Assembly (NCBI RefSeq): GCF_000745965.1
Contig: NZ_JQKI01000033.1
Span: forward strand, 1-64,000
Reading direction: 5' to 3'
Length of the DNA stretch: 64,000 bases
DNA from: Edaphobacter aggregans DSM 19364
GTDB lineage: Bacteria > Acidobacteriota > Terriglobia > Terriglobales > Acidobacteriaceae
The notes below the pieces were generated by a model that saw only the letters and a program-made list of their open reading frames with translations, ran no database searches and had not been told where the DNA came from. A program made the translations under genes and the position numbers. This document shows positions 1 through 64,000 of this stretch, piece after piece; positions within the stretch are counted from its first letter, which is position 1; each line of letters starts with the position of its first letter.

Positions 1-244
1 TCGTACGCTAACCAATATCACCGAGCCTAAAGCAGCTTCGCCACAATCTCGCGCTCACAATAGCCGTTCGCCGCGGGCTTCACGAATGATGCAGGTTAGA
101 TCTCTTCAGCCCAACTGGGGCGATGCCGTCTGGACCAGGGTTGCCCAGCATTCCAACACTACCCTTTCACCTAATATTTGACGGGTTACCGGATGCAATT
201 TACCGGTTTAAGCGCAGCTACTACCTTCCAGCCGGGAGGACTCA

Positions 245-541
245 ATGCCAATAACTCCCGTTATGAAATTCTGGTTCAACCATAAGATCGCATCGATTTC
301 ATTAGCACTTTCCATCTTGGAAATCGCCATTGTGTGGGGTGCTACGACATTTCTTTACTCCAAGGGTCCGAACGCGTTCGTGTACCGACTAGCTAGTGGA
401 GCTTGGGTTATTGGCACCATATTGTCAATTGTCTTCGCTGTCATAGCAATCCTGATTGATCGCAATCGAAAGATTGGTATGCTGGCCCTAATTGCGGCAG
501 TTGTTGTCTTTTTTGTCTGTGGCCTGCCTATGATTGTATGA
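245..541 (+). CDS. Small three-helix membrane protein, unknown
   Basis: A 98-residue protein with three predicted membrane segments (about residues 14-37, 47-70 and 77-96) and almost no soluble part. A GGGAGG ribosome site lies just upstream of the ATG. I do not recognise a family. It is first of five small same-strand genes (245-1953) with short gaps or overlaps, which suggests one transcript. Membrane proteins of this size beside glycine-rich peptides can be immunity proteins, but that is inference only. Confidence 0.5.
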   Translation: MPITPVMKFWFNHKIASISLALSILEIAIVWGATTFLYSKGPNAFVYRLASGAWVIGTILSIVFAVIAILIDRNRKIGMLALIAAVVVFFVCGLPMIV

Positions 542-569
542 AGGTTGTAACCGCTGAACCCATACCCAC

Positions 570-974
570 ATGCCCGATGCCGTTGTAGCCCCAAATACAG
601 GGATAATCGTTCGTTCAGCCTCGCCAACCAATAAGAATTATGGGCCTGCGAAAGTGCCGGATTCGCAGATGCGTTGTGAGACTGCACTTATCGGAGCCGC
701 CCTATTAGCCGGAGTATCCGACTCTTACAATAACCTAACAGTAGGTTGGACAGACGTTATGAAATTACTCCCATCAGCAGCCCCTGCGGCAGGTGTCTTG
801 ACAGCTGGAGCGGCGGAAGGTCTCGGCTTTACCGCAGCTGGCGCCGGAGCAGCCGGATCACTTGTATCTGGGGTCGCAGAAGCAGGGGCGTTTGTCGCGG
901 GTGTATACCTTTTGGGGAACACGGCTTATGAGATGGGCCAATACATGTCCAATCACTCATGTGTAGGGAGATAA
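570..974 (+). CDS. Alanine/glycine-rich small protein, unknown
   Basis: A 134-residue protein. Residues 70-125 form a long Ala/Gly-rich hydrophobic stretch with several GxxxG and AxxxG spacings, and there are two Cys (positions 36 and 131). The composition recalls pore-forming small peptides such as glycine-zipper bacteriocins, or phage-type small membrane proteins. No family is recognised. The stop lies two bases before the next start, which supports co-translation. The true start could be an internal Met, because no strong ribosome site precedes 570. Confidence 0.45.
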   Translation: MPDAVVAPNTGIIVRSASPTNKNYGPAKVPDSQMRCETALIGAALLAGVSDSYNNLTVGWTDVMKLLPSAAPAAGVLTAGAAEGLGFTAAGAGAAGSLVSGVAEAGAFVAGVYLLGNTAYEMGQYMSNHSCVGR

Positions 975-976
975 AC

Positions 977-1405
977 ATGAATAGTACTTCCGGAACACGA
1001 ACCCAACGCATTATATGGGCGGTTATTGTAGGAGGAATGGCCTTATATTGCGACAAAAGAGCACCGACAGCGGATCGAGCCATCATCCAGGCAATAATCT
1101 GGACGGTCGCCGTATTTTCACTACTCTTCATCGAACTGCGTAGGACTCTTCTGAGAGCAAGGCAAATGTTGATCGCCATATTGCTCATGGCAGTTCACTT
1201 TTGCGGTATCTATGCCATTCGGAATCTATTTCCGTTTGATTCATCTTTCACAATCATAGTTGGCAGCGTGGCAGAGGCTATTGTGGTCGGGCTGGCATAC
1301 ATCAGATTAGGTCAATCGGTTGACCCTGAAGGTCCATTTGGACCAACGGAAGCGGAGAAACAGGCCAAGAAACGTCGTTCCCATATTATGAGTGGCCCCA
1401 AATAG
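977..1405 (+). CDS. Small four-helix membrane protein, unknown
   Basis: About 142 residues with four predicted membrane helices (about residues 12-28, 39-56, 65-85, 92-110) and a charged cytoplasmic C-terminus. I chose the ATG at 977 because a GGGAG site sits seven bases upstream and it directly follows the previous stop. The next gene overlaps its end by 14 bases. It could be the membrane partner or immunity protein of the glycine-rich neighbours, but nothing in the sequence proves that. Confidence 0.5.
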   Translation: MNSTSGTRTQRIIWAVIVGGMALYCDKRAPTADRAIIQAIIWTVAVFSLLFIELRRTLLRARQMLIAILLMAVHFCGIYAIRNLFPFDSSFTIIVGSVAEAIVVGLAYIRLGQSVDPEGPFGPTEAEKQAKKRRSHIMSGPK

Positions 1406-1718
1406 TGGGAACCAGAACAAGCCGACAATCCAATCACGGATGCAACAAGCCGCACATGCAATGTGCGGGACGAGTCCGGCGGGTAGAGTGACCAAATCCG
1501 TCATAGGTGGGTTTGCCATTGGGTTCGGTATGGGAGCGGTCAAGGGATTCGTAACGGGAGAGCTGTTTGGAGGCGAGGTTAGTTTAGGCGCTACGGGACT
1601 GGTCGGTGCTGTCGCAGGCGGTTTCATCCAAGGTTCCGTTGGCGCGATGAATGGCCTCGGTACAGGTACCGCGTTAGCTGCCGAGTGCAAAGCGGGGTTC
1701 ATGTATGACAACAACTAA
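1392..1718 (+). CDS. Glycine-zipper-like small protein
   Basis: A 108-residue protein whose middle (about residues 37-90) is a run of GxxxG repeats (GGFAIGFGMG, GAVAGGFIQG), typical of glycine-zipper membrane peptides and of two-peptide bacteriocins. Cys residues occur at positions 25 and 99. It overlaps the preceding gene by 14 bases and the following gene by 14 bases. Function is unknown. A membrane-active peptide is the most natural reading, with low confidence. Confidence 0.45.
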   Translation: MAPNSGNQNKPTIQSRMQQAAHAMCGTSPAGRVTKSVIGGFAIGFGMGAVKGFVTGELFGGEVSLGATGLVGAVAGGFIQGSVGAMNGLGTGTALAAECKAGFMYDNN

Positions 1719-1953
1719 CGGAGTCTCTGAAAAAGCCCCCGCGCCGAAGCCTAGAAGAACGTTCATGCAGCGGCTAGGTTCCACAGCGCTTTGGTATGGT
1801 ATCCCGGCTGTCTGTGTGGAGCTGTTCGGGATACCAAGGAACCTGTGGCCCTACGTGCTGATCTATGTTCTTCCCGCAACCGCTGTGGGGGTCGTTACTG
1901 GAGCGGTGATCGAGCATGCAGTCGTGACGCGTCGGAGCAAAGCCAGTGGTTAG
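1705..1953 (+). CDS. Small two-helix membrane protein, unknown
   Basis: An 82-residue protein with a basic N-terminus (proline- and lysine-rich, about residues 9-24) and two membrane helices (about 28-44 and 48-68). It overlaps the glycine-rich gene upstream, and the cluster ends in a hairpin at 1978-1997. No family is recognised. Confidence 0.45.
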   Translation: MTTTNGVSEKAPAPKPRRTFMQRLGSTALWYGIPAVCVELFGIPRNLWPYVLIYVLPATAVGVVTGAVIEHAVVTRRSKASG

Positions 1954-1977
1954 GCTCTCCACGGAGACACGCCAGCA

Positions 1978-1997
1978 GGCCGCCCTCCGGGGCGGTC
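1978..1997 (+). terminator. Candidate terminator after the small-protein cluster
   Basis: An 8-bp GC-rich stem (1978-1985 with 1990-1997, one G-T pair) and a 4-base loop are followed by TTGCTTCGT. The T-tract is weak, so termination may be inefficient. Confidence 0.4.
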
Positions 1998-2099
1998 TTG
2001 CTTCGTCTGGAGGAGCGCGCTGCCTACGGCATCGGGTTGAGGGGTGACACGTCATCCCCAAAGGGTAACTGCAAAGGTGCGTCAAGTTTGCGACAGCTA

Positions 2100-2160
2100 A
2101 CATGTCTCGTTTCAGTTGGTTACGTTTTCGTGTTTCCGGCTGTAAACACGAGCGTTTGGG
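2100..2160. other. oriT-like region of relaxosome module A
   Basis: A perfect 7-bp inverted repeat (2129-2135 with 2144-2150, CGTGTTT/AAACACG) lies 130 bases upstream of the RHH relaxosome gene. Bases 2125-2147 match 17 of about 22 positions of 24858-24879, which occupies the same place upstream of module B. Conservation of a short non-coding core between two diverged relaxosome modules is what an origin of transfer would show. The nic site itself is not identified. Confidence 0.4.
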
Positions 2161-2281
2161 AGCAGCATCGAAGAGTTTTCTTCGGTAAATGCGTTGCGAC
2201 AGTGGCATTTGTAGAAACCGGCGAGGTAGAGGGCGCATCCAAGCGCTTCAAGTACCCAAGTTCCAGGCAGGGGCATCCCGA

Positions 2282-2704
2282 ATGGCCTCCTCTTACGACA
2301 AGTCACACGAAATAGTCTCCCCCTCGTCCCCCACTGCTCCGGCGAATGAAACCTCCCGCGCGAAATCCATTGCGACGCGCCTCACAGACGCTGAGTTCGG
2401 CGAAGTGGAGGCGGCTGCCGCCAAAGCAAGAAAGAAGGTGGCCGAATGGCTGCGCGAAGCGGCACTCGCTCATGCGCGCGCCGCTCAGGAGGAGCAAACC
2501 GATCCGATCCTTCTGGCGGAAATCATGGGAATGCGCAACCTGATGCTGAATCTGTTTGCCAAGGCGTCGCAGGGGCCACTGAGCGTGGACGATCTGCGGA
2601 AGATGTCGGCATATTCTGACTCAACAAAAGGACAAAAGGCCGAAGACTTCCTGGCCCAAAGGCGTCGCCGAAACAGCACCAAGACCCCGGACAATGCGTC
2701 ATGA
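2282..2704 (+). CDS. RHH/MobC-type relaxosome accessory protein (module A)
   Basis: About 140 residues from the ATG at 2282; an in-frame extension upstream looks non-coding. The core (SRAKSIATRLTDAEF, then a helix with KVAEWLRE) resembles ribbon-helix-helix plasmid mobilisation proteins. It is the counterpart of the protein at 24911-25297, which has SRSQSIATRFTRAEE and NLREWSRE at matching places. Such proteins bind oriT and help the relaxase. The stop overlaps the next ATG (ATGA), so the two are translationally coupled. The C-terminus is longer and more basic than in its paralogue. Confidence 0.65.
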   Translation: MASSYDKSHEIVSPSSPTAPANETSRAKSIATRLTDAEFGEVEAAAAKARKKVAEWLREAALAHARAAQEEQTDPILLAEIMGMRNLMLNLFAKASQGPLSVDDLRKMSAYSDSTKGQKAEDFLAQRRRRNSTKTPDNAS

Positions 2705-3606
2705 AACTGTCTCGGATTCGCACTGCATTTCCGTGGCGCATCGCGGTGGTTCTGGCCCTGACTCCGTGTCTCCCTCTGCTGGCGTTTTGGGCGTGGTTTA
2801 CTTGGGAACTTCCGCCGCTCCAACGGTATTATCTGGTGGCATATTGGGATAGCACCGAGGGTGCAAAGGAGCCCGGAGCACAGACACAAATCCGATGGCT
2901 ATCGGAGACAGCTCCCGGACGCAAGAACCAGTTGCTGATCAGCTCCGATGTTACGGATGGGAGTCAGAGCGGTCTGCCCATGGAATTATCTTCCGCTGCA
3001 CTTGGGCAGGGCTGGATTGGGATAGAGACAAGTCAAGTGCAAAGCATCGGGTCTGCCGAGTTGGAAGGATTTCTCCGAGAAGACTTCTACGATGGCCGGA
3101 GTCTTCCTCAAATGGCGACTGAGCCTTTGCTCTATAGCTGCGTAACTTTGGTGATTGTCGTGTATCTCGTGTTCGTCATGAAGGAGGAGATAGGCGACGA
3201 ATGGAGACGACTTCGCCGAGCCGTTCCCGAACCGGAATGGAGATGGGAATCCGGAGGAGATCGACTCGCAAATCAAGAGGGACTCACCGCCCGGATTCGG
3301 TCGCACATCGTCCGCTGGAATAGCGAGACAAAGTTTCTGTTTAACTGGATCAATTTCAGGGCTGCAATCAGCCGCCATCACAGCATCAATCAACCCGTCA
3401 ATATAGAGCGTCTTCGCGGTGATGATGAACCAGTCTCCACTGAAGTTCAGCAGGAGAGTTCAAACCCACAGCATCTTCCCAATCCACTTTCTAGCCAAGC
3501 CTCAAAGGCACTCTCCAACACTCGCCCCATCTTCCGCGGATCGTCAACATCGCACGCCGCTCGTTCGGAGTCAAAACCGTGGGAAGAATCTGAGTGGATT
3601 GATTGA
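2701..3606 (+). CDS. Coupling-protein-like membrane protein lacking the ATPase domain
   Basis: A 301-residue protein matching the N-terminal membrane part of the VirD4/TraD protein at 25300-27261. It has a first helix at about 13-35, an outside domain with a shared segment (SSDVTDGSQSGLPMELS against TETDVTSGATAEANGKRI), and a second helix at about 142-158. Beyond that it should continue into a Walker A nucleotide-binding domain but does not. The remaining ~140 residues are polar, Ser/Arg-rich and contain no P-loop. It is coupled to the RHH gene before it. It may be a decayed coupling protein, or a stand-alone domain that interacts with the element-B coupling protein or secretion channel. No frameshift remnant of an ATPase domain is visible downstream. 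Confidence 0.55.
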   Translation: MKLSRIRTAFPWRIAVVLALTPCLPLLAFWAWFTWELPPLQRYYLVAYWDSTEGAKEPGAQTQIRWLSETAPGRKNQLLISSDVTDGSQSGLPMELSSAALGQGWIGIETSQVQSIGSAELEGFLREDFYDGRSLPQMATEPLLYSCVTLVIVVYLVFVMKEEIGDEWRRLRRAVPEPEWRWESGGDRLANQEGLTARIRSHIVRWNSETKFLFNWINFRAAISRHHSINQPVNIERLRGDDEPVSTEVQQESSNPQHLPNPLSSQASKALSNTRPIFRGSSTSHAARSESKPWEESEWID

Positions 3607-4046
3607 CGTAGGCGATCTCTTGTCTCTAGCCTTCTCCGAAAGCAACTGCGTCTCGCGGCTCGGCGCGCCAACTAATAGTGGAAGTACCTAAATGTTCTCA
3701 AAGGAGAGCGGTTCGAGAACAAAGCGGACTCCAATTCGCCAGGACAATGCGCCCGTTGAAATCCAGGAAGAAGACTCCATCTTCAGTTAAGACTATGAGG
3801 CGTTTCCGCGTCGTAATATCACCCTCAAACTACTAATTATGCGCCAGCAATTGATGCTCAATATACCTTCAATAACTATCAAGAGAACACACATGAATTA
3901 TAGAAATCAGCAGTGTTCATAAGGTGTTTGGCGATTCCGTCAGTAAAAATAATTCTGAATTATGACCTGCTTATCCACAATTCGCGTTAGTCTATGCGTC
4001 AAGGCAGTTGTGAGATGCTGCCGCGCTCGTTGTGGAGCTGAAGCGC
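3607..4046. other. AT-rich non-coding region with a perfect DnaA box
   Basis: A 440-base gap with no gene. Bases 3815-3975 are clearly more AT-rich than the surroundings. TTATCCACA at 3971-3979 is a perfect match to the DnaA box consensus. Short repeats of GAATTAT occur near 3895 and 3957. It could be a replication origin for a plasmid-like phase, an origin of transfer, or only the relaxase promoter. A single DnaA box is weak evidence for an origin. Confidence 0.35.
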
Positions 4047-6800
4047 ATGTTGACTATCTCCAAATCGTTGTCGGCTGGACAGGCCCGAACGTATCACTCC
4101 CGTGAGTTCAGTTCGGAAAAGCAAAACTATTGGAGCCGTGACCAGCAAGGCCACAGCGAGTGGGAGGGAAAACTTCCGCAGGAGTGGGGCTTAAACGGCA
4201 ATGTTGGAGCCGCAGAGTTCGCTCGTTTGAGCGAAGGCAGGCATCCTGAGAGTGATGCGCAACTGGTTAAGCACCAGCCTGCCAGGACATACGACAATCG
4301 GTATGGTAAGCAGGTCACCAGCACGGAGCACCGCGCGGGTTGGGACGCGACGTTCTCCGCACCGAAGTCCGTCTCTCTCACGGCCCTTGTGGGCGGCGAT
4401 GAACGGGTGCGTGCGGCGCACCGTGAAAGCGTGCGCGTGGCGTTGCATGAATTGGAGCGGTATACACAGGCGCGCATCGGCAACGTCCATGCGCCGGAGA
4501 CAACGGGCAAATTCATCGCCGCGACCTTCGAGCATGACACCGCTCGTCCGGTAGATGGCTATGCTGCGCCGCAGCTTCACACTCACGCGGTCATTTTCAA
4601 TGTGACCGAGCGGGACAACGGGCAGACGCGGGCGTTGCAAGAACGCAGTCTCTTTCAGTCACAACAGTACGCGACCAGCGTATACCGATCCGAGCTTGCG
4701 AGCAGACTCCAGGACCTCGGCTATGAGATCGAGCGCGGCAAGCATGGTCAACCTGAGATCAAGGGCTATTCGCAGGAATATCTGGAGGCATCGAGTCCGC
4801 GTCGCGTACAGATCAAAGGACACTTGCAAGAAATTGGCAGAGACGGCGCGGGCGCAGCGCAGGTTGCTGCTCACCGTACACGCGACAGCAAGGAGATCCA
4901 TTCTCCCGATGAGGTATTGCAGCGGCACCGCGAGTTGGCTGCACGGTTCGGCCATCAGGCAGATCATGTAGTCGCAAAGGCACGCGAACAGCATCAAGTT
5001 GTGCAGCCGGAGAAAACGGTGCAGCAGTCGGTGACCTATTCGAGAAATCATGTCTTTGAACGCTCTGCAGTTCAGGATGAGCGCGCGATCCTACAAGCGG
5101 CGATAGATCGCAGCATGGGGCAGGCCACCTACGGCCAAGTACGAGAGGAGTTTGAGCAGCGGGTGATGCGAGGTGAGTTTCGGGCGATTGCACGAACGAA
5201 TGGCAGAGCCGCACCGCTGTACACGACCGCTGAAATGATGCGCAAGGAACGTGAGATCGTTGGGCATATGCAGCGTGGCAATCAGCGCGGCTACGACGAT
5301 CCAATGTTGCTTTCACCGCAGTTGCGAATTTGGACAGAAGATCGCCATCCTGAGTTGAACCGGGCGCAACGCAATGCGGTAAATGAGATATTCCTTAGCC
5401 GCGAGAAGATCGTGGGACTCGATGGCGTCGCGGGTGCGGGCAAGACAACGACGTTGGCAGTCGTCCGCGAAGGCGCGGAAGCACAGGGATACAGGGTCGA
5501 GGGGTTTGCGCCTACATCTCGCGCCGCGCATAAGCTCTCGGAGGCCGGCATGGAGACCTCGACATTCCAGCACCACCTCGCGAGAGGAGCCCAGCCGGAC
5601 ACTGGAGAGAAGCGACTGTATGTGCTCGACGAGTCTTCGCTAGCCTCGACCCGTCAGATGCACGAGTTCATCGAACGTCTTCATCGCAATGATCGAGTGT
5701 TGTTGGTAGGAGATAGTCGCCAGCATGAAGCCGTGGAGGCGGGTCGTCCGTTCGCACAATTACAACAAGCAGGAATGCGTACGGTGACGTTGGATGACAT
5801 TGTTCGACAGCGCGACCCCGAGTTGAAGCAGGTCGTCGAGCAGTTGGCGCGCGGCCAGGTGGGAGCCGCTGTAGAGAACCTCGACCAGCAGGGCCGTGTG
5901 CATGAGGTAAAGGGGCATGATGAGCGGATCGTGGCCATTGCGCGAGAGTATGCAAAGTCTCCTGACGGAACACTCGTTGTTTCCCCGGACAACCGTTCGC
6001 GTAACGAGATCAATCAGCGGATACATGATGAACTGCAATCGCGCGGTGTTGTGAGCAGGCATGAGCATTCCGTGCGAACGCTTGTACCTCGTCAGGAGAT
6101 GACCGGAGCAGACCGCAGTTGGGCACAGCAGTATCAGGTCGATGACATCCTGCGCTACTCGCGATCATCGAAAGAGACCGGAATCAAGAGGGGCGACTAC
6201 ACTCGCGTCCTTGCTGTGAATGCACAGGAGAATACGCTGACCGTTGTACGTGCGAGTGGGGAGCAGACAATCTACGATCCGCGTCGCCAGAGTGGAGTTT
6301 CGGTCTACCGAGAACAGGAGAAAGCATTCTCCGTGGGTGATCGAATGCAGTTCACCGCACCCAGCCAGGAGTTGAAGATTGCGAATCGCGACTTGGGAAC
6401 CGTCGAGAGCATCGCGCCGGATGGAACGATGCGGTTGCGGTTGGACGACGAGCGCAGCGTCGCTATCAATCCGCAACGCCATCCGCATCTGGACCACGGA
6501 TATGCGTTGACGAGCTATTCCAGCCAGGGTCAGACGGCAGATCGCGTGTTGGTTCACATAGACACCGAACTTGGTGCGAAGGATCTCCTCAACAACCGTA
6601 TGGCGTATGTGTCGCTCTCACGCGGCCAATGGGACGCTCAAATCTTCACTGACAACCGGGAGAAACTGCCACAGGCGTTAGGCCACGATGTCTCGCACCA
6701 GAGCGCCTACAAGCCAGAACAGGCTATCGCCCTATCGCCGCAGAAGATCATGCCAACGCCTGACAAGGAGGTAAGGATGGGTTTTGGGTTGAGTCTTTGA
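4047..6800 (+). CDS. MobF-family relaxase-helicase (TrwC/TraI type), module A
   Basis: About 917 residues. I prefer the ATG at 4047 over the upstream GTG because the paralogue at 27264 starts at the same place (MLTISKSLSAG against MLNISKPLSAS). The N-terminal relaxase domain (about 1-300) has AGWDATFSAPKSVS and the metal-binding HTHAVIF motif. The C-terminal SF1 helicase has Walker A GVAGAGKTTT, DESSL, GDSRQHE and the late motif LTSYSSQGQT. Relaxases of this family nick oriT, stay attached to the 5' end through tyrosines and unwind the strand for transfer. All visible motifs are intact. The C-terminus ends GFGLSL, nearly the same as the paralogue's GLGLSL. The adjacent coupling-like gene lacks an ATPase, so transfer would need a coupling protein in trans. 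Confidence 0.9.
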   Translation: MLTISKSLSAGQARTYHSREFSSEKQNYWSRDQQGHSEWEGKLPQEWGLNGNVGAAEFARLSEGRHPESDAQLVKHQPARTYDNRYGKQVTSTEHRAGWDATFSAPKSVSLTALVGGDERVRAAHRESVRVALHELERYTQARIGNVHAPETTGKFIAATFEHDTARPVDGYAAPQLHTHAVIFNVTERDNGQTRALQERSLFQSQQYATSVYRSELASRLQDLGYEIERGKHGQPEIKGYSQEYLEASSPRRVQIKGHLQEIGRDGAGAAQVAAHRTRDSKEIHSPDEVLQRHRELAARFGHQADHVVAKAREQHQVVQPEKTVQQSVTYSRNHVFERSAVQDERAILQAAIDRSMGQATYGQVREEFEQRVMRGEFRAIARTNGRAAPLYTTAEMMRKEREIVGHMQRGNQRGYDDPMLLSPQLRIWTEDRHPELNRAQRNAVNEIFLSREKIVGLDGVAGAGKTTTLAVVREGAEAQGYRVEGFAPTSRAAHKLSEAGMETSTFQHHLARGAQPDTGEKRLYVLDESSLASTRQMHEFIERLHRNDRVLLVGDSRQHEAVEAGRPFAQLQQAGMRTVTLDDIVRQRDPELKQVVEQLARGQVGAAVENLDQQGRVHEVKGHDERIVAIAREYAKSPDGTLVVSPDNRSRNEINQRIHDELQSRGVVSRHEHSVRTLVPRQEMTGADRSWAQQYQVDDILRYSRSSKETGIKRGDYTRVLAVNAQENTLTVVRASGEQTIYDPRRQSGVSVYREQEKAFSVGDRMQFTAPSQELKIANRDLGTVESIAPDGTMRLRLDDERSVAINPQRHPHLDHGYALTSYSSQGQTADRVLVHIDTELGAKDLLNNRMAYVSLSRGQWDAQIFTDNREKLPQALGHDVSHQSAYKPEQAIALSPQKIMPTPDKEVRMGFGLSL

Positions 6801-6903
6801 ACACCTCATTCGTGAAGAGATGAGGGGATGGTGGTAAGCAAGTCGTACTTGAGGACAGGGACGTTCAGAACACGCACGAAAATCTTTTACAGGAGATGGG
6901 ACT

Positions 6904-7212
6904 ATGTCGGCAGAGCGGGCCATTGATTTCGAGAGAGGCGCATTGAAGTCGCCACAACGGGAGTACACAAGGGCAGAATTCAGGGCCGATCGCAAAAAGC
7001 CTCCCCAGCGGGTCACTGTGGCACCCGAAGACAAACTGCTGGTGAGTCGTGAAGAGGCTGCTCAGCTTCTTTCTATTAGCCAGCGTGGACTCGACTACCT
7101 TGTGTCGTCGAAACGCTTGCCGACCCGGAGAATCGGAGGGCGAGTTCTCATTCCGGTAGCCGACCTTCGAAAGTATGCTCGCTGCGATCATCCGGAACGG
7201 ATCGTTGGCTGA
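6904..7212 (+). CDS. Excisionase-like HTH protein (MerR/HTH_17 type)
   Basis: A 102-residue protein with an AGGAG site upstream. After a polar N-terminus, residues 46-98 form a winged helix of the excisionase/AlpA type (SREEAAQLLSISQRGLDYLV, then RRIGGRVLIP). Such proteins bind att-site arms and steer the integrase to excision, or act as small regulators. It lies between the MobF relaxase and the integrase, the usual place for a recombination directionality factor. The protein at 12895-13137 is a clear paralogue, sharing LDYLV, RRIG-RVLIP and the DHP ending. Confidence 0.7.
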   Translation: MSAERAIDFERGALKSPQREYTRAEFRADRKKPPQRVTVAPEDKLLVSREEAAQLLSISQRGLDYLVSSKRLPTRRIGGRVLIPVADLRKYARCDHPERIVG

Positions 7213-7293
7213 AGCCTGTCCAGCACGATTCATTTTGGCTCTGAAGAACAATCACGTATGGATAAAGCCGGATCAGTCCGATGGCTTTGCAAA

Positions 7294-8505
7294 TCAAGCT
7301 GCCTTCTTACTGTTCAAAATAGATACAGCATTCTCTAAATGCCTCTGATCCATGTGGGCGTAACGGGCCGTCATCTGGATTGTCTTATGACCGGCGAGTT
7401 CCTGAATCGTCTTGAGGGGAACGCCAGCCTGTGCTAAACGGGAACAAAATGTGTGCCTGTTATCATGCCAGCGGTAGTTCTTCACCTTTGCCTTTTTGAG
7501 TGTTTCAATCCACCACTTCTTGTTATCGCCGATCCCGAATATGGAATCCGAAGGAGACTGATTAGGCCTGTCTTCAGCGCGATCCTTGCGCGACAAGTGC
7601 ATGGCAAGAAGCGCCCGAAATGCCTCATAGACATCATCATTCATAGGTATATAACGGACTTCAGCGTTCTTTGTATCACTGACTGAAATACGGCGACGTT
7701 CGAGGTCCACATCTGGCCTCTGGAGGCTGTACTGCTCACCCTTACGCATACCGGTCCCAAGGGATATGGTGAGCTCATGGATGCGATGCTCCAGCCGTTT
7801 CCGCATCTGCTTGTTTAGAGTCGGGCAGGCGTCTACGGCATTCTGCAAGACCTTACGGATTCTCACTTCTTCCTCCTCACGCAGAAAGCGAATCACGCCG
7901 TTGCTGATCTTCTTCTGTTTGACATCACGAGCAGGATTCACTTGAACCTTGTCCCTTTCCTTGCCGTAGCGGTACATAGAAGAGAGCGTGACCTTAAGGC
8001 GATTGCGAGAAGCCGGGGCTAAGGGCTTACCCGTCTTGTCATTCTTTACTGAGTCAAGCCAATCGGCGAGTTCGGGTGGCCTGATGGATGCAGCTACACG
8101 ATCTCCGAACTCCTGCTTGATTAGGCCGATGCGGTAGACCGGATTCCTTTGGTCCTTGTACTCTTTCGGATTGCGCTGGATATGACGCAATAGGTCATCA
8201 CACAACTCGCTGACTGTGACCGAACCAGTGATGACCGGAGCGGCTCTTAGATCGTTGGCGGTCTGAGGTTTCTCTTTCGCGGTCTTGGGAATATAGCCTT
8301 CCCGGTCATCCCTGATCTTCTGAATCGTGGCCAAATGGGCAATGGCCTTTTTCATGCCGGCCTTGTTGGGGCCAAAAGACTTCTTTACGCCAACGCCTTT
8401 CACCTTATAGCGGGCGTACCAGTAGCCTTTGCGTTCATACAGCCCAGGAAAATCCTCATGGGCGAGCATTGCGTCGATTGTCTTTGCTGTGGTGTTGGCA
8501 GCCAT
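7294..8505 (-). CDS. Tyrosine-recombinase integrase
   Basis: About 403 residues from the ATG at 8505, which has a GGAGGTGG site directly upstream. It has an N-terminal arm-binding domain, a SAM-like core-binding domain (about 100-195) and a C-terminal catalytic domain. The catalytic Arg lies in LGTGMRKGEQ, the box II set in HDNRHTFCSRLA, and the end in LAGHKTIQMTARYAH with the nucleophile Tyr. All catalytic residues appear present. It faces away from a tRNA-Arg 3' remnant about 190 bases upstream, as integrases at the attR end of tRNA-targeted elements often do. Confidence 0.92.
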   Translation of the reverse strand: MAANTTAKTIDAMLAHEDFPGLYERKGYWYARYKVKGVGVKKSFGPNKAGMKKAIAHLATIQKIRDDREGYIPKTAKEKPQTANDLRAAPVITGSVTVSELCDDLLRHIQRNPKEYKDQRNPVYRIGLIKQEFGDRVAASIRPPELADWLDSVKNDKTGKPLAPASRNRLKVTLSSMYRYGKERDKVQVNPARDVKQKKISNGVIRFLREEEEVRIRKVLQNAVDACPTLNKQMRKRLEHRIHELTISLGTGMRKGEQYSLQRPDVDLERRRISVSDTKNAEVRYIPMNDDVYEAFRALLAMHLSRKDRAEDRPNQSPSDSIFGIGDNKKWWIETLKKAKVKNYRWHDNRHTFCSRLAQAGVPLKTIQELAGHKTIQMTARYAHMDQRHLENAVSILNSKKAA

Positions 8506-8694
8506 ATCCACCTCCGAAATCTCCGCTTCAGGATACGCCAAGTGGTACACCTTTGGTACACCACGGCCAAATTTTCATGCAGGCTATTGCAAGTCTTTCC
8601 AAACTCCGCAATCATCACAACGTCCAATGTTTATAGGGTTCCAAGCCGCATCGACCTGCAATCCGTCGAAGTGGGCTGCAAAGCCTGGAGCGCA

Positions 8695-8739
8695 CTCCTA
8701 ACGCGAAGGTCGCAGGTTGGACTCCTGCCCGGGCCACCA
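8695..8739 (+). other. attR-like 3' half of tRNA-Arg(CCT)
   Basis: The sequence reads as an anticodon loop CTCCTAA (8695-8701), variable loop, a 5-bp T stem (8712-8716 with 8724-8728) around TTGGACT, acceptor strand CCGGGCC (8729-8735), discriminator A and encoded CCA (8737-8739). The 5' half (acceptor strand GGCCCGG and D arm) is not recognisable upstream, and the anticodon stem has mismatches, so it is not an intact tRNA. A tRNA 3' half next to an integrase is the signature of an attachment site. The orientation implies the element lies to the left, with the intact tRNA beyond the window start. Confidence 0.65.
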
Positions 8740-9047
8740 CTAACTCCTTGAAAATCTTGCCTATTTGTAAACGAGGCCCTCACGAACAGAATAGCCGTGT
8801 CCCCGCCTGGGGATACTTTGGGGATACTTAGTGGCCGGTTCCGATGCTCGTCGGTGCACCTCTGTGCGCACAAATGGTCAGATCACGGGCCGCGCTCTGG
8901 TGCGCGTCGTCACCCTTGTGCCCACCTCCCATTGGAGGATAGCGGGGCCGAAAATGGTCTTCAAACGACCGACCGACTTAGAAGGACCGACACGCGCGCA
9001 ACTCATCATGGCCAGGAGAACTAGTCTCCACTCAAAAGGCTGATTAG
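8740..9047. other. Non-coding stretch between tRNA remnant and IS element
   Basis: About 300 bases with no convincing gene, promoter or repeat. Short open frames here show no recognisable protein. Confidence 0.4.
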
Positions 9048-9126
9048 ATAAGGGCGAAGGCTCCAACGCACCCCGGTAGACTGTGGTTGGTTTAGAGACC
9101 AGGGTCAGCGGGAGGAGGGAGTCCGG

Positions 9127-10142
9127 ATGATCATAATAGGCTGTGATTTTCACCCAAGCTATCAACAAGTCGCCATGTTCAACACTGAGACCGGCAGAAT
9201 CGATGACCACAAGCTAATGCACGCGACCGGAGAAGCTGAGCGGTTCTACAGAAAATTGGCTTCACCCGCCTTGGTGGGTATCGAAGCGGTAGGCAACGAT
9301 CAGTGGTTCGTGTCCTTGCTGCAGAAGCTAGACCATGAAGTGTGGATCGGCGATGCCGCGCAGATACGTGCCAGCTATGTACGGAAGCAGAAAACGGATC
9401 GACGGGACGCAAAACACATTCTGCAACTGTTGATAGATGGTAGATTTCCGCGCATCTGGATACCGGGCGCGCGGAGATGCGGGATCATCGCCAGTTACTC
9501 ATCCATCGGCATAAGCTGGTGCAGATACGCACGCGGGTTAAGAACGAACTCCAACATCTCATGTTGAACCAGGGAATGCAGAAAAAGCAGAAGCTGTGGA
9601 GTGAGGAAGGCCGTGCTGCGCTCGCATCTCTTCCTCTGGAACCATGGGCAGATCGACGTAGGCAAGACCTACTCAACTTACTCTCCATGCTGGATGGTCA
9701 ACTGGAAATGCTGAGCGATGCGCTAACGCAGGTGGCCGGACACTACCCCGACGTGCATCTGCTGATGAGCCAGCCAGGAGTCGGCACCGTAACTGCACTC
9801 GCCTTCGTGTTGACCGTCGGAGATGTTCGCCGCTTCCCGCGTGGCAAGCAAGTCGCCAGTTACCTGGGCCTGATTCCTCGCGAGTACTCGTCTGGAGGCA
9901 AGCAGCGGATGGGCGGGATCAGCAAACAGGGAAACCGACTGCTCCGATTCCTTCTGGTTGAAGCTGCGAACAGAGCCGTGCGCTTTGATCCTGTATTTCG
10001 CAAGGAATATCTACACCGTTGCCATCAGAAACACTTCACCGTGGCCAAGGTGGCCGCAGCACGCAAACTCGCGATACGAATGTACTGGATGCTTCGCACC
10101 CAGACACCGTATCCACAAGTTCTCTCATCGAGGGTAGCCTGA
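9127..10142 (+). pseudogene. IS110-family transposase, frameshifted
   Basis: The N-terminal part (9127 to about 9470) has the RuvC-like DEDD residues: Asp in GCDFH, Glu in GIEAVG and two Asp in KTDRRDAKH. The C-terminal part (about 9471-10142) has the transposase_20 domain with SQPGVGTVTALAFV and GGKQRMGGISKQGNRLLR. The two parts are in different frames. The switch falls in a GCGCGCG run near 9467-9474, as expected from a 2-base slip. Homologues read straight through (PxA-E-RDxRQLL), so this copy is probably inactive unless supplied in trans. The GTG/ATG restart at 9477 alone would give a protein without the catalytic domain. Confidence 0.85.
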
Positions 10143-10376
10143 AATGTATTCTGGTCAGCGAAAGCCAGACCGACAGGCTGAGTAGGCGCTCTCGCACCCA
10201 GCATAGGCTGGGTGTCCGAATAGAGGAATCATGGCCGCAGTTCGTGGCCGTATTGATGGTTGGTGGAGGACATTCCACCGAAAGTGATTCTATGAGGTTC
10301 CGCTCAAGCCCCGGTCTCTAAACCCTGGCTCAGAGCGTTGCTTCAAGCAGCGAACAGGATGTTTTGTCCTTGACAC
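10143..10376 (+). ncRNA. Candidate bridge RNA region of the IS1111-type element
   Basis: These 234 non-coding bases lie between the transposase stop and the right inverted repeat. In the IS1111 group the bridge RNA that pairs with target and donor DNA is encoded at this end. Several local hairpins are visible, such as CACCCAGC/GCTGGGTG at 10195-10213 and GGAGGACATTCCACC near 10264. Target and donor loops were not assigned. Placement rests on family knowledge plus the absence of any gene. Confidence 0.4.
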
Positions 10377-10606
10377 AGCCTTCGCCCTTATTGACGAATA
10401 CATTTGCGCAGACTTGTCTTCTCGACCAAACTTCCCCTTGCAGTCCTGCGGGGGACCATACATATCGGGACTGATGCCTGCTCGGCATCAATGGCGTGGA
10501 AGCGCTTGCTTGAGATCAAGCCCTCGATGGCCCTTCGCCTCTCTCTCTCTGACGCCAAGTGCCGGTTTTCGACATATCATCTACTGGAAAGAGGTGACGC
10601 TTAGAA

Positions 10607-11263
10607 ATGGCGACGATCGACTCGAGGATCACTCCGCTCGTTGAAGCTCTCATTGCTTCCGGCGCAGATTCGATCGCTTTAGAAATCCTATCCGAGATAC
10701 GGCGCGGGCGGGTCGACGAGGATACTGAAGAAGAACTCAGAGAGGCGCGCGAGGCGATTGGCCATTTCCGAGAAGGAAAGCGATTGCCAGGCTTCGTACC
10801 AAGGGAGCCCAAGGTACGTCATCTCAGCGGTGAAGAGCAGATCGAGTTTGCTGCGGAGTATGCGATCGAACGTCTCACGCGAGATCTCGAGATGGCTGAG
10901 GCCTCCCTTGAGAACCTGAACAAGATCACAACAGGCAGAGATGTGGACAGCGCATCTGCAGGTGCCAACAAGCCGGCGAACACAGTATTGCGGTGGGTAG
11001 ACACCGAACGCGTCCTAGATCGAAAACAGATTGAAGAAGCGAGGGCAAAGCTACCCGCGCTGCGCGAAGCGTTATCAGTATGGTCGACTGCGGCGCGGGA
11101 AGGTGCGAAAAGCCGATTGAAGCAATGTCCACCGGTATATTCAGTCGCCCATAACTTTCAGCTTCTGCGTCAGGATCAGGTCCTCATGGTCGAATGCCGA
11201 AGCCACAAGATTGATTTCAGCCGCTGCAATTCCCAGAGCCGTTGCTTCCTGTCTCCAGCGTGA
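10607..11263 (+). CDS. Hypothetical soluble protein, C-terminus probably replaced
   Basis: A 218-residue, mostly helical, Glu/Arg-rich protein with a GAGGTG site upstream. No family is recognised. The last ~40 residues (from 11141) are read on the strand opposite the end of hipA, and their composition (Cys, Ser, Gln) differs from the acidic body. This suggests the original 3' end was lost when hipBA or the adjoining DNA arrived and that the frame now runs on by chance to a stop. It would be co-expressed with neither neighbour; the hipA overlap is convergent. Confidence 0.5.
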   Translation: MATIDSRITPLVEALIASGADSIALEILSEIRRGRVDEDTEEELREAREAIGHFREGKRLPGFVPREPKVRHLSGEEQIEFAAEYAIERLTRDLEMAEASLENLNKITTGRDVDSASAGANKPANTVLRWVDTERVLDRKQIEEARAKLPALREALSVWSTAAREGAKSRLKQCPPVYSVAHNFQLLRQDQVLMVECRSHKIDFSRCNSQSRCFLSPA

Positions 11264-12409
11264 GACGGCATTGCCCACTTCATACGCCGTCTGCCGCGCT
11301 TGCGTCTGATCGAGTCGGAAGTATTCTGCAACACTCAAGGCGAGTTCAAGCGAAGCATCCCCGCTCTGCTCATCAATGAGCGTGGACAGGATGCGCGGAC
11401 GAAACTGAACTGGAACCGGGTTTAGGTCGTATGCGGGTGACAATCTCCAACCTCGATTTCCTTCATAGAGGAAGCCATGATTGCGCAGGTGATCGTCCGT
11501 ATTCGAGATTAGAACCGAGAAGACAATTCTCCGCCAAAGCTCATGCAGATCTTCTGTGGGAGCCGCACCATACCTTTGAATCGCGTCCGCTATTTCCAAA
11601 TAGCTTCGTGTCTCGTGGTCCACGGCCCCAAGCATACTCATTGCCGAGAGGAACGGCCGCCGTGTAGTCCCTTGACGGTCGAAGCGCCGCAGGAGAAAGA
11701 CTGGCCTGCCAGCGACTTTTTCAATTCTGCCAGTCGCGGTATTGATTCCTGCTGCTGACGCTAACCGTAAGGCCGCAGCCTCCCACAAAACAGTGCTGAT
11801 ACGGTCGGCGTGGTGGGGGAACTTTGCAATCGCAAGCTCTCCATCGCGATCCCTCACCGAAGCTTTTGGGCGTGCGCCGCCGAGAGACGATCCGGGCGCA
11901 AGCAGCAGGCGCAAATCTTCTGCAGTTTCCACTTCGTCGTAGACGTGCTCGCTCGCAGCGAGGAGCGCAGGCAACTCAATCAGTGGAGGCGTTCGATGGT
12001 CGACGACTTGACGCAAAAATGGACCGCCCCCCTGTTCTGCGAATCGAAGAGCGCCCTGGCGCGTTTCATCGTCGACCAGAAGCAGATAGTCAGCCTCCCA
12101 AAGAGTACGGGGCGGCTCACCTGCTTTTCTTTCCCGCCTTGCTTCGGCGCGCATCATCAAGGCTCTGCCCCAGCGGTCGGGAGCCGAATCTCCAATTGCG
12201 CCAAACAGCCTCTTCCCGGTGTCCGTGTGGTACGGAGCGGCATCCATCTGCAGGGCCGGCTCTAAGGCAAATCGCTCTGGATTTTTAAGCCAGCTTTCGT
12301 CGTATTGAAATGTAGCGCTTTCAGTCCTGTTGCGAGCGCGCAGCCATAAACGCCCAACCAAGTGGGGCGTGTTGTCGAGGTCAACGTAGACAAATATTTG
12401 ACGGTCCAT
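11141..12409 (-). CDS. hipA: HipA-type serine/threonine kinase toxin
   Basis: About 422 residues, with start ATG at 12409 or GTG at 12412, overlapping the hipB stop. It has the HipA N1 domain (about 10-105), a Gly-rich nucleotide loop PGSSLGGARPK, the Lys of AIAKF, the catalytic loop SNTDDHLRNHGF and the metal-binding Asp of SPAYDLNP. HipA kinases phosphorylate aminoacyl-tRNA synthetases or similar targets and stop growth unless neutralised by HipB. All core motifs are present, so it should be active. Its 3' end overlaps a convergent hypothetical gene by 123 bases. Confidence 0.92.
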   Translation of the reverse strand: MDRQIFVYVDLDNTPHLVGRLWLRARNRTESATFQYDESWLKNPERFALEPALQMDAAPYHTDTGKRLFGAIGDSAPDRWGRALMMRAEARRERKAGEPPRTLWEADYLLLVDDETRQGALRFAEQGGGPFLRQVVDHRTPPLIELPALLAASEHVYDEVETAEDLRLLLAPGSSLGGARPKASVRDRDGELAIAKFPHHADRISTVLWEAAALRLASAAGINTATGRIEKVAGRPVFLLRRFDRQGTTRRPFLSAMSMLGAVDHETRSYLEIADAIQRYGAAPTEDLHELWRRIVFSVLISNTDDHLRNHGFLYEGNRGWRLSPAYDLNPVPVQFRPRILSTLIDEQSGDASLELALSVAEYFRLDQTQARQTAYEVGNAVSRWRQEATALGIAAAEINLVASAFDHEDLILTQKLKVMGD

Positions 12410-12741
12410 CACTTCCTCGTTGGGGCTTTGGCCGCACGCCTGGGACGAATTTCAATTCGTTTCGGCAAGCGTTCTTCATCAAGTGCGAGTCCAATCTCGT
12501 CCGATCTTGCGCTGGCGAGTTCACGCAGCTTGTCGATCATCCCGAGCGCAAACAGAACAGCAGCGTAGGTTCCCATAGCAACGCCCGGATCGCCTTTTTC
12601 TAGCTTTGCGAGAGTGGTACGTGAGATAAACGCGCGTTGTGCCATTACCGCCACCGGAATGCGGCGGCGCAGCCGCGCATCCCGGATGTCGCTTCCGAAC
12701 TTCCGCATCGCGTTTTTGACAGGGATGGGTAGGGTATCCAT
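12409..12741 (-). CDS. hipB: HipB-type XRE antitoxin and repressor
   Basis: About 110 residues from the ATG at 12741. A helix-turn-helix of the XRE type occupies about residues 15-70 (SDIRDARLRRRIPVAVMAQR, then SRTTLAKLEKGDPGVAMGTY). The basic C-terminus (residues 90-110) is Arg/Lys/Ala-rich. It overlaps hipA by 1-4 bases, the usual antitoxin-toxin coupling. HipB binds HipA and represses the operon; two matching operator-like repeats lie upstream. Confidence 0.88.
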   Translation of the reverse strand: MDTLPIPVKNAMRKFGSDIRDARLRRRIPVAVMAQRAFISRTTLAKLEKGDPGVAMGTYAAVLFALGMIDKLRELASARSDEIGLALDEERLPKRIEIRPRRAAKAPTRK

Positions 12742-12761
12742 AATAATCAACCCAAGGCTAC

Positions 12762-12809
12762 GTCCATAATTGTGAACGTAATAACGAGTAGTGTCAATTA
12801 TTATGAACG
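12762..12809 (-). promoter_or_regulatory. hipBA promoter with two operator repeats
   Basis: Two direct repeats, GTCCATAATTGTGAACG (12762-12778) and GTCAATTATTATGAACG (12793-12809), agree at 14 of 17 bases. They are spaced 31 bp, about three helical turns. A perfect -35 box TTGACA on the minus strand (12797-12792) lies inside the upstream repeat, and a weak -10 (CACAAT) 17 bases on lies in the other. HipB binding to both would block the promoter. Confidence 0.55.
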
Positions 12810-12894
12810 CAGATAGTGGGCTTGCGTGCCATAGGAATGGATGCAACGAAGATCTGGCAACGGGCTTCGGTCACGCGTTGGCGACGTCCGCTGC

Positions 12895-13137
12895 TCAGCT
12901 GGCTAGACGCCCCGGGTGATCGGCCCGCGCGAAGCGCTGAAGTTCGGAAATTGGGATCAGGACCCGCGAGCCAATTCGTCTTGTCGTGAGTTGCTTGTTA
13001 GCGACGAGATAGTCGAGCGCACGGGCACTGATAGAGAGCAAGTCCGCGGCCTCTCTTCTCCCGACGAGTAGTCGCTGATTGTTCGGAACGATCGCCCTGG
13101 CTGGTGGTTTCCTCTGTGAGACGAACTCTTCTTGCAT
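12895..13137 (-). CDS. Excisionase-like HTH protein, paralogue of 6904-7212
   Basis: About 80 residues. I chose the ATG at 13137 because AGGAGGT lies eight bases upstream. Residues 23-76 carry the same winged helix as its paralogue (GRREAADLLSISARALDYLV, RRIGSRVLIP). It is divergent from the LysR gene, with a 200-base control region between them. It may be the directionality factor of element B, or a regulator of the secretion operon. No integrase accompanies it in this window. Confidence 0.65.
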   Translation of the reverse strand: MQEEFVSQRKPPARAIVPNNQRLLVGRREAADLLSISARALDYLVANKQLTTRRIGSRVLIPISELQRFARADHPGRLAS

Positions 13138-13180
13138 GGAATTGCACCTCCTAGCCCGCATGATGACGAGAGCTGGCTAC

Positions 13181-13225
13181 GATGTCCAATTCATTTTGTA
13201 GATAGCGCCATAGCTCGGGAAGATG
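13181..13225 (+). promoter_or_regulatory. Operator-like repeat, copy 1, upstream of lysR
   Basis: This ~45-bp stretch is repeated in inverted orientation at 14374-14420 with about 80% identity. The shared cores are GTCCAATTCAT, GATAGC-CCAT and GGAAGATG. It lies between the divergent excisionase-like gene and the LysR gene, where an autoregulating LysR protein would bind. Confidence 0.5.
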
Positions 13226-13343
13226 ACAGTCGGTGCGCGGGGTTGACGATATTGATACCTCTTGTGGAAAATCATTAACGCAGGATTTACGGCAAGACCC
13301 GTGAACGGAAGTGTCCACCGCACCGCAGAGCACCGGGGGGCCC

Positions 13344-14360
13344 ATGATTGACTACGATCAGTTGGAATTTCGTCACTTGAAGTATCTCCAGGCAATCGCT
13401 GAAGAAGGAACAATCACCGCAGCTTCAGCCCGAGTCCACATCACTCAATCCGCAATCAGCACCCAGATCAAGCAGCTCGAAGAGTTGTTTGATATTGTGC
13501 TTCTGCACAGAGAGCGAGACGGCGTCACGCTTACGCCGCACGGAGAGATCCTCTTAGCTTATGGCCGAGATCTCCTTCAAGGGCGTGAAGACGTTATCGA
13601 CATGCTGAATGCCCTTAGAACGGGAGACATAACGTCTCTAAGACTCGGGTTCTCCGCGCTCGTCGAAAAGAAGACATTGGAAACGATAATCTCCGCGACG
13701 AGGCGCATCTTCCCTTACTGCAAAGTGCTGGCAGACGGAGATGAGATTGAGGATTTGGAAGCGCGAGTTGGGAACGGTGAACTGGACGGCGCTCTTGTCA
13801 CTCTCCCTATCGAGCACAACTCGGACTTGATGACCTGCACTATCGCGAAGGTGCCACTCGTAGTTTGCATGAGAGCAGATGACCCTCTGGCGGCACATGA
13901 AGCGATCCCCGCCCACTTGCTCACGGGCAAACTGGGAATATTTCAGTATCAAAAAGTCCATCGTGCCGCATATTCCCGCCTGCTTGAACTCTTCAAATCG
14001 GTCGGAATAGAGCCACGCGCTACGAAGCCGACTACCAATCGAGAGCATATCCAATGGACTGTGCTGGAGAGGCAGGGTTACGCGCTTGTTCGGGAAGGGG
14101 CAAGACTCTTGCCTGGGTTGACCACGCGACCGATACACGGAGCGGAATGGACGATCGATACCGCTCTGATCCTGAAGCCGACTTCACAACATCCGGCGTT
14201 GGCGATGCTGCTTCGAGACTTTAGAAAGAGGACAATTGATCTCATATCCATTTGGGTTCCACAACTCCCGCAATACCAAGCCAGTTCAAACGGTAAGAAA
14301 AAGCCGAAATCTATCAGAGGGAAAAGCGAACATTCACTTTCGTTGTTCGAAGCAAGTTGA
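13344..14360 (+). CDS. LysR-family transcriptional regulator
   Basis: About 338 residues from the ATG at 13344, with a G-run ribosome site. The N-terminal winged HTH (about 5-65) has FRHLKYLQAIAEEGTITAAS and TQSAISTQIKQLEE. The substrate-binding domain spans about 90-300. The last ~40 residues are basic and Ser-rich, an unusual extension. The gene sits immediately before the type IV secretion operon, and near-identical sites lie before and after it, so it probably controls its own expression, the divergent excisionase-like gene and the transfer operon. The ligand is unknown. Confidence 0.85.
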   Translation: MIDYDQLEFRHLKYLQAIAEEGTITAASARVHITQSAISTQIKQLEELFDIVLLHRERDGVTLTPHGEILLAYGRDLLQGREDVIDMLNALRTGDITSLRLGFSALVEKKTLETIISATRRIFPYCKVLADGDEIEDLEARVGNGELDGALVTLPIEHNSDLMTCTIAKVPLVVCMRADDPLAAHEAIPAHLLTGKLGIFQYQKVHRAAYSRLLELFKSVGIEPRATKPTTNREHIQWTVLERQGYALVREGARLLPGLTTRPIHGAEWTIDTALILKPTSQHPALAMLLRDFRKRTIDLISIWVPQLPQYQASSNGKKKPKSIRGKSEHSLSLFEAS

Positions 14361-14373
14361 CGATGCAAGGTCG

Positions 14374-14420
14374 ACCATCTTCCGAAGAGATGGTGCTATC
14401 GAAAAGATGAATTGGACGAC
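14374..14420 (-). promoter_or_regulatory. Operator-like repeat, copy 2, upstream of the secretion operon
   Basis: Inverted copy of 13181-13225, placed 60-110 bases before the VirB2 start. A hairpin GACAG...CTGTC follows at 14417-14441. Together with copy 1 it brackets the LysR gene. Confidence 0.5.
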
Positions 14421-14482
14421 AGGCAGCTTTCCGCCTACTGTCTCGGCATACCGCGACTGATTCACAGTTGCAGGAGGTGGCG

Positions 14483-14818
14483 ATGTCCCGTCGTATGCGT
14501 GTCTTAATCCCCAGACAATCCATCGAGGCCGTTCGTAGCATTGTTCGGTCGAGTCTTATCTTCCTTTGCGCGCTGCTTCTGCTGCCTGCAGCGGCGCACG
14601 CACAATCCGGTTCACCCTTCGACACCGGTTTCACCAACCTACAAACGCTCTTCACCGGCACAATCGCCAAAGTAGCTTCCCTGATCGCCATCGTGATCGG
14701 AGGCTACGGGTTTGCCCATGGCGAGCCCGGTGCCAAGAAGAACCTGGCTGGGGTTGCTGCCGGCACAGGCATCGCTGTACTCGCAACAAATGTCCTGAGT
14801 TGGCTTTGGGGCGGGTAA
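14483..14818 (+). CDS. virB2: VirB2/TrbC-type pilin
   Basis: About 111 residues from the ATG at 14483 (AGGAGGTGG upstream). A long signal sequence ends at about AHAQ (residues 40-43). Two membrane helices follow (about 63-80 and 90-108) with a short polar loop GEPGAKKN, the usual shape of VirB2/TrbC pilins. It is the first gene of the secretion operon and should form the conjugative pilus shaft. Confidence 0.85.
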   Translation: MSRRMRVLIPRQSIEAVRSIVRSSLIFLCALLLLPAAAHAQSGSPFDTGFTNLQTLFTGTIAKVASLIAIVIGGYGFAHGEPGAKKNLAGVAAGTGIAVLATNVLSWLWGG

Positions 14819-14873
14819 TAGGACTGTCCCGAAACGGTCAACGTCCACAGCAAGGTTCACTCAACGAGGGCTT

Positions 14874-15176
14874 ATGCAGATTCAAACAACAATCCGGCAG
14901 CGGCGAAACCGGGTCTTCAAGAGCCTGCATAAGCCGCTTACCTATCTTGGGGTCGAGCGGACGCTTTTCTTCTTCGTCTGCGTTGCTGCGGTGGGCTGCT
15001 TCAACCTGTTCAATTCGATTCTCGCTGGCATCGCGGTTTTCATCGGAGGCTATGCCTTTGGATCATGGGTTACGAACAGCGATCCCGCTTTTCTTCGCAT
15101 CCTTGCTCGTTCCGACAAGTTCAAGACCAGATATGACGCAGCGAAACAGACCGTTCCTAGAACGGAGGTTCGATAA
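14874..15176 (+). CDS. virB3: VirB3/TrbD-type membrane protein
   Basis: A 100-residue protein with the VirB3 pattern: short basic N-terminus, KPLTYLGVERTLFFF, then two close membrane helices (about 27-45 and 47-64) and a soluble tail. VirB3 sits at the inner membrane with VirB4. The stop and the VirB4 start overlap (TAATG), so the two are coupled. Confidence 0.85.
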   Translation: MQIQTTIRQRRNRVFKSLHKPLTYLGVERTLFFFVCVAAVGCFNLFNSILAGIAVFIGGYAFGSWVTNSDPAFLRILARSDKFKTRYDAAKQTVPRTEVR

Positions 15177-17668
15177 TGCTTCGACTTGATCACGTCATCA
15201 AGCCTTGGAAAGAGGCCGCCGCACTCAATGACCACATTAACCTTTACGGCTTCTGGGATGAACACACCTTCCTGACGAAATCAGGTGACCTCGGGAAGGT
15301 GCTTGCAGTCCGGGGCGTCGATTACGAAAGCCTCGATCAGGCTGAGCAGGAGTATGCCGTCAGGCGGCTTGAAGCCGCGCTCAAGTCATTCGGGCCGGGC
15401 TTCCATGTCTACCAATACCTCACCAAGACCAGTCGACCCGACGTGCCATTCGCCCACTATGAGGACCCGATTGTCGAGACGGCGGTCGATCAGCGACGCA
15501 CATTCTTCGAGTCCAAGCGGGATCACCTCTTTGAGATTCAGATCGTCTATGTGGTTCTCCTTGAGGGTTCGCGAACGAAGCGTGGCCTCGGTGCCGCCCT
15601 TGGAATGTTGTTCTCCGATCCTTCAGGAGCACTGGGCGAATTCAAGAGTCAGTTCAGTCAAAGAAGCATGAAAACGCTGTTGCGCTTTCAGATCGAAGCA
15701 AGTCTCACGCGTCTTAACCAGCGGGTCGACGCCTTTGCGCAACAGCTCGCGGACTTCGTCCACATTCAGCAGCAAGATCAGCAAGACCAGTTCACTTTCT
15801 TTCGGCAGCTTGTGAACTACGACCTCTCGCACATCGCAGGACGGCCTCAATCCTCACAGTTTCTCGATTACCAAATAGTCAACACCAACATTGAAGCAGA
15901 GCGAGATCACCTACGTGTCGGCTCGCACTTCGTGCGCCTCCTCACAATGAAAGAGGTCATTGGCGAAACCCGACCACTAGTTCTCGATGCGCTCTTAAAG
16001 ATCCCGGCCAGTTTCATGGTCTGCACGGAATGGCAGCCGATCGCTCAGGACAAGGCACGGAAAGAAGTCACAAAGCGACGTAGACACTTCAACATTTCGA
16101 AGACGGGCTTCGTATCGCAGATGAACAGTGATGCCGGAACTACCAGTGCCCGAGACGTTCTGGTCGACGAGTCAAAGCAAGCCGATATCGAAAACCTCGG
16201 AGATTGCATGCGAGCTCTTGGAGAGGGCCAGTCCCTCGGAGAGTTCTCGCTGACCGTCGTGCTTCACGCAGACTCGCTTGCAGAGCTTGATCGACAGGCC
16301 GGCGAGTTCCAAGGGGTGTTCACGAACGCTGACGGCACATTGCATGCTGAGACTTACAACCAGCTGAACGCCTATTTCGGCACTGTACCGGGAAACTATG
16401 CTCTCAACCTCCGTCGCCTGTACCTGCTTAATAGCAACTACGCCGATTTGAGTTTCCTCCTCACGATCCTGCCCGGCGAGAAGCGGAACGAGCACCTGAG
16501 ATCCGAGTACCTTGCCGTGCTGGAAACCGACAACAGCACCCCATACTTTCTCAACCTGCATAACGGCGAGGTCGCGCACACGCTGATCCTCGGAATGACC
16601 GGCAGCGGTAAGAGCTACCTTGCCAACTTTCTTCTTCAGAATGCTCAGAAGTATCAGCCCCAAACGTACATCTTCGACATCGGTGGTTCCTTTGAATCAC
16701 TGACCCACATCTTTGGCGGAAGCTACCTCAATGTCGGCCAGGACTCGCGCGATTTCACAATCAATCCGTTCTCACTGCAGCCGACGAAAGAGAACATTCA
16801 GTTCTTGTTCTCTCACTTTCGGGTTCTGATCGAAGGCAGCGAGCAGCGTTACCGGCTGGATTTCAAAGAGGAACGTCGGTTATGGGACGCGATTGAACGC
16901 ACCTATCAACTCGAGCCGAAGCAGCGCACGCTCTCGAACTTTGCCAACATCGTGGGAGAGCTGAAAGATCGGCTCCATCGATGGACAAAGGCAGGCCAAT
17001 ATGGCTTCCTCTTCGATAACGGCGAGGACACGCTATCGTTCTCCCGCTTTCAGACCTTCAACTTTGGCGGTTGGGGCGATGCGCCCGATGTCCTCGAACC
17101 ACTTCTGTTTTACGTACTTCATCGTGCGTCGAACGAAATCACTGATCCTGCACGGCTCGCAACCTTCAAGCTCTTCCTTTTAGATGAGGCATGGCTGTTC
17201 ATTCGAAACGAAACCATTCGCAGCTACATTGTGCAGGCGCAGAAGACCTGGCGTAAGAACAACGCTGCGATGGTGCTTGCGACCCAGTCTCTGAAGGAGC
17301 TCTCCGAGTCCGGCATGCTCCAGATCGTCTCTGAGAGCTGCCTCACAAAGATCTTCCTCGCCAATCCGGAGATGGACCGCGACCTCTACCGCGAGGCGTT
17401 CCACCTCAACGACACGGAGTTGGAACTCATCGCCGGGCTTGTTCCTCCCGGCCAAATGCTCATCCGTAAGGCGCAATCCAGCAAGAAGGTTCACCTCAAT
17501 GTCGATTCCGTCACGCATTGGACGGCTACTAACAATGCTCGCGACAACCTCATCAAGCGCGACTACTTTGCTCGCCTCGGCATTGCCGAGGGCTTGCGAA
17601 AGCTCGCACAGGACCACCCGTTCCATCCGCGCTCCATCGTGTCCGCTACGGCCCACTCAACCCGCTAA
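15176..17668 (+). CDS. virB4: VirB4/TrbE/CagE secretion ATPase
   Basis: An 830-residue protein of the usual VirB4 length. The N-terminal domain (about 1-400) precedes the ATPase with Walker A MTGSGKSYL at about residue 480, Walker B LFLLDEAW at about 665 and the late motif ATQSLKEL. VirB4 energises pilus assembly and substrate transfer at the inner membrane. It reads intact and is coupled to VirB3. Confidence 0.93.
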   Translation: MLRLDHVIKPWKEAAALNDHINLYGFWDEHTFLTKSGDLGKVLAVRGVDYESLDQAEQEYAVRRLEAALKSFGPGFHVYQYLTKTSRPDVPFAHYEDPIVETAVDQRRTFFESKRDHLFEIQIVYVVLLEGSRTKRGLGAALGMLFSDPSGALGEFKSQFSQRSMKTLLRFQIEASLTRLNQRVDAFAQQLADFVHIQQQDQQDQFTFFRQLVNYDLSHIAGRPQSSQFLDYQIVNTNIEAERDHLRVGSHFVRLLTMKEVIGETRPLVLDALLKIPASFMVCTEWQPIAQDKARKEVTKRRRHFNISKTGFVSQMNSDAGTTSARDVLVDESKQADIENLGDCMRALGEGQSLGEFSLTVVLHADSLAELDRQAGEFQGVFTNADGTLHAETYNQLNAYFGTVPGNYALNLRRLYLLNSNYADLSFLLTILPGEKRNEHLRSEYLAVLETDNSTPYFLNLHNGEVAHTLILGMTGSGKSYLANFLLQNAQKYQPQTYIFDIGGSFESLTHIFGGSYLNVGQDSRDFTINPFSLQPTKENIQFLFSHFRVLIEGSEQRYRLDFKEERRLWDAIERTYQLEPKQRTLSNFANIVGELKDRLHRWTKAGQYGFLFDNGEDTLSFSRFQTFNFGGWGDAPDVLEPLLFYVLHRASNEITDPARLATFKLFLLDEAWLFIRNETIRSYIVQAQKTWRKNNAAMVLATQSLKELSESGMLQIVSESCLTKIFLANPEMDRDLYREAFHLNDTELELIAGLVPPGQMLIRKAQSSKKVHLNVDSVTHWTATNNARDNLIKRDYFARLGIAEGLRKLAQDHPFHPRSIVSATAHSTR

Positions 17669-17681
17669 CCAAGGAGGCATC

Positions 17682-18440
17682 ATGCAGCGCATTCTCATCT
17701 CCCTCATGTTCGCCGTTGCTTTCGCGGTTTCTGCCGTTGCCCAGAATGCTTCGGCGAGAACTGTCGCGTATCACTCGCAGGACATCGTGCCCATCCACGC
17801 CAAACTGAAGTACACGACTCTGATCCAGGTTCCCGGCACGGAGAAGATCATGGAGGCCGCGACAGGTGACAAGGACTTCTGGGTCGTCGATGTCGTGAAC
17901 AACTTCTGCTTCGTTCATCCTGCGAAGGCTGGTATCAGCACCAACCTGAACCTCATCACGGACAAAGGCAACATCTACAGCTTTACCTTGCAGGACGTAT
18001 CCACTACATCCCAGCAGCCAGATCTCAAGGTATTGATTCAGCCAGCCGATCAATCCTCGATCGTCGCGGCTGCGGGACCGGCTCAGTTCGTACCCGCGGC
18101 TCAGCTGGAGCAGTCGATGCAACAACTCTCGGCGCTGCAGGCGCACGTGGGCCAAGCGGTGGACGAGTACAAGAGCAACTACCAAACCCAGCTCAAGTTC
18201 GACTACCATTTCAAGGCAAACGAAGCGCCCTTCGACATCCAGTCGATCTATCACGACGACAAGTTCACGTACATCAAGACGAACGCGCCGGAGAAGTTTT
18301 CGGTCTACGAGATGAAGGATGGCAAACCCAACCTCATTTCGTATCAGCTCCAGGATGGCACCTACGTCATTCCGAAGGTGATGGACAGCGGGTATCTCGA
18401 ATTGGGCAAGAAGCGGATGGACTTCAGCCGAAAGGCCTAG
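17682..18440 (+). CDS. virB9: VirB9/TrbG-type outer complex protein
   Basis: About 252 residues from the ATG at 17682, with a textbook AAGGAGG site. A signal peptide is cleaved at about residue 22 (SAVAQ). The N-terminal VirB9 domain (about 30-120) is followed by a helical linker and the C-terminal beta domain (KFDYHF, FTYIKTNAPEKFSVYE), which binds VirB7-type lipoprotein and the outer membrane. VirB9 forms the core complex with VirB10. Confidence 0.85.
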   Translation: MQRILISLMFAVAFAVSAVAQNASARTVAYHSQDIVPIHAKLKYTTLIQVPGTEKIMEAATGDKDFWVVDVVNNFCFVHPAKAGISTNLNLITDKGNIYSFTLQDVSTTSQQPDLKVLIQPADQSSIVAAAGPAQFVPAAQLEQSMQQLSALQAHVGQAVDEYKSNYQTQLKFDYHFKANEAPFDIQSIYHDDKFTYIKTNAPEKFSVYEMKDGKPNLISYQLQDGTYVIPKVMDSGYLELGKKRMDFSRKA

Positions 18441-18465
18441 TCCGGCAGACGAGGAGGGGATGCAA

Positions 18466-19815
18466 ATGACGGAACAGATGATTTCACCACCACCGCAGGG
18501 TGAGCCAGAGCTGAAACGGAACGTATTTGATCCCAAAGGCGTTTTTCAGAAGAATGCAAAGCCCTTGATGTATCTCGGCGTTGCACTCCTTGTCATCATC
18601 GCCGCGATCTTCAGCTCTCACGCCAATCCTGCGACGGGTAAGGCTGCCTCGGTTCCGAATCAGCCTCCGCAGCCGATGGTACAGGACAACACGGACAACA
18701 ACATTCAAGATCTTAAGAACCAGCTTGCCGCGGAGCGGCAGCGCGAAGCAGAACAAGCGGCACAACAATCCGTCACTGATCCAGCCATTGCGCTCGCTAC
18801 GCCCGCGCAAAGGTCCGCAGCATCCTCCTATAGCGCAACGGGCCAGCCCGTCCCTTGCGTGCCTGGTCAGCCTTGTATGCAACCACCGGCGTATGGCTAC
18901 TCTCAACAGGGCGGTGGTGCTGGACAGCAGACTCCTGCGCAGCAGGCGTCACAACAGATCGAAGCGAAGGACCGGCAGAGGGCGTACGACTCACGCTTCT
19001 CTTCGAACCTTGCCTACAGACGACCTGCCGACCCTCCATCCTCTGGACAAGGGACGCAAGGCTCAGCCGTCCCGGTTTCCTATCCGCTGTCGAGTACTCC
19101 CCAGGCAGGTGGAGACCAACCTTCGACTCTCGTGTCACCGCGTGCCGCGGGCGAAGCTCCGGCGGGGCAGGGGTCTATCAAACGCAGTCCCGAGGTGAAT
19201 ATCGATTCAGCAGTCGGTCAGCCTTACGTCCTCTATGAGGGCACAACGTTAGACGCGGTACTCATGAACCGTCTCGATGGCGACGCGGTCGGGCCAGTCA
19301 AAGTGCTCGTTTCGAACCCGGTGTACTCCCATGATCGGCAACACGTCCTGGTTCCTGAGGGAACGATCGTTCTAGGAGAGGCGCGGAAGATTGGTTCCTC
19401 AGGCTTCGGCCAGCAACGCCGTATGGCAGTGGCCTTCCACCGCATGATCATGCCCGACGGCTACTCAGTCGACCTCGACCAATTTCATGGACTCGACCAG
19501 ATCGGGGAGGAAGGACAAAAGGATAAAGTGAACAACCATTATCTGCAAATCTTCGGGGCTTCCATTGCTCTCGGGGTGATTGCAGGGGCCGCACAGATTT
19601 CACAAGGCGGCGGTGTTTACGCGGGCTCTGGTTCGCAGGTCTTTACGAATGGAGCCTCTGCGAGTGTTTCGCAATCGGCTACAACAGTGCTTGACCGCTT
19701 CATGCAGATCCCTCCGACGATCACCATTCGGGAGGGACACCGCGTGAAAGTTTATTTCACACAAGACATGCTTCTGCCTTCGTACGAAAACCACACAATT
19801 CCAGGAACATTTTAG
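18466..19815 (+). CDS. virB10: VirB10/TrbI-type core channel protein
   Basis: About 449 residues. I prefer the ATG at 18466 because GAGGAGGGG lies six bases upstream, while the ATG at 18460 abuts it. It has a short cytoplasmic N-terminus, one membrane helix (about 30-48) and a Gln/Pro-rich periplasmic spacer (about 60-240). The C-terminal TrbI domain (about 250-447) starts at YEGTTLDAVLMNRLDGD, with VPEGTIVLGEARK. VirB10 spans both membranes and senses VirB4/VirB11 energy. Confidence 0.9.
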   Translation: MTEQMISPPPQGEPELKRNVFDPKGVFQKNAKPLMYLGVALLVIIAAIFSSHANPATGKAASVPNQPPQPMVQDNTDNNIQDLKNQLAAERQREAEQAAQQSVTDPAIALATPAQRSAASSYSATGQPVPCVPGQPCMQPPAYGYSQQGGGAGQQTPAQQASQQIEAKDRQRAYDSRFSSNLAYRRPADPPSSGQGTQGSAVPVSYPLSSTPQAGGDQPSTLVSPRAAGEAPAGQGSIKRSPEVNIDSAVGQPYVLYEGTTLDAVLMNRLDGDAVGPVKVLVSNPVYSHDRQHVLVPEGTIVLGEARKIGSSGFGQQRRMAVAFHRMIMPDGYSVDLDQFHGLDQIGEEGQKDKVNNHYLQIFGASIALGVIAGAAQISQGGGVYAGSGSQVFTNGASASVSQSATTVLDRFMQIPPTITIREGHRVKVYFTQDMLLPSYENHTIPGTF

Positions 19816-19824
19816 GAGCCGAAC

Positions 19825-20070
19825 ATGTGTCATCGGAGCGGATCAATTATTTTTGGACTCGCCGTACTTGTGACTTTAGGATGCAATTCGCAGCCGAGTG
19901 TTGACAGCCTCCAGAAAGAATACGACCAAGCCCGCCAGCAATACGGCAAGGACTGTGGGGATCAGTTCATGAAGGCGAAGCCAGAGTTTGATCAAAAGTG
20001 CAAGGACGAGGAAGCCAAAATGAACGAAGCCTACAAACGACTGCAGGCGGCAAAAACTACCGGCAAGTAG
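19825..20070 (+). CDS. Small lipoprotein (VirB7/TrbK-like position)
   Basis: An 81-residue protein with a lipoprotein signal: hydrophobic run at 8-18, lipobox VTLGC with the acylated Cys at position 20. The mature part is charged and helical with two more Cys (44, 59). Its place between VirB10 and VirB5 fits a VirB7-type core lipoprotein or a TrbK-type entry-exclusion protein. Sequence alone does not decide. Confidence 0.65.
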   Translation: MCHRSGSIIFGLAVLVTLGCNSQPSVDSLQKEYDQARQQYGKDCGDQFMKAKPEFDQKCKDEEAKMNEAYKRLQAAKTTGK

Positions 20071-20087
20071 CAACCAGGAGAAAAAAT

Positions 20088-20897
20088 ATGAAGAGACTAT
20101 GGCTAAGCTCCATGGCCGCGAGCCTTCTCGTGGCTCCGGCATCCTACGCTCAATTCGGCTCCGGCATTGTGTATGACCCAACCCAGTCAGCACATGTCGC
20201 ACAACAGATCCTCCAAGCGAACCAGTTGTATAGCACCACCGCGGAAACTAGCCGAAACGTCATCGGTGCTTACAACCTCGCGCAGCGCATGGCCACATTG
20301 CCTCAGAGCTATTACTTCGCGTACACCAACATGGGACGGCAGCAGTGGTCTACACTTCAGCAGCCTGCGAACACTTATGGGAACTCACTTCCATGGATGA
20401 ACGCCGCAACATACGGGACTGGGGCAACGAGCGCGAACCAAACGGCGAGTATTTCGCGTACCTCCCAGATGAACGGCTATGGGAATCTCAGCACTCAGGG
20501 CAAACAGACCATAGCTGCGCAAGGCGCAACAGTGGACCTTTCGGACGCCGTAAATGCTTCGAATCTTCAGACGGTTGGCACGATCCGAGCAAACTCCTCG
20601 CAGCGAGAGAACGACATTTCCGCGCTTGAGGCAGCCAGCCATTCCGCGGACCCGGCGCAACATACCGAGATGGCCACGTTGCAGCGTATGAATCAAGCGT
20701 TGCTGATTGAACTAAGAACGCAACAGGAGACGAACCAAATGATTCAAGCTCAGGCTCTCCAGATGATGGTGGGTCAAAAGGTGCAGCAGGACAATATGAA
20801 GTCGTTATTCCAGACCGGGAATGACTACCAACAGACATTCAACACCGTCACTCCACAGCATTCGAGTGCGGGCACGCAGTGGGCACTTCATTACTAA
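20088..20897 (+). CDS. virB5: VirB5/TrbJ-type secreted pilus component
   Basis: About 269 residues with a signal peptide ending at about ASYAQ (residue 22). It is mostly helical, with Gln/Asn/Ser-rich segments and a C-terminal coiled-coil-like region (about 190-245), as in VirB5/TrbJ proteins. VirB5 proteins are minor pilus or adhesin components. The assignment rests on position in the operon and fold pattern more than on motifs. Confidence 0.7.
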   Translation: MKRLWLSSMAASLLVAPASYAQFGSGIVYDPTQSAHVAQQILQANQLYSTTAETSRNVIGAYNLAQRMATLPQSYYFAYTNMGRQQWSTLQQPANTYGNSLPWMNAATYGTGATSANQTASISRTSQMNGYGNLSTQGKQTIAAQGATVDLSDAVNASNLQTVGTIRANSSQRENDISALEAASHSADPAQHTEMATLQRMNQALLIELRTQQETNQMIQAQALQMMVGQKVQQDNMKSLFQTGNDYQQTFNTVTPQHSSAGTQWALHY

Positions 20898-20911
20898 AGC
20901 CGGAGGCTGCG

Positions 20912-21763
20912 ATGGACTTCCTCATCATTATCAAAGACGGATGCGACAAACTGACGGCTACGATGGGGCCTTCCGTAGATTCGCTGGGCCTCCATATGGT
21001 CATCTCACTCGCAACCATCATGCTCGTGTGGTTTGGTGTTCAGGAAGCCCTCGCCTCATCGCAAGGAGGACTTGGCTTCAGCATCGGAAAGTTCCTCAAT
21101 TTCTTCATACTGATTACCTTCGCCTACTGTTTCGTAAAGTTCTACGACTCATCGATCCCAGGCATCGGCTATTCGCTAAAAGGATTTGTGTCTGGTGGAA
21201 CAAGCAGCCTGGTCAACTACATCGGCACTGATCAGACTCAGGAAGTGCAGAACACAATACATCAAGCTCTTTCAAAAATTGGTACGCTATCGCCTTCATT
21301 TACCGAGCCGTATACGCTGCTTTGCACATTTACAGTGCAGATCATCCTTACGATTCTCACTGCCGTTATCGCCGTCATCATCGCTTACGGTGCGATTGCC
21401 GCAACCATCGTCGGCTTGCTCGGACCTATCTTCATCCCATGGATGGTCTTCGATAAGACGGAGTTTCTTTTTTGGGGCTGGCTTCGCGCCTACTTAGGCT
21501 TCATGTTTTACAAAGTGGTTGCAGCTGCCACCTTAAGCGTCATCAGTCATCTTTTGATTACCTACCTGACCAGTGGAGCCATGAATGTCGATTCACCGGC
21601 AAAGCTTATTTATCTAATGCCAGGTCTGCTCGTTTTGGTGTTCGTAGCTTGCTTCATTCTCATCAAGATTCCCGCCATGACGGCATCGCTCTTCTCAGGC
21701 CATACGGGCGGCCACGACGGCGGCCTTTCAATCGCTACCGGCGCTATGATGCTGGCGAAATAG
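20912..21763 (+). CDS. virB6: VirB6/TrbL-type polytopic membrane protein
   Basis: About 283 residues from the ATG at 20912 (CGGAGG upstream), with six or so membrane helices: about 20-40, 52-72, 135-155, 160-178, 195-215 and 235-255. The central helices (TVQIILTILTAVIAVIIAYG, LLGPIFIPWMVF) match the VirB6/TrbL core. VirB6 forms the inner-membrane pore that receives DNA from the coupling protein. Confidence 0.85.
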   Translation: MDFLIIIKDGCDKLTATMGPSVDSLGLHMVISLATIMLVWFGVQEALASSQGGLGFSIGKFLNFFILITFAYCFVKFYDSSIPGIGYSLKGFVSGGTSSLVNYIGTDQTQEVQNTIHQALSKIGTLSPSFTEPYTLLCTFTVQIILTILTAVIAVIIAYGAIAATIVGLLGPIFIPWMVFDKTEFLFWGWLRAYLGFMFYKVVAAATLSVISHLLITYLTSGAMNVDSPAKLIYLMPGLLVLVFVACFILIKIPAMTASLFSGHTGGHDGGLSIATGAMMLAK

Positions 21764-21772
21764 GAGGATGTT

Positions 21773-22456
21773 ATGTCAGCAACCAGCACTCACAATCAGG
21801 AACTGACGCGAGCTGCCGAACGCTACTTGGAGCAGTATGGCGATCCCTTGGTGATGAATACGTATCTCAAGGTGGCCATCCTTTGCCTCGTAGCGGTGTG
21901 CCTCGTTCTCGCGTGCCTCACCTACAAGAGTCAGAAGGCTCTTGCTTCGATGCACCCGATGATCGTGCGCATCAATGATGTCGGCCGTGCCGAAGCCGTG
22001 GACTATCGCAACTTCCAATACCGCCCCCAGGAAGCTGAGAACAAGTACTACCTTTCCCGTTGGGCAGAGCTTTACTTTGCTCGGAATCGCTTCACCATTG
22101 AGCGCGACCAGACGAATGCGCTGTACTTCCTGAATGGCGATGTTCAGCACGCGGTGATCGAGCAGGAGCGAAAGGACAACATCATCCCGAACTACACCAA
22201 GGATGCGACGCTCCCGTATGTCGATGTTGAGGTGAAGAACATCGTGCTTGACGACCTTCGACAGTCGCCTTATTCAGCGCGGATCGAGTTTCAGAAGGTG
22301 TACACGAACCCGGCGGATCATACGGAGCTAAAGCGGGAGCGATGGACGGCTAGCGTCACCTACGTATTCCGAAACGAAGTGAAAAACAATGAACTGGCGG
22401 TCAATCCTCTGGGGCTCACGATCGTTCGCTTCCGGGCCGACCAGGCTTTCAGCTAA
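21773..22456 (+). CDS. virB8: VirB8/TrbF-type inner-membrane assembly protein
   Basis: A 227-residue protein with an AGGAGG site. It has a short cytoplasmic segment, one membrane helix (about 38-58) and a periplasmic VirB8 domain (about 80-225) with WAELYFARNRFTI and the C-terminal VTYVF. VirB8 dimers contact VirB5, VirB6 and VirB10 during channel assembly. Confidence 0.87.
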   Translation: MSATSTHNQELTRAAERYLEQYGDPLVMNTYLKVAILCLVAVCLVLACLTYKSQKALASMHPMIVRINDVGRAEAVDYRNFQYRPQEAENKYYLSRWAELYFARNRFTIERDQTNALYFLNGDVQHAVIEQERKDNIIPNYTKDATLPYVDVEVKNIVLDDLRQSPYSARIEFQKVYTNPADHTELKRERWTASVTYVFRNEVKNNELAVNPLGLTIVRFRADQAFS

Positions 22457-22969
22457 AGAACCGAACCCGAATCGAGGTCTCCACGATGTTCGATCATGCT
22501 GTCGAATCGGCTGCACAGCCCAACTCGCCTCTGAAAGCGCCCACGCCGCCTGTTGCGAGCTGCGAAATGCGCGGTGAGCTGTGCTCAAAACCGTCCATCT
22601 GGGACTCCAACACCGCTCGGTTAGCTGCTGCGACTTGGGCAAACCTCTGCTGCCGAGAAGCGAAGGCTGACTCCAGTGCATTGGGGGTTCATCCTCCTCG
22701 TATCCCGCCCTCTGCTCGGGGTCACGCTTCGGGGCCTTTCCGGCGCCCTGCGGCACGGCGTCGTTCTGCTTCGGCTTCGCCGCCCTTTCAGGGTCCCGGT
22801 TCCTCCCAAAAGAAGTTTGAAAGCCGCGGCAACGAACGCCGCTCAAACTTCTTTCGGGCCCCGCCAAGAAAGCACTCCTTGGCACTTGGGAGCGGGGCCC
22901 ACTCGCTGGGCTTCGCCTAGTGTGACCCGAGCAGGATACGGGAAATTCAACGAAACGGAGATCACCACC
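22457..22969. other. Non-coding GC-rich region with a large hairpin
   Basis: About 510 bases without a convincing gene. Arms AAAGAAGTTTGA (22809-22820) and its exact complement (22843-22854) form a 12-bp stem, with an inner GCGGC/GCCGC stem. Bases 22700-22800 hold many short GC-rich palindromes. The hairpin separates the VirB8 end from ssb. It may end the upstream transcript, act on DNA as a single-strand structure, or be a remnant of another element. Confidence 0.45.
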
Positions 22970-23353
22970 ATGTACACGAACAAAGTCACCCTCATCGGTT
23001 TCCTCGGCAACGACGCAGAAGTTCGCTCCAACGACAACCGCACCTTCACCATACTCTCGCTGGCAACGAAGTCTTCCTACAAGAAGGACGGCAAGTACAT
23101 CGAGCACACCGAATGGCACCGCTGCATCGTCTTCGGCAAGCTCGGAGATTTTGCAGGCGGCTTGAAGAAGGGCGCTCACATCATGGTCGAGGGCGAACTG
23201 CGCAGCCGCAAGTACACCAGCACGAAGACCAACTCGGAGCAGACCATCTGGGAAATCCGAGTGGACTCGATTATCAAGCTGGATCGGGCAGCCAAGGCCG
23301 ACCCGGAAGAGCAGGAGAACGAAGACGCACCTGTAGAGGAAGTGGTCGCCTAG
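22970..23353 (+). CDS. ssb: Single-stranded DNA-binding protein
   Basis: A 127-residue protein with a complete OB fold (about 1-107): NKVTLIGFLGNDAEVR, then WHRCIVFGKLGDFA and GAHIMVEGELRSRKY. The acidic tail (EEQENEDAPVEEVV) is short and lacks the DDDIPF-type tip of housekeeping SSB, so it may not recruit the usual partners. SSBs on conjugative elements coat the incoming strand. Confidence 0.93.
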   Translation: MYTNKVTLIGFLGNDAEVRSNDNRTFTILSLATKSSYKKDGKYIEHTEWHRCIVFGKLGDFAGGLKKGAHIMVEGELRSRKYTSTKTNSEQTIWEIRVDSIIKLDRAAKADPEEQENEDAPVEEVVA

Positions 23354-23418
23354 GCCGCTTCCATTTACTTCTCGGAAGGTCGGCTAACTCCGGCCTTCCA
23401 GCGCTGTGAGGTCCCGCT

Positions 23419-24369
23419 ATGAGCTTTGAACTGATCCTTCCATTCCTTCGCCCGATTGAACCGTTGCTCATGGACGATCGCGTCAGCGAGATCATGGGCA
23501 ATCCCGATGGTTCCTGGTGGTCCGAACGTGAAGGTGTCGTCCGGCATGAGCCGTCCGTCACCATGCGCTCTGACAGCCTTCGCACCGGGTTAGAAGTCAT
23601 CGCCAATCAGCTTGGCAAACGCCTCGACGAAGACAGCCCAGTCTTGAACGTTCAACTGCCGGACGGAAGCCGCCTGGCGGCGGTCATTCCACCCGTGGTG
23701 AAGCCCTCTCCTGCCGTGACGATACGGAAGTTCAACAGCCGCCATTTTGTGTTGGAAGACCTTATCGCTCGCGGTACGCTAACGCTCCCGCTTGCGGAGT
23801 ACTTGGCGGCGCAGATCGCTGACGGAAAGACGCTGCTCATCAGCGGAGGTACTGGCACGGGGAAAACCACGCTCCTGCGCATCCTGGCGGATGCGATACC
23901 AGCGCATCAGCGCATCGTTGTGATCGAAGACACCGTCGAGCTTGCCATCAAGAAGCCGAACATCCTGGCTGTCGAATGTCAGACCGATACGTTCAAGTCT
24001 GTCATCAGTTTCGATGACCTCTTGAAGTCGGCTCTAAGGTGGCGTCCCGACCGGATCATCCTCGGCGAGGTACGCGGCGTGGAGGCTCGCACACTGCTTG
24101 ATTCGCTGAACACCGGACACTCCGGTTCACTTGCCACGATCCACGCCAATACGGCGGAGAAAGCCCTGCATCGCCTCGCCAACCTTGTGATGCGAAGCCA
24201 TGCGCAATCAACCTTTGCCGACATCGAGGCAGAGATCGCCGATGCGGTCGACTTCGTCGTCCACATCGAGCGTGAACCCGGACGCCGGATCGTGCGGGAA
24301 GCCCTCGCGCTCTCCGGCTATGACCGCGACACTAAACGCTTTCAGATCGAACCCGTTTTCAGCGCTTGA
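23419..24369 (+). CDS. virB11: VirB11/TrbB-type traffic ATPase
   Basis: A 316-residue protein of usual length. The N-terminal domain (about 1-120) precedes the RecA-like ATPase with Walker A GGTGTGKTTLL (about 143-153), the Asp box VIEDTVEL, Walker B RIILGEVRG and the His box SLATIHANTAEKA. VirB11 forms a hexamer that switches the channel between pilus building and DNA transfer. It is separated from the main operon only by ssb. Confidence 0.93.
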   Translation: MSFELILPFLRPIEPLLMDDRVSEIMGNPDGSWWSEREGVVRHEPSVTMRSDSLRTGLEVIANQLGKRLDEDSPVLNVQLPDGSRLAAVIPPVVKPSPAVTIRKFNSRHFVLEDLIARGTLTLPLAEYLAAQIADGKTLLISGGTGTGKTTLLRILADAIPAHQRIVVIEDTVELAIKKPNILAVECQTDTFKSVISFDDLLKSALRWRPDRIILGEVRGVEARTLLDSLNTGHSGSLATIHANTAEKALHRLANLVMRSHAQSTFADIEAEIADAVDFVVHIEREPGRRIVREALALSGYDRDTKRFQIEPVFSA

Positions 24370-24394
24370 TTTCATCACCTAAAGGAGAACGTCC

Positions 24395-24709
24395 ATGCCG
24401 CTTATTGAAGTAGCCACCAACCGTCAGATCAGTGCCTCAATCCGATTGGAAGAGGCCACCGCAACCCAAGTCGATCAGTACGCGGCCTTTATCAAGGCAT
24501 CACCCGATGATGTCGTAGACAAGGCCCTTGGCTATGTCTTCTCCAAAGATCGCGAGTTCCAGGACTTCTTGCGGACGGATGCAGCGCGGTCTGTCCCATC
24601 TCTTCTACGTGTTCGGAAGACTCCGGTTGTACCCGAGCATTTGACGCCTCCGAAGAAGCCAGCATCCGGGGTGGAGCCACAGGAGTCTGCGGCGGTTCGA
24701 AAGGCATGA
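24395..24709 (+). CDS. Small probable RHH DNA-binding protein
   Basis: A 104-residue protein with an AAAGGAG site. The pattern at about residues 10-50 (ISASIRLEEATATQVDQYAA, then a DDVVDKALGYVFS helix) fits a CopG/ribbon-helix-helix fold, and the tail is Pro/Lys-rich. It lies between VirB11 and the oriT-like region, so it could help bind that region or regulate the relaxosome operon. The family is not firmly recognised. Confidence 0.55.
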   Translation: MPLIEVATNRQISASIRLEEATATQVDQYAAFIKASPDDVVDKALGYVFSKDREFQDFLRTDAARSVPSLLRVRKTPVVPEHLTPPKKPASGVEPQESAAVRKA

Positions 24710-24726
24710 ACCTCCATCGAAATCCG

Positions 24727-24879
24727 TACCCGGTACCAGCGCGGTGCTGCGCACCGGGTAAAAGTTGAGACTCCACCCCTGAAAGGGTTGCGCTTGGAAC
24801 CATTCCGGTTCCATTCGGAACCATGCAGAAAACGGAGCAGTTGCAAACGCAGCGTGATTTTCACGTTTCCATCTGCAAC
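24727..24879. other. oriT-like structured region of module B
   Basis: Three sets of inverted repeats lie in 150 non-coding bases just before the relaxosome operon. They are an 8-bp pair at 24727-24734/24753-24760; alternating GGAACC, GGTTCC, GGAACC at 24796-24822; and GTTGCA/TGCAAC (24840-24845/24874-24879) around a perfect CGTGA-TTT-TCACG hairpin (24853-24865). Bases 24858-24879 resemble 2125-2147 upstream of module A. Placement, repeats and conservation fit an origin of transfer; the nic site is not shown. Confidence 0.55.
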
Positions 24880-24910
24880 CGCGCTCCAGACACAGATTCG
24901 GAGGTAAGAA

Positions 24911-25297
24911 ATGCCCACAGATAGATTGGAAATTGAGAGCCATCTCCAGCGCATGAAAGGCCGCGAAAGCCGCAGCCAGAGCATCGCCACACGCTTTACC
25001 AGGGCGGAAGAAAAGACGCTGTTACGGGTCGCCTCCGAGCGGGGCATGAACCTCCGCGAATGGTCGCGGGAGATTCTTCTGGCGGCGGCACGCGGGCCAC
25101 AGCTAAACGATGCGACGGCGTTGTTTGCCGAGATGCAGGGGCTTCGCCTCATCCTCATCAACTCGCTGGAGCCACTTTTGCGCGGGGAGAAATGGAGTGC
25201 TGAGCAGTTCAAGGAAATGCTTCGCTACGTGAGATCAAACAAACATCGGGTAGCCGCTGACCTCATGGAAAGCTATCGCAGCGGCGCAGGAGAATAA
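24911..25297 (+). CDS. RHH/MobC-type relaxosome accessory protein (module B)
   Basis: A 128-residue protein with GGAGG upstream. The N-terminal ribbon-helix-helix (about 18-60: RSQSIATRFTRAEE, NLREWSREILL) is followed by a helical tail. It is the paralogue of 2282-2704. It probably binds the adjacent oriT-like repeats and the relaxase. The coupling protein starts two bases after its stop, so the three genes 24911-30029 form one operon. Confidence 0.75.
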   Translation: MPTDRLEIESHLQRMKGRESRSQSIATRFTRAEEKTLLRVASERGMNLREWSREILLAAARGPQLNDATALFAEMQGLRLILINSLEPLLRGEKWSAEQFKEMLRYVRSNKHRVAADLMESYRSGAGE

Positions 25298-25299
25298 TT

Positions 25300-27261
25300 A
25301 TGGCGACGACACAATGGGGCCGGAAAGAGACCGTCATCTTCCCACCACACAGCCCCATCTACACCTATGGCGCGATCTTCCTTTCCCTTGTCGCCGCAGG
25401 CTTGTTCGTACACCTGCGCTTCAGCTTCGTGCTCGCACCCTTGCAGCAGTTTTATCTTCCGTACTACCTCCGCACTAGCGTTGCCGGAGTAATGCACAAG
25501 ACCGACAAGTACCAGTTGCTCGCCGTAGCGGATGAGAAAAACCATGCCCGCATCGTCACGGAAACCGATGTCACATCGGGAGCGACAGCCGAAGCAAACG
25601 GCAAACGCATCCCCCTCCAACTCTCGGCAACCGCCCGCGCCGCTGGCTTCCGCTCGCTCTACCGAGGGCCGTCCATCCCATACCAGAACAAGCTTTTGAA
25701 TGCGTACTTTCAGAGCGCCGTTTATGGAGGTGACACCCTATGGAGCATCTTCAAAATGCCCATCCTTTTCGGCGTGCTGGCACTTGGGTTGCAGCTCCCG
25801 TTTTCTATCGCCAAAGATATTCGCCGCCGCAAGGAGATGAAGTATGGACGGCGCTTGAAAGGCCCGTTTCTTGTCTCGCCCAAAGGCTTCAACAAGGCCG
25901 TACAAGGCGATGGCATCGGCATCAAAACGGATGACTACGACAAGATGATGCGGATACCGCTCCGAGTCGAAGACCAGCACATCGAGTTGATGGGCGATAC
26001 AGGTTCAGGCAAGACCAGCCTCATTGTGCAGGTGCTTCGCCAGGTGCAGAGCCGGGGCCACTCGGCCATCGTGTACGACCCGGCCTGTGAGTTCGTGCAG
26101 CGGTTCTACGACCCCGACCGCCACGACATCATTCTCAATCCACTGGACCGGCGTTGCCCCTATTGGGGAATAGCGGAGGAATTACGCCGCAAGGCCGAGG
26201 CAAAGGCCATCGCCGCATCCCTATACCAACCGACGACCGATAAAAAGGGTGAGTTTTTCGTCGAGACGCCGCAAAAGATATTTGCCCACTTGCTCACCTT
26301 CGGGCCATCGCCGCAGGAGCTTGTGCAGTGGATGGCGAACCCCGATGAGATTGACCGCAGGGTGCAAGGGACCGAGATGGCGATGATGATTGCCAAAGGC
26401 GCACAACAGCAGCGCAATGGTGTCCTCGCCTCGCTTGGATTGATTGCCGACAGCTTGCGGATGCTTCCCAAAAAGGAGCACGCGAAGCGCACATGGAGCG
26501 CGACCGAATGGGCAAAAGAGCGGCAGGGATGGATCTTCATTACCTCGCAGCCGAGTGAGCGCGAGGCGCTCCGTCCGCTCAATAGCCTCTGGATTGATTT
26601 GCTGGTATTGCGGCTGCTGAATGCGCCGACAGAGAACCAGCGTCCGGTATGGTTTGTGCTGGACGAGCTTGCAAGTTTGCAACGCTTACCGCAGTTGCAT
26701 ACCGCCATTACGGAGAACAGGAAATCGAAAAATCCGCTGCTGCTTGGCTTTCAGGGAAAGGCCCAGCTTGAAGTCATCTACGGCCATATTGCCGAGGTGA
26801 TGCTGTCGCAGCCAGCCACCAAAATCTTCCTCAAGACCACGGAGCCGAAGGCCGCTGAGTGGGTGAGCGCCGCTATCGGCAAAGTCGAGATCGAGCGGAT
26901 GCGCGAAACACATTTCGACGGCTCCCGCGCGGGCAAGAACTTCAGTCTGGATCGTCAGGCCGAGCCGCTTGTCATGGACTCGGAAATATCGGGATTGGAC
27001 CCGATGCACGCATTCTTAAAGCTGGGAAATTACGTTGCCCGCTTTTCGTTTTCCTATAGCGACCTGCCCAAGACGCAGCCTGCCTTTGAGCCTCGCACGC
27101 TGGAGGATGATGAGCTTTCGTTCGACCCCACAACACTCCAGTCACGCAGAGCGGAATCCGTAGAGCAGGACGCCGAGGAAGCAGACATTCCTCCGGAAGA
27201 AGACGCAGAGGATGACCCCCAGGCACAGGCGCAGGGCCGGTTCTCCCTCGGAAACGAGTAG
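25300..27261 (+). CDS. virD4: VirD4/TraD-type coupling protein
   Basis: A 653-residue protein with two N-terminal membrane helices (about 24-42 and 147-165) around an outside domain. The ATPase has Walker A GDTGSGKTSLI at about residue 232, Walker B VWFVLDELASLQ at about 451 and ITENRKSKNPLLLGFQGKAQ. The C-terminus is acidic (EEADIPPEEDAEDD). It brings the relaxase-DNA complex to the secretion channel. Its N-terminal half is what survives at 2701-3606. Confidence 0.92.
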   Translation: MATTQWGRKETVIFPPHSPIYTYGAIFLSLVAAGLFVHLRFSFVLAPLQQFYLPYYLRTSVAGVMHKTDKYQLLAVADEKNHARIVTETDVTSGATAEANGKRIPLQLSATARAAGFRSLYRGPSIPYQNKLLNAYFQSAVYGGDTLWSIFKMPILFGVLALGLQLPFSIAKDIRRRKEMKYGRRLKGPFLVSPKGFNKAVQGDGIGIKTDDYDKMMRIPLRVEDQHIELMGDTGSGKTSLIVQVLRQVQSRGHSAIVYDPACEFVQRFYDPDRHDIILNPLDRRCPYWGIAEELRRKAEAKAIAASLYQPTTDKKGEFFVETPQKIFAHLLTFGPSPQELVQWMANPDEIDRRVQGTEMAMMIAKGAQQQRNGVLASLGLIADSLRMLPKKEHAKRTWSATEWAKERQGWIFITSQPSEREALRPLNSLWIDLLVLRLLNAPTENQRPVWFVLDELASLQRLPQLHTAITENRKSKNPLLLGFQGKAQLEVIYGHIAEVMLSQPATKIFLKTTEPKAAEWVSAAIGKVEIERMRETHFDGSRAGKNFSLDRQAEPLVMDSEISGLDPMHAFLKLGNYVARFSFSYSDLPKTQPAFEPRTLEDDELSFDPTTLQSRRAESVEQDAEEADIPPEEDAEDDPQAQAQGRFSLGNE

Positions 27262-27263
27262 CC

Positions 27264-30029
27264 ATGCTGAATATCTCGAAACCGCTCTCGGCATCGCAGG
27301 CGCAGACTTATCACGAAAAAGAGTTCACGGCCGCGGAGCAAAATTACTGGAAGCAGGGCGATACGATCTTAGGCGAGTGGCATGGCAGGCTCGCTGGAAA
27401 GTTCGGCCTCGCCGGGGTCATCGGCGCAGAGGAATTTGCGCGTCTGAGTGAAGGCGAGCATCCCACCACCGGCGATCAGCTTGTCCAGCACCGCCAGCGG
27501 CATGAGTATCAGACAGCGGACGGGAAGACCGTTACATCTGTTGAGCACCGTGCTGGTTGGGACGCCACCTTTTCGGCTCCAAAGTCCGTCTCGCTAACCG
27601 CTCTTGTCGGCGGCGATGACCGCGTGCGCGAGGCTCACCGCGAGGCCGTCAATATCGCTCTGAACGAATTAGAAAAGTACGTGCAGGCCCGCATCGGCGG
27701 CAACCACACCGCCGAAACCACCGGGCAGTTTGTTGCGGCGAAGTTTGAGCATGACACCGCCCGCCCCGTAGACGGTTACGCCGCTCCGCAGCTCCATACG
27801 CATGCGGTCATTTTCAATATGACCGAGCGTGAGGACGGAAGTTTTCGCGCTCTCCAGCCGCAGGGATTATTCGATAGCCAGCAGTTCGCTACCGCCGTCT
27901 ATCAATCGGAGCTGATGCACCGGCTTCGCAATCTCGGCTACGAAATAGAAGCCGGGCGAAGTGGCGCTCCTGAAATCAAAGGCTATTCGCACGAGTACCT
28001 TGATGCCTCCAGTCCACGCAGCCAGCAGATACGGGATTACCTTGAGCGAACCGGCTATCAAGGCCCGGAGGCCGCGCAGATCGCCGCGCACTCCACCCGC
28101 GATAAGAAAGAGATTCACTCGCCCGCCGAAGTGCTGGCGGCACACCGGCAGGTCGCCGCTGAGTTCGGCAACCAAGCTGACCGCGTGGTAGCAGAGGCAC
28201 GGCAGCGCGGACATGGCGAAGAACGGACGCCGGAGGCTTCGCAGCTACGGGCACGCGAGGCTGTCACGTATGCCCGCGACCGCAGCTTTGAGCGCGAGGC
28301 CGTCACCGATGAGCGCGACATCTTCCGCGATGCCTTGCGGCGCGGCATGGGAGAAATCACCTACCCAGAGGTCCGCGCCAGCTTCGAGGCGCTAATTGCC
28401 TCCGGCGAGTTTCAGGAAGTGTCGGGACAGAAGCACGAAACAGGACGGCAGTTCACCACGCATGAGACCATTCGGGCCGAGCGGTATGTAGTCCGCCGCA
28501 TGGAGCAAGGACAGAATCAGGCTCCGCAGATCATGTCCATTCAGGATGCCGTTGCTCTCACCGACTCGCGTCCGAAACTCAATGCCGCACAGCGCCACGC
28601 AATCGAGCAGATATTAACCTCGCACGATGCGATACAGGGATTGCAAGGCAACGCGGGCGTGGGCAAGACCACCGCCCTGATTGCTGTCCGCGAAGGCGCG
28701 GAGCAGCAGGGCTATATCGTGGAAGGTTTCGCCCCAACCTCTCGCGCCGCGCACCAGCTCCGCGATGCAGGGATTGCCGCCGACACCCTGCAAGGCTTTC
28801 TGGCCCGTGGTAGCCATCAACCTGGAGGCGACCCCGGCACCCGGCACCTCTATATGGTCGATGAGTCAAGCCTTGCCAGTACCAAGCAGATGCGCGACTT
28901 CTTAGAAAGGATCGGCTCTCAGGACCGCGTACTGCTCATCGGCGACACCCGCCAGCACCAGGGCGTCGATGCCGGAAAGCCGTTCGAGCAGCTTGTGCAA
29001 GCCGGAATGCACACCGCGCAGCTTGACCAGATCGTGCGCCAGAAAGACCTGGAATTGTTGAGAGCCGTCGAACATCTGTCCAAAGGTGAAATCGCTCCCG
29101 GCATTGTTCTGTTGCAACAGCAGGGCCACATCACCGAAATTGCAGATTCGCAACAGCGCATCGAAGCCATTGCGAAGAGTTACGCGGCCCATCCTGAAAA
29201 CACGATTATCGTCTCGCCCGACAATGCTTCGCGCCGCGAAATCAATCAGGCCGTCCGCGCAGAGTTGCAGGCGCTAGGGATGGTTCAGTCCGCCGATTAC
29301 ACGATGCGCGTGCTTTCGGCGCGCTCCGATATGACCGGAGCCGACCGTGCATGGGCCGCACGCTATCAGGTGGACGACATACTGCATTACCAGCGTGGCA
29401 GCAAAGACATCGGCATCGAACAGCGCAGCTATGCAACGGTCGTCGCCACTCATCCGAAAGAAAATCTCGTTACCGTGCAAAAACAAAATGGAGAACAGGT
29501 AAGTTATGACCCATCGCGTCTGCGTGGCATCAGCGCCTACCGCGAGATCGAGCGCGAGTTTTCCGTAGGCGACCGGCTGCAATTTACCACGCCGAATCGG
29601 GAGTTGCGCGTTGCCAATCGCGACCTCGGCACTATCGAGCAGATCGGCAAAAATGGACAACTCGCCGTTCGCATGGACAACGGTAAGACAGTTTCCTTCG
29701 ATGGAGAGCGGATGCGGCACTTCGACCACGGCTATGCTGTCACCTCGCACAGCTCGCAGGGACTCACTGCGGAGCGTGTCCTGGTCAACATCGACACTGA
29801 TGTTCACCCGGAGCTAATCAATTCGCGATTTGCCTATGTCTCCATTTCGCGGGCCTCGCATGAGGCGCATATCTATACGAACAATGCTGCGTCTCTCGGA
29901 AGCGATCTTAGCCGCGACGTGAGTAAGAGCGCCGCTCTGGACTTCACAAAAGCGAAAAGCAATGCGGCGGAACAGAGTATCGGGCAACAGAAAGTGCAGA
30001 ACATGGAAGGCTTGGGGCTATCGCTGTAG
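27264..30029 (+). CDS. MobF-family relaxase-helicase (TrwC/TraI type), module B
   Basis: A 921-residue protein starting two bases after the coupling-protein stop. It has the relaxase domain with AGWDATFSAPKSVS and HTHAVIF, and the helicase with Walker A GNAGVGKTTA, DESSL, GDTRQHQ and VTSHSSQGLT. It is collinear with 4047-6800 along the whole length but clearly diverged. The conserved C-terminal GLGLSL may be a recognition tail for the coupling protein or channel. All visible motifs are intact, so with the secretion operon upstream this module looks transfer-competent. Confidence 0.92.
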   Translation: MLNISKPLSASQAQTYHEKEFTAAEQNYWKQGDTILGEWHGRLAGKFGLAGVIGAEEFARLSEGEHPTTGDQLVQHRQRHEYQTADGKTVTSVEHRAGWDATFSAPKSVSLTALVGGDDRVREAHREAVNIALNELEKYVQARIGGNHTAETTGQFVAAKFEHDTARPVDGYAAPQLHTHAVIFNMTEREDGSFRALQPQGLFDSQQFATAVYQSELMHRLRNLGYEIEAGRSGAPEIKGYSHEYLDASSPRSQQIRDYLERTGYQGPEAAQIAAHSTRDKKEIHSPAEVLAAHRQVAAEFGNQADRVVAEARQRGHGEERTPEASQLRAREAVTYARDRSFEREAVTDERDIFRDALRRGMGEITYPEVRASFEALIASGEFQEVSGQKHETGRQFTTHETIRAERYVVRRMEQGQNQAPQIMSIQDAVALTDSRPKLNAAQRHAIEQILTSHDAIQGLQGNAGVGKTTALIAVREGAEQQGYIVEGFAPTSRAAHQLRDAGIAADTLQGFLARGSHQPGGDPGTRHLYMVDESSLASTKQMRDFLERIGSQDRVLLIGDTRQHQGVDAGKPFEQLVQAGMHTAQLDQIVRQKDLELLRAVEHLSKGEIAPGIVLLQQQGHITEIADSQQRIEAIAKSYAAHPENTIIVSPDNASRREINQAVRAELQALGMVQSADYTMRVLSARSDMTGADRAWAARYQVDDILHYQRGSKDIGIEQRSYATVVATHPKENLVTVQKQNGEQVSYDPSRLRGISAYREIEREFSVGDRLQFTTPNRELRVANRDLGTIEQIGKNGQLAVRMDNGKTVSFDGERMRHFDHGYAVTSHSSQGLTAERVLVNIDTDVHPELINSRFAYVSISRASHEAHIYTNNAASLGSDLSRDVSKSAALDFTKAKSNAAEQSIGQQKVQNMEGLGLSL

Positions 30030-30058
30030 CGAAGCAGCCGGTGCCGCAGACTTACACG

Positions 30059-30274
30059 CTATTGCGCCGTGTGTCGCGCAGTTCGTTCTGTCTTGTGCGT
30101 GGAAGTTGTGTGTGTGACCGAATGCCCCGCCGCAATCTGCTTCGCGTTATTCCAGTCTTCAAGAAAAGGGTTCTTACCCTGCATGAAAGAGGATGCGATG
30201 TAGCCGAACATAATGAACGAAGCCATCACCAGGACAAAGATGGCAACCGGCTTCCACGGAACGAGTATCAGCAT
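30059..30274 (-). CDS. Small single-pass membrane protein, unknown
   Basis: A 71-residue protein with a strong GGAGGAAACC site before the ATG at 30274. One membrane helix (about 8-30) is followed by a polar, Thr/His-rich tail. It is on the strand opposite the transfer operon and ends just past the relaxase stop. No family is recognised. It might be an exclusion or regulatory protein, but that is a guess. Confidence 0.5.
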   Translation of the reverse strand: MLILVPWKPVAIFVLVMASFIMFGYIASSFMQGKNPFLEDWNNAKQIAAGHSVTHTTSTHKTERTARHTAQ

Positions 30275-30450
30275 GGTTTCCTCCAGCGACTAGCAGCCCA
30301 CACTATTTGTCTATTTTATTCCTGTCCTGATAGGAAGCCACTGCAATTCGGGTCCTTCTAGGGAATCCGGAAGGACGATCCCCGCTTGCCGAGTCGAGGA
30401 GGGGTTTATCGGCTCATTGCGAAACCGTTGGGATAGACTGGGAGCGCGCT

Positions 30451-30933
30451 ATGGTCACCCGCATTCTGCTCGCCGCTATTCTCTGTCTCATGCCCGCGTT
30501 CGCCGCCGCCCAGACCGACACCGGCCCTGGGCGTGACATCGAGGCAATCCACCACCTCATCGAGCAGTACGCCAAAGCTGTGGATACTGTTGATCTGAAC
30601 CTACTCTCGCAAATCTGGTCTCACTCGCCCGAGGTCTCGTTCATCTATCCACTCGGCGAGGAGCACGGCTTCGATGCTATCGAGCAACAGGTCTTTCAGA
30701 ACATAATGGGCGGCATGTTCTCGGCACGCGATCTGGAGACGCGCGGTATAGCGATTCATGTGAACGGCAATGCCGGATGGTCGGAATTCCACTGGACTTT
30801 TCATGCGACGATGCGGAAAGACGGATCGGCTGTGACCACCCATGGCGTCGAAACCCAGGTCTACCGCAGAGAATCTGGGAAGTGGCGGCTGGTCCACGTC
30901 CACTACTCCGAAGACCGCCAGTCCGTCCCCTGA
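30451..30933 (+). CDS. Secreted SnoaL/NTF2-like protein
   Basis: A 160-residue protein with a signal peptide ending at about AAAQ (residue 21), then a SnoaL-like domain of the NTF2 fold (IEQYAKAVDTVDLNLLSQIW, and the C-terminal KWRLVHVHYS). Such proteins are small periplasmic hydrolase/isomerase-like or ligand-binding proteins, and the substrate cannot be told. It stands alone at the left border of the defence cargo. Confidence 0.75.
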   Translation: MVTRILLAAILCLMPAFAAAQTDTGPGRDIEAIHHLIEQYAKAVDTVDLNLLSQIWSHSPEVSFIYPLGEEHGFDAIEQQVFQNIMGGMFSARDLETRGIAIHVNGNAGWSEFHWTFHATMRKDGSAVTTHGVETQVYRRESGKWRLVHVHYSEDRQSVP

Positions 30934-30983
30934 GCATTTGCCTACAACCAATATCTGCAATCCGCGGCTCAATGCCAGACCTC

Positions 30984-33461
30984 TTACTGCACCTCCAACG
31001 CCCGCACGCGATGCAGCAACCGTTCAACTTCTGCGTTACGGTTCTTGAACCAATCCGTGGACCAAATCCGGTGTATCTTCCAGCCTTGATTCTCAAGAGT
31101 CATCTGACGGAGCCTGTCTCGATCGCGGGCCGATCGTCCCGAATGATAGCTCTTCCCATCGAACTCAATCCCGAGCAAGAACGCTCCCGGCTTCTTGGGA
31201 TGCCGCACTGCCAAGTCGATATAGTACCCGCTGACACCCACTTGCGGTACAACGTCATATCCTTGTGCTTTCAGCACTGCCCCTACCGCGGCCTCGTGCT
31301 CATTCGATGGCTCCGCACCAGGAGAGACTGCCGGCCTAGCGGAGATTCCATTTTTTGCAAATTGCATATAGCCCTTCAGGGCACGCACGCCCCAGGGGGT
31401 ACTCGGCTCTGAGCGGATCATGTCTGGATCAAGCGAACTGAATACCACGGTCCGTTTCTTCGCTCGCGTAATCAGGACATTCAGGCGGCGCTGGCCGGTC
31501 TGATTATTAATGCCGGAAAATCGCTGGAAATAATTATTCTGAGAGTCCGGCCCATAGGTTACGGAGATAAAGATAACGTCCCTCTCATCCCCTTGGACAT
31601 TCTCCAGATTCTTGATAAAGAACGGCTCAGGAGTGTTTTCTTTGGTTTCCATCCAACCATTGGAGAACGAGTCCTGCTTCAACTTTATGTCCAATAACTC
31701 TTCAATCAGCTCCCGCTGCTCGAAGTTCATGGTCACGACACCCAATGACTCCGAGGGAAAAAGCATGATGTGTTCCAGGATGGCATCGACGACGCGCTCG
31801 GCCTCCAAAGGATTTCTGCGGTTCTCGTAAATCCCCTTGGCATTGACGTATTTGACGCCGAGGTCGGTGTGTTCGTGATAGGCGGAAGGGAAGACAATCA
31901 GATGATCGTCGTAAAACTCGGAATTGGAAAACGCAATCAGGCTGTGATGCTGCGATCTGTAGTGCCAGCGTAGTCTGCGAACCGGCTGATAGCGGCTCAG
32001 TGCGATGTCCAGTATGCTCTCGCCTTCCGCCACTGCGGATTTCTCATCCGCCTCTTCTGCTTCATCATCTATGGTTCTCTGGAAATAGGACGTGGGAGGA
32101 AGTTGCTTTGGATCGCCGACGATGACCAGTTGCGCGCCTCGCGCCACTGCCCCCAACGCATCTTCGGGGCGTAGCTGCGATGCCTCATCCATGACAATAA
32201 GATCAAACGATAACTGCCCCGGAGCCAGAAACTGAGCTACAGACATCGGACTCATCATGAAGCAAGGTTTCAACCCTTGAACGGCTCGTGCGGCCCGAAG
32301 CATCAATTGTCGGATGGGAATGTGAGCGCGCTGTTTTGCAATCTCGTGTTGGACCAGCGCAAGGTCCGTAGTGTCCTTGACGACGGAACCGCGAATACCT
32401 GACGGGATGGGACGACGACTCGCACGATGAGCTATATCAAGTTGGCTGAGACTTATGACAGATTGATCGAGAGATGCGAACTGAGAGCGAACTTCCTCAT
32501 GCGTAACTCCGCTAAGACGCCACAGGTCAGGATGCTCATTGAACAGCCGCCGCAGAAGCGTGTCACAGAACAGATATTCAAACGAACTCACCAGCGCATC
32601 ATGCTGAAGTGACCCGTTCAGGCACAAAGTAACAAGATAGTCGAGTCCTCCGGTGCCCAACTGCTTCGCGGAACGCTGCGCATCAATCCAGATCGGAAGT
32701 AACGTTTGCGACTCTCGACACCGTTCAATTGAGGCGACCGCCTTTTGCAAAGCAACTACCGATGTGCGCTTGGCGAAAGGAATCTCAGAATGAAGCGCGC
32801 CGATGACATCCCGCTCCGAGACTGCCAAAGCATTGCCGTTGTCGCTAAAATCCTTGATCCACTCTCGAAGCCATTGAAGTCTTACGAGAAATTCACTCGA
32901 TGACAGCCAACTACGGACTTCCAAGGGAAGATTGGATACACCAATGGCGCGAACGATAGAGAGTGCACGAGCAATCGGAGTGGGTGAGGTTGCAACCCCT
33001 TTATAGTGATCCCCCAAAATGCTCCTTGCTTCGTGATTGTTATTGAGCGAATCACGCAGGGCGCGAGCCGTGGCAATGGAATCGAACAGCTCCAGGACGT
33101 GGGTTTTGGTCGCCGATTCTGGAAGCTGGATCGGCCGCAGAATCTCCAGCAGCTCCGCGGACACCGACACGATGGACCGCACTTCTTCTAAGAACACGTC
33201 TACTTCTGCGTCTACGTGCTCGAACTTGAGATTGGGAACACGAGAATGTAAATCTGTGAGCAGATGCAGCGCATCCTCTAGTTCTTCCGGGAGCGGCAAA
33301 CTTCCGCTTGCGACGCCGAGGATGCTTCTCAGCCGTGTTGCCGGCAACGTCAGCAGTGAGGATCGAACTTCGGAGGCAAAGACCTGGTGCTCAGGCAGGC
33401 GAACAAAGACCTCTTCATGCCATTTCGTCACCACGATGAGATCATCCCAGGAGGTCGTCAA
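30984..33461 (-). CDS. Helicase C-terminal half with Vsr-type nuclease (Hhe-like, second part)
   Basis: An 825-residue frame starting at TTG 33461 that overlaps the upstream stop (TTGA). It continues the SF1 (Upf1-like) helicase: Walker B MDEASQ, GDPKQLPPTSYF and the late motif NVLITRAKKR. It ends in a Vsr/DUF559-like PD-(D/E)xK domain (YYIDLAV, LGIEFDGKSYHS, QGWKIHRIWSTDWF). Families of this type normally carry DUF4011, helicase and Vsr in one chain. Together the two frames give about 1,690 residues, the expected full length. No ribosome site precedes the TTG. DUF4011-helicase-Vsr proteins (Hhe) are reported anti-phage systems. Confidence 0.75.
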   Translation of the reverse strand: MTTSWDDLIVVTKWHEEVFVRLPEHQVFASEVRSSLLTLPATRLRSILGVASGSLPLPEELEDALHLLTDLHSRVPNLKFEHVDAEVDVFLEEVRSIVSVSAELLEILRPIQLPESATKTHVLELFDSIATARALRDSLNNNHEARSILGDHYKGVATSPTPIARALSIVRAIGVSNLPLEVRSWLSSSEFLVRLQWLREWIKDFSDNGNALAVSERDVIGALHSEIPFAKRTSVVALQKAVASIERCRESQTLLPIWIDAQRSAKQLGTGGLDYLVTLCLNGSLQHDALVSSFEYLFCDTLLRRLFNEHPDLWRLSGVTHEEVRSQFASLDQSVISLSQLDIAHRASRRPIPSGIRGSVVKDTTDLALVQHEIAKQRAHIPIRQLMLRAARAVQGLKPCFMMSPMSVAQFLAPGQLSFDLIVMDEASQLRPEDALGAVARGAQLVIVGDPKQLPPTSYFQRTIDDEAEEADEKSAVAEGESILDIALSRYQPVRRLRWHYRSQHHSLIAFSNSEFYDDHLIVFPSAYHEHTDLGVKYVNAKGIYENRRNPLEAERVVDAILEHIMLFPSESLGVVTMNFEQRELIEELLDIKLKQDSFSNGWMETKENTPEPFFIKNLENVQGDERDVIFISVTYGPDSQNNYFQRFSGINNQTGQRRLNVLITRAKKRTVVFSSLDPDMIRSEPSTPWGVRALKGYMQFAKNGISARPAVSPGAEPSNEHEAAVGAVLKAQGYDVVPQVGVSGYYIDLAVRHPKKPGAFLLGIEFDGKSYHSGRSARDRDRLRQMTLENQGWKIHRIWSTDWFKNRNAEVERLLHRVRALEVQ

Positions 33462-36061
33462 TCCGGTGAAATGTTCTCCCAGTTGCGTGGGTACTCGGCC
33501 TTGCTCGAAAAGGCGTCTATCTTTGCCCGGCTATGTGCAAGCAGTCGCAAGCAGGCTGCCTTTTGGCTGCGCGTTCGCTTTGCGCTCGAATGGCAGTGAG
33601 TCTTGTAGACCGTTCCCGCATGGCGATACGCCTTACTGAGCCTGCCGTACCAGGGGGTGTTGTCCAGCGTTGCCGCAGCTTCCAGCTGTTCGGCAGAGGT
33701 GGCTTCGCTATCGACTACGAAATGCTCCGAGAGGCTGTCTCTCTCCGTCAGGAGGGCGGTACATTCTTTTTGTCCGAGTTCCAGAAGATGAGCCAGGCCG
33801 TCTCTTGCAAAGTCTGGACCGCGCAAATGTGCGAGATGGAGTGGAGCCGTGGTCAATAGTTGCCGCGCAGCAACTAAGTCGGTAACGCACCTTAACGTAA
33901 AGGACGAGCGCACCCCTAAAGCCTGACTCAAATCACTGGTTGCGCTGTTGGCGCGGGCGACGTGTTTTTCCGAATCAGAAAGAGACTTTGCTAAGGCCCG
34001 CAGGCTATCCATCGAATAGTCGGATAGGCCAAGGTCACGTAGCTTCTCGTCTTGTTTCTGAAATCGGGCCGGGATATTACTATCCAACAGCGCATCGCCG
34101 CCTGGCAGAGAAGAGAGCAGGGCGGTATACCGTTCGCAGGCACCTAGAAAGTGTTCTGTCGCCGCAAACCGGTTCTGTTCGGACAAGGTGCCGAGAAGGT
34201 CATAGTGGCAATCCTTGTCTCCATTGGGAATATTCGCTATCCATTGATCGACGCCGGTGAGCCAGTCGCCAACATCCACCTTTAATTCGACTGCAGCGGC
34301 CTGTGTGCCGAACCACTGATTTACGGTTCCCAGCCACTCGGTGACATCCACAGATGCGTGCAAGAACGTGCGGTTCAGGGCTTCGATGAGAGCGATGCGC
34401 CGGGTACATTGACTGCTTAGCGCGGGCAGAGCAGCCAATAACCGTTCTTGGTCAGCAAGACTTAGCTCTATATTGGGAAGCCAGCCCCACGGGTTCTCTT
34501 TCTTCTCGACAGCTCCCCCAGCCTCAGACATCCGACGCAGATGGGCGGCATACGTCAGTACCATGTCTTTGCGTTCGTGCAGCGCCCGATAGTCCCAGGT
34601 ATATGCCTCGGGAAAAGAAGCGGTACTGATGTCTCGTAGGGTCTCTGGTATCCCTTCCCGTAGTGCGTCGCGCTGCCAGATCAGCTCGAACGGCGTCCTT
34701 CCGATGGCCCCGTAGGGTGTATTCAGCAGCGAAACATATTTAGTAAGTTCGTCGCGCTTATAGTTCAGGAGTCCTTGTTTGTGGGCAAGCGTGGTGGGCG
34801 CTGAAAACCGGGTGGATGCTTGAATCCGATCTTCGAGTGATTTCAGCAGGCTCACCTTACTTGTCTTGTGGCTGTGCAGTTCGAGACAGAAATCTCCCAG
34901 GCCACAGTTATCGAGACGGCGTTTTACGACATTCAGCGCCGCCATCTTCTCCGCCACAAACAGAACACGCTTTCCGTTGCCAATCGACGCTGCAATCAGG
35001 TTTGTGATCGTTTGCGATTTACCTGTACCCGGAGGGCCTTCGATTACCAGATTCTTTCCTCGCGCTGCATCAATCAGTGCGCTATGTTGCGAGCTGTCGG
35101 CGTCGCAAACGATAGCGGGCACGTCGCCTTTGATGGCTTCTTCGTCAATATCAAATTCCGTTGCGAAAGATAGACCTTCGGCAGTGCTGCCAGAAAACAT
35201 ATCGACCAGTCGGGGATGCCTGTCTAAAGGCACATCGGACGGCCAGCGCTCCGCGTCCAGGTCCAAGTACATCAGAAGTTTGCCGAAGCTCAGAAGCGCG
35301 AGGGAAACCTGCCGGCAAATTCGCCAGTCGCGTTTCTGCTTCAGGATTGGAGCGAAACGCTCGAAATACTGCTCTGGCGTTTCCCCTTCCTCGATATATG
35401 GCATCTCCAGCCCGAAATCGCGCCGCAGCTTCTCGACAAGGGAAAGATTCGTAGTCAGATCCTCGCCGGTGTACTGTAGGCGAATCGAACGGTCCTCTTC
35501 TTTGGACTTCGGAGTAATCAGGGAGACAGGGATAACGAGAAGGGGAGCTTGGCGTATCTGTGTCGAGTCATCCGACTCGCGCCATTCTAGAAAACCGAAA
35601 ACCAGATGCAGAATGTTTGCACCCGATTCTTCGATGGCGGTCCTGGCACTGGTTCCAATCTTACGGATGATGGTTTCAAAATCTTCCTGGTAGTACAGAA
35701 CAGGCAGACATGCCGTTTGTCCGGTGCCTTTCACCAGATCGTAGGAGGTTGACCATCCAATTGCTTCGGCAAAGTCCTTTGCCGCAGGCTTCTCGCCCAA
35801 CTCCGCAATGTGCTCTTTGCTCGGCTCCGGGACCGGGACAAACGGAAACCTTTTATCGTCTAAAAGGCTCTGGTACACGGAGTCAAGATCGACATCAACA
35901 GTTCTGAGTGACGACCTCGCATGCCGAAAGCTAATCAACTTGTTTCGATTGGTAAGGTCGAGAAGACGCCGGCGGATGTTCTCCAACCCCCGCCGCACCA
36001 ATTCTGCCTGCGCTAGATCGACTGTTCCTACCTGTTTTCTGTCTGTACGGGCTTCGGGCAT
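33458..36061 (-). CDS. DUF4011 and helicase N-terminal half (Hhe-like, first part)
   Basis: An 867-residue frame. The N-terminus is a DUF4011 domain (RRLLDLTNRNKLISFRH) and the middle carries the helicase Walker A EGPPGTGKSQTITNL at about residue 340, followed by LFVAEKMAALNVV. A long helical insertion precedes the premature end. The missing helicase motifs and nuclease are in the next frame (30984-33461). The junction is either a frameshift that kills the gene or a natural split translated by termination-reinitiation at TTGA. A single-base change near 33455-33465 would join them. Confidence 0.78.
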   Translation of the reverse strand: MPEARTDRKQVGTVDLAQAELVRRGLENIRRRLLDLTNRNKLISFRHARSSLRTVDVDLDSVYQSLLDDKRFPFVPVPEPSKEHIAELGEKPAAKDFAEAIGWSTSYDLVKGTGQTACLPVLYYQEDFETIIRKIGTSARTAIEESGANILHLVFGFLEWRESDDSTQIRQAPLLVIPVSLITPKSKEEDRSIRLQYTGEDLTTNLSLVEKLRRDFGLEMPYIEEGETPEQYFERFAPILKQKRDWRICRQVSLALLSFGKLLMYLDLDAERWPSDVPLDRHPRLVDMFSGSTAEGLSFATEFDIDEEAIKGDVPAIVCDADSSQHSALIDAARGKNLVIEGPPGTGKSQTITNLIAASIGNGKRVLFVAEKMAALNVVKRRLDNCGLGDFCLELHSHKTSKVSLLKSLEDRIQASTRFSAPTTLAHKQGLLNYKRDELTKYVSLLNTPYGAIGRTPFELIWQRDALREGIPETLRDISTASFPEAYTWDYRALHERKDMVLTYAAHLRRMSEAGGAVEKKENPWGWLPNIELSLADQERLLAALPALSSQCTRRIALIEALNRTFLHASVDVTEWLGTVNQWFGTQAAAVELKVDVGDWLTGVDQWIANIPNGDKDCHYDLLGTLSEQNRFAATEHFLGACERYTALLSSLPGGDALLDSNIPARFQKQDEKLRDLGLSDYSMDSLRALAKSLSDSEKHVARANSATSDLSQALGVRSSFTLRCVTDLVAARQLLTTAPLHLAHLRGPDFARDGLAHLLELGQKECTALLTERDSLSEHFVVDSEATSAEQLEAAATLDNTPWYGRLSKAYRHAGTVYKTHCHSSAKRTRSQKAACLRLLAHSRAKIDAFSSKAEYPRNWENISPD

Positions 36062-36146
36062 AGGAATTTGCTCTGTTCATGCACCTTGAAAGGGGTAATC
36101 TGCGACTCCTCATCATAGAACGCAGGAGCAAATTCCTTATCTTTTC

Positions 36147-36635
36147 TTACAAGGGAACGCTGCTGGGCCTCCAAAGCTGTGCACGTTCTTGGAGCAGGGC
36201 GTCAATTTCCTTGTCTTTAACCTCAAGGACCCCCAACGACCGCTCCAGATCGTTCGTCAGACACCACTCCATATATTTGCCAAGGCTGCCGGAATGTTTG
36301 ACGTGTAGGTAGAACGTCCCTAGCGCCGGATAGCCTGACCCTCCGGTATACCGTTCCCAAGCGGCTTTCTTGGTCATGCCAGCAAAGAGTGCCAGCCATT
36401 GGAGAAGATAGCGTTCTGTCGTCAGTTGCTGTGCTCGCTGCAAAAGCTCGTCCCTTTTCTTCTCGCGCGCCTGTTCTACTTCGATTTCCCGTTGCTTTTT
36501 CTGTTGGCATTTAGGACAGTGGATCTCAGTTGAACTCTGGGTTCGATTCCAGTCGTCCATCTCGAACGTAAATGTCTCTGTCCCTTCACCACATTCGCAG
36601 GGGGCGGTTTCGGTCCGCATGATCTCCCAACTCAT
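36147..36635 (-). CDS. Zinc-ribbon-like hypothetical protein
   Basis: About 162 residues from the ATG at 36635, which has GAGGA upstream. Four Cys in two pairs (CEC near the N-terminus and CPKC about 30 residues on) suggest a zinc ribbon. A charged coiled-coil segment (QKKQREIEVEQAREKKRDEL) and a helical C-terminus follow. The start is preceded by a copy of the dispersed cargo repeat. It lies directly before the DUF4011-helicase gene on the same strand, with about 85 bases between, so it could be an accessory subunit of that system. No known family. Confidence 0.55.
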   Translation of the reverse strand: MSWEIMRTETAPCECGEGTETFTFEMDDWNRTQSSTEIHCPKCQQKKQREIEVEQAREKKRDELLQRAQQLTTERYLLQWLALFAGMTKKAAWERYTGGSGYPALGTFYLHVKHSGSLGKYMEWCLTNDLERSLGVLEVKDKEIDALLQERAQLWRPSSVPL

Positions 36636-36673
36636 CGTCTTGTCCTCATTCGATACCATCCATCCTTTCATTT

Positions 36674-36952
36674 TCAGGGGAGGGGAGGAAGGTTTCTCCC
36701 TGCTTGCAGTCGTCGATGCCACTGGCGTCTTCCGCCGCCCATCTTCAGCGGGCATATTCCTGCGCTGCGGGTCTTAATGAAAGTCATGCGAGCGACTGCA
36801 ACAATGGAATCGCCGGTCGCCTGCCGCAATCCGTCGATAGGCCAGAACTTCAGACCTTCCGGGGCCTGCTTTATCTTGAGCGTCAGCGCTGCGGGCACCC
36901 GTTTTTCGAGTGCGGTTTCGACCTGAAGGCGGATTGCTGCGGAGGCGGACAT
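36674..36952 (-). pseudogene. N-terminal remnant of an ImuA/SulA-like gene
   Basis: The first ~50 codons (MSASAAIRLQVETALEKRVP, then AALTLKIKQAP) read like the start of the RecA-like ImuA proteins that acidobacteria carry in mutasome operons. No P-loop follows; the frame runs into the zinc-ribbon gene region. It is divergent from the SRAP remnant, another SOS-related gene. Recognition rests on the N-terminal sequence only. Confidence 0.4.
36682..36755 (+). repeat. Dispersed cargo repeat, copy 1
   Basis: This reads GGGGAGGAAGG-TTTCTCCC, then a variable middle, GCGTCTTCCGCCGCCC and CAGCGGGCAT. Related copies lie at 40711-40775, 44938-45003 and partly at 48563-48600, all in the same orientation. 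Copies 1 to 3 sit 25-85 bases upstream of minus-strand cargo genes. It can form a GGAGG/CCTCC hairpin. Confidence 0.5.
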
Positions 36953-37102
36953 ATCGGTATATTCGCTTTATGTTCGCCTGACGCTGCGGGTCGCTGTCAA
37001 ACGGCATCTGAACCTCTTCTTGTGCAGAATCCGGCTAACCGCTTGTTGACAATGTGTTTGTTGACTGTAAGATTTTCTCTTTGGAAGACTTACACTTAGC
37101 TC

Positions 37103-37750
37103 ATGTGTGGCCGCTACCGCCGCAAATCCGACAAGCAGCGCATCGCCGACGCCTTCGAGGCAACTGCCGGTCTCGACGAGCTCGACCTCAGTTCCGGACG
37201 ACGATATTGCGCCTGGCTCCGTCCAGCCCGTCGTCTCCGTCAATCAGGACGGCGAGCGCCAGCTCGAACTCATGCGCTGGGGATTCAAGCTGCCCGACCG
37301 CCTTCTCTTCAACGCCCGCTCAGAAGGCATCGAGACCTCGAAGTTCTGGAAGGATGCTTTTCTCAAAGGCCGCGTCATCGTTCCTGCGGACTCGATCTTC
37401 GAATGGAAGGAGGTGCCAAAGGGCCAGAAAAAGCCGAATTACGAATTCACGCTCACAGGGCGGAGCCCTTTGGCATGGCGGGTGTCTGGAAACTCTGGAA
37501 GAACCCGAAGACCGATCAGTGGGAGCGCACATTCGCCGTTATCACTGGAGAGCCGAATGAATTGATGGCTCCCATTCACGACCGCATGACGACCTTTTTG
37601 GAGCCGCGCGATTACGCAGAATATCTAGGGAGCACCGAGAGGCCGCCTCTTCATCTACTTCGCATTCTGTCTGCCGACGAGGTGAGAGCAACGCTAATCA
37701 ACAAATCCGCCATCACCAATGAACAGGTGAGCTTGTTTGACAGCCAATGA
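37103..37750 (+). pseudogene. SRAP (YedK/HMCES-type) peptidase, two frameshifts
   Basis: The frame starts MCGRYRRKSDKQ with the catalytic Cys2 of SRAP proteins, which crosslink to abasic sites in single-stranded DNA. Near 37195 the family sequence moves to another frame (DDDIAPG, ELMRWGFKLP, NARSEG, CLEF-like DSIFEWK). Near 37458 it returns to the first frame (GMAGVWKLWKNP, MAPIHDRM with the catalytic His region). Two compensating shifts inside the conserved core mean a decayed gene or sequencing error. Upstream, TTGTTGAC is repeated with 15-base spacing near 37045-37068, possibly a promoter or operator. Confidence 0.75.
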
Positions 37751-37757
37751 CACGGCT

Positions 37758-40628
37758 CTACGTTTCACTTTGGTATTTCTGATCGCGATGCACGAACGCC
37801 GGTCGTGTACCTTCTAGCACCGTAATACTAAGAAGGTTCGTTGTCGGGTTCTCGATCGAGCCAGAAGTGTAGGTCACCTTGTTGCGATTGTTCTGTTTGT
37901 CGATCTGCGAGTGAATGATCTGGTCGGCGTCGCACACGACCGCCAAGTTCGGATTATGAGTGACGACAATAACTTGACGGCGATTCCGTGCCTCACGCAG
38001 GCAAGCAACCAACATGTCGTAGACCGTCTGATTATCAAGATTGTCTTCCGGCTGGTCGATGATGAGCGGAATGTCCCGGCGGTCTATCAGCAAATAGAAA
38101 ATTAGCAGCAGAGTTCCGCGTTCGCCCGGCGACAGCTCATCAATGTTCTTCCCGGCCCATTTGAGTTGATACTTCGGCACGAGGTACGACAGGTCGAAAA
38201 TCGCATCGAGGAGTGCAACCGGGTCAATACCCTGCCGGAGCTGTTCAATCAGCGGGTACGAACTGTGCGGTGTAGAGCGAAAGTCGATCTCGAAACGACT
38301 CATCAGGTCAGAACTGAACTTCGTGACACCTGCCGAGGTTTGGAGATCGGCTTGTTCAATTAATTCCTTGAGAACACGCTTGCCATCATCAACCCCGCAA
38401 AACGTTCCTTTTCGTCCCTGATTCACCTTCGCTAGAATGATCTCTTCCCAGCGAGAAGCGATGATGCTGGCATCGAACTCCATCTGGAACTGACTCTTCG
38501 CCACTTGATGACTCATGATGAATATCTGCACAGGATGATAGAGCGCCCGATAAATGCCGACCGTGGCCTCAATCTGCGTGAAGATCTCCTTCACCTTTTC
38601 TGTACGAGCCGTCCGCGCTGCAGCCAGTTGATTTGGAACATCGTTTAATTCCTGAATCTGTGTTTCGACGTAAGCGAGAGTATCTCGCGCGGTAGCTTCA
38701 CCAACGATCTCGGCCCGGCGGTCCGTCCACACGCGCAATGCCTCACCGTACTTCTGATACGCGCTGTTCGGCGCGTCAAGTTGTTCCGTCAATGAATCGA
38801 TTATGTTCTTCAGCGTTTGCAGTTCTGTGTTCGCCGCCGTGATCTTTTCGTCTTCCTCTTCAAGCAGTTTATTTGCCCCATCGTTCGCGACCGTCACCGC
38901 TGACTGATTTTGCGTCACTGTCACCAGCGACGCCGGATCGATACCTAGAACCTTGCAATCATTCTCCAAGTTCCGCAACAACGCCTGGTACGTAGACGTG
39001 AAGTTCTGCAACAACTGGATGACCCGTGCTGCGCTGGCGACCTGGGTCGCGGCCGTCTTCTTCACGCCGTCCGATGCACGGATTGTCGCCTGAAAAGCGT
39101 CGCGTTTTTGGTTGGCCTCCGCGATCTGCTGACTGATGGCCTCCATTGCCGCCTGCTGGGCGGGGTCAGTCTCCGGTTTCAACACCTCCGCTGGCTTCAG
39201 ATCGTCGTGCGCTTTGAGTTCGCGCTCTTTGCTCGCTTTCAAATTGAGCAAAAGTTGCCGGTTCGCGGCTGATGAGCGACCTTCGAGTTCCAAAATCCGC
39301 ACATTGATCTCGTGCAGCTCGGTACGCAGTGTCGTGATCCGTTCTTCAATGGGCTCGGTCTGGAAGCGAATCAGATCATCCAGCGATTCTGCGTTCAGCT
39401 TCTTGTGTTCCGCGACGTGCGAGAAAATGACCGATTTCAGTTCTGCATCGAACTGGCTGCCCGGCGTATTGTTCACTTCGTTGCAGATTTCTTCGAGATA
39501 GCTCTGCGGGATGTAGGAGACATCGCGCGGCATGTCAGCGTCTGTCGGCTCCGAGAGTTTTCGTATCACCGAGTGCCCGTTCCGCCAGATTAGCGTCGCC
39601 TCAAACTCACGTGCCTTGTTGTTCTTGGCCTGTCGAAATTTGCGATCGCTCAAAAAGGAGAACGATTCCGCGGACTCGCAGTTACCCAACAGGCCAATGG
39701 CTTCAGCAAGCGCCGTTTTGCCGCTACCCTTATTGCCGATGATCGCAACCAGCCCGGGATTGATCGGCACAAGGCCATCGAACCACTCTTCGTTCAGCTT
39801 GGAATTCGCCACTTTTTCGAAGCTGATGCTCTGGATATACTTCGTTGGGTTGGCATCGATCCGAGTCATCTCTGGCGGCTCATCCCCAATATACGCGCGG
39901 TGCGGATCACTCTTGAGCTGCTGGAATGTACGAAAACTGGGGTCTCCCTTAATCCAGCAATACGCCTTTGGCAGATAGGAGGAGATATTGTGGTTATCCG
40001 AACCCATGATGAGAGGGAGCCGGTGCTTGATGCTGGGAAATACCGTCTTCTCGTATATTTCCCGATCGCCCACTTGTCCAAGCTCTAGGATGTCGATGTG
40101 GGTGCGTGCCAGATCGGCCTTAAACTCCATTTTGAATTTTGTGTTTCCGACGTTTTCGATGGAATTGGTCTTCTTGCCGGCATGAACCGTAACGATCCCA
40201 CCCAATTCGTGAATCTTCTCCGCGCCGTCAGTGAACGGCACATAGATTTTTTCGTCGCCGCCCTTTTTCTGAATGTCCTCTGTCGTCAGTTCGAGCTTGC
40301 CACTCAGCTTTGTCCAGAGGTCCGCTAGGTTGGCGTCCTCTGGGAAGATCCCGATGTAGTGAACCGTCTCCTTGCCACCGAGTTCGGAACGAAACTCAAT
40401 CCCCGGAAGCACGGTGAGTTTGTCGCCGCCCAGCTTTTGCAGTTCCTTAATGCGATCCACATCTATCGTGTGGTGATCCGTGATCGCTACCACTTCCACG
40501 CCCGTAGCGAGGAGTCCGTCGACAATTTGCTGATTCGTGAGACTTTTGTTGTCGTAGTCGTAAGATGCTGGGGTATGAAAGTGCAAGTCCCACTTTCCCC
40601 ACATAGAACCAATAGCACGAAAAGCCAC
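37758..40628 (-). CDS. PHP-domain SMC-like ATPase (PplA-like defence protein)
   Basis: About 956 residues. I prefer the GTG at 40628 because GGAGG lies five bases upstream. The N-terminal PHP phosphoesterase has the metal ligands WDLHFHTP, ITDHHT, PGIEF, VHAGK and GSDNHN. An SMC/RecF-like ATPase follows: Walker A GNKGSGKTALAEA at about residue 290, long coiled coils (about 400-720), signature LSPGERG, Walker B IIDQPEDNLDN and H-loop VVTHNPN. PHP-SMC proteins are the single-gene Ppl defence type and related DNA-end nucleases. All catalytic residues look intact. Two unknown genes lie upstream on the same strand. Confidence 0.85.
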   Translation of the reverse strand: MAFRAIGSMWGKWDLHFHTPASYDYDNKSLTNQQIVDGLLATGVEVVAITDHHTIDVDRIKELQKLGGDKLTVLPGIEFRSELGGKETVHYIGIFPEDANLADLWTKLSGKLELTTEDIQKKGGDEKIYVPFTDGAEKIHELGGIVTVHAGKKTNSIENVGNTKFKMEFKADLARTHIDILELGQVGDREIYEKTVFPSIKHRLPLIMGSDNHNISSYLPKAYCWIKGDPSFRTFQQLKSDPHRAYIGDEPPEMTRIDANPTKYIQSISFEKVANSKLNEEWFDGLVPINPGLVAIIGNKGSGKTALAEAIGLLGNCESAESFSFLSDRKFRQAKNNKAREFEATLIWRNGHSVIRKLSEPTDADMPRDVSYIPQSYLEEICNEVNNTPGSQFDAELKSVIFSHVAEHKKLNAESLDDLIRFQTEPIEERITTLRTELHEINVRILELEGRSSAANRQLLLNLKASKERELKAHDDLKPAEVLKPETDPAQQAAMEAISQQIAEANQKRDAFQATIRASDGVKKTAATQVASAARVIQLLQNFTSTYQALLRNLENDCKVLGIDPASLVTVTQNQSAVTVANDGANKLLEEEDEKITAANTELQTLKNIIDSLTEQLDAPNSAYQKYGEALRVWTDRRAEIVGEATARDTLAYVETQIQELNDVPNQLAAARTARTEKVKEIFTQIEATVGIYRALYHPVQIFIMSHQVAKSQFQMEFDASIIASRWEEIILAKVNQGRKGTFCGVDDGKRVLKELIEQADLQTSAGVTKFSSDLMSRFEIDFRSTPHSSYPLIEQLRQGIDPVALLDAIFDLSYLVPKYQLKWAGKNIDELSPGERGTLLLIFYLLIDRRDIPLIIDQPEDNLDNQTVYDMLVACLREARNRRQVIVVTHNPNLAVVCDADQIIHSQIDKQNNRNKVTYTSGSIENPTTNLLSITVLEGTRPAFVHRDQKYQSET

Positions 40629-40710
40629 GTGTGCCTCCAAAACTTACTCGACAGGCATTCCGAAGAAGGCATAGATGTCTGCAATGATTCCTATATCCTA
40701 CGCCGTGGTG

Positions 40711-40775
40711 GAGGGAGGAGGTTTTCCTCCGCGCTGCGACCCCTGCACGGTCTCCGCTCCCAGTTCAGCGGGCAT
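40711..40775 (+). repeat. Dispersed cargo repeat, copy 2
   Basis: GAGGGAGGAGGTTTTCCTCC, a variable middle and CAGCGGGCAT match copies 1 and 3 in order and orientation. It begins 83 bases upstream of the PHP-SMC gene start. Confidence 0.5.
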
Positions 40776-40831
40776 GTTCGAGACTGCTATAAAACTCTAT
40801 TCACGGCACCGTTCCAGCTAACCCCGTTGTC

Positions 40832-41611
40832 TTATGAGGCAGACACCGTATCGCCACTTTCGTCAGCGGAGATGAAGTCTAGGAACCGTTCTCCAAAATC
40901 CGATATGCTCCGTGTCGTGAATGGAGCTTTCTCAAAATACTTCGAAAACGCGTCAGCAAGCCCCCGCGCATAACGCTCCGGTGACTGGGATGACGTTGGA
41001 GTAACGGGAACACTCAGATCAAATTTCCTAAGCCCATGCACTTCACGGATCAGGCCGAATCCCACCAGCCGAGCAACGCTAGGTTTCGCGATTTCTTTAA
41101 ATGAAAGACTGCGATAAGGTTCAGGCAATTTTTTGGCCGCCGAGATCGCTTTGAGAAGTTTCAGATCTTCCAGACTGAGATCGCGGAGCGTCCTAACGTA
41201 CTGCTCCGTATCGTCCTCCTTGAAATCGCTGCTCCCGCTGTTGGCAAGAGCGTCCCCAAACATCTTCAATTTCTCTTTCTGATGGGTCGCGTGAAGTCTT
41301 TCGAGAATCAGCGTCAACAAGGAATGAAACTCTTCGGATTCGTAATAATTCATGTCGGGAATCCGGTCCTCGATTCGCTTCTGTTGAGCGTGAAGTTCGG
41401 TAGCTACTTGAAGGAAGCGTTCCTCAAAGCGAGCGGGACTGTTACTCAGGAGGCTCGTTAACATCTGGGCGACAAATGGCATTTGTGCAAATGCCGCCGC
41501 GACGCCAGCAGACAATCCCAATCGGGCTAATCGGTCAGGCAGATAGGATTCCGCTTCCTTGTCTTCCTTGGCTCGCTGGATCACAACGCCAACCGGATCA
41601 TCAATCGCCAT
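40832..41611 (-). CDS. Helical protein of unknown function, PHP-SMC neighbour
   Basis: About 259 residues from the ATG at 41611, six bases after GGAG. A hydrophobic segment (about 34-52, GLSAGVAAAFAQMPFVAQML) could insert in a membrane. A long helical middle follows (about 55-120), then a winged-helix-like part (SLEDLKLLKAISAAKK, then VARLVGFGLIREV). I do not recognise the family. It lies 200 bases upstream of the PHP-SMC gene on the same strand. Confidence 0.6.
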   Translation of the reverse strand: MAIDDPVGVVIQRAKEDKEAESYLPDRLARLGLSAGVAAAFAQMPFVAQMLTSLLSNSPARFEERFLQVATELHAQQKRIEDRIPDMNYYESEEFHSLLTLILERLHATHQKEKLKMFGDALANSGSSDFKEDDTEQYVRTLRDLSLEDLKLLKAISAAKKLPEPYRSLSFKEIAKPSVARLVGFGLIREVHGLRKFDLSVPVTPTSSQSPERYARGLADAFSKYFEKAPFTTRSISDFGERFLDFISADESGDTVSAS

Positions 41612-41766
41612 AGCATTCTCCAATTCAAGATCTTATCCCGTCGAATGGTACGAGGAGTGTTTAGTCTGAAATTGCGCTTCTGATCGACTTGGGCGTTTGT
41701 CAGGAATAATGCAACCGCAGCCTGAATGAGCATCACGGCGCTTGGGCAGGCCATAACTTCGGAGCA

Positions 41767-42528
41767 TCATTTGATCCAGCGGGAAATGAGACTCGCCACA
41801 TGCGGGTATTGTTGATGGATCTTCTCTGCTAGATCACCCGCTGTATTCATCAGCGTTGCCCATTTCTGCAACTTGTCTACAGAATTCGCACCTCGAGCAT
41901 GTGCATTACGTAGCTCTAGCGCAGCGGTCTGCAATTCAGAGTTTCCTTCAGAGATTCGGTCAATATCGTGAAGAAGCTGTGTAGTGATGTTGTTGGTTGT
42001 CTGAACAGTTGAGTTGATATATGCGTTGCCAACCGAACCATTGAAAATATTGTTTGTTGTATTTCCTCCAGCAGTGCGCTTTGCTTGGATTGTTTTCATC
42101 TTCAACTCCCGAAGTCTATTAGTGCCTTCTCTCACAAGCTGCGCCGCGAGCCGTTGACGCTCTCTTGCGTACGCACCTTGAACGGCTTGGACCTGATGCC
42201 CTTTAATCGCCGGCGGAAATTGCAGTTGATTGGGACCAGCCGTGAGACTCCAAAACTCTTTAATCATGTCCGCTTCAAAGGCCGTATCAATTGAGTAATC
42301 CCAGATGACTACGGATTCGATGTATTTCTCAATTGTCCTGCTGAGACGAAACTTCATCGAATATAATGCTGCATCCTTGTAGGCAATGGTTGTGGCCGCG
42401 GCGTTGTGTGTAGAACGCGCCTTGTATAGAATTTCACGTTTGTGCTGCTCGATCTCATCAATGGTTTTCTCATACACTTCGACCATGAGTGAGTGCAGAT
42501 GTTTTTTGAATTCTGCATTAAGTGGCAT
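41767..42528 (-). CDS. Unknown protein with Asn/Gly beta-type repeat segment
   Basis: About 253 residues from the ATG at 42528. The N-terminal half is helical and charged. The middle (about 160-185) is NNIFNGSVGNAYINSTVQTT followed by NNIT, a short Asn/Gly repeat of the kind seen as a beta linker or oligomerising turn in AbiTii-like and other conflict proteins. The C-terminus is helical. It is first of three minus-strand genes leading to the PHP-SMC ATPase. Function unknown. Confidence 0.55.
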   Translation of the reverse strand: MPLNAEFKKHLHSLMVEVYEKTIDEIEQHKREILYKARSTHNAAATTIAYKDAALYSMKFRLSRTIEKYIESVVIWDYSIDTAFEADMIKEFWSLTAGPNQLQFPPAIKGHQVQAVQGAYARERQRLAAQLVREGTNRLRELKMKTIQAKRTAGGNTTNNIFNGSVGNAYINSTVQTTNNITTQLLHDIDRISEGNSELQTAALELRNAHARGANSVDKLQKWATLMNTAGDLAEKIHQQYPHVASLISRWIK

Positions 42529-42589
42529 AACCTTCACCTTCGCGAAGCTCTAGCACAGTGCGCCACGCCTGTATTTGGAGCCTTGACGT

Positions 42590-43447
42590 GTGGAGCTCGA
42601 AGTATTCGCTATCGTAGGAATAGAATACGTCGTATTCGCAGGACATCTTCGGAGCCATCGTTTGAATCTCGAATCTGCCTTCAAAAGTGCAAAGAGCAGC
42701 GTTGCTCCAACCATTCTTATGGTCGAAGAAACCGCTGCTTCGATCGACGAACACCCCACATTTTCGCCTCGGAAGAAGAGTTTCTTGTGCCGGAGTCTCC
42801 TTCGAGGAGGCCAAACCCTTGCTTCCGTTGATCTATTAGCGACCCACTACCGATATCAGGATATGTGGGTGCTCTGCCGGATCATCTGCGAACTCATGAT
42901 CAACTCCAGCTACTTGCAAGTTGCGCCTGAAAGTGAATTCCAGCGTTGGTCGAATTACGACATCTGGACTGACGAAAGATTAGTGTCCAATCTGGCATCA
43001 TCGGTGCCTGAATTCGAAGCGGAGCTGAATCAAAGAGAGCTGGAGTGGCAACGCGAACAGAGGTGCACGCTCGAAAAGAGCCAGTTATATAAAGGCTGTG
43101 GCAACAGTTGGAGTAAGAAAACCTTGGAACAACGTGCCAAGGTTGTAGACGATGTGCTCAAACTTGAGCGCGACACCTTTCAGCTTCTCTGTCGTCTGAC
43201 GGTGAAGATCGGAAATGGTTTTGTGCACGTATCACCTAAAGGAATCGGTCCTCAAAGAACTCCAATTGTGTCTCCACGGGAGCCTTCGCCTGCTGATATA
43301 CAAGCTGCAACCCAAGCGCTTTCTATGTCGGCTACTGCGGTTTATGCGGGCCTCAGTTTTACTCGGGCTCACGCTGGTCTTTCTGAGCATCTACTAGCGA
43401 ATCGTTTTGGCGACGCACTACGAGTAGCCTTCGGCGATTCAATATGA
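42590..43447 (+). CDS. DUF5677-like protein
   Basis: About 285 residues from a GTG at 42590 with GGAG nine bases upstream; ATG 42719 is an alternative. The helical core (LASVDLLATHYRYQDMWVLC, then RIICELMI) and the later GFVHVSPKG with AVYAGLSFTR match the pattern of DUF5677/DUF6988-type proteins, which are HEPN-like helical proteins. It is divergent from 41767-42528 and ends five bases from a convergent HEPN gene. Role unknown; context suggests conflict or defence. Confidence 0.5.
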   Translation: MELEVFAIVGIEYVVFAGHLRSHRLNLESAFKSAKSSVAPTILMVEETAASIDEHPTFSPRKKSFLCRSLLRGGQTLASVDLLATHYRYQDMWVLCRIICELMINSSYLQVAPESEFQRWSNYDIWTDERLVSNLASSVPEFEAELNQRELEWQREQRCTLEKSQLYKGCGNSWSKKTLEQRAKVVDDVLKLERDTFQLLCRLTVKIGNGFVHVSPKGIGPQRTPIVSPREPSPADIQAATQALSMSATAVYAGLSFTRAHAGLSEHLLANRFGDALRVAFGDSI

Positions 43448-43452
43448 AACCG

Positions 43453-44913
43453 TTACTTGAGGATGGGAAGCTCGATACCGGGAACAATGCCATCGCGCTT
43501 TGAATCCCTGTCTACTTCTTCTTGTTGCATCGAGAAAGCAAGGTACATAAGCGCGGAGCGAGCTAGTTTGAGAATGTATAGAGCATGGTTCTCGAAGTCA
43601 GCCAACGTCAAGGTCTCGACGACGCCCATTGGGTCATTTCCATTCATCTCGCGAAGGACGAGGCTACGATGCTCTAACAGATTTCGGAGGCGTTTGAGTT
43701 CAGCTGCCTGTGGCGCAATGGAATCCTGATCCGCGGGTTCCTCGCCAACAATGTCCAACGCCAACCAGTAAAGACCGCGCAGGGGCACATTTTTCTTTTG
43801 AAGGAATTCCGGTCGGAGATCACCTTTTTTGGTATGCCAGATGTTGCGGATGTCCACCCTTTTCGGGTCCATACCCAGCTTGTAATAGGCGTTAATGAAT
43901 CCGGCTATTTTGTCTAAAAGACTAAATGCTGTCCGAAAAGCGGTGCGCAATTTCTCAACCTGAATGCCGAACGCCGGATAGTCCAGGGTGTTAACAAGGG
44001 AAACGTCTTTGTCGGCGAAGTGTTTCCGCATCGGCTTGGTGCCTTCGTATAAAAACCAGCGCGCTCCCACATACTCCTGTTTCATCTGGTTGAACCATGC
44101 GATGAACTCCGGCGGATCACCCAAAGAAGCAGCATGAGACGGAAGATTCATGCGATCGGTAGCAGCGATTGGATGGGGACCAATCATTTGAAGCGGATTC
44201 AAAAAGAGATTGTGGTTCAATGACCAGCGTCGGTAGTGTTGCTCGTCTTTCGAGCGCCCCTGTGAAAACGAGTCCAATGAGTTTTTGGCAATCGTCTTCG
44301 CGGGATCGATCTTGCCTTCAATATGGACAGCGATCTTTGCGAAGTAGTCGGCGGCAGATGGATCACCGCTTTCCCAGGTAACGCCGGGTTCCAAGGCCGC
44401 CTTCAATCTTGCGTGAGCGTATGCCGCGATAAGCCGGACGTGTCCTCTATCGGGGACGGCGGGCAGCAAGGCGTGCATAGCACTGCCCCGATTGCCAAGG
44501 GCCATCGCAAACTGGGGAACACGCTCCAAGGCAGCGTCATAGAGTTCGATTGCCTCAAGTCCTCTTCCCAGCGAACTCAGGCTATTGGCCAAATTCGTCA
44601 AGATCGAAGCCTGCGATGTGGGTGCCAGACGGATGAAGCTTGGATGACTTGCTGCACGGCGCAGGTAAAGGATTTGTCGTTCTCGGTGCGGTTGACGCCA
44701 TTCCCAACTGCATGGATCAGAGAGGTCCTGTAAAGCCGCTTGAATATTGCTGCGAAAATACCAAATGTACGCCGCGTAGTCCGAGCCTTGATCCTCGCAA
44801 TACTCTGCCGCTTTCACATCCAACGCCTCAAGCTGGGTGCGATTTCGCGCATCCATCGCAGTGTTGATGTCGGCACCGAATCGTTCGAGGTCTTGATAGG
44901 TAAAGGATGACAT
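43453..44913 (-). CDS. LA2681-type HEPN protein with TPR-like N-terminus
   Basis: About 486 residues from the ATG at 44913. The N-terminal half (about 60-150) has TPR-like helices (ILTNLANSLSSLGRGLEAIE, LYDAALERVPQFAMALGNRG). The C-terminal half matches LA2681-type HEPN domains and has the RNase motif R-x4-H in LRNLLEHRSLV, flanked by helices rich in Asp/Glu. HEPN proteins of this sort are RNases in toxin or abortive-infection systems. The start is 25 bases from a copy of the dispersed repeat. It converges on the DUF5677-like gene with five bases between. Confidence 0.7.
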   Translation of the reverse strand: MSSFTYQDLERFGADINTAMDARNRTQLEALDVKAAEYCEDQGSDYAAYIWYFRSNIQAALQDLSDPCSWEWRQPHRERQILYLRRAASHPSFIRLAPTSQASILTNLANSLSSLGRGLEAIELYDAALERVPQFAMALGNRGSAMHALLPAVPDRGHVRLIAAYAHARLKAALEPGVTWESGDPSAADYFAKIAVHIEGKIDPAKTIAKNSLDSFSQGRSKDEQHYRRWSLNHNLFLNPLQMIGPHPIAATDRMNLPSHAASLGDPPEFIAWFNQMKQEYVGARWFLYEGTKPMRKHFADKDVSLVNTLDYPAFGIQVEKLRTAFRTAFSLLDKIAGFINAYYKLGMDPKRVDIRNIWHTKKGDLRPEFLQKKNVPLRGLYWLALDIVGEEPADQDSIAPQAAELKRLRNLLEHRSLVLREMNGNDPMGVVETLTLADFENHALYILKLARSALMYLAFSMQQEEVDRDSKRDGIVPGIELPILK

Positions 44914-44937
44914 CTCGGTCGTTCCTTCCATTCTAGT

Positions 44938-45003
44938 GGGGAGGAGGGTTCCTCCCCTGTCTCCAGCCGCATAGCGTCTTCCGCCACCCCCCTCAGCGGG
45001 GAG
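44938..45003 (+). repeat. Dispersed cargo repeat, copy 3
   Basis: GGGGAGGAGGGTTCCTCCCC, then GCGTCTTCCGCC and CTCAGCGGGG, in the same order and orientation as copies 1 and 2. It lies 25 bases upstream of the HEPN gene. Confidence 0.5.
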
Positions 45004-45301
45004 GTCCACCCTCCCCGCAACGCCCCACCGCGACGAACAACAACAAAAGCCTGCTAAGGGGAGCTTCGCCCCTCGCGCCCGCAAGGAGTCTCCCCAGGCT
45101 TCCGCCGCTGCGCTCTGTGCAGCCCTCCGCTGCGCTTCGCCCTTTCCACTTGCCGCTACCGCTCACGTTCCAAGGGTGGGTGATCCCCCTCTCCTTGCAG
45201 TTGCTACCCCCCACCTTCGCCAGGAGGCGTTCGGCATGTACATGCCGCGTTTCAACGCAGACGTGCAACAGCAACAGCAACCGCGAGGGAGGAAGCAAGC
45301 G
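45004..45301. other. GC-rich leader region before ardC
   Basis: About 300 bases with no clear gene, rich in short inverted repeats (GGGGAG...CTCCCC near 45057-45095, GGGTGGG...CCCCCACC near 45174-45213). An AGGAGG site at 45221-45226 precedes an alternative ardC start at 45236. Confidence 0.4.
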
Positions 45302-46255
45302 ATGAAGAAGCCAAGCACCAGCAGCAGACCGAACATCTACCAGACCGTTACCGACCGCATTCTCTCCAGCCTCAAGGCTGGCGTCATTCCGTGGGAAAAA
45401 CCGTGGAAGGCTCCACGCGTCGCAGGCGGGCCGTTCCCGCGCAACTTTCACACCGGCAAACCTTACCGGGGCATCAATGTTCTCTTGCTTTGGTCTAGTC
45501 AGTACAGTTCTCCATTCTGGCTTACGTTCAGACAGGCGCAGGAGCTAAAGGGCAGCGTTCGCAAAGGGGAACGGGGAACCCCGATTGTCTTCTTCAAGCA
45601 GCTTCCCGAACACGCAAGGAAAGGCGACGAAAGCACCGGCGAAGACGAGCGCGTCCCCTTCGTTCTCTGCCACTACACCGTCTTCAATGTGGAGCAGTGC
45701 GACGGCCTCACTCTGCCTGAGATCGAGCAGCCCACGAACGCGCCAGAGATCGACGAGGACGAAATCTGCGAAAGCATCGTGAGCGGATGGGAGAACCGTC
45801 CCGCGCTGCATCTGACCAGCACCACCGAGTACCGGGCTTACTACCGGCCCAGCACGGATTCCGTTCACATGCCCGCCCGTTGCCGCTTTGTGGATGCACC
45901 CCACTATTACAGCACCCTGTTTCACGAACTGGTCCACAGCACAGGGCACGAAAACCGTCTCAATCGCACCTTTGGCGACCACTTCGGAGATGAGCTTTAC
46001 AGCAAGGAGGAACTGGTAGCCGAGATGGGAGCAGTCTTTCTCTGCGCAATCGCGGGCATCGCCAACGAGCATACCGACCGCAACACAACCGCATACATCC
46101 AGAACTGGATTGCCAAGCTGGAAGCGGATAACCGGCTTGTCATTCATGCTGCCGCCAACGCACAACGAGCGGCGGATTGTATTCTCGGCGACACCTTCGA
46201 GGTAACGACTGAGACGACAGAACATGCCACCGACGCATTCGCGGAGGTGGCGTAA
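45302..46255 (+). CDS. ardC: ArdC-type antirestriction protein
   Basis: About 317 residues from ATG 45302, chosen because the family begins 10-15 residues before IYQTVTDRIL; ATG 45236 with AGGAGG is a credible alternative. The N-terminal ssDNA-binding domain has VIPWEKPW. The C-terminal metallopeptidase has HELVHSTGHENRL (HExxH) and EELVAEMGA with the third ligand. ArdC protects incoming single-stranded DNA from the recipient's restriction enzymes. It overlaps the next gene by one base (TAATG). Confidence 0.88.
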   Translation: MKKPSTSSRPNIYQTVTDRILSSLKAGVIPWEKPWKAPRVAGGPFPRNFHTGKPYRGINVLLLWSSQYSSPFWLTFRQAQELKGSVRKGERGTPIVFFKQLPEHARKGDESTGEDERVPFVLCHYTVFNVEQCDGLTLPEIEQPTNAPEIDEDEICESIVSGWENRPALHLTSTTEYRAYYRPSTDSVHMPARCRFVDAPHYYSTLFHELVHSTGHENRLNRTFGDHFGDELYSKEELVAEMGAVFLCAIAGIANEHTDRNTTAYIQNWIAKLEADNRLVIHAAANAQRAADCILGDTFEVTTETTEHATDAFAEVA

Positions 46256-46674
46256 TGAAGACCATTCTTCGCATCCTTGAGCAGGCCGGAGGCTACCGGC
46301 CCACGCTCTACCTCAAGATAGAAAACCCGCCCTATATGGCGCTGGTGATCGAGGCTACACCGGAGCCGGGGCCGATTGGATTGACTGCTATTTCCATAGC
46401 CCACTACGGCGAACAGATCGGCAACCTCATGCGCGACCCGGAGATGTGTTTCGAGTTGAGCAAGCCGCCGCTGTGCAGCTTGGAACTTGTGGCGTACTAC
46501 TGGCGCAACGACTACATGGGTGTGGAGCAGTATTCCCGCTATATCGATGGAGCAAATTACGTCTTCGTTCCCAACCTCTACGAACAACACCAGAAGTTCG
46601 CTGCCTTGTGGGACAGAAACCTCCGCGCCCAGGGCTTTTTGGAAGCGTTCACGGACAAGTGCGTTCGTGGCTAG
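46255..46674 (+). CDS. DUF6908-type plasmid protein
   Basis: A 139-residue soluble protein coupled to ardC. The pattern MKTILRILEQAGGYRPTLYL, then ENPPYMALVIE and RNDYMGVEQ matches a small family I know only from acidobacterial and other plasmids or ICEs beside ArdC and ParB-like genes (DUF6908). Function is unknown. Probably one operon with ardC and the ParB-like gene. Confidence 0.6.
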   Translation: MKTILRILEQAGGYRPTLYLKIENPPYMALVIEATPEPGPIGLTAISIAHYGEQIGNLMRDPEMCFELSKPPLCSLELVAYYWRNDYMGVEQYSRYIDGANYVFVPNLYEQHQKFAALWDRNLRAQGFLEAFTDKCVRG

Positions 46675-46758
46675 TCCGCTCCACCTGTGGAGCGGATATG
46701 GCCAGCGTGTCTCCGCTCCGCTTTCTTTCACCTTCAACCGCTCGAAAGGAGCCTTGTC

Positions 46759-48375
46759 ATGTCGAAAGCCGTTACCGCCATCAGCGAATACCGTAACCTG
46801 CCACTGGCACAGTTGCAGGAGTCACCCACCAATCCACGCCGCCGTTTCGATGAGCACAGCCTGAACGAACTGGCGTTGAGCTTCAAAGCGCAGGGCGTTT
46901 TACAGCCCTTGCTTGTCCGCGCCATCGACACCCACCTGTATGAGATCGTCGCGGGAGCACGGCGTTACCGTGCCGCGAAGCTGGCCGCATTGGATCAGGT
47001 TCCTGTGCGGGTCGTCTCCCTCTCCGATGCCGCCTGTGTCGAAGCTCAACTGGTCGAGAACATCCAGAGGGAAGGGGTGCATCCACTTGAGGAAGCATTC
47101 GCCTTTCATGCCTTGCTGCATACCGAGGGTTTGCAGTACGACATCAACAGTCTCGCGGTAAAGGCGGCCAAGAGTCCGTCTTTCATCGCAACTCGATTGA
47201 AGCTGGTAGAGCTTTTGCCCTCTATTGCAGACGCATTTCTGGCCGATCAGATCGGCGTCGGTCATGCGCTCGAAATCGCCAAGTTGCCACAGGATCAGCA
47301 GCAGAAAGCATTTGACGCTGCTTTTCGCATGGTCTGGAATGGCGCAATACAGTCTCGCGTCATCCTCCCGCTACGCGACTTCACCGCATGGATTGAGCAG
47401 AACATCTTGCTCTCGCTCGATTCCGTGCCCTTCGATAAGGCCGATGCAACGCTTGTGCCGGAGGCGGGAAGCTGCGTAGAGTGCCCCAAGAGGACAGGCT
47501 TCAACACGCTACTCTTCGGAGAGATGAGCCACCGCGACCAATGCACGGACGCGGCCTGCCTGAATAATAAGGTGGGCCGCTATGTGGCGGGGCAACTTGA
47601 GGCAAAACCCAAGCTGGTACAGATCAGCACCGCTCATGGTGGGCGTGTTGAAGGTTCTGTATTGCCACGAAGCCGCTACATCGCATTGCATTTCGCCAAG
47701 TCGAAGGGCAAGCAACCCCTGTCTCCCAATGAGAAACCATGCAAACACATGGCAGAGGCTATCGTGGTGGAGGGATTGGAGCGCGGCCACACCGCCAAAG
47801 TCTGCACAGAGCCGAGTTGTACAGTTCACTTCCCAGGCCGAAACATTAAGGCAACGAATGAGGCGCAACTGGCGAGAGAGCGGGAGCAGCGCCGCAAGGA
47901 GCTTGAGAAACGCAAACTCGAAAGCACCGTGCGGCATCGCATCCTCGCCGAAGTGCTCAGGAAGGTAGGTGCACCGCTTGATCGTGCCGACCTTGTTCTT
48001 ATCGCCAATGCCATGCTCGAAAAGACGGAGCCGTTACGCCGGGAGGCACTGGCGCGGCGACACAAGATGGTGGACGGCTCCAGCAGCGAAGTGACCTATC
48101 CGCAGGTACAGAAGGGACTCCAGCGGCTCGTGCGGCAGTTGGATGAATCCGGCCTGTCGAAGCTGATCGTCGAGATGGTCTTGCTTGGCAGCGTGGACTC
48201 GGCCTCGCAGGATGAAACCGATGTGCTCACTGCGACCGCCAAGCGGCATCGCGTGGATGTGGCAAAGGTGCGTACCACTGTCGAAGCGGAGGTTTCCGCC
48301 AAGCAAACGAAAGCAGCGGCGAAGCAGAAGAAAGCCGCTTCCACAAAAGCAGCGAAGCCCGCGAAAGCGGCATAA
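46759..48375 (+). CDS. ParB/RepB/Spo0J-family protein
   Basis: About 538 residues from the ATG at 46759. The N-terminal ParB/Srx CTPase domain has ESPTNPRRRF, ALSFKAQGVLQPLLVR, IVAGARRYRAAK and VENIQREGVHPLEEA (residues 20-125). A KorB-like HTH follows, then a Cys-containing segment (CVECPKR, CTDAAC) and a long Lys/Ala-rich tail (about 505-538) typical of non-specific DNA binding. No ParA is present in the window, so it may act in regulation or DNA protection and not in partition. A strong terminator follows. Confidence 0.85.
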   Translation: MSKAVTAISEYRNLPLAQLQESPTNPRRRFDEHSLNELALSFKAQGVLQPLLVRAIDTHLYEIVAGARRYRAAKLAALDQVPVRVVSLSDAACVEAQLVENIQREGVHPLEEAFAFHALLHTEGLQYDINSLAVKAAKSPSFIATRLKLVELLPSIADAFLADQIGVGHALEIAKLPQDQQQKAFDAAFRMVWNGAIQSRVILPLRDFTAWIEQNILLSLDSVPFDKADATLVPEAGSCVECPKRTGFNTLLFGEMSHRDQCTDAACLNNKVGRYVAGQLEAKPKLVQISTAHGGRVEGSVLPRSRYIALHFAKSKGKQPLSPNEKPCKHMAEAIVVEGLERGHTAKVCTEPSCTVHFPGRNIKATNEAQLAREREQRRKELEKRKLESTVRHRILAEVLRKVGAPLDRADLVLIANAMLEKTEPLRREALARRHKMVDGSSSEVTYPQVQKGLQRLVRQLDESGLSKLIVEMVLLGSVDSASQDETDVLTATAKRHRVDVAKVRTTVEAEVSAKQTKAAAKQKKAASTKAAKPAKAA

Positions 48376-48392
48376 ACACTGTGTCTCTGGAT

Positions 48393-48422
48393 AGGCGTCC
48401 GGCATGGCCGGACGCCTTTTTT
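48393..48422 (+). terminator. Rho-independent terminator after the ParB-like gene
   Basis: A perfect 11-bp stem (48393-48403 with 48407-48417, AGGCGTCCGGC) and a 3-base loop are followed by a T-run to 48422. It ends the ardC-DUF6908-parB operon. Confidence 0.85.
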
Positions 48423-48604
48423 CGCCCGTCTTCCCATCCCTAAGCGTGCCGGCGCCGTGCGCCGGGGCTTCTCCTACCCGCCCGACAGGCAATTATGATT
48501 TATCAGCGTCTTGGTGTCTTGGATAGCTGATTGTGAAACGTACTGCATTCTCGATAAGACAAGGGAGGAAGTCTCCTCTCCCGCTCCGTGACTTCTCTCG
48601 GGAA
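48423..48604 (+). repeat. Spacer with partial dispersed repeat (copy 4)
   Basis: The spacer between the element cargo and the esterase gene. Bases 48563-48600 (GGGAGGAAGTCTCCTCTCCC and following) resemble the start of the dispersed cargo repeat, but the CAGCGGG end is missing. This may mark the right limit of the mobile cargo. Confidence 0.35.
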
Positions 48605-49975
48605 CTACTTGCCTTGGAACAGCAGTGGCGCAAAATGAATCAGGTTGTCGTGCCACACCATCCAGGTGTGTGCTCCTGTGATCTGCACAGCGGTCACTGG
48701 GAATTTCTTCTCCGCAAGCAGGGCAATAAGTTGGCGGTTCGTCTCAAATAAAGCGTCATCGGAGCCACAGGAGATCCAGAGCAACCGGAATTGTGTTTGC
48801 TTCAGATTCATCGGTAGGGGATGGGTCGAGTGGAGCATATCACCTGCGCTGAAGCTCCCAACCCACGCAAAGAGTTGCGGGTTATGGAAGGAGATATTCA
48901 AACTTTCCATAGCCCCGAGCGAGAGCCCGGCAATCGCACGGTCATTGCGATTCTTCGAAACCCGATACTCAGATTCCACCTCAGGAAGCACTTCGGCCAG
49001 CAACGTTTGCGAAACAATGTCCACACTCCCATAACCAAGTGGCATCACCAGGATCATTGATTTTGCTTTGCCCTGCGCAATGAGGTTATCCAGAATGAAG
49101 TTCGCTCCACCTGGTACTGTCCAGTCGGCAGCGGTTTGGGCATAACCATGTAGGAGGTAGAGGACCGGATATGTGCGGCTGCCTTTAGGGTCGTAACCAG
49201 GCGGCGTGTAGACGTAGTAATCGCGTTGCTCTCCCGGCAGGCCGCTTGCAATGCTTGATTTGTAGAAATGATGATGCAACTCACCATGAGGCACATCGGT
49301 AGCCTCCCAGAGCTGCGGGACAGAACCAGGCACCACTACATCACTGTTGAGATAGGCGTAGTTTGGGACGACGAACCCATTCAACGGATCGAGCTGTGTC
49401 TGGCCGTCCACGATAAACCAGTACCAATTCTGTCCTGTGTCGTGTGTCAGGGGAACGAGTGGTCCTCCAGTCCGGGGTATGACGGCAATCTGAGTGTTTA
49501 CTCCATCGGCAACTTCAATGGCGAGGAATTTGCCATCATGTGACCAGGCGGGGAAACCTTTAATGTGCTCTTGAAAGGTTAGCTGCCTGGTTTGACCATC
49601 GGATAAAGAGAGCGTCCATACATTCACTTGCCCGTTGTCAGTTCGGTGATATGCAGCGAGTTGTCCATCCGGAGACAATTGGATTGCACTCATTCTCTCG
49701 TTCGTATGGAAGACATCCTCTAGTCCTCTGGTGCGGGCATTCCATCGCCATAAGTGTGCCTGAAAGGCAATCATCGAGCTGTCGGAAGAGAAGACAGGGC
49801 GTGTTTTGCGTAGCCGAGTATCATGCGTAAGAGCAAGTGGAGTTCCTGATTGCCCATTTGCTGAGAGGTGGACAGAATAGAGATTGTCCTGTGTATTCAC
49901 GACGCTAAAGGCCAGATTCGGTCCCGAACTTGTTAAGTAGTGGATAGTGCCCAAACCGGCGCTATAGACCCTCAC
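48605..49975 (-). CDS. Beta-propeller/esterase chimera, probably a deletion fusion
   Basis: A 456-residue frame that stays open upstream to about 50085. The N-terminal part (to about residue 215) has TolB/PD40 propeller repeats (LSPDGQLAAY, WSHDGKFLAIEV). The C-terminal part is an enterochelin-esterase-like (FES/EsteraseD) domain: YTPPGYDPKG, YLLHGY, nucleophile Ser in GLSLGAMES, Asp in CGSDD and His in GAHTW. The join (DTGQNW to YWFIVDGQ) cuts a propeller repeat and lies where the esterase N-terminal region would start, without a signal peptide. It is likely a chimera of two genes. The catalytic triad is intact, but a proper start is uncertain. Confidence 0.65.
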   Translation of the reverse strand: MRVYSAGLGTIHYLTSSGPNLAFSVVNTQDNLYSVHLSANGQSGTPLALTHDTRLRKTRPVFSSDSSMIAFQAHLWRWNARTRGLEDVFHTNERMSAIQLSPDGQLAAYHRTDNGQVNVWTLSLSDGQTRQLTFQEHIKGFPAWSHDGKFLAIEVADGVNTQIAVIPRTGGPLVPLTHDTGQNWYWFIVDGQTQLDPLNGFVVPNYAYLNSDVVVPGSVPQLWEATDVPHGELHHHFYKSSIASGLPGEQRDYYVYTPPGYDPKGSRTYPVLYLLHGYAQTAADWTVPGGANFILDNLIAQGKAKSMILVMPLGYGSVDIVSQTLLAEVLPEVESEYRVSKNRNDRAIAGLSLGAMESLNISFHNPQLFAWVGSFSAGDMLHSTHPLPMNLKQTQFRLLWISCGSDDALFETNRQLIALLAEKKFPVTAVQITGAHTWMVWHDNLIHFAPLLFQGK

Positions 49976-50046
49976 TGCCGTTCCCGCCGCCGATCCGCTC
50001 TGATTGACCGGAACTTCCCAAATGCTTGATCCCTCCGCGTCCAGGC

Positions 50047-50313
50047 TCAGGAAGTAAATTTTCTGACCGTCGATTCGCCCGAAACGCTCAAGTGTGCTTT
50101 GACCACAATCTCAGATGCTTCGACCTGGCTCAGGTCGACCGCAAGAGGAAGCGGTTCGGTTCCCGCCGCCTTGACCGCAGCGGCGACTTCGTCGAGCGCC
50201 TCTGCATTCCGAGCGGCGAGTACAACCGCAGAGGAGTCGCGGGCCAAACAGATAGCGGTGGAACGTCCGATACCCTGGCTGGCTCCAGTCACGATCTCAA
50301 CAGAATTCTTCAC
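50047..50313 (-). pseudogene. N-terminal fragment of a short-chain dehydrogenase (SDR)
   Basis: An 88-residue frame with the Rossmann start VTGASQGIGRSTAICLA and VVLAARNAEALDEVAA. It ends at about residue 80 where the propeller sequence begins. The catalytic Ser/Tyr/Lys part is missing, so it cannot be a working dehydrogenase. The break at about 50085 is the same point where the propeller-esterase frame begins. Confidence 0.75.
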
Positions 50314-50452
50314 AATGTTCCTCCATGATTGTTAGGCGTACAGACGGCAAACACCACATCGGAGAATGTTGCCAGACGTTCTGGCGTGGTCTTCTTGTTC
50401 GACATGGCTCCTCCCGATTGCGCTTGATAGTTTCAAGACTTCACATCCCGTC

Positions 50453-51151
50453 TTAAGAGAGCGTCGCCTTGGCCGCTTCAAGGATGATGTCTACAACCTT
50501 GTCCGGCGCCGTGAGCAACGGAGTGTGATCGACTGCGAAAGACCTCACTGTCGCATTCATACGGTCTGCCATGAAGCGCTGCGTTTTTGGATTGATCATT
50601 CGGTCCTCTTCTGCAAGCAGGTACCATGTTGGCTTTGACTTCCAGGTCGTTGCTGGTGCTGGTTCCTGAATGCTCTTAACTGAGATCGGACGCTGCACAG
50701 CTTTTGATAGCGCAATCTGCTCGTCGGTGGCGTTCTGGGCGAAGGCGTTTGCGAACCCTTCGTCTGGCATCCAGATAAAGCCGTCTGGATCCGGCGCGAG
50801 TTGCGGCGCCTGTGGATGAGTCTCATCTTTGTAAAAGACCTGGGCAACCGTCTCTCCTTCGTCCGGCGCCAACGCTGCGACATAAACCAAAGCCTTCACG
50901 CGCTCGTCATGAGCGGTGGCGATGACTGCGCCCGCATACGCGTGCCCGGCAACGATCACCGGGCCTTGAGTTCGTGCGATCGTGCGCTTCAGAGCGGCTG
51001 CGTCGTCGCTCAGGGATGTAAGGGGAATTGGCGCGGCAATCACGTTCAAGCCGCGATCCTCGAGCGGGCGTATGATTGCCTGCCAGCTCGAACCATCAGC
51101 CCACGCTCCGTGGACCACCACTACTGTAGCGTTCTCTGAAAACTTCATCAT
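50453..51151 (-). CDS. Alpha/beta hydrolase with Ala in place of the nucleophile Ser
   Basis: A 232-residue protein of the small EstC/pyrethroid-hydrolase-like type: VVVHGAWADGSSW (oxyanion loop), a cap region, AEEDRMINP with the acid region and DHTPLLTAPDKV with the His. The nucleophile elbow reads GHAYAG where active members have GHSxGG, so the Ser is replaced by Ala. It is either inactive as a hydrolase or uses another mechanism; a single-base error is possible. AAAGGA lies before the start. Confidence 0.8.
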   Translation of the reverse strand: MMKFSENATVVVVHGAWADGSSWQAIIRPLEDRGLNVIAAPIPLTSLSDDAAALKRTIARTQGPVIVAGHAYAGAVIATAHDERVKALVYVAALAPDEGETVAQVFYKDETHPQAPQLAPDPDGFIWMPDEGFANAFAQNATDEQIALSKAVQRPISVKSIQEPAPATTWKSKPTWYLLAEEDRMINPKTQRFMADRMNATVRSFAVDHTPLLTAPDKVVDIILEAAKATLS

Positions 51152-51205
51152 GCTCGTCCTTTCGGATAGTTCAAAGTGAAGATACGAAGAGAATGGTCTC
51201 TGCCG

Positions 51206-52054
51206 TCAAGCAAAGAATCGTGAGATTTGCTGCGCAATGAACTCGCATGAATCCTCAAGCGCAAAGTGGCCCGTCTCGAGCAGGTGTAGCTCCGCTTTTG
51301 GGATATCTCGCAGATAGGCTTGCGCGCCCTCGACGGTGAAGAAGGGGTCGTTCTTTCCCCACACGATCAGCGTCTTCGGCTGCTTTTTTCGAAAGAATTC
51401 ATGCCAGCCGTCGTAGAGCGCGAGATTCGATTGGTAGTTGTGAAGCAGGTTGAGTTGGATGGCGTCGTTGCCGGGCCGATCAAGGAAGAGCTGGTCGAGG
51501 GTGTACGAGTCTGGGCTGATCCGGGAAACGTCTTTGACCCCGTGCGTGTACTGGAAGATGGTGGTTTCTTTCTTTAGCAGCTCTCGCACCGGCTTCTCTG
51601 TCTCCGAATTGCGGTTTGCCCAGAACGGCTTCATTGGATCGAAGGCGGCGCCGATGCCCTCGGCATAGGCGTTCCCGTTCTGCACCATGATCCCTTCGAT
51701 TGCATCCTGATGTTTGGAGGCAATGCGATAGCCCACGGGTGCGCCGTAATCCTGCACATAGATGCTGAACTTCTTCAGGCCGAGGACACCGAAGAGCAGT
51801 TCCTCGATATGGGCGGCCAGATTGTCGAAGGTGTAGTCGAACTTTCCTGCGTCCGGGGCATCGCTGTAGCCAAAGCCAACGTAATCCGGAGCAATTACGT
51901 GAAATTTGTCCGCCAGCTGCGGGATCAGATCGCGGAACATATGCGACGAACTCGGGAAGCCATGCAGCAGAACGATGGTTGGAGAAGCCTTTGAGCCTGC
52001 CTCGCGATAGAAGATCCTGAGACCGCGAACGGTCGCGTGTTGAAACGTTGTCAT
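51206..52054 (-). CDS. Alpha/beta hydrolase, haloalkane dehalogenase/epoxide hydrolase type
   Basis: About 282 residues from the ATG at 52054, with AAAGGAA upstream. It has the oxyanion loop HGFPSSSHMF, a nucleophile Asp in VQDYGAPVGY and the catalytic His in LETGHFALED. The Asp nucleophile places it with haloalkane dehalogenases and epoxide hydrolases; the substrate is unknown. It is divergent from the CGNR regulator, with a shared promoter region, so that regulator may control it. Confidence 0.85.
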   Translation of the reverse strand: MTTFQHATVRGLRIFYREAGSKASPTIVLLHGFPSSSHMFRDLIPQLADKFHVIAPDYVGFGYSDAPDAGKFDYTFDNLAAHIEELLFGVLGLKKFSIYVQDYGAPVGYRIASKHQDAIEGIMVQNGNAYAEGIGAAFDPMKPFWANRNSETEKPVRELLKKETTIFQYTHGVKDVSRISPDSYTLDQLFLDRPGNDAIQLNLLHNYQSNLALYDGWHEFFRKKQPKTLIVWGKNDPFFTVEGAQAYLRDIPKAELHLLETGHFALEDSCEFIAQQISRFFA

Positions 52055-52129
52055 GGTGATTTCCTTTCCCGGTGACGCGAGGTCCCGCTTACAAGAACTA
52101 AGATTACATGACACCTATAAAAGTTGCAT

Positions 52130-52144
52130 TAACAGTGTTATAAT
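52130..52144 (+). promoter_or_regulatory. Promoter and palindrome between hydrolase and CGNR gene
   Basis: TATAAT at 52139-52144 is a perfect -10 for the CGNR gene. It overlaps the end of the palindrome TAACAGTGTTA (52130-52140), a likely operator. The region is AT-rich and serves two divergent genes. Confidence 0.5.
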
Positions 52145-52173
52145 TATTTCAGATATTTTTGCGGAGAGGATTC

Positions 52174-52809
52174 ATGCAAGTTTCTCAAGAGGTTAACGAA
52201 TGGATTGATGGATTCCTATTCGTGGCGAACAAGCCAATTCTGGACCTTTTGAATACAAAACCTGTCCTCGCAGATGGTCCCACGGAACTCCTTCCGGATG
52301 TTCGCGCTCTCGAAAGATGGTTGATCGCTTCGGGTACGGTGACTTCGGCGAAGGCTAAAGCCACAGTTCGAAGCTGGCGCAATTCAACCGAAGCTGCTGC
52401 CTTCCTGGAACAGCTCATCGCGTTCAGGGAGAAATTGCGGGAGGCCGTTCTTCGGATAGAGAGTGGATCGACGCCGTCAGACGCTTTCATTACCGAAGTC
52501 AACTCGCTGTGCCTTCGGTATCCTTTTCCTGCTTTGCTCCACAAGCGAGACGGGAAGGTCATTCGGGAGACGACATTCGAGCTTCGTAAGCCCACCGACC
52601 TTTGGGCGCCGATTGTGGATGCCACGGCAGATCTTCTGGCAGAGACAGAGTCGTCGCGTATTCGCAAGTGCGAATCGTGTGTCGTTCACTTCTTCGACAC
52701 AAGCAAAAAGGGCTCACGCCGCTGGTGCAGCATGAACATCTGCGGCAACAAGCTCAAAGTTGCCGCCTACCAACGGAGGAAACGCACCAAAGACACGTCG
52801 ATGAACTAG
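52174..52809 (+). CDS. CGNR zinc-finger (ABATE) transcription regulator
   Basis: About 211 residues from the ATG at 52174 (GAGAGGA upstream). The N-terminal ABATE domain (about 15-150) opens with LDLLNTKPV. The C-terminal CGNR zinc finger (about 165-205) has CESCVVHFFD, SKKGSRRWCS and CGNKLKVAAY. These proteins are probably stress-type DNA-binding regulators. Its divergent hydrolase neighbour is the likely target. Confidence 0.85.
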   Translation: MQVSQEVNEWIDGFLFVANKPILDLLNTKPVLADGPTELLPDVRALERWLIASGTVTSAKAKATVRSWRNSTEAAAFLEQLIAFREKLREAVLRIESGSTPSDAFITEVNSLCLRYPFPALLHKRDGKVIRETTFELRKPTDLWAPIVDATADLLAETESSRIRKCESCVVHFFDTSKKGSRRWCSMNICGNKLKVAAYQRRKRTKDTSMN

Positions 52810-53207
52810 TGGAGGGATTTTCGTGCCGCTTCGACGTGCAGTCATTTGCGGTCTTACACCGTAGCTCTCCCGGGTTGCTCCGGACGACGGGCTATCCAGA
52901 AGTTATCCACTTGGCCTTATAACCGGCTTCTCGGAAAGGTGAAACCGAACTGCTTGAAAAGTCTGGCGGGCTCAACCGGTCGATGCAACACTGGCTTGGA
53001 GTTTACTCGCCGGAGTTTCAAAGCCCAAGATTTTTCGCGGGCGCAAAGGCGTTTGGCCTCCAGAAGCGGCTTGCGCCTCGAGCCCGTCGATAACTTAGGA
53101 GCCTAACGCATCCCGCTGGAGACCAGTTCTTATCATCTCATCTGTTCCCAACGACTGATAATTTCACAAATTCCAAATCGTCCATGGGAACGATGTCTCA
53201 GTTTTTG
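52810..53207. other. Non-coding spacer before the GntR gene
   Basis: About 400 bases. Open frames here are short and show no recognisable protein. I see no repeats or RNA structure I can name. Confidence 0.4.
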
Positions 53208-53228
53208 ACAATACGACGTTATGATATC
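53208..53228 (+). promoter_or_regulatory. GntR operator-like site, copy 1
   Basis: The core CAATACGACGTTATGATATC lies directly before the GntR start. A near-identical site (19 of 21 bases) lies at 57808-57828 upstream of a DoxX gene. A TTGACA box overlaps its left edge (53205-53210). Confidence 0.55.
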
Positions 53229-53231
53229 TTC

Positions 53232-53966
53232 ATGGCGGTCACACAGGATTCTCTTCTCTATTCACGCGTCGAAACGGTCCTCGCCTCCGAGATCAATGAT
53301 AGAGTCCTCAAGGTGGGCGACCAGCTGCCGACCGAAGACAGCCTCATTGCACGATTCGAGGTCAGCCGCATTACCGTTCGCCGCGCTATTCAGAATCTCG
53401 TGAGCCGGGGCCTCGTCGAGATTCGCCGCGGCAAAGGCACGTTCGTCGCTGCACCCAGAATCACGCAGGAGCTTACAGAGCTGAGCGGATTTGTGGAAGA
53501 TATGCACGCAGTTGGCCGCAAGCCGACCGCCCGCGTGATCAGTAAAGAGATCGTGACAGCCGATACATCTGTGGCGGGTCAGCTTGCGCTGACAAAGGGC
53601 GAGCGCGTCGTCAGAATTCGTCGCGTGCGTCTGGCGGATGGCGTCCCCCTCTCTTTCGATGAGACTTACCTTCCCCTTGAGATTGGCAAGAAGATCATCA
53701 CCAACAACTTGAAGGTCGAGCCTATCTTTTCGCTCCTGGAACGCAAATATGATGTTCCGCTGATCGAGGCCGAGTATAAGTTGGATGCCGTGGCAGCCGA
53801 GGCCGAGGTCGCGGCGGCGCTACGCGTGAAGCAAGGTAGCCCGATCTTCCGCATTGAACGAACCTCGTACTCGACAGGCAATCAGCCGGTCGATTACGAG
53901 AAGCTGTACTACCGGGGCGATCTCGTCCGCTTCGTGACACGCCTGGCCCGAAAGGTTTCGCGATGA
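53232..53966 (+). CDS. GntR/HutC-family transcription regulator
   Basis: About 244 residues from the ATG at 53232. The winged HTH (about 8-75) has GDQLPTEDSLIARFEVSRIT and RRAIQNLVSRGLVEIRRGKG. The UTRA ligand domain (about 95-235) has ERVVRIRRVRLADGVPLSFD and FRIERTSYS. HutC-type regulators usually bind sugars, histidine derivatives or fatty acids. The matching operator before itself and before the DoxX gene suggests a small regulon. Its 3' end overlaps the presumed permuted tmRNA on the opposite strand. Confidence 0.88.
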   Translation: MAVTQDSLLYSRVETVLASEINDRVLKVGDQLPTEDSLIARFEVSRITVRRAIQNLVSRGLVEIRRGKGTFVAAPRITQELTELSGFVEDMHAVGRKPTARVISKEIVTADTSVAGQLALTKGERVVRIRRVRLADGVPLSFDETYLPLEIGKKIITNNLKVEPIFSLLERKYDVPLIEAEYKLDAVAAEAEVAAALRVKQGSPIFRIERTSYSTGNQPVDYEKLYYRGDLVRFVTRLARKVSR

Positions 53967-54240
53967 ACAGCCTTCGACGGCTCATGCGGCACGGCTTCTG
54001 AAGAGGCGGTGCGAATCCGGCACGAACGGTTCACTGCTCTTTCCCCGTCGAATCCAGTTCGCGCCCACTAACCAGCACAGGGTGAAAGGACAGGGTTCCG
54101 AGTTTCCTGCCGAACCATCCCTGGCTCGGTAAGCCCCTGTGCTGGTTAGTGGGCGCGGCGGGAATCGAACCCACGTCCGCGAAATCTAAGTCCCTCGTTG
54201 GCCGCGATTGTGCGGCTTCACGAGTTGGGCGATCAGCACC
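53967..54240 (-). ncRNA. ssrA: Probable circularly permuted (two-piece) tmRNA
   Basis: Read on the minus strand, the 3' end of a tmRNA comes first. There is a GATTTCGCGGACG segment, a T arm (GTGGG, TTCGATT, CCCGC) and acceptor strand CGCGCCC with discriminator A at 54150, without an encoded CCA. After ~80 bases the 5' end of a tmRNA follows: acceptor strand GGGCGCG from 54066, then the diagnostic TGGATTCGACGGGG at 54056-54043. A perfect 22-bp helix (54061-54082 with 54135-54156) continues the acceptor stem into the intervening loop. This is the arrangement of precursors of two-piece permuted tmRNAs. I could not find a convincing tag frame or all pseudoknots. The second piece runs into the GntR 3' end, so the gene may be truncated. 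Confidence 0.6.
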
Positions 54241-54279
54241 GAGATGCTTGATGGTTGTGTTGACAAGTCTTAAGCCGTA

Positions 54280-54408
54280 GCCCTTCCTCCTCAGATAGCC
54301 ATCGATCGCCATCGGTCTCGCACCACCGATCACGAGCGCAGCGAGGCAAGCCTTTTCCGTGCCTGATTGGCAATCGATTGGCCGAACAAAGGTTGAGTGC
54401 GTCACCAC
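54280..54408 (-). pseudogene. C-terminal remnant of a DoxX gene
   Basis: The minus-strand segment CLAALVIGGARPMAIDGYL (54348-54292) matches CLAALVLGGSGPFSLDGYI, the end of the DoxX protein at 57218-57721. No membrane helices precede it. It abuts the tmRNA region and overlaps the end of the arylsulfotransferase by a few bases. Confidence 0.55.
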
Positions 54409-56270
54409 TGCACTCCTGGATAGAGGCTGGCCAGTCGCTCGCTACGGAATTGCACCGTGCCCTGGGACTGCGCCTGCCAAACCAACTCTGGAGTGGGGCC
54501 ATTCAAATTTAATTCTTGGATCTGCGAGCCGCCGGTGACCGCGGAGAAATCTGCCTTCAGGTCTCCATTTGCAAGACTTTGAACATTTCCCCCAAAATAA
54601 CTGTACAAGTTATTTGGCAATGTATAGCTCAAGACCAGAGTCGCCGTCATTGCCGTTTCGTCTATCTGGTAGACCGACGCGGCGGAGTAACAAGGTGGCG
54701 AGCCGGTGGCTCCGCAGACAATCCCGCCAGGAAATTTTCGATCGTCCCCGTTGTCCATCACGCCGAGACGAAAGAATCCGGAGTTGTTTGGGCTGAAGAA
54801 ATCGGGACCATGCTGCGCATAAAACCAATCCTTGGGATCAGTCCCTCCAATTATCTTGAAGTCTCCGCCCTCGCCCAGCCGCCACAATACCTTGCCTGAT
54901 CCCTGACCGTCTGCGTAGTCGATCTTGATGATCCAGTTTTGGTGGCGCATGGAGAGAAGCAAGCTATGGTCGTCGGTTGAGTAGAGCAACGCGTTGCTGT
55001 GAGTCCAGTCCGGAAAGAGATACGGATGCCGATTGACGTCAAGATGATCGAAGGAGTTCCAAACCCACACCGGCTGATTATTGTTATCTAAATCGATGAC
55101 GAGATCCCCCAGCACGTCTGTTGTACCCGGGTATCCGGACAGGTCATTGAAGGATTGACTCACCGATGCGAGTAGGACCCAATGTCCATTCTGCAGAGCC
55201 AGGACGTCATGGTGCAAGCTGCTGAGATTGAAGTTGTATCCTTTGGCTGACAGCGCTGCAGCTAGCTCACTCTGAGTCACCTCACGTATCGTGTTTCCTG
55301 CGAGATCCACCTCGCGCACTGCATCCACAGTATTCGGCGGAATCTGTGAGCCTTTCAAAGCGATGGACGACGCATAGGAGATCAAGATTAAAAGATGACC
55401 ATTGGGAAGCAGTTTGATCGACTGGATCGAGTCCATCTTTGTGCCGTCCGTGTAGCGATAGGTCCAAATCACATTTCCTTGTAAGTCGGTTGCGAAAGCC
55501 TGCGCACCCTCCTGTGGGATGAGCGTGTCAAACATTTCAATGCCTGCTTGCGGAATTTGCGCATTCGATGCTGACGTGGAGACAGGTGCAGTTGTGGGTG
55601 GAGTACCGGTAGTAAAAACGTGATCACGATCGGCAAATGAGGCGCCGTCATCCAATTCAACTTGAGCTCGCATGTGGTAAGGCGTCTGCGCGCGCATGCC
55701 GGCCACATAGATGATCACCTCTCCACCGTTTGGGGAAGGTGTATCTTGCACCCATGTAGTCAAGCCATAATCAGCGTCAACGCCGAAGTTAATGTTTACC
55801 TTCCCTGGTGCCGGAAGATAAATGGAGTACGCCGCCACCTGAGGATTCGAGGTCGCGGTGACGACTGCAGGACTGATGATGGAAGCAACGGCGGTTGCGT
55901 AGTCGGACTGTGGAGAGTCAGCGGCCGCGGCGGTCACCGTGACATTCATGCCGAGGGCCAGTTTCGATGGAGCCGAGTAGGTGCCGCTCGTATCTATCGT
56001 ACCGATGCTTGCATTTCCACCCGGAACTCCATTCACCAGCCATTCAAGTTGTCCGCCGCTTTGCACTGCTCCCTGAAAGTGTTGCGTTTGACCCGGCGCA
56101 ACCGCCGCGTACCGAGGAGCAATTGTGACGTTCCCGCTTTGTCCCGCAGCCGGTGGTGGTTGAGTTGGCGGAGGCTGTTGCGGCGTGGTCGCGTTTCCGT
56201 TTGTATCATGTGCTCCGCAACCGGCCACGAGCAAACATACAAGCAAGCCGAGGCAGATAGCATATTTCAC
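54402..56270 (-). CDS. Arylsulfotransferase (ASST)-like lipoprotein
   Basis: A 622-residue protein. The lipoprotein signal has lipobox LLVAGC (Cys 18), followed by a Pro-rich linker and an Ig-like domain (about 50-115). The C-terminal ASST-type propeller (about 240-620) has HHDVLALQNGHWVLL, FPDWTHSNALLY, HQNWIIKIDYADG, LWRLGEGGDF and YAQHGPDFF. ASST enzymes move sulfate between phenols. The His residues expected for catalysis appear present. It faces outward or is periplasmic. Confidence 0.75.
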   Translation of the reverse strand: MKYAICLGLLVCLLVAGCGAHDTNGNATTPQQPPPTQPPPAAGQSGNVTIAPRYAAVAPGQTQHFQGAVQSGGQLEWLVNGVPGGNASIGTIDTSGTYSAPSKLALGMNVTVTAAAADSPQSDYATAVASIISPAVVTATSNPQVAAYSIYLPAPGKVNINFGVDADYGLTTWVQDTPSPNGGEVIIYVAGMRAQTPYHMRAQVELDDGASFADRDHVFTTGTPPTTAPVSTSASNAQIPQAGIEMFDTLIPQEGAQAFATDLQGNVIWTYRYTDGTKMDSIQSIKLLPNGHLLILISYASSIALKGSQIPPNTVDAVREVDLAGNTIREVTQSELAAALSAKGYNFNLSSLHHDVLALQNGHWVLLASVSQSFNDLSGYPGTTDVLGDLVIDLDNNNQPVWVWNSFDHLDVNRHPYLFPDWTHSNALLYSTDDHSLLLSMRHQNWIIKIDYADGQGSGKVLWRLGEGGDFKIIGGTDPKDWFYAQHGPDFFSPNNSGFFRLGVMDNGDDRKFPGGIVCGATGSPPCYSAASVYQIDETAMTATLVLSYTLPNNLYSYFGGNVQSLANGDLKADFSAVTGGSQIQELNLNGPTPELVWQAQSQGTVQFRSERLASLYPGVQW

Positions 56271-56334
56271 TTAACCCCACCCATCAGAAAAGAGGTTGTG
56301 CCGGAGGTTCTGAACCGGAACTAGCTCGAACCGG

Positions 56335-57174
56335 TTAGAACCGGATGCCAAAGGTCACAGGAATGAGCTCCTGGGTGCCCGTTCCTTGCCGAGTGGTACT
56401 TGCCCTGGGTGAATCAACCCAAACGTATCGTGCTTCGCCGTATAACTTCGCCCGACTATCAGGACCAAACACCTGCCAAGTCATACCCGTGCCGATATTC
56501 AGTCCGCCCTGGTTGCTGGAGAAGTGGCCGACGGTCACATTTTGGTATTGATAACCACCATAACCGTAGTAGTAGTAGCCGGAGTATTGGAATGCTTGTG
56601 GATCTGTAAAGTTCGTCACCTTCCGATAGAAACCACCGCCGCCGGTCACGTACCCGCCCCATTTTCCCAGATGCCCATAGTGATAGATGGGATCAACTGT
56701 GAACGACCATGTATTCACATTGCCGCCGACGGCGCCCACGACGGCCAGGGTTGCCCCAGGAATCTTATTGCGGTTGAATTGGTACTCAATCAGAGTCGCA
56801 AACTTCTTGGTGAAGTTCCAGCCACCGCCAACGGTGAGATTGTAGCCGTAGGTCACGAAGGGGTGATCGTTGCCAATTGGTGCGGTGAAGCCTCCGCCCG
56901 CTTCAAACGCAACATGGCTCCAGCGATTCTCAAAAGCGGGATAGCCATTGCCAGTGTTCCGGCCATACCGTGGGACGCCACCTGAAACAGGGCCTGAGCC
57001 CGGGGAAGCTCCATCGGTGTCTTCGCCCGTCCATGTGGTCGTGTAATCTGCGGAGCTCGAATACGTTTGTGATGCAGCGGAAAGAGTTGCGCCGGTGATC
57101 AGGAACAACACAATGAGGGCCCGCTTGAGCGTGAGCCCGTGCCTTCTATGGATGGATTTTCTCGTTTCTTGCAT
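56335..57174 (-). CDS. Outer-membrane beta-barrel protein
   Basis: About 279 residues from the ATG at 57174; longer starts would overlap the DoxX gene. A signal peptide (about 18-38, ending SAASQ) is followed by Tyr/Gly-rich alternating strands and a C-terminal VTFGIRF ending in Phe, the signal for barrel insertion. The pattern resembles acidobacterial porin-like or adhesion-type outer-membrane proteins. The N-terminal coding sequence carries a 19-base direct repeat (ATGGATTTTCTCGTTTCTT, twice, near 57147-57191). No specific function can be given. Confidence 0.7.
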   Translation of the reverse strand: MQETRKSIHRRHGLTLKRALIVLFLITGATLSAASQTYSSSADYTTTWTGEDTDGASPGSGPVSGGVPRYGRNTGNGYPAFENRWSHVAFEAGGGFTAPIGNDHPFVTYGYNLTVGGGWNFTKKFATLIEYQFNRNKIPGATLAVVGAVGGNVNTWSFTVDPIYHYGHLGKWGGYVTGGGGFYRKVTNFTDPQAFQYSGYYYYGYGGYQYQNVTVGHFSSNQGGLNIGTGMTWQVFGPDSRAKLYGEARYVWVDSPRASTTRQGTGTQELIPVTFGIRF

Positions 57175-57217
57175 GGATTTTCTCGTTTCTTTGGCTAGCC
57201 TTCTGAACGCACCGCCG

Positions 57218-57721
57218 TTACTTCTGCCCACTGTTTTTCCTGTCTTTGATATACCCATCCAGCGAGAATGGACCAGAGCCACCTAAGACCAAGGCAGCGA
57301 GGCAGGCAATGTACAGAAGGTCACATTCATAGCCCGGCGGTCCAAACTGCGCGCGGCCGTTGGTCACACTCATAATCTTGATCGAGCTGAATCCATAGGG
57401 CAGATGCACGGTGATCATCGCTACGAATAAGACCGCGGCCATTGGCAGACTGGCAAGCGCCACGAATGCGCCCAGGATAACAGCGAGACCTCCGAAGATC
57501 TCGACGAGGATGGTCAACCAAGCCATCAGATGGGGCCCGGGCACGCCGATCGCGTGGAGGATACTTGCGAAAGCGTCTGGTCCCTTATTCAACTTGGCAA
57601 AACCATGTGCCATGAACCCGTACCCAACGATGAGGCGCAACGGAATAGGAGCCCAGCGGACGAACGAAACTCTGTTTCCAACGGACAATGCTTCTTCACG
57701 CGCTCGGCGCAGTGTGTTCAT
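57218..57721 (-). CDS. DoxX-family membrane protein, GntR-box gene
   Basis: About 167 residues from the ATG at 57721. Four membrane helices, with the DoxX signature (RLIVGYGFMAHGFAKLNKGP) and ILVEIFGGLAVILGAF. DoxX proteins are small membrane subunits linked to redox stress or quinone handling. A GntR-type operator lies 87-107 bases upstream of the start. A second copy of its C-terminus survives at 54292-54348. Confidence 0.85.
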   Translation of the reverse strand: MNTLRRAREEALSVGNRVSFVRWAPIPLRLIVGYGFMAHGFAKLNKGPDAFASILHAIGVPGPHLMAWLTILVEIFGGLAVILGAFVALASLPMAAVLFVAMITVHLPYGFSSIKIMSVTNGRAQFGPPGYECDLLYIACLAALVLGGSGPFSLDGYIKDRKNSGQK

Positions 57722-57807
57722 ATGCTCTTGACTCTCCCAATCATTTGATTTCGTACGTCTTGTGTCTCGGCATCGCAGGAGTTCTACTCCGTTCGTCACC
57801 GCTTTCC

Positions 57808-57828
57808 ACAATATGACGTTATAATATC
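57808..57828 (-). promoter_or_regulatory. GntR operator-like site, copy 2
   Basis: The core CAATATGACGTTATAATATC differs at two of 21 positions from the site before the GntR gene (53208-53228). It sits where the promoter of the minus-strand DoxX gene would be. Confidence 0.55.
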
Positions 57829-58010
57829 GAGGTTGGTTACACGTTTCCGTGATTTTCTCCGTTCCCGGACGTGTACCAGGTTAGAAATGCCAAAAAGTTA
57901 CATCGTTGCGCTTCAAGACTGGTTGTAACCACGCTGCGCTTCACGTCTCTAACGAGGCGGAAAGGCGTTCTCGCGACCGATGAGCGTGGTATTCGCCTGA
58001 AAGGGAAAGG

Positions 58011-58478
58011 ATGAGCCAGTTCCTGCGCCTGTATCGCCGTGTTGTATCGGCACTCTCTTCGCTGCAATCTCCAATGCTCGTAGCTGTTCCGCTGTACTGG
58101 GGATTTCAATTCGCCCAAACGGGTTGGGGCAAACTGCACAACCTGTCAAAGATCACGGGGTTCTTCGCGAGTCTCAATATCCCCTTTCCAGGTTTCAGTA
58201 CGCCGGCCGATTCTCTGTTGGAGTTTGTTGGCGGCATCCTCCTGATGTTCGGGCTGTTCTCGCGTCCGATCGCGTTCCTCCTCGCCTGCAATATGTTCGT
58301 TGCATACTGGACAGCAGATCACGAAGCCCTTACTTCGGTTTTTTCCGATCCGGGCAAGTTCCACGTTGCAGATCCCTACACTTTCCTCTTCGCCTCTGGG
58401 ATGGTTCTAATCTTCGGCTCCGGTCTCTTTGCGGTCGATTCTGTTATCTCCAAACAACTGAAGCCTCTTGAACAATGA
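58011..58478 (+). CDS. DoxX-family membrane protein, ECF operon
   Basis: A 155-residue protein with GGAAAGG upstream. Four membrane helices with the DoxX pattern (PLYWGFQFAQTGWGKLHNLS, LEFVGGILLMFGLFSRPIAF). Its stop overlaps the sigma factor start (ATGA), so the DoxX protein, sigma factor and anti-sigma factor are one operon. This suggests that the DoxX product acts in the stress response controlled by that sigma factor. Confidence 0.87.
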   Translation: MSQFLRLYRRVVSALSSLQSPMLVAVPLYWGFQFAQTGWGKLHNLSKITGFFASLNIPFPGFSTPADSLLEFVGGILLMFGLFSRPIAFLLACNMFVAYWTADHEALTSVFSDPGKFHVADPYTFLFASGMVLIFGSGLFAVDSVISKQLKPLEQ

Positions 58479-59107
58479 TGGAGTCTCAAGCATCAGATCG
58501 CACGGAAGCGGAGATGATCGCCGGCATCCTTGCGGGGGAAACGCAGCTCTACCATGACCTGATCCGTCCCCACGAGCGGAGCGTGTATCTGATGGCCTTG
58601 TCGTATATGAAGAACGAGGCGGATGCGGAGGATGTGGCACAGGAGGCATTCGTTCGGGCCTTCCAGAAACTTTCATCGTTTCGTGCGGAGTCGAAGTTTA
58701 GTACCTGGCTCATCAGTATCGCCCTGAACGAAGCCAGGAGCCGCCTTCGAAGGCAATCCGTGATTAGCATGGAGTCGCTCGACGAACCTCCGGATAAGAA
58801 TAAAACCATTTCGCCGGCGCTCCTGCGCGACTGGCGAGAGATCCCCTCCGAGGCTCTCGAGCGGGAGGAGGTCCGGAAGCTAATACAGCAAGCAGTGGAA
58901 GAGCTTCCCGACATTTATCGTCAGGTGTTTCTACTTCGCGATGTAGAGGAGCTCAATATCAACGAGACGGCCAAGGTATTGAATCTCAGCATTCCCAACG
59001 TGAAAGTCCGATTGCATCGCGCCCGGATGATGTTGCAGAAGCGACTCGCTCCTCAATTGAAAAGAACGAATCCATCATCGAAAAGGAGGTGGCTCCCGTG
59101 GGAATAG
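58475..59107 (+). CDS. ECF-type RNA polymerase sigma factor
   Basis: A 210-residue protein with sigma region 2 (about 30-95: YLMALSYMKNEADAEDVAQE, FSTWLISIALNEARSRLRR) and region 4 (about 140-195: ELPDIYRQVFLLRDVEELNI, IPNVKVRLHRAR). It overlaps both neighbours. The anti-sigma gene directly downstream implies control by release at the membrane or on redox change. Confidence 0.92.
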   Translation: MMESQASDRTEAEMIAGILAGETQLYHDLIRPHERSVYLMALSYMKNEADAEDVAQEAFVRAFQKLSSFRAESKFSTWLISIALNEARSRLRRQSVISMESLDEPPDKNKTISPALLRDWREIPSEALEREEVRKLIQQAVEELPDIYRQVFLLRDVEELNINETAKVLNLSIPNVKVRLHRARMMLQKRLAPQLKRTNPSSKRRWLPWE

Positions 59108-59331
59108 ATTGCAAGCACCTTTGGAATTACATCTCCGAATATTTGGATTGGACGCTGCTCAATGAGACCCGGGAGACTGTTCAAAAGCACCTAGATCACT
59201 GTGAGATCTGCTCAGCGATTCTGGATTCTACCCGTAACATGATCATCCTGGTCGCGGATGATCGCATCTTCGAATTGCCCGTTGGTTTCAGCGAGCGATT
59301 GCACGCTCGGATTGATCTTGAGTTGACGTAA
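59098..59331 (+). CDS. Small zinc-finger anti-sigma factor
   Basis: About 77 residues from a GTG at 59098 with AAAGGAGG nine bases upstream, overlapping the sigma gene end. It has the H-x3-C-x2-C motif (HLDHCEIC) of zinc anti-sigma factors and no membrane helix, so it is probably a soluble redox-sensing ZAS protein. It should bind the ECF sigma factor encoded just before it. Confidence 0.85.
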   Translation: MGIDCKHLWNYISEYLDWTLLNETRETVQKHLDHCEICSAILDSTRNMIILVADDRIFELPVGFSERLHARIDLELT

Positions 59332-59436
59332 AAGGAAAGCTAGAACAGCGCTGTACACGGCTCTGCCGTATTTGTCATACAGCGCGGCAACTGAATCTTT
59401 TTCTCTCCGCCTGAGTGCATAGTGCCAGCCTTGCAT
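59332..59436 (-). pseudogene. N-terminal fragment of another ECF sigma factor
   Basis: On the minus strand about 35 codons (YALRRREKDSVAALYDKYGR, then AVYSAVLAFL) read like the start of sigma region 2. The rest is missing. It is antisense to the space right after the anti-sigma gene, so it is probably a relic of a duplicated or rearranged sigma gene. Confidence 0.45.
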
Positions 59437-59913
59437 CGGCCTTAAGATCACGTTCTGCTGATGTTGATTTGTCTGTTCGCCTCAGCCACCACACTCTTTT
59501 CTTTGTGCCCTCGCATTGAATTGGACGGAGCAAGGGAAATCATCCCGCACGCAAATCTTTTTTTGTAACCCGCAATCACTCTTAAGCGTCGGATGATCGG
59601 TTGGGATCCTCACTAGCCAGATCGCAGGCTGGGAAACGACTCAGCGGGAACGAATTTGAAACGTGCGGAGGGGGCGACTGCCCGACTAGTGTGACCGGAC
59701 GGTCTTTGGAAAATAATCAAGATTTTTGGGAAGAATTGGCGAAACGGCGAAACAATACCTTTTGCAATAGATGGAGGGCGAGGCGATTGTTCGCTCCTGA
59801 AGAGGAGAATACTAAATGGTTTTAGGGTAAATGGCGATTGAACGTCACCATCGCGAACGTTAGAGCAACTTGGTCAGTTGCAGCGTAAGGTTTCAGACGA
59901 GGAGATAAAGAGT
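59437..59913. other. Spacer without recognisable genes
   Basis: About 480 bases. Open frames are short and unrecognised. An AT-rich stretch at 59700-59770 may hold the promoter of the next gene. Confidence 0.4.
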
Positions 59914-60288
59914 ATGCACGCCAAACTGCCTGAAGAGGTCGATTCACTGTTTTTTGAAGCGATGAATCAAGGGGACATTGACGCAGCTGTTGCTTTCCAC
60001 GAGCCTACCGCCCGATGGCTTCAGCAATCCGGCAAAATAATCAGCGGGCTGCCGGACATCCGTACTGAGCTGCTCGGATTCTTGGCCCTAAAACCCAAGT
60101 TCACTGCAGAAATAACGGCACTCGCGAGTGGAGATGAGAACGTCGCGTTGACGCGGTCGACATGGAGCCTCATGGGCACAGATGCCAATGGGCAGCCTGT
60201 AACAATGGGAGCTAAGAGCACCGAGGTCGTGCGTCGTCAATCGGATGGAACGTGGCTTTTCGCAATCATCGCGCCAGGCGCCGATTGA
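59914..60288 (+). CDS. SnoaL/NTF2-like protein (DUF4440 type)
   Basis: About 124 residues from the ATG at 59914, with GAGGAG upstream. A cone-shaped NTF2 fold: DSLFFEAMNQGDIDAAVAFH, then SGLPDIRTELLGFLAL, ENVALTRSTWSL and the closing GTWLFAIIAPGAD. Cytoplasmic, with no signal peptide. Members often act as small isomerases or stress proteins; the exact role is unknown. Confidence 0.8.
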   Translation: MHAKLPEEVDSLFFEAMNQGDIDAAVAFHEPTARWLQQSGKIISGLPDIRTELLGFLALKPKFTAEITALASGDENVALTRSTWSLMGTDANGQPVTMGAKSTEVVRRQSDGTWLFAIIAPGAD

Positions 60289-60320
60289 CTTCGATTCGGT
60301 AGTTTAGACAGCAATAGAAT

Positions 60321-60776
60321 CTGCTCCTGCGCGTTCGGGCAACAGGCACGAAGATTGTATCCTCGGCCACCTCTGTAGACGAGGCCCGATGGCTTGAGGA
60401 TGAAGGATGCGACGCAATTGTCGCCCAGGGTTATAAGGCCGGTGGGCATAGGGGCATGTTTCTCACGCAGGATGTTTCTACACAGGTCGGTACGATGGCG
60501 CTGGTGCCGCAGGTAGTTGACGCGGTAAAGAGCGCCGGCAGATAGCGGAAACTCTGGGGCGGCATCGGACATGGGGCCCATGGGGCCGACCTCTCGCATA
60601 AGGCGATTCACGATCCCTCGTGCTGGTCGGCCCGTGAATACGTTGGTGATTGCGGTCTCATTGTCCTTCGCATCTTTTAATGCTTGACGATAGATCGGGC
60701 TGATCTGAGCCTCAGGACAAAGCAAGTAGGCCGTACCGATCTGTACCGCCGAGGCACCAAGAGCAAAGGTGAAGGT
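60321..60776. pseudogene. Nitronate monooxygenase broken by internal inversion
   Basis: On the plus strand 60321-60545 encodes the middle of a nitronate monooxygenase (KIVSSATSVDEARWLEDEG, QGYKAGGHRGMFLT, GTMALVPQVVDAVK). On the minus strand 60776 to about 60525 encodes the following part (FALGASAVQIGTAYLLCPEA, FTGRPARGIVNRLMRE). In a working gene these two parts are consecutive on one strand. The FMN barrel N-terminus is missing. The breakpoint is about 60525-60545. Confidence 0.7.
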
Positions 60777-60836
60777 GGAGCTGCGGCTATAGACGTCGGA
60801 GACCTGCGCGTTGTGGCGGCGCCCGGTGCTGGTCAC

Positions 60837-61213
60837 ACTGCCAAAATCTCTAGTTTCGACTGATACAGAATTCCGGGGCGCCTCAACTGGTCTAACTTAG
60901 TAAGATCAACCGTGCGGATTTTGGGGGCAGGTCAGCGCACCCTAGGCTTTCAGGAAATCCTAACCGGATCAGGATGCAACTCTTCAAGCATTTCGGGTTC
61001 GCCCGCCTGACAAAGCCATCCCAGCCCTCCCATGAGCGAAATACTCTTGAATTTTGGAGACCTGATCCTCAAGAGAGGCGTCGCTATCCCGAAATGCCAC
61101 TTCGACCGGAGTATACGAAGGATCGAGCCGACTGAATGGGTGAGAGCAACAAGAATGCCTTTCGATCAATGCGCCGGCACCTGTTGACCCTTTCTGCCAC
61201 CCGACAGGAAGGA
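60837..61213. other. Spacer without recognisable genes
   Basis: About 380 bases between the nitronate monooxygenase remnant and the peptidase gene. Only short, unrecognised frames are seen. Confidence 0.4.
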
Positions 61214-63322
61214 TCATTCGAAGACCCCAAGTTGCGTCAGCATAAAGGCGTAGTTTCGGTCTCGTTTCCGTATCTGGTTGTAACGTCCGCTCGATCCGGC
61301 ATGGCCTCCGTGGAGATTGACGAAAAATACCAGAGGGTTTTTGTCTGTTTTCAAGGCTCTTAGTTTCGCCACATATTTGGATGGCTCCCAGTACCCTACC
61401 TGCGAATCGTCAAGCGAAGTCTCTACCAGCAGGGCGGGATAGTCCTTTGCAGCGACGTTATCGTAGGGAGAGTAGTTCAGCATGTATTCGAAGGCTTTCT
61501 TCTGGTTTGGATTGCCCCACTCTTCATACTCTCCAACTGTTAGCGGAATGGACGGGTCCAGCATCGTATTCATCACATCGACAAAGGGGACCTCGCACAA
61601 TACCACTTTGAATAGGTCTGGTCGCATGTTTGTTACCGCACCCATAAGGAGACCTCCAGCACTTGCGCCTTCGATGCCCACTTGGCCGCGCTTGCCATAA
61701 CCTCTTGTCAAGAGCCCTTCCGTAACGTCGATGAAGTCAGTGAAGGTATTGCGTTTGTTCATCAATTTTGCGCCGTCGTGCCATGTCTCCCCGAACTCGC
61801 CACCTCCGCGAACGTGCGCGACAGCAGCGATGACTCCGCGATCCAGAAGCGGCAAATCATTTACGGAAAAATCGTCGTCCACGTTAACGCCATAGGATCC
61901 GTAGCCATAGACGAAGAGTGGATTGCTGCCGCGCCGGAACTTGTCCTTGCGATATGCCGCCGTGACAGGAATCTGCGTACCGTCCTCTGCAGGGATCAAC
62001 ATGCGTTCTACCGCGTATTGCGACTTGTCATAGCCTGGTACTTCCTCTTGTTTCAATCGTTGCGATGTTCCTGCCGACAAGTCGTACTCGAAGATTGAAT
62101 CCGGCGTAATCGGAGACGAATAGGAGTAGCGAAAATTGTGGGTGTCGAATTCTTCGTTGAGACTCCCAGAGGCTCTATAGGCGGGTTCGGGGAATTCTAT
62201 AACCCGATGCGTGTGATCTTTAATCCCACTGATTTCCAGGATTTCGAGGCCGTTTACTCTCTCGGCGGTTACGTAGAAGTCCTTGAAAACGTCAATATCG
62301 TCGACGGGAATACCCTCTCTCGCCGCAATGAGCTCCTTCCAGTTCTGCTTGTCAGGTCTGGCCACGGGGACAGTCACCACACGAAAATTCCGGCTCGTGT
62401 CGTTCACGCGAATGTAGAAAGTGTCGTTTCCCTCGTCGACATAGTACTGAACTCCTTCTCTTCTTGGTTCGATGATCTTCCAGGCCGACTGGGGAAGATG
62501 TGACGGAAGAAATCGCACTTCGGAGGTCACATGGCTTGCGGAGAGCAATTCGATGTACTTGCCGTCGCGCGTGCGGTTGAGCCCTAGAGCGTAGCGTTCG
62601 TCCTCTTCCTGAAACACCAATGAATCTCCGAAGGAATTCGCTCCTACCAGGTGCCGGTAGACTTGATTGCTTCGCTTGGTTACAGCATCTTCCGTGGTGT
62701 AGAAGAGCGTTTTGTTATCTGCTGCCCAAGTCACATCATCGACGCGCACTGCGGTATCCCGCCGTAAGCGGCCCGTGCGCAGATCTTTGATGTGGAGTTG
62801 GTAGTTACGGTACCCAACATTGTCTGTGGTGTAGGCTAGTTGGTTGGAGTCGTCGCTCACCTCGAACGCACCGAGTGACAGAAACTTCTCACCTCTCGCC
62901 AACTGATTCACGTCGAGCAGCACCTCTTCCGGCGCATCCAAGGTGCCCTTCTTCCGACAGGCGATCGGGTACTGTTTGCCCTCTTCGGTTCGTCTGTAGT
63001 ACCAGTAGCCATTCTTGCGGTATGGGACCGACTTGTCGTCTTGTTTAACGTGGCTTATCGTCTCCCGGTAGAGCTTCTCTTCGAGCGGCTTCTGGGAAGA
63101 GGTGAGTTGCTCAGCATATGCGTTTTCCGCCGCGAGATAGGACAGTACCTCAGGATTCGTTTTCTCCCTCAACCAGCCGTAGTCATCGACGAGCACGTGG
63201 CCGTTTATCGGTCTCTCGATATGTATTTGTTTGGCGACCGGAGGTACAGGTGAGGAGACTGTCTGGGCAAACAGTGCCGTTGAGAGGGTGGCCAACGCAA
63301 TCAGAGCAAGTCGATCGATCAT
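61214..63322 (-). CDS. Secreted prolyl oligopeptidase (S9A)
   Basis: About 702 residues from the ATG at 63322. A signal peptide (about 1-19, ending LFAQ) is followed by the N-terminal propeller (about 80-430: YGWLREKTNPEVL) and the catalytic domain. This has the Ser in GIEGASAGGLLMG, Asp in ETSLDDSQVGYWEP and His in LHGGHAGSSGR. It has the length and motifs of prolyl oligopeptidase/protease II and looks intact. It cuts proline-containing or basic peptides in the periplasm. Confidence 0.92.
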   Translation of the reverse strand: MIDRLALIALATLSTALFAQTVSSPVPPVAKQIHIERPINGHVLVDDYGWLREKTNPEVLSYLAAENAYAEQLTSSQKPLEEKLYRETISHVKQDDKSVPYRKNGYWYYRRTEEGKQYPIACRKKGTLDAPEEVLLDVNQLARGEKFLSLGAFEVSDDSNQLAYTTDNVGYRNYQLHIKDLRTGRLRRDTAVRVDDVTWAADNKTLFYTTEDAVTKRSNQVYRHLVGANSFGDSLVFQEEDERYALGLNRTRDGKYIELLSASHVTSEVRFLPSHLPQSAWKIIEPRREGVQYYVDEGNDTFYIRVNDTSRNFRVVTVPVARPDKQNWKELIAAREGIPVDDIDVFKDFYVTAERVNGLEILEISGIKDHTHRVIEFPEPAYRASGSLNEEFDTHNFRYSYSSPITPDSIFEYDLSAGTSQRLKQEEVPGYDKSQYAVERMLIPAEDGTQIPVTAAYRKDKFRRGSNPLFVYGYGSYGVNVDDDFSVNDLPLLDRGVIAAVAHVRGGGEFGETWHDGAKLMNKRNTFTDFIDVTEGLLTRGYGKRGQVGIEGASAGGLLMGAVTNMRPDLFKVVLCEVPFVDVMNTMLDPSIPLTVGEYEEWGNPNQKKAFEYMLNYSPYDNVAAKDYPALLVETSLDDSQVGYWEPSKYVAKLRALKTDKNPLVFFVNLHGGHAGSSGRYNQIRKRDRNYAFMLTQLGVFE

Positions 63323-63409
63323 TTGTTTATCTGACTTGCTAAGGGCCTTCCAGGTTACATTTGGCAGACGGGTCAGAGACCAAATGATGGGAAGCGATGT
63401 CTTTTGCAC

Positions 63410-64000
63410 TTCTATCGCTGTATCGTAAACATAACCGCTGGCGACCTATGCGTCTGATAGACGGAGAAATTTCGTTGTGGCTGCGAGAAAGCTCGACGTG
63501 ACAGGTTTACTTGCCGCCGGCTGTATCGCTCGTTGCAGCAAGGCACAACTGGAACCGCGGCCCGCGCCCCGGGTAGCCAGCAGGCATCGCTCTGTGATCT
63601 GCCCAAGTAGGCTGCATTGATGCCGCGAACCCTTCCAGGAGGACAAGACCAATCGCAAACGAAGAATAGCTTTACCTGACATGAAGAAGGCGCACTGTTA
63701 GATCGGGTGAGCAAACCCATCCAGACGAACGGATTCTGCTCAAGGGTGCGGCCGGGAGGTCCAATACCTTTCTCCCCTTGATGCTCGACAAGGTCGCTAC
63801 CCTGATCAGTATGCCTTACCCTACCAAATCCACTCTCCCAACTTCGCAACGAAGCCCATCGTTCGTTACATCGGCTGGAATTCTACGAGCTGCCGCAGCG
63901 GCGCAACATGGTCACTAGCTTTTTCTCCGGTTGCGGCGACCAAACCGGCGAAGTCGCGACCTTCAACACAGAATGAAGCTGACACAACGCCATAGAGCAG
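63410..64000. other. Right-end region without a recognisable gene
   Basis: About 590 bases to the end of the window. Two overlapping minus-strand frames (63412-63849 and 63446-63682) have unusual composition and no recognisable domain. I regard them as chance frames. Confidence 0.35.

Follow-up and report, generated by a model that had tools for sequence, protein, structure and literature searches.

Does the tmRNA-like segment on the minus strand of an Edaphobacter aggregans contig represent a working permuted ssrA gene, the remnant of one, or something else altogether? The question arises because the 3' end of the tRNA-like domain precedes its 5' end, between two genes that face each other, in a genome that already has a complete one-piece ssrA. 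The window, meaning the whole 64,000-nt stretch of DNA that was analysed, comes from a contig of 76.8 kb. The segment is likely a truncated, probably foreign fragment of a permuted ssrA that does not function in trans-translation and whose hairpin has been made a perfect palindrome.

Permuted layout and covariance-model match

Read along the minus strand from 54240 to 53980, the segment presents first a hairpin, then the GGACG typical of tmRNA with its T arm, the acceptor 3' strand, an intervening sequence (IVS), the acceptor 5' strand, and the signature TGGATTCGACGGGG. The landmarks of the permuted layout proposed in the initial annotation sit at the positions it gave. The parts are as follows:

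54194-54224, minus strand: hairpin of the acceptor piece, from folding against shuffles
54178-54184, minus strand: 3' strand of helix 2, partner 54047-54041, from the RF04321 model alignment
54158-54178, minus strand: GGACG (from 54178) and T arm (GTGGG TTCGATT CCCGC; T arm proper 54174-54158)
54150-54157, minus strand: acceptor 3' strand (54157-54151) and discriminator A73 (54150)
54067-54149, minus strand: IVS including CTA at the CCA position, 84 nt counting A73
53991-54066, minus strand: truncated 'coding piece', comprising the acceptor 5' strand (54066-54060), the D-loop-like AACTGGATTCGAC (54059-54047), and a remainder of about 56 nt without recognisable tag or structure
54043-54056, minus strand: signature TGGATTCGACGGGG

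The two acceptor strands form seven of seven pairs, and the ends of the IVS lengthen this helix by 16 perfect pairs out of 16, for a total of 23 bp (54157-54135 with 54082-54060) closed by a loop of 52 nt (54134-54083). The loop length originally reported is correct, and the perfect helix, originally put at 22 bp, is 23 bp long. The hairpin folded alone reaches -67 kcal/mol (z -10.3 against 200 shuffles). On the acceptor side, a 56-nt stretch around the acceptor-piece hairpin has z -2.67, with 3 of 200 shuffles as good. Helix 2 has five of six model pairs standard and one G-G mismatch in the RF04321 alignment. A genuinely permuted tRNA-like domain is supported. Taken by itself, the 52-nt loop is no more stable than its shuffles (z -0.82); by eye, it contains the interleaved complements CCGAG/CTCGG and CAGGG/CCCTG, a possible pseudoknot.

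The Rfam comparison suggested in the initial annotation returns tmRNA_permuted (RF04321) at 53.1 bits against a gathering score of 47 (E 1.5e-7 over the window), the sole RNA family at gathering scores in the window. The match (54188-54034) spans model positions 22-119 of 213, which correspond to the tRNA-like domain only. The beta_tmRNA model remains below its cut-off (43.4 vs 84 bits), and ARAGORN calls no tRNA or tmRNA on the window.

By itself the RF04321 score proves little, because other Acidobacteriota reach 53-72 bits where a tRNA-Asp, or in G015 a partial ssrA copy, stands ahead of an ssrA 5' end. In a phylum sample of 396 genomes (E 1e-7), 14 loci exceed the cut-off, consisting of 12 tRNA-Asp cases, G015, and the window; ARAGORN calls tRNA-Asp ahead of the ssrA 5' end in all 12 and the one-piece ssrA itself in 11. 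Two genomes pass in a class sample of 399, the window's own and G015. Among 150 relatives, 63 matched at E 1e-3 and three are above the cut-off, namely the same two and G077, whose locus is a one-piece ssrA; the 29 loci fetched from these relatives besides the window's are all one-piece ssrA. The three samples overlap. Altogether, the 41 other RF04321 loci checked in Acidobacteriota are one-piece ssrA or a tRNA ahead of an ssrA 5' end, a warning that scores above the cut-off can come from a tRNA preceding a one-piece gene. In loci L095-L106, from phylum families f36 and f61, ssrA is immediately preceded by tRNA-Val and tRNA-Asp, which produces a systematic false positive of 53-72 bits.

The window is set apart from these false positives because no adjoining tRNA or one-piece ssrA is called and because the acceptor strands and their extension match perfectly. 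A pattern search for a T arm with at most 3 mismatches and, 40-140 nt further on, TGGNTTCGAC with at most 1 mismatch gave a single match in the window and none in 100 first-order simulated windows. An ordinary tRNA T arm was rejected, since GGACG and its TGGATTCGAC partner argue for tmRNA. A remnant of island attachment was likewise rejected, as the window holds no second exact copy of the T arm; its two near-copies, each with 2 mismatches, lie on the opposite strand in surroundings that are not tRNA-like. A T-arm-like GGGTTCGATTCC at 36539-36554 on the plus strand, with no tRNA called around it, is probably due to chance.

Departures from viral permuted genes

Comparators were permuted loci from three scans of viral contigs only (IMG/VR), using a pattern that fixed the T arm, CC at positions 71-72, GG at positions 1-2, and the signature. 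The scans yielded at least 309 loci, 265 of them registered directly and 44 after a one-base shift, with 231 distinct acceptor-strand and IVS combinations. ARAGORN was run as a set on the 265 directly registered loci and called a permuted tmRNA in 255 (among the matches listed). Only its tag positions were used, because its permuted gene ends look like fixed offsets. Paraburkholderia fungorum, tried as a beta-type comparator, proved to be one-piece.

The window shares its layout, the length of its IVS, and its long helix with permuted genes, a likeness that speaks for descent from one. It differs at sites tied to function, among them the third acceptor pair, which is described as completely conserved G-U in one account of tmRNA (PMC3985003). 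G3-U70 is present in 265 of 265 directly registered and 44 of 44 shifted comparators (309 of 309 among the matches listed), whereas the window has G3 (54064) paired with C70 (54153). Two further scans of IMG/VR found no permuted gene with G3-C70 and an IVS of 46-107. At position 74, a C-A mismatch is present in 221 of 265 comparators (among the matches listed), whereas C74 of the window pairs with G. The window thus has Watson-Crick pairs at both places where the comparators keep an imperfection, the wobble at 3:70 and the mismatch of C74. Position 75 is C-G in 196 of 265 comparators (among the matches listed) and U-A in the window. Over the first 16 IVS end pairs, 224 comparators form a median of 14 and at best 15 (among the matches listed), compared to 16 of 16 in the window, and an identical acceptor stem is found in 0 of 309 (among the matches listed). 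The CCA position reads CTA (54149-54147), a weak criterion because encoded CCA is not universal among tmRNAs, as noted in one survey (PMC11915505).

In 255 comparators (among the matches listed), the tag starts 60-89 nt after TTCGAC (5-95%; median 66, range 37-172). The equivalent stretch of the window, 53987-53958, falls on the GntR stop codon (53966), and the 500 nt that follow it contain no ALAA-like tag end. The coding piece runs into the conserved GntR 3' end (up to 53966), and its fold is poor, with z +1.25 for 54046-53991 (182 of 200 shuffles at least as good) and z +0.91 for 54046-53967. Trans-translation is hardly possible, because the tag, the coding-piece fold, the encoded CCA, and G3-U70, which is read by alanyl-tRNA synthetase, are all missing.

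Probable insertion site, source, and competing readings

Three features define the locus:

53184-53966, plus strand: GntR/UTRA regulator gene, its 3' end facing the insert, conserved in G039 (87% aa)
53991-54283, minus strand: probable insert, about 271 bp beyond what G039 has; its left edge lies somewhere from 53967 to 53991
54284-54351, minus strand: remaining 3' end of a DoxX gene, a 68-bp stub 87% nt identical to the intact G039 gene adjoining GntR

G039, a member of the same genus, has GntR and DoxX genes pointing towards each other, and its DoxX frame ends 39 bp past the GntR stop. The distance from the GntR stop to the aligned DoxX stretch is 46 bp in G039 and 317 bp in the window, a difference of about 271 bp that is filled by the tmRNA-like segment. 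Since G039 is without this sequence, comparison of the two loci indicates that the segment was probably inserted in the window. A short alignment at the left edge points to native sequence up to about 53990. GntR and DoxX are also neighbours without the insert in G035 and G029 (BLAST) and G002 (read by eye), while G052 and contig C37 of the same assembly have other genes downstream of the GntR homologue. Rfam found no match on six loci with GntR homologues. The genes beyond the DoxX stub are absent beside GntR in G039. The stretch 54284-57811 is rearranged, with the DoxX stub, an arylsulfotransferase gene, an unassigned gene, and a full DoxX gene that is 90% nt identical to one on contig C37.

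The genome encodes one smpB, on contig C5. Half of what the initial annotation named as evidence against its reading, a complete ssrA elsewhere coupled with an untranscribed locus, is present: contig C7 carries a complete one-piece ssrA (172 bits, tag AEPQFALAA). This gene shares one 31-nt match with the segment, at the T arm, and otherwise chance matches of up to 15 nt. BLAST found no other copy of the segment in the assembly, giving two further matches of 22-27 nt (E 0.7).

The likely relic can be pictured as follows. A fragment of a permuted ssrA, made up of the acceptor piece, the IVS, and ~75 nt from the start of the coding piece, would have landed between convergent GntR and DoxX genes in a host whose genome already included a one-piece ssrA. 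A transcript of the fragment, if made, would adopt the precursor hairpin by which permuted genes keep their two pieces together. Once selection was gone, the functional imperfections of the hairpin (the 3:70 wobble and C-A at 74) might have been lost to give a perfect palindrome, plausibly via DNA template switching between the hairpin arms. Template switching, proposed in one report to create and repair perfect RNA stems (PMC8794818), fits the sequence of the palindrome. The U-A pair at position 75, changed on both sides relative to C-G, also suits selection for pairing, which is hinted at as an alternative to template switching. The tRNA-like helices are intact save for one G-G in helix 2, which also speaks against a relic, as an old decaying pseudogene need not be so well preserved.

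The source of the fragment is a related question. GGGC is common at the acceptor start of viral permuted genes (170 of 309 viral comparators, among the matches listed), and 46 of 48 collected signatures start GGGGGCG, compared to GGGCGCG in the window; this combination favours a foreign source. The 48 signatures derive from overlapping loci, and the two that do not start GGGGGCG come from viral contigs. Against a foreign origin, 2 of the 48 share TGGATTCGACGGG with the window. No donor with a matching segment was found: distant BLAST of 53960-54420 against phages and plasmids gave no match, and a viral scan for T arm plus acceptor gave none. A viral scan for the 5' end gave three matches, with a one-piece tmRNA called at two and none at one, and an exact-pattern scan of genome contigs for the 5' end gave four, none with a tRNA or tmRNA called and all judged coincidences. 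Because no donor and no comparator with the same acceptor stem were found, the signals are weak as well as mixed, and they suggest a foreign origin as probable. Of the truncated or transferred gene initially envisaged, truncation is favoured, and the evidence for transfer is weak.

Relatives provide pieces of similarity in place of a second copy, which was found nowhere among the Acidobacteriota sampled. BLAST against 150 relatives (E 0.01) matched 68 genomes; the non-self matches fall within query positions 54-106 of 221, the T arm/acceptor part, with the exception of one 32-nt, 84% match in G139. Eleven of the 29 fetched BLAST loci were run through ARAGORN, giving five one-piece tmRNAs, five tRNA-Arg, and one uncalled locus, L050. 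Around position 1501 of L050 (G070) lies the 3' end of a tRNA, by eye tRNA-Arg (TCT), whose whole gene ARAGORN does not call; it is possibly an island attachment fragment. BLAST against 396 phylum genomes (E 1e-6) matched five others, all at the 3' ends of one-piece tmRNA.

The strongest live alternative to a relic is a decoy, in which an expressed, tagless RNA consisting of the tRNA-like domain is the cargo of a mobile element and its elbow (D-loop-like sequence plus T arm) binds SmpB and dampens the host tmRNA. By analogy with phage RNA, this is conceivable though unlikely; that an expressed two-piece RNA without tag or alanine identity would sequester SmpB and damp host trans-translation during or after transfer, as a permuted counterpart of the DS6A RNA, is similarly a long shot. 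Model alignment and folding indicate that the tRNA-like fold and acceptor side are intact, and the features lost are exactly those for charging and tagging. A molecule similar to the RNA of mycobacteriophage DS6A inhibits tmRNA strongly, whether chargeable or not, according to one report (PMC4131195). A mobile element is also at hand: positions 4032-48375 of the window form a conjugative element with two TrwC relaxases, VirB4-like and TrbI proteins of type IV secretion, a TrwB coupling protein, a tyrosine integrase, HipA, ArdC, and ParB, together with helicase/nuclease and HEPN genes that are defence-like going by their Pfam names. The coupling protein is nearest to that of Granulicella tundricola plasmid pACIX903 (63.6% aa). 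However, ParB ends ~5.6 kb from the segment with hydrolase and regulator genes between them, no promoter- or terminator-like site was found at the segment (sigma-70 consensus only), and plasmids, phages, and relatives yielded no second copy.

A local permutation, in which an acidobacterial ssrA was duplicated in tandem and the pair lost its outer halves and then decayed, is improbable. It is retained because of the two signatures with TGGATTCGACGGG, T arms of some acidobacterial one-piece genes that resemble the segment's (89% over 38 nt), and the tandem ssrA of G015. This genome belongs to the same genus, and its tandem ssrA, with an upstream copy truncated in the T stem, indicates that ssrA duplications do occur there. 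Tandem ssrA duplication is a possible first step towards permutation. At locus L012 of G015 (minus strand, 2036-1264), the upstream copy retains its 5' end and tag region and is cut in the T stem; a short spacer and then a complete ssrA follow. A local source is at odds with the GGGCGCG start, given GGGGGCG in 46 of 48 signatures and GGGGGCGTCACGGCTTCGAC as the commonest type. The match to the genome's own ssrA, confined to 31 nt of the T arm apart from chance-level stretches, argues against it too, and the long extended helix is a trait of established permuted genes.

A further reading, which develops the new layout considered in the initial annotation, is a functional permuted tmRNA whose second piece continues antisense into GntR and whose tag, ...SRAA, ends at 53982. 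This reading is very improbable. An open Ala-Ala-stop frame, GKSSEPFVPDSHRLFRSRAA followed by a stop, does end at 53982 as first reported. That point is 65 nt after TTCGAC, so the end of the frame falls where a tag should start (comparator median 66 nt; 255 loci, among the matches listed), and the SRAA tag was rejected on these grounds. The lack of G3-U70 and of an encoded CCA, a coding-piece fold equalled or bettered by 182 of 200 shuffles, and the ssrA already in the genome weigh against it as well. The segment is probably not a working tmRNA, and this part of the initial annotation is not supported: the locus has neither the alanine identity pair nor an encoded CCA, a tag, or a structured coding piece, and a complete ssrA is present in the genome.

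Chance resemblance or an assembly chimera is scarcely credible, the former already strongly disfavoured: RF04321 false positives of like score exist and the assembly is fragmented with 7.2% contamination, but the arrangement is absent from all 100 simulated windows, no tRNA or one-piece ssrA is called adjoining the segment, and its two flanks match one and the same G039 locus of the same genus.

Relation to known tmRNA systems

Tagless tmRNAs share with the segment a tRNA-like domain without a tag frame. They include the DS6A RNA, which has the tRNA-like domain only, jakobid mitochondrial tmRNAs, and the 'permuted, no CDS' class, represented by 72 unique sequences in one survey (PMC11915505). 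Unlike these, the segment is without G3-U70, is an intergenic insert in a bacterium, and is known here from sequence alone. Were it expressed, the segment would represent a natural tmRNA decoy in a bacterium.

The ssrA fragments of genomic islands, as described in one report (PMC4131195), are similarly partial tmRNA genes in odd places. The segment differs in combining a 3' end with a 5' end, arranged in permuted order, and in being the sole exact copy of its T arm in the window.

The closest likeness is to permuted two-piece tmRNA (RF04321; RF01849 alpha, RF01850 beta, RF01851 cyano), with which the segment shares the order of acceptor piece, IVS, and 5' end, a T arm with GGACG, the TGGATTCGAC signature, the extended acceptor helix, and an IVS length in range. 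In contrast to these genes, it has CTA for CCA, no G3-U70, and no tag, its coding piece appears to break off ahead of the tag, and the genome also carries a complete one-piece ssrA. If a relic, the segment is a candidate permuted ssrA fragment in Acidobacteriota and an example of how a conserved imperfect RNA helix might become a perfect palindrome after its function is lost.
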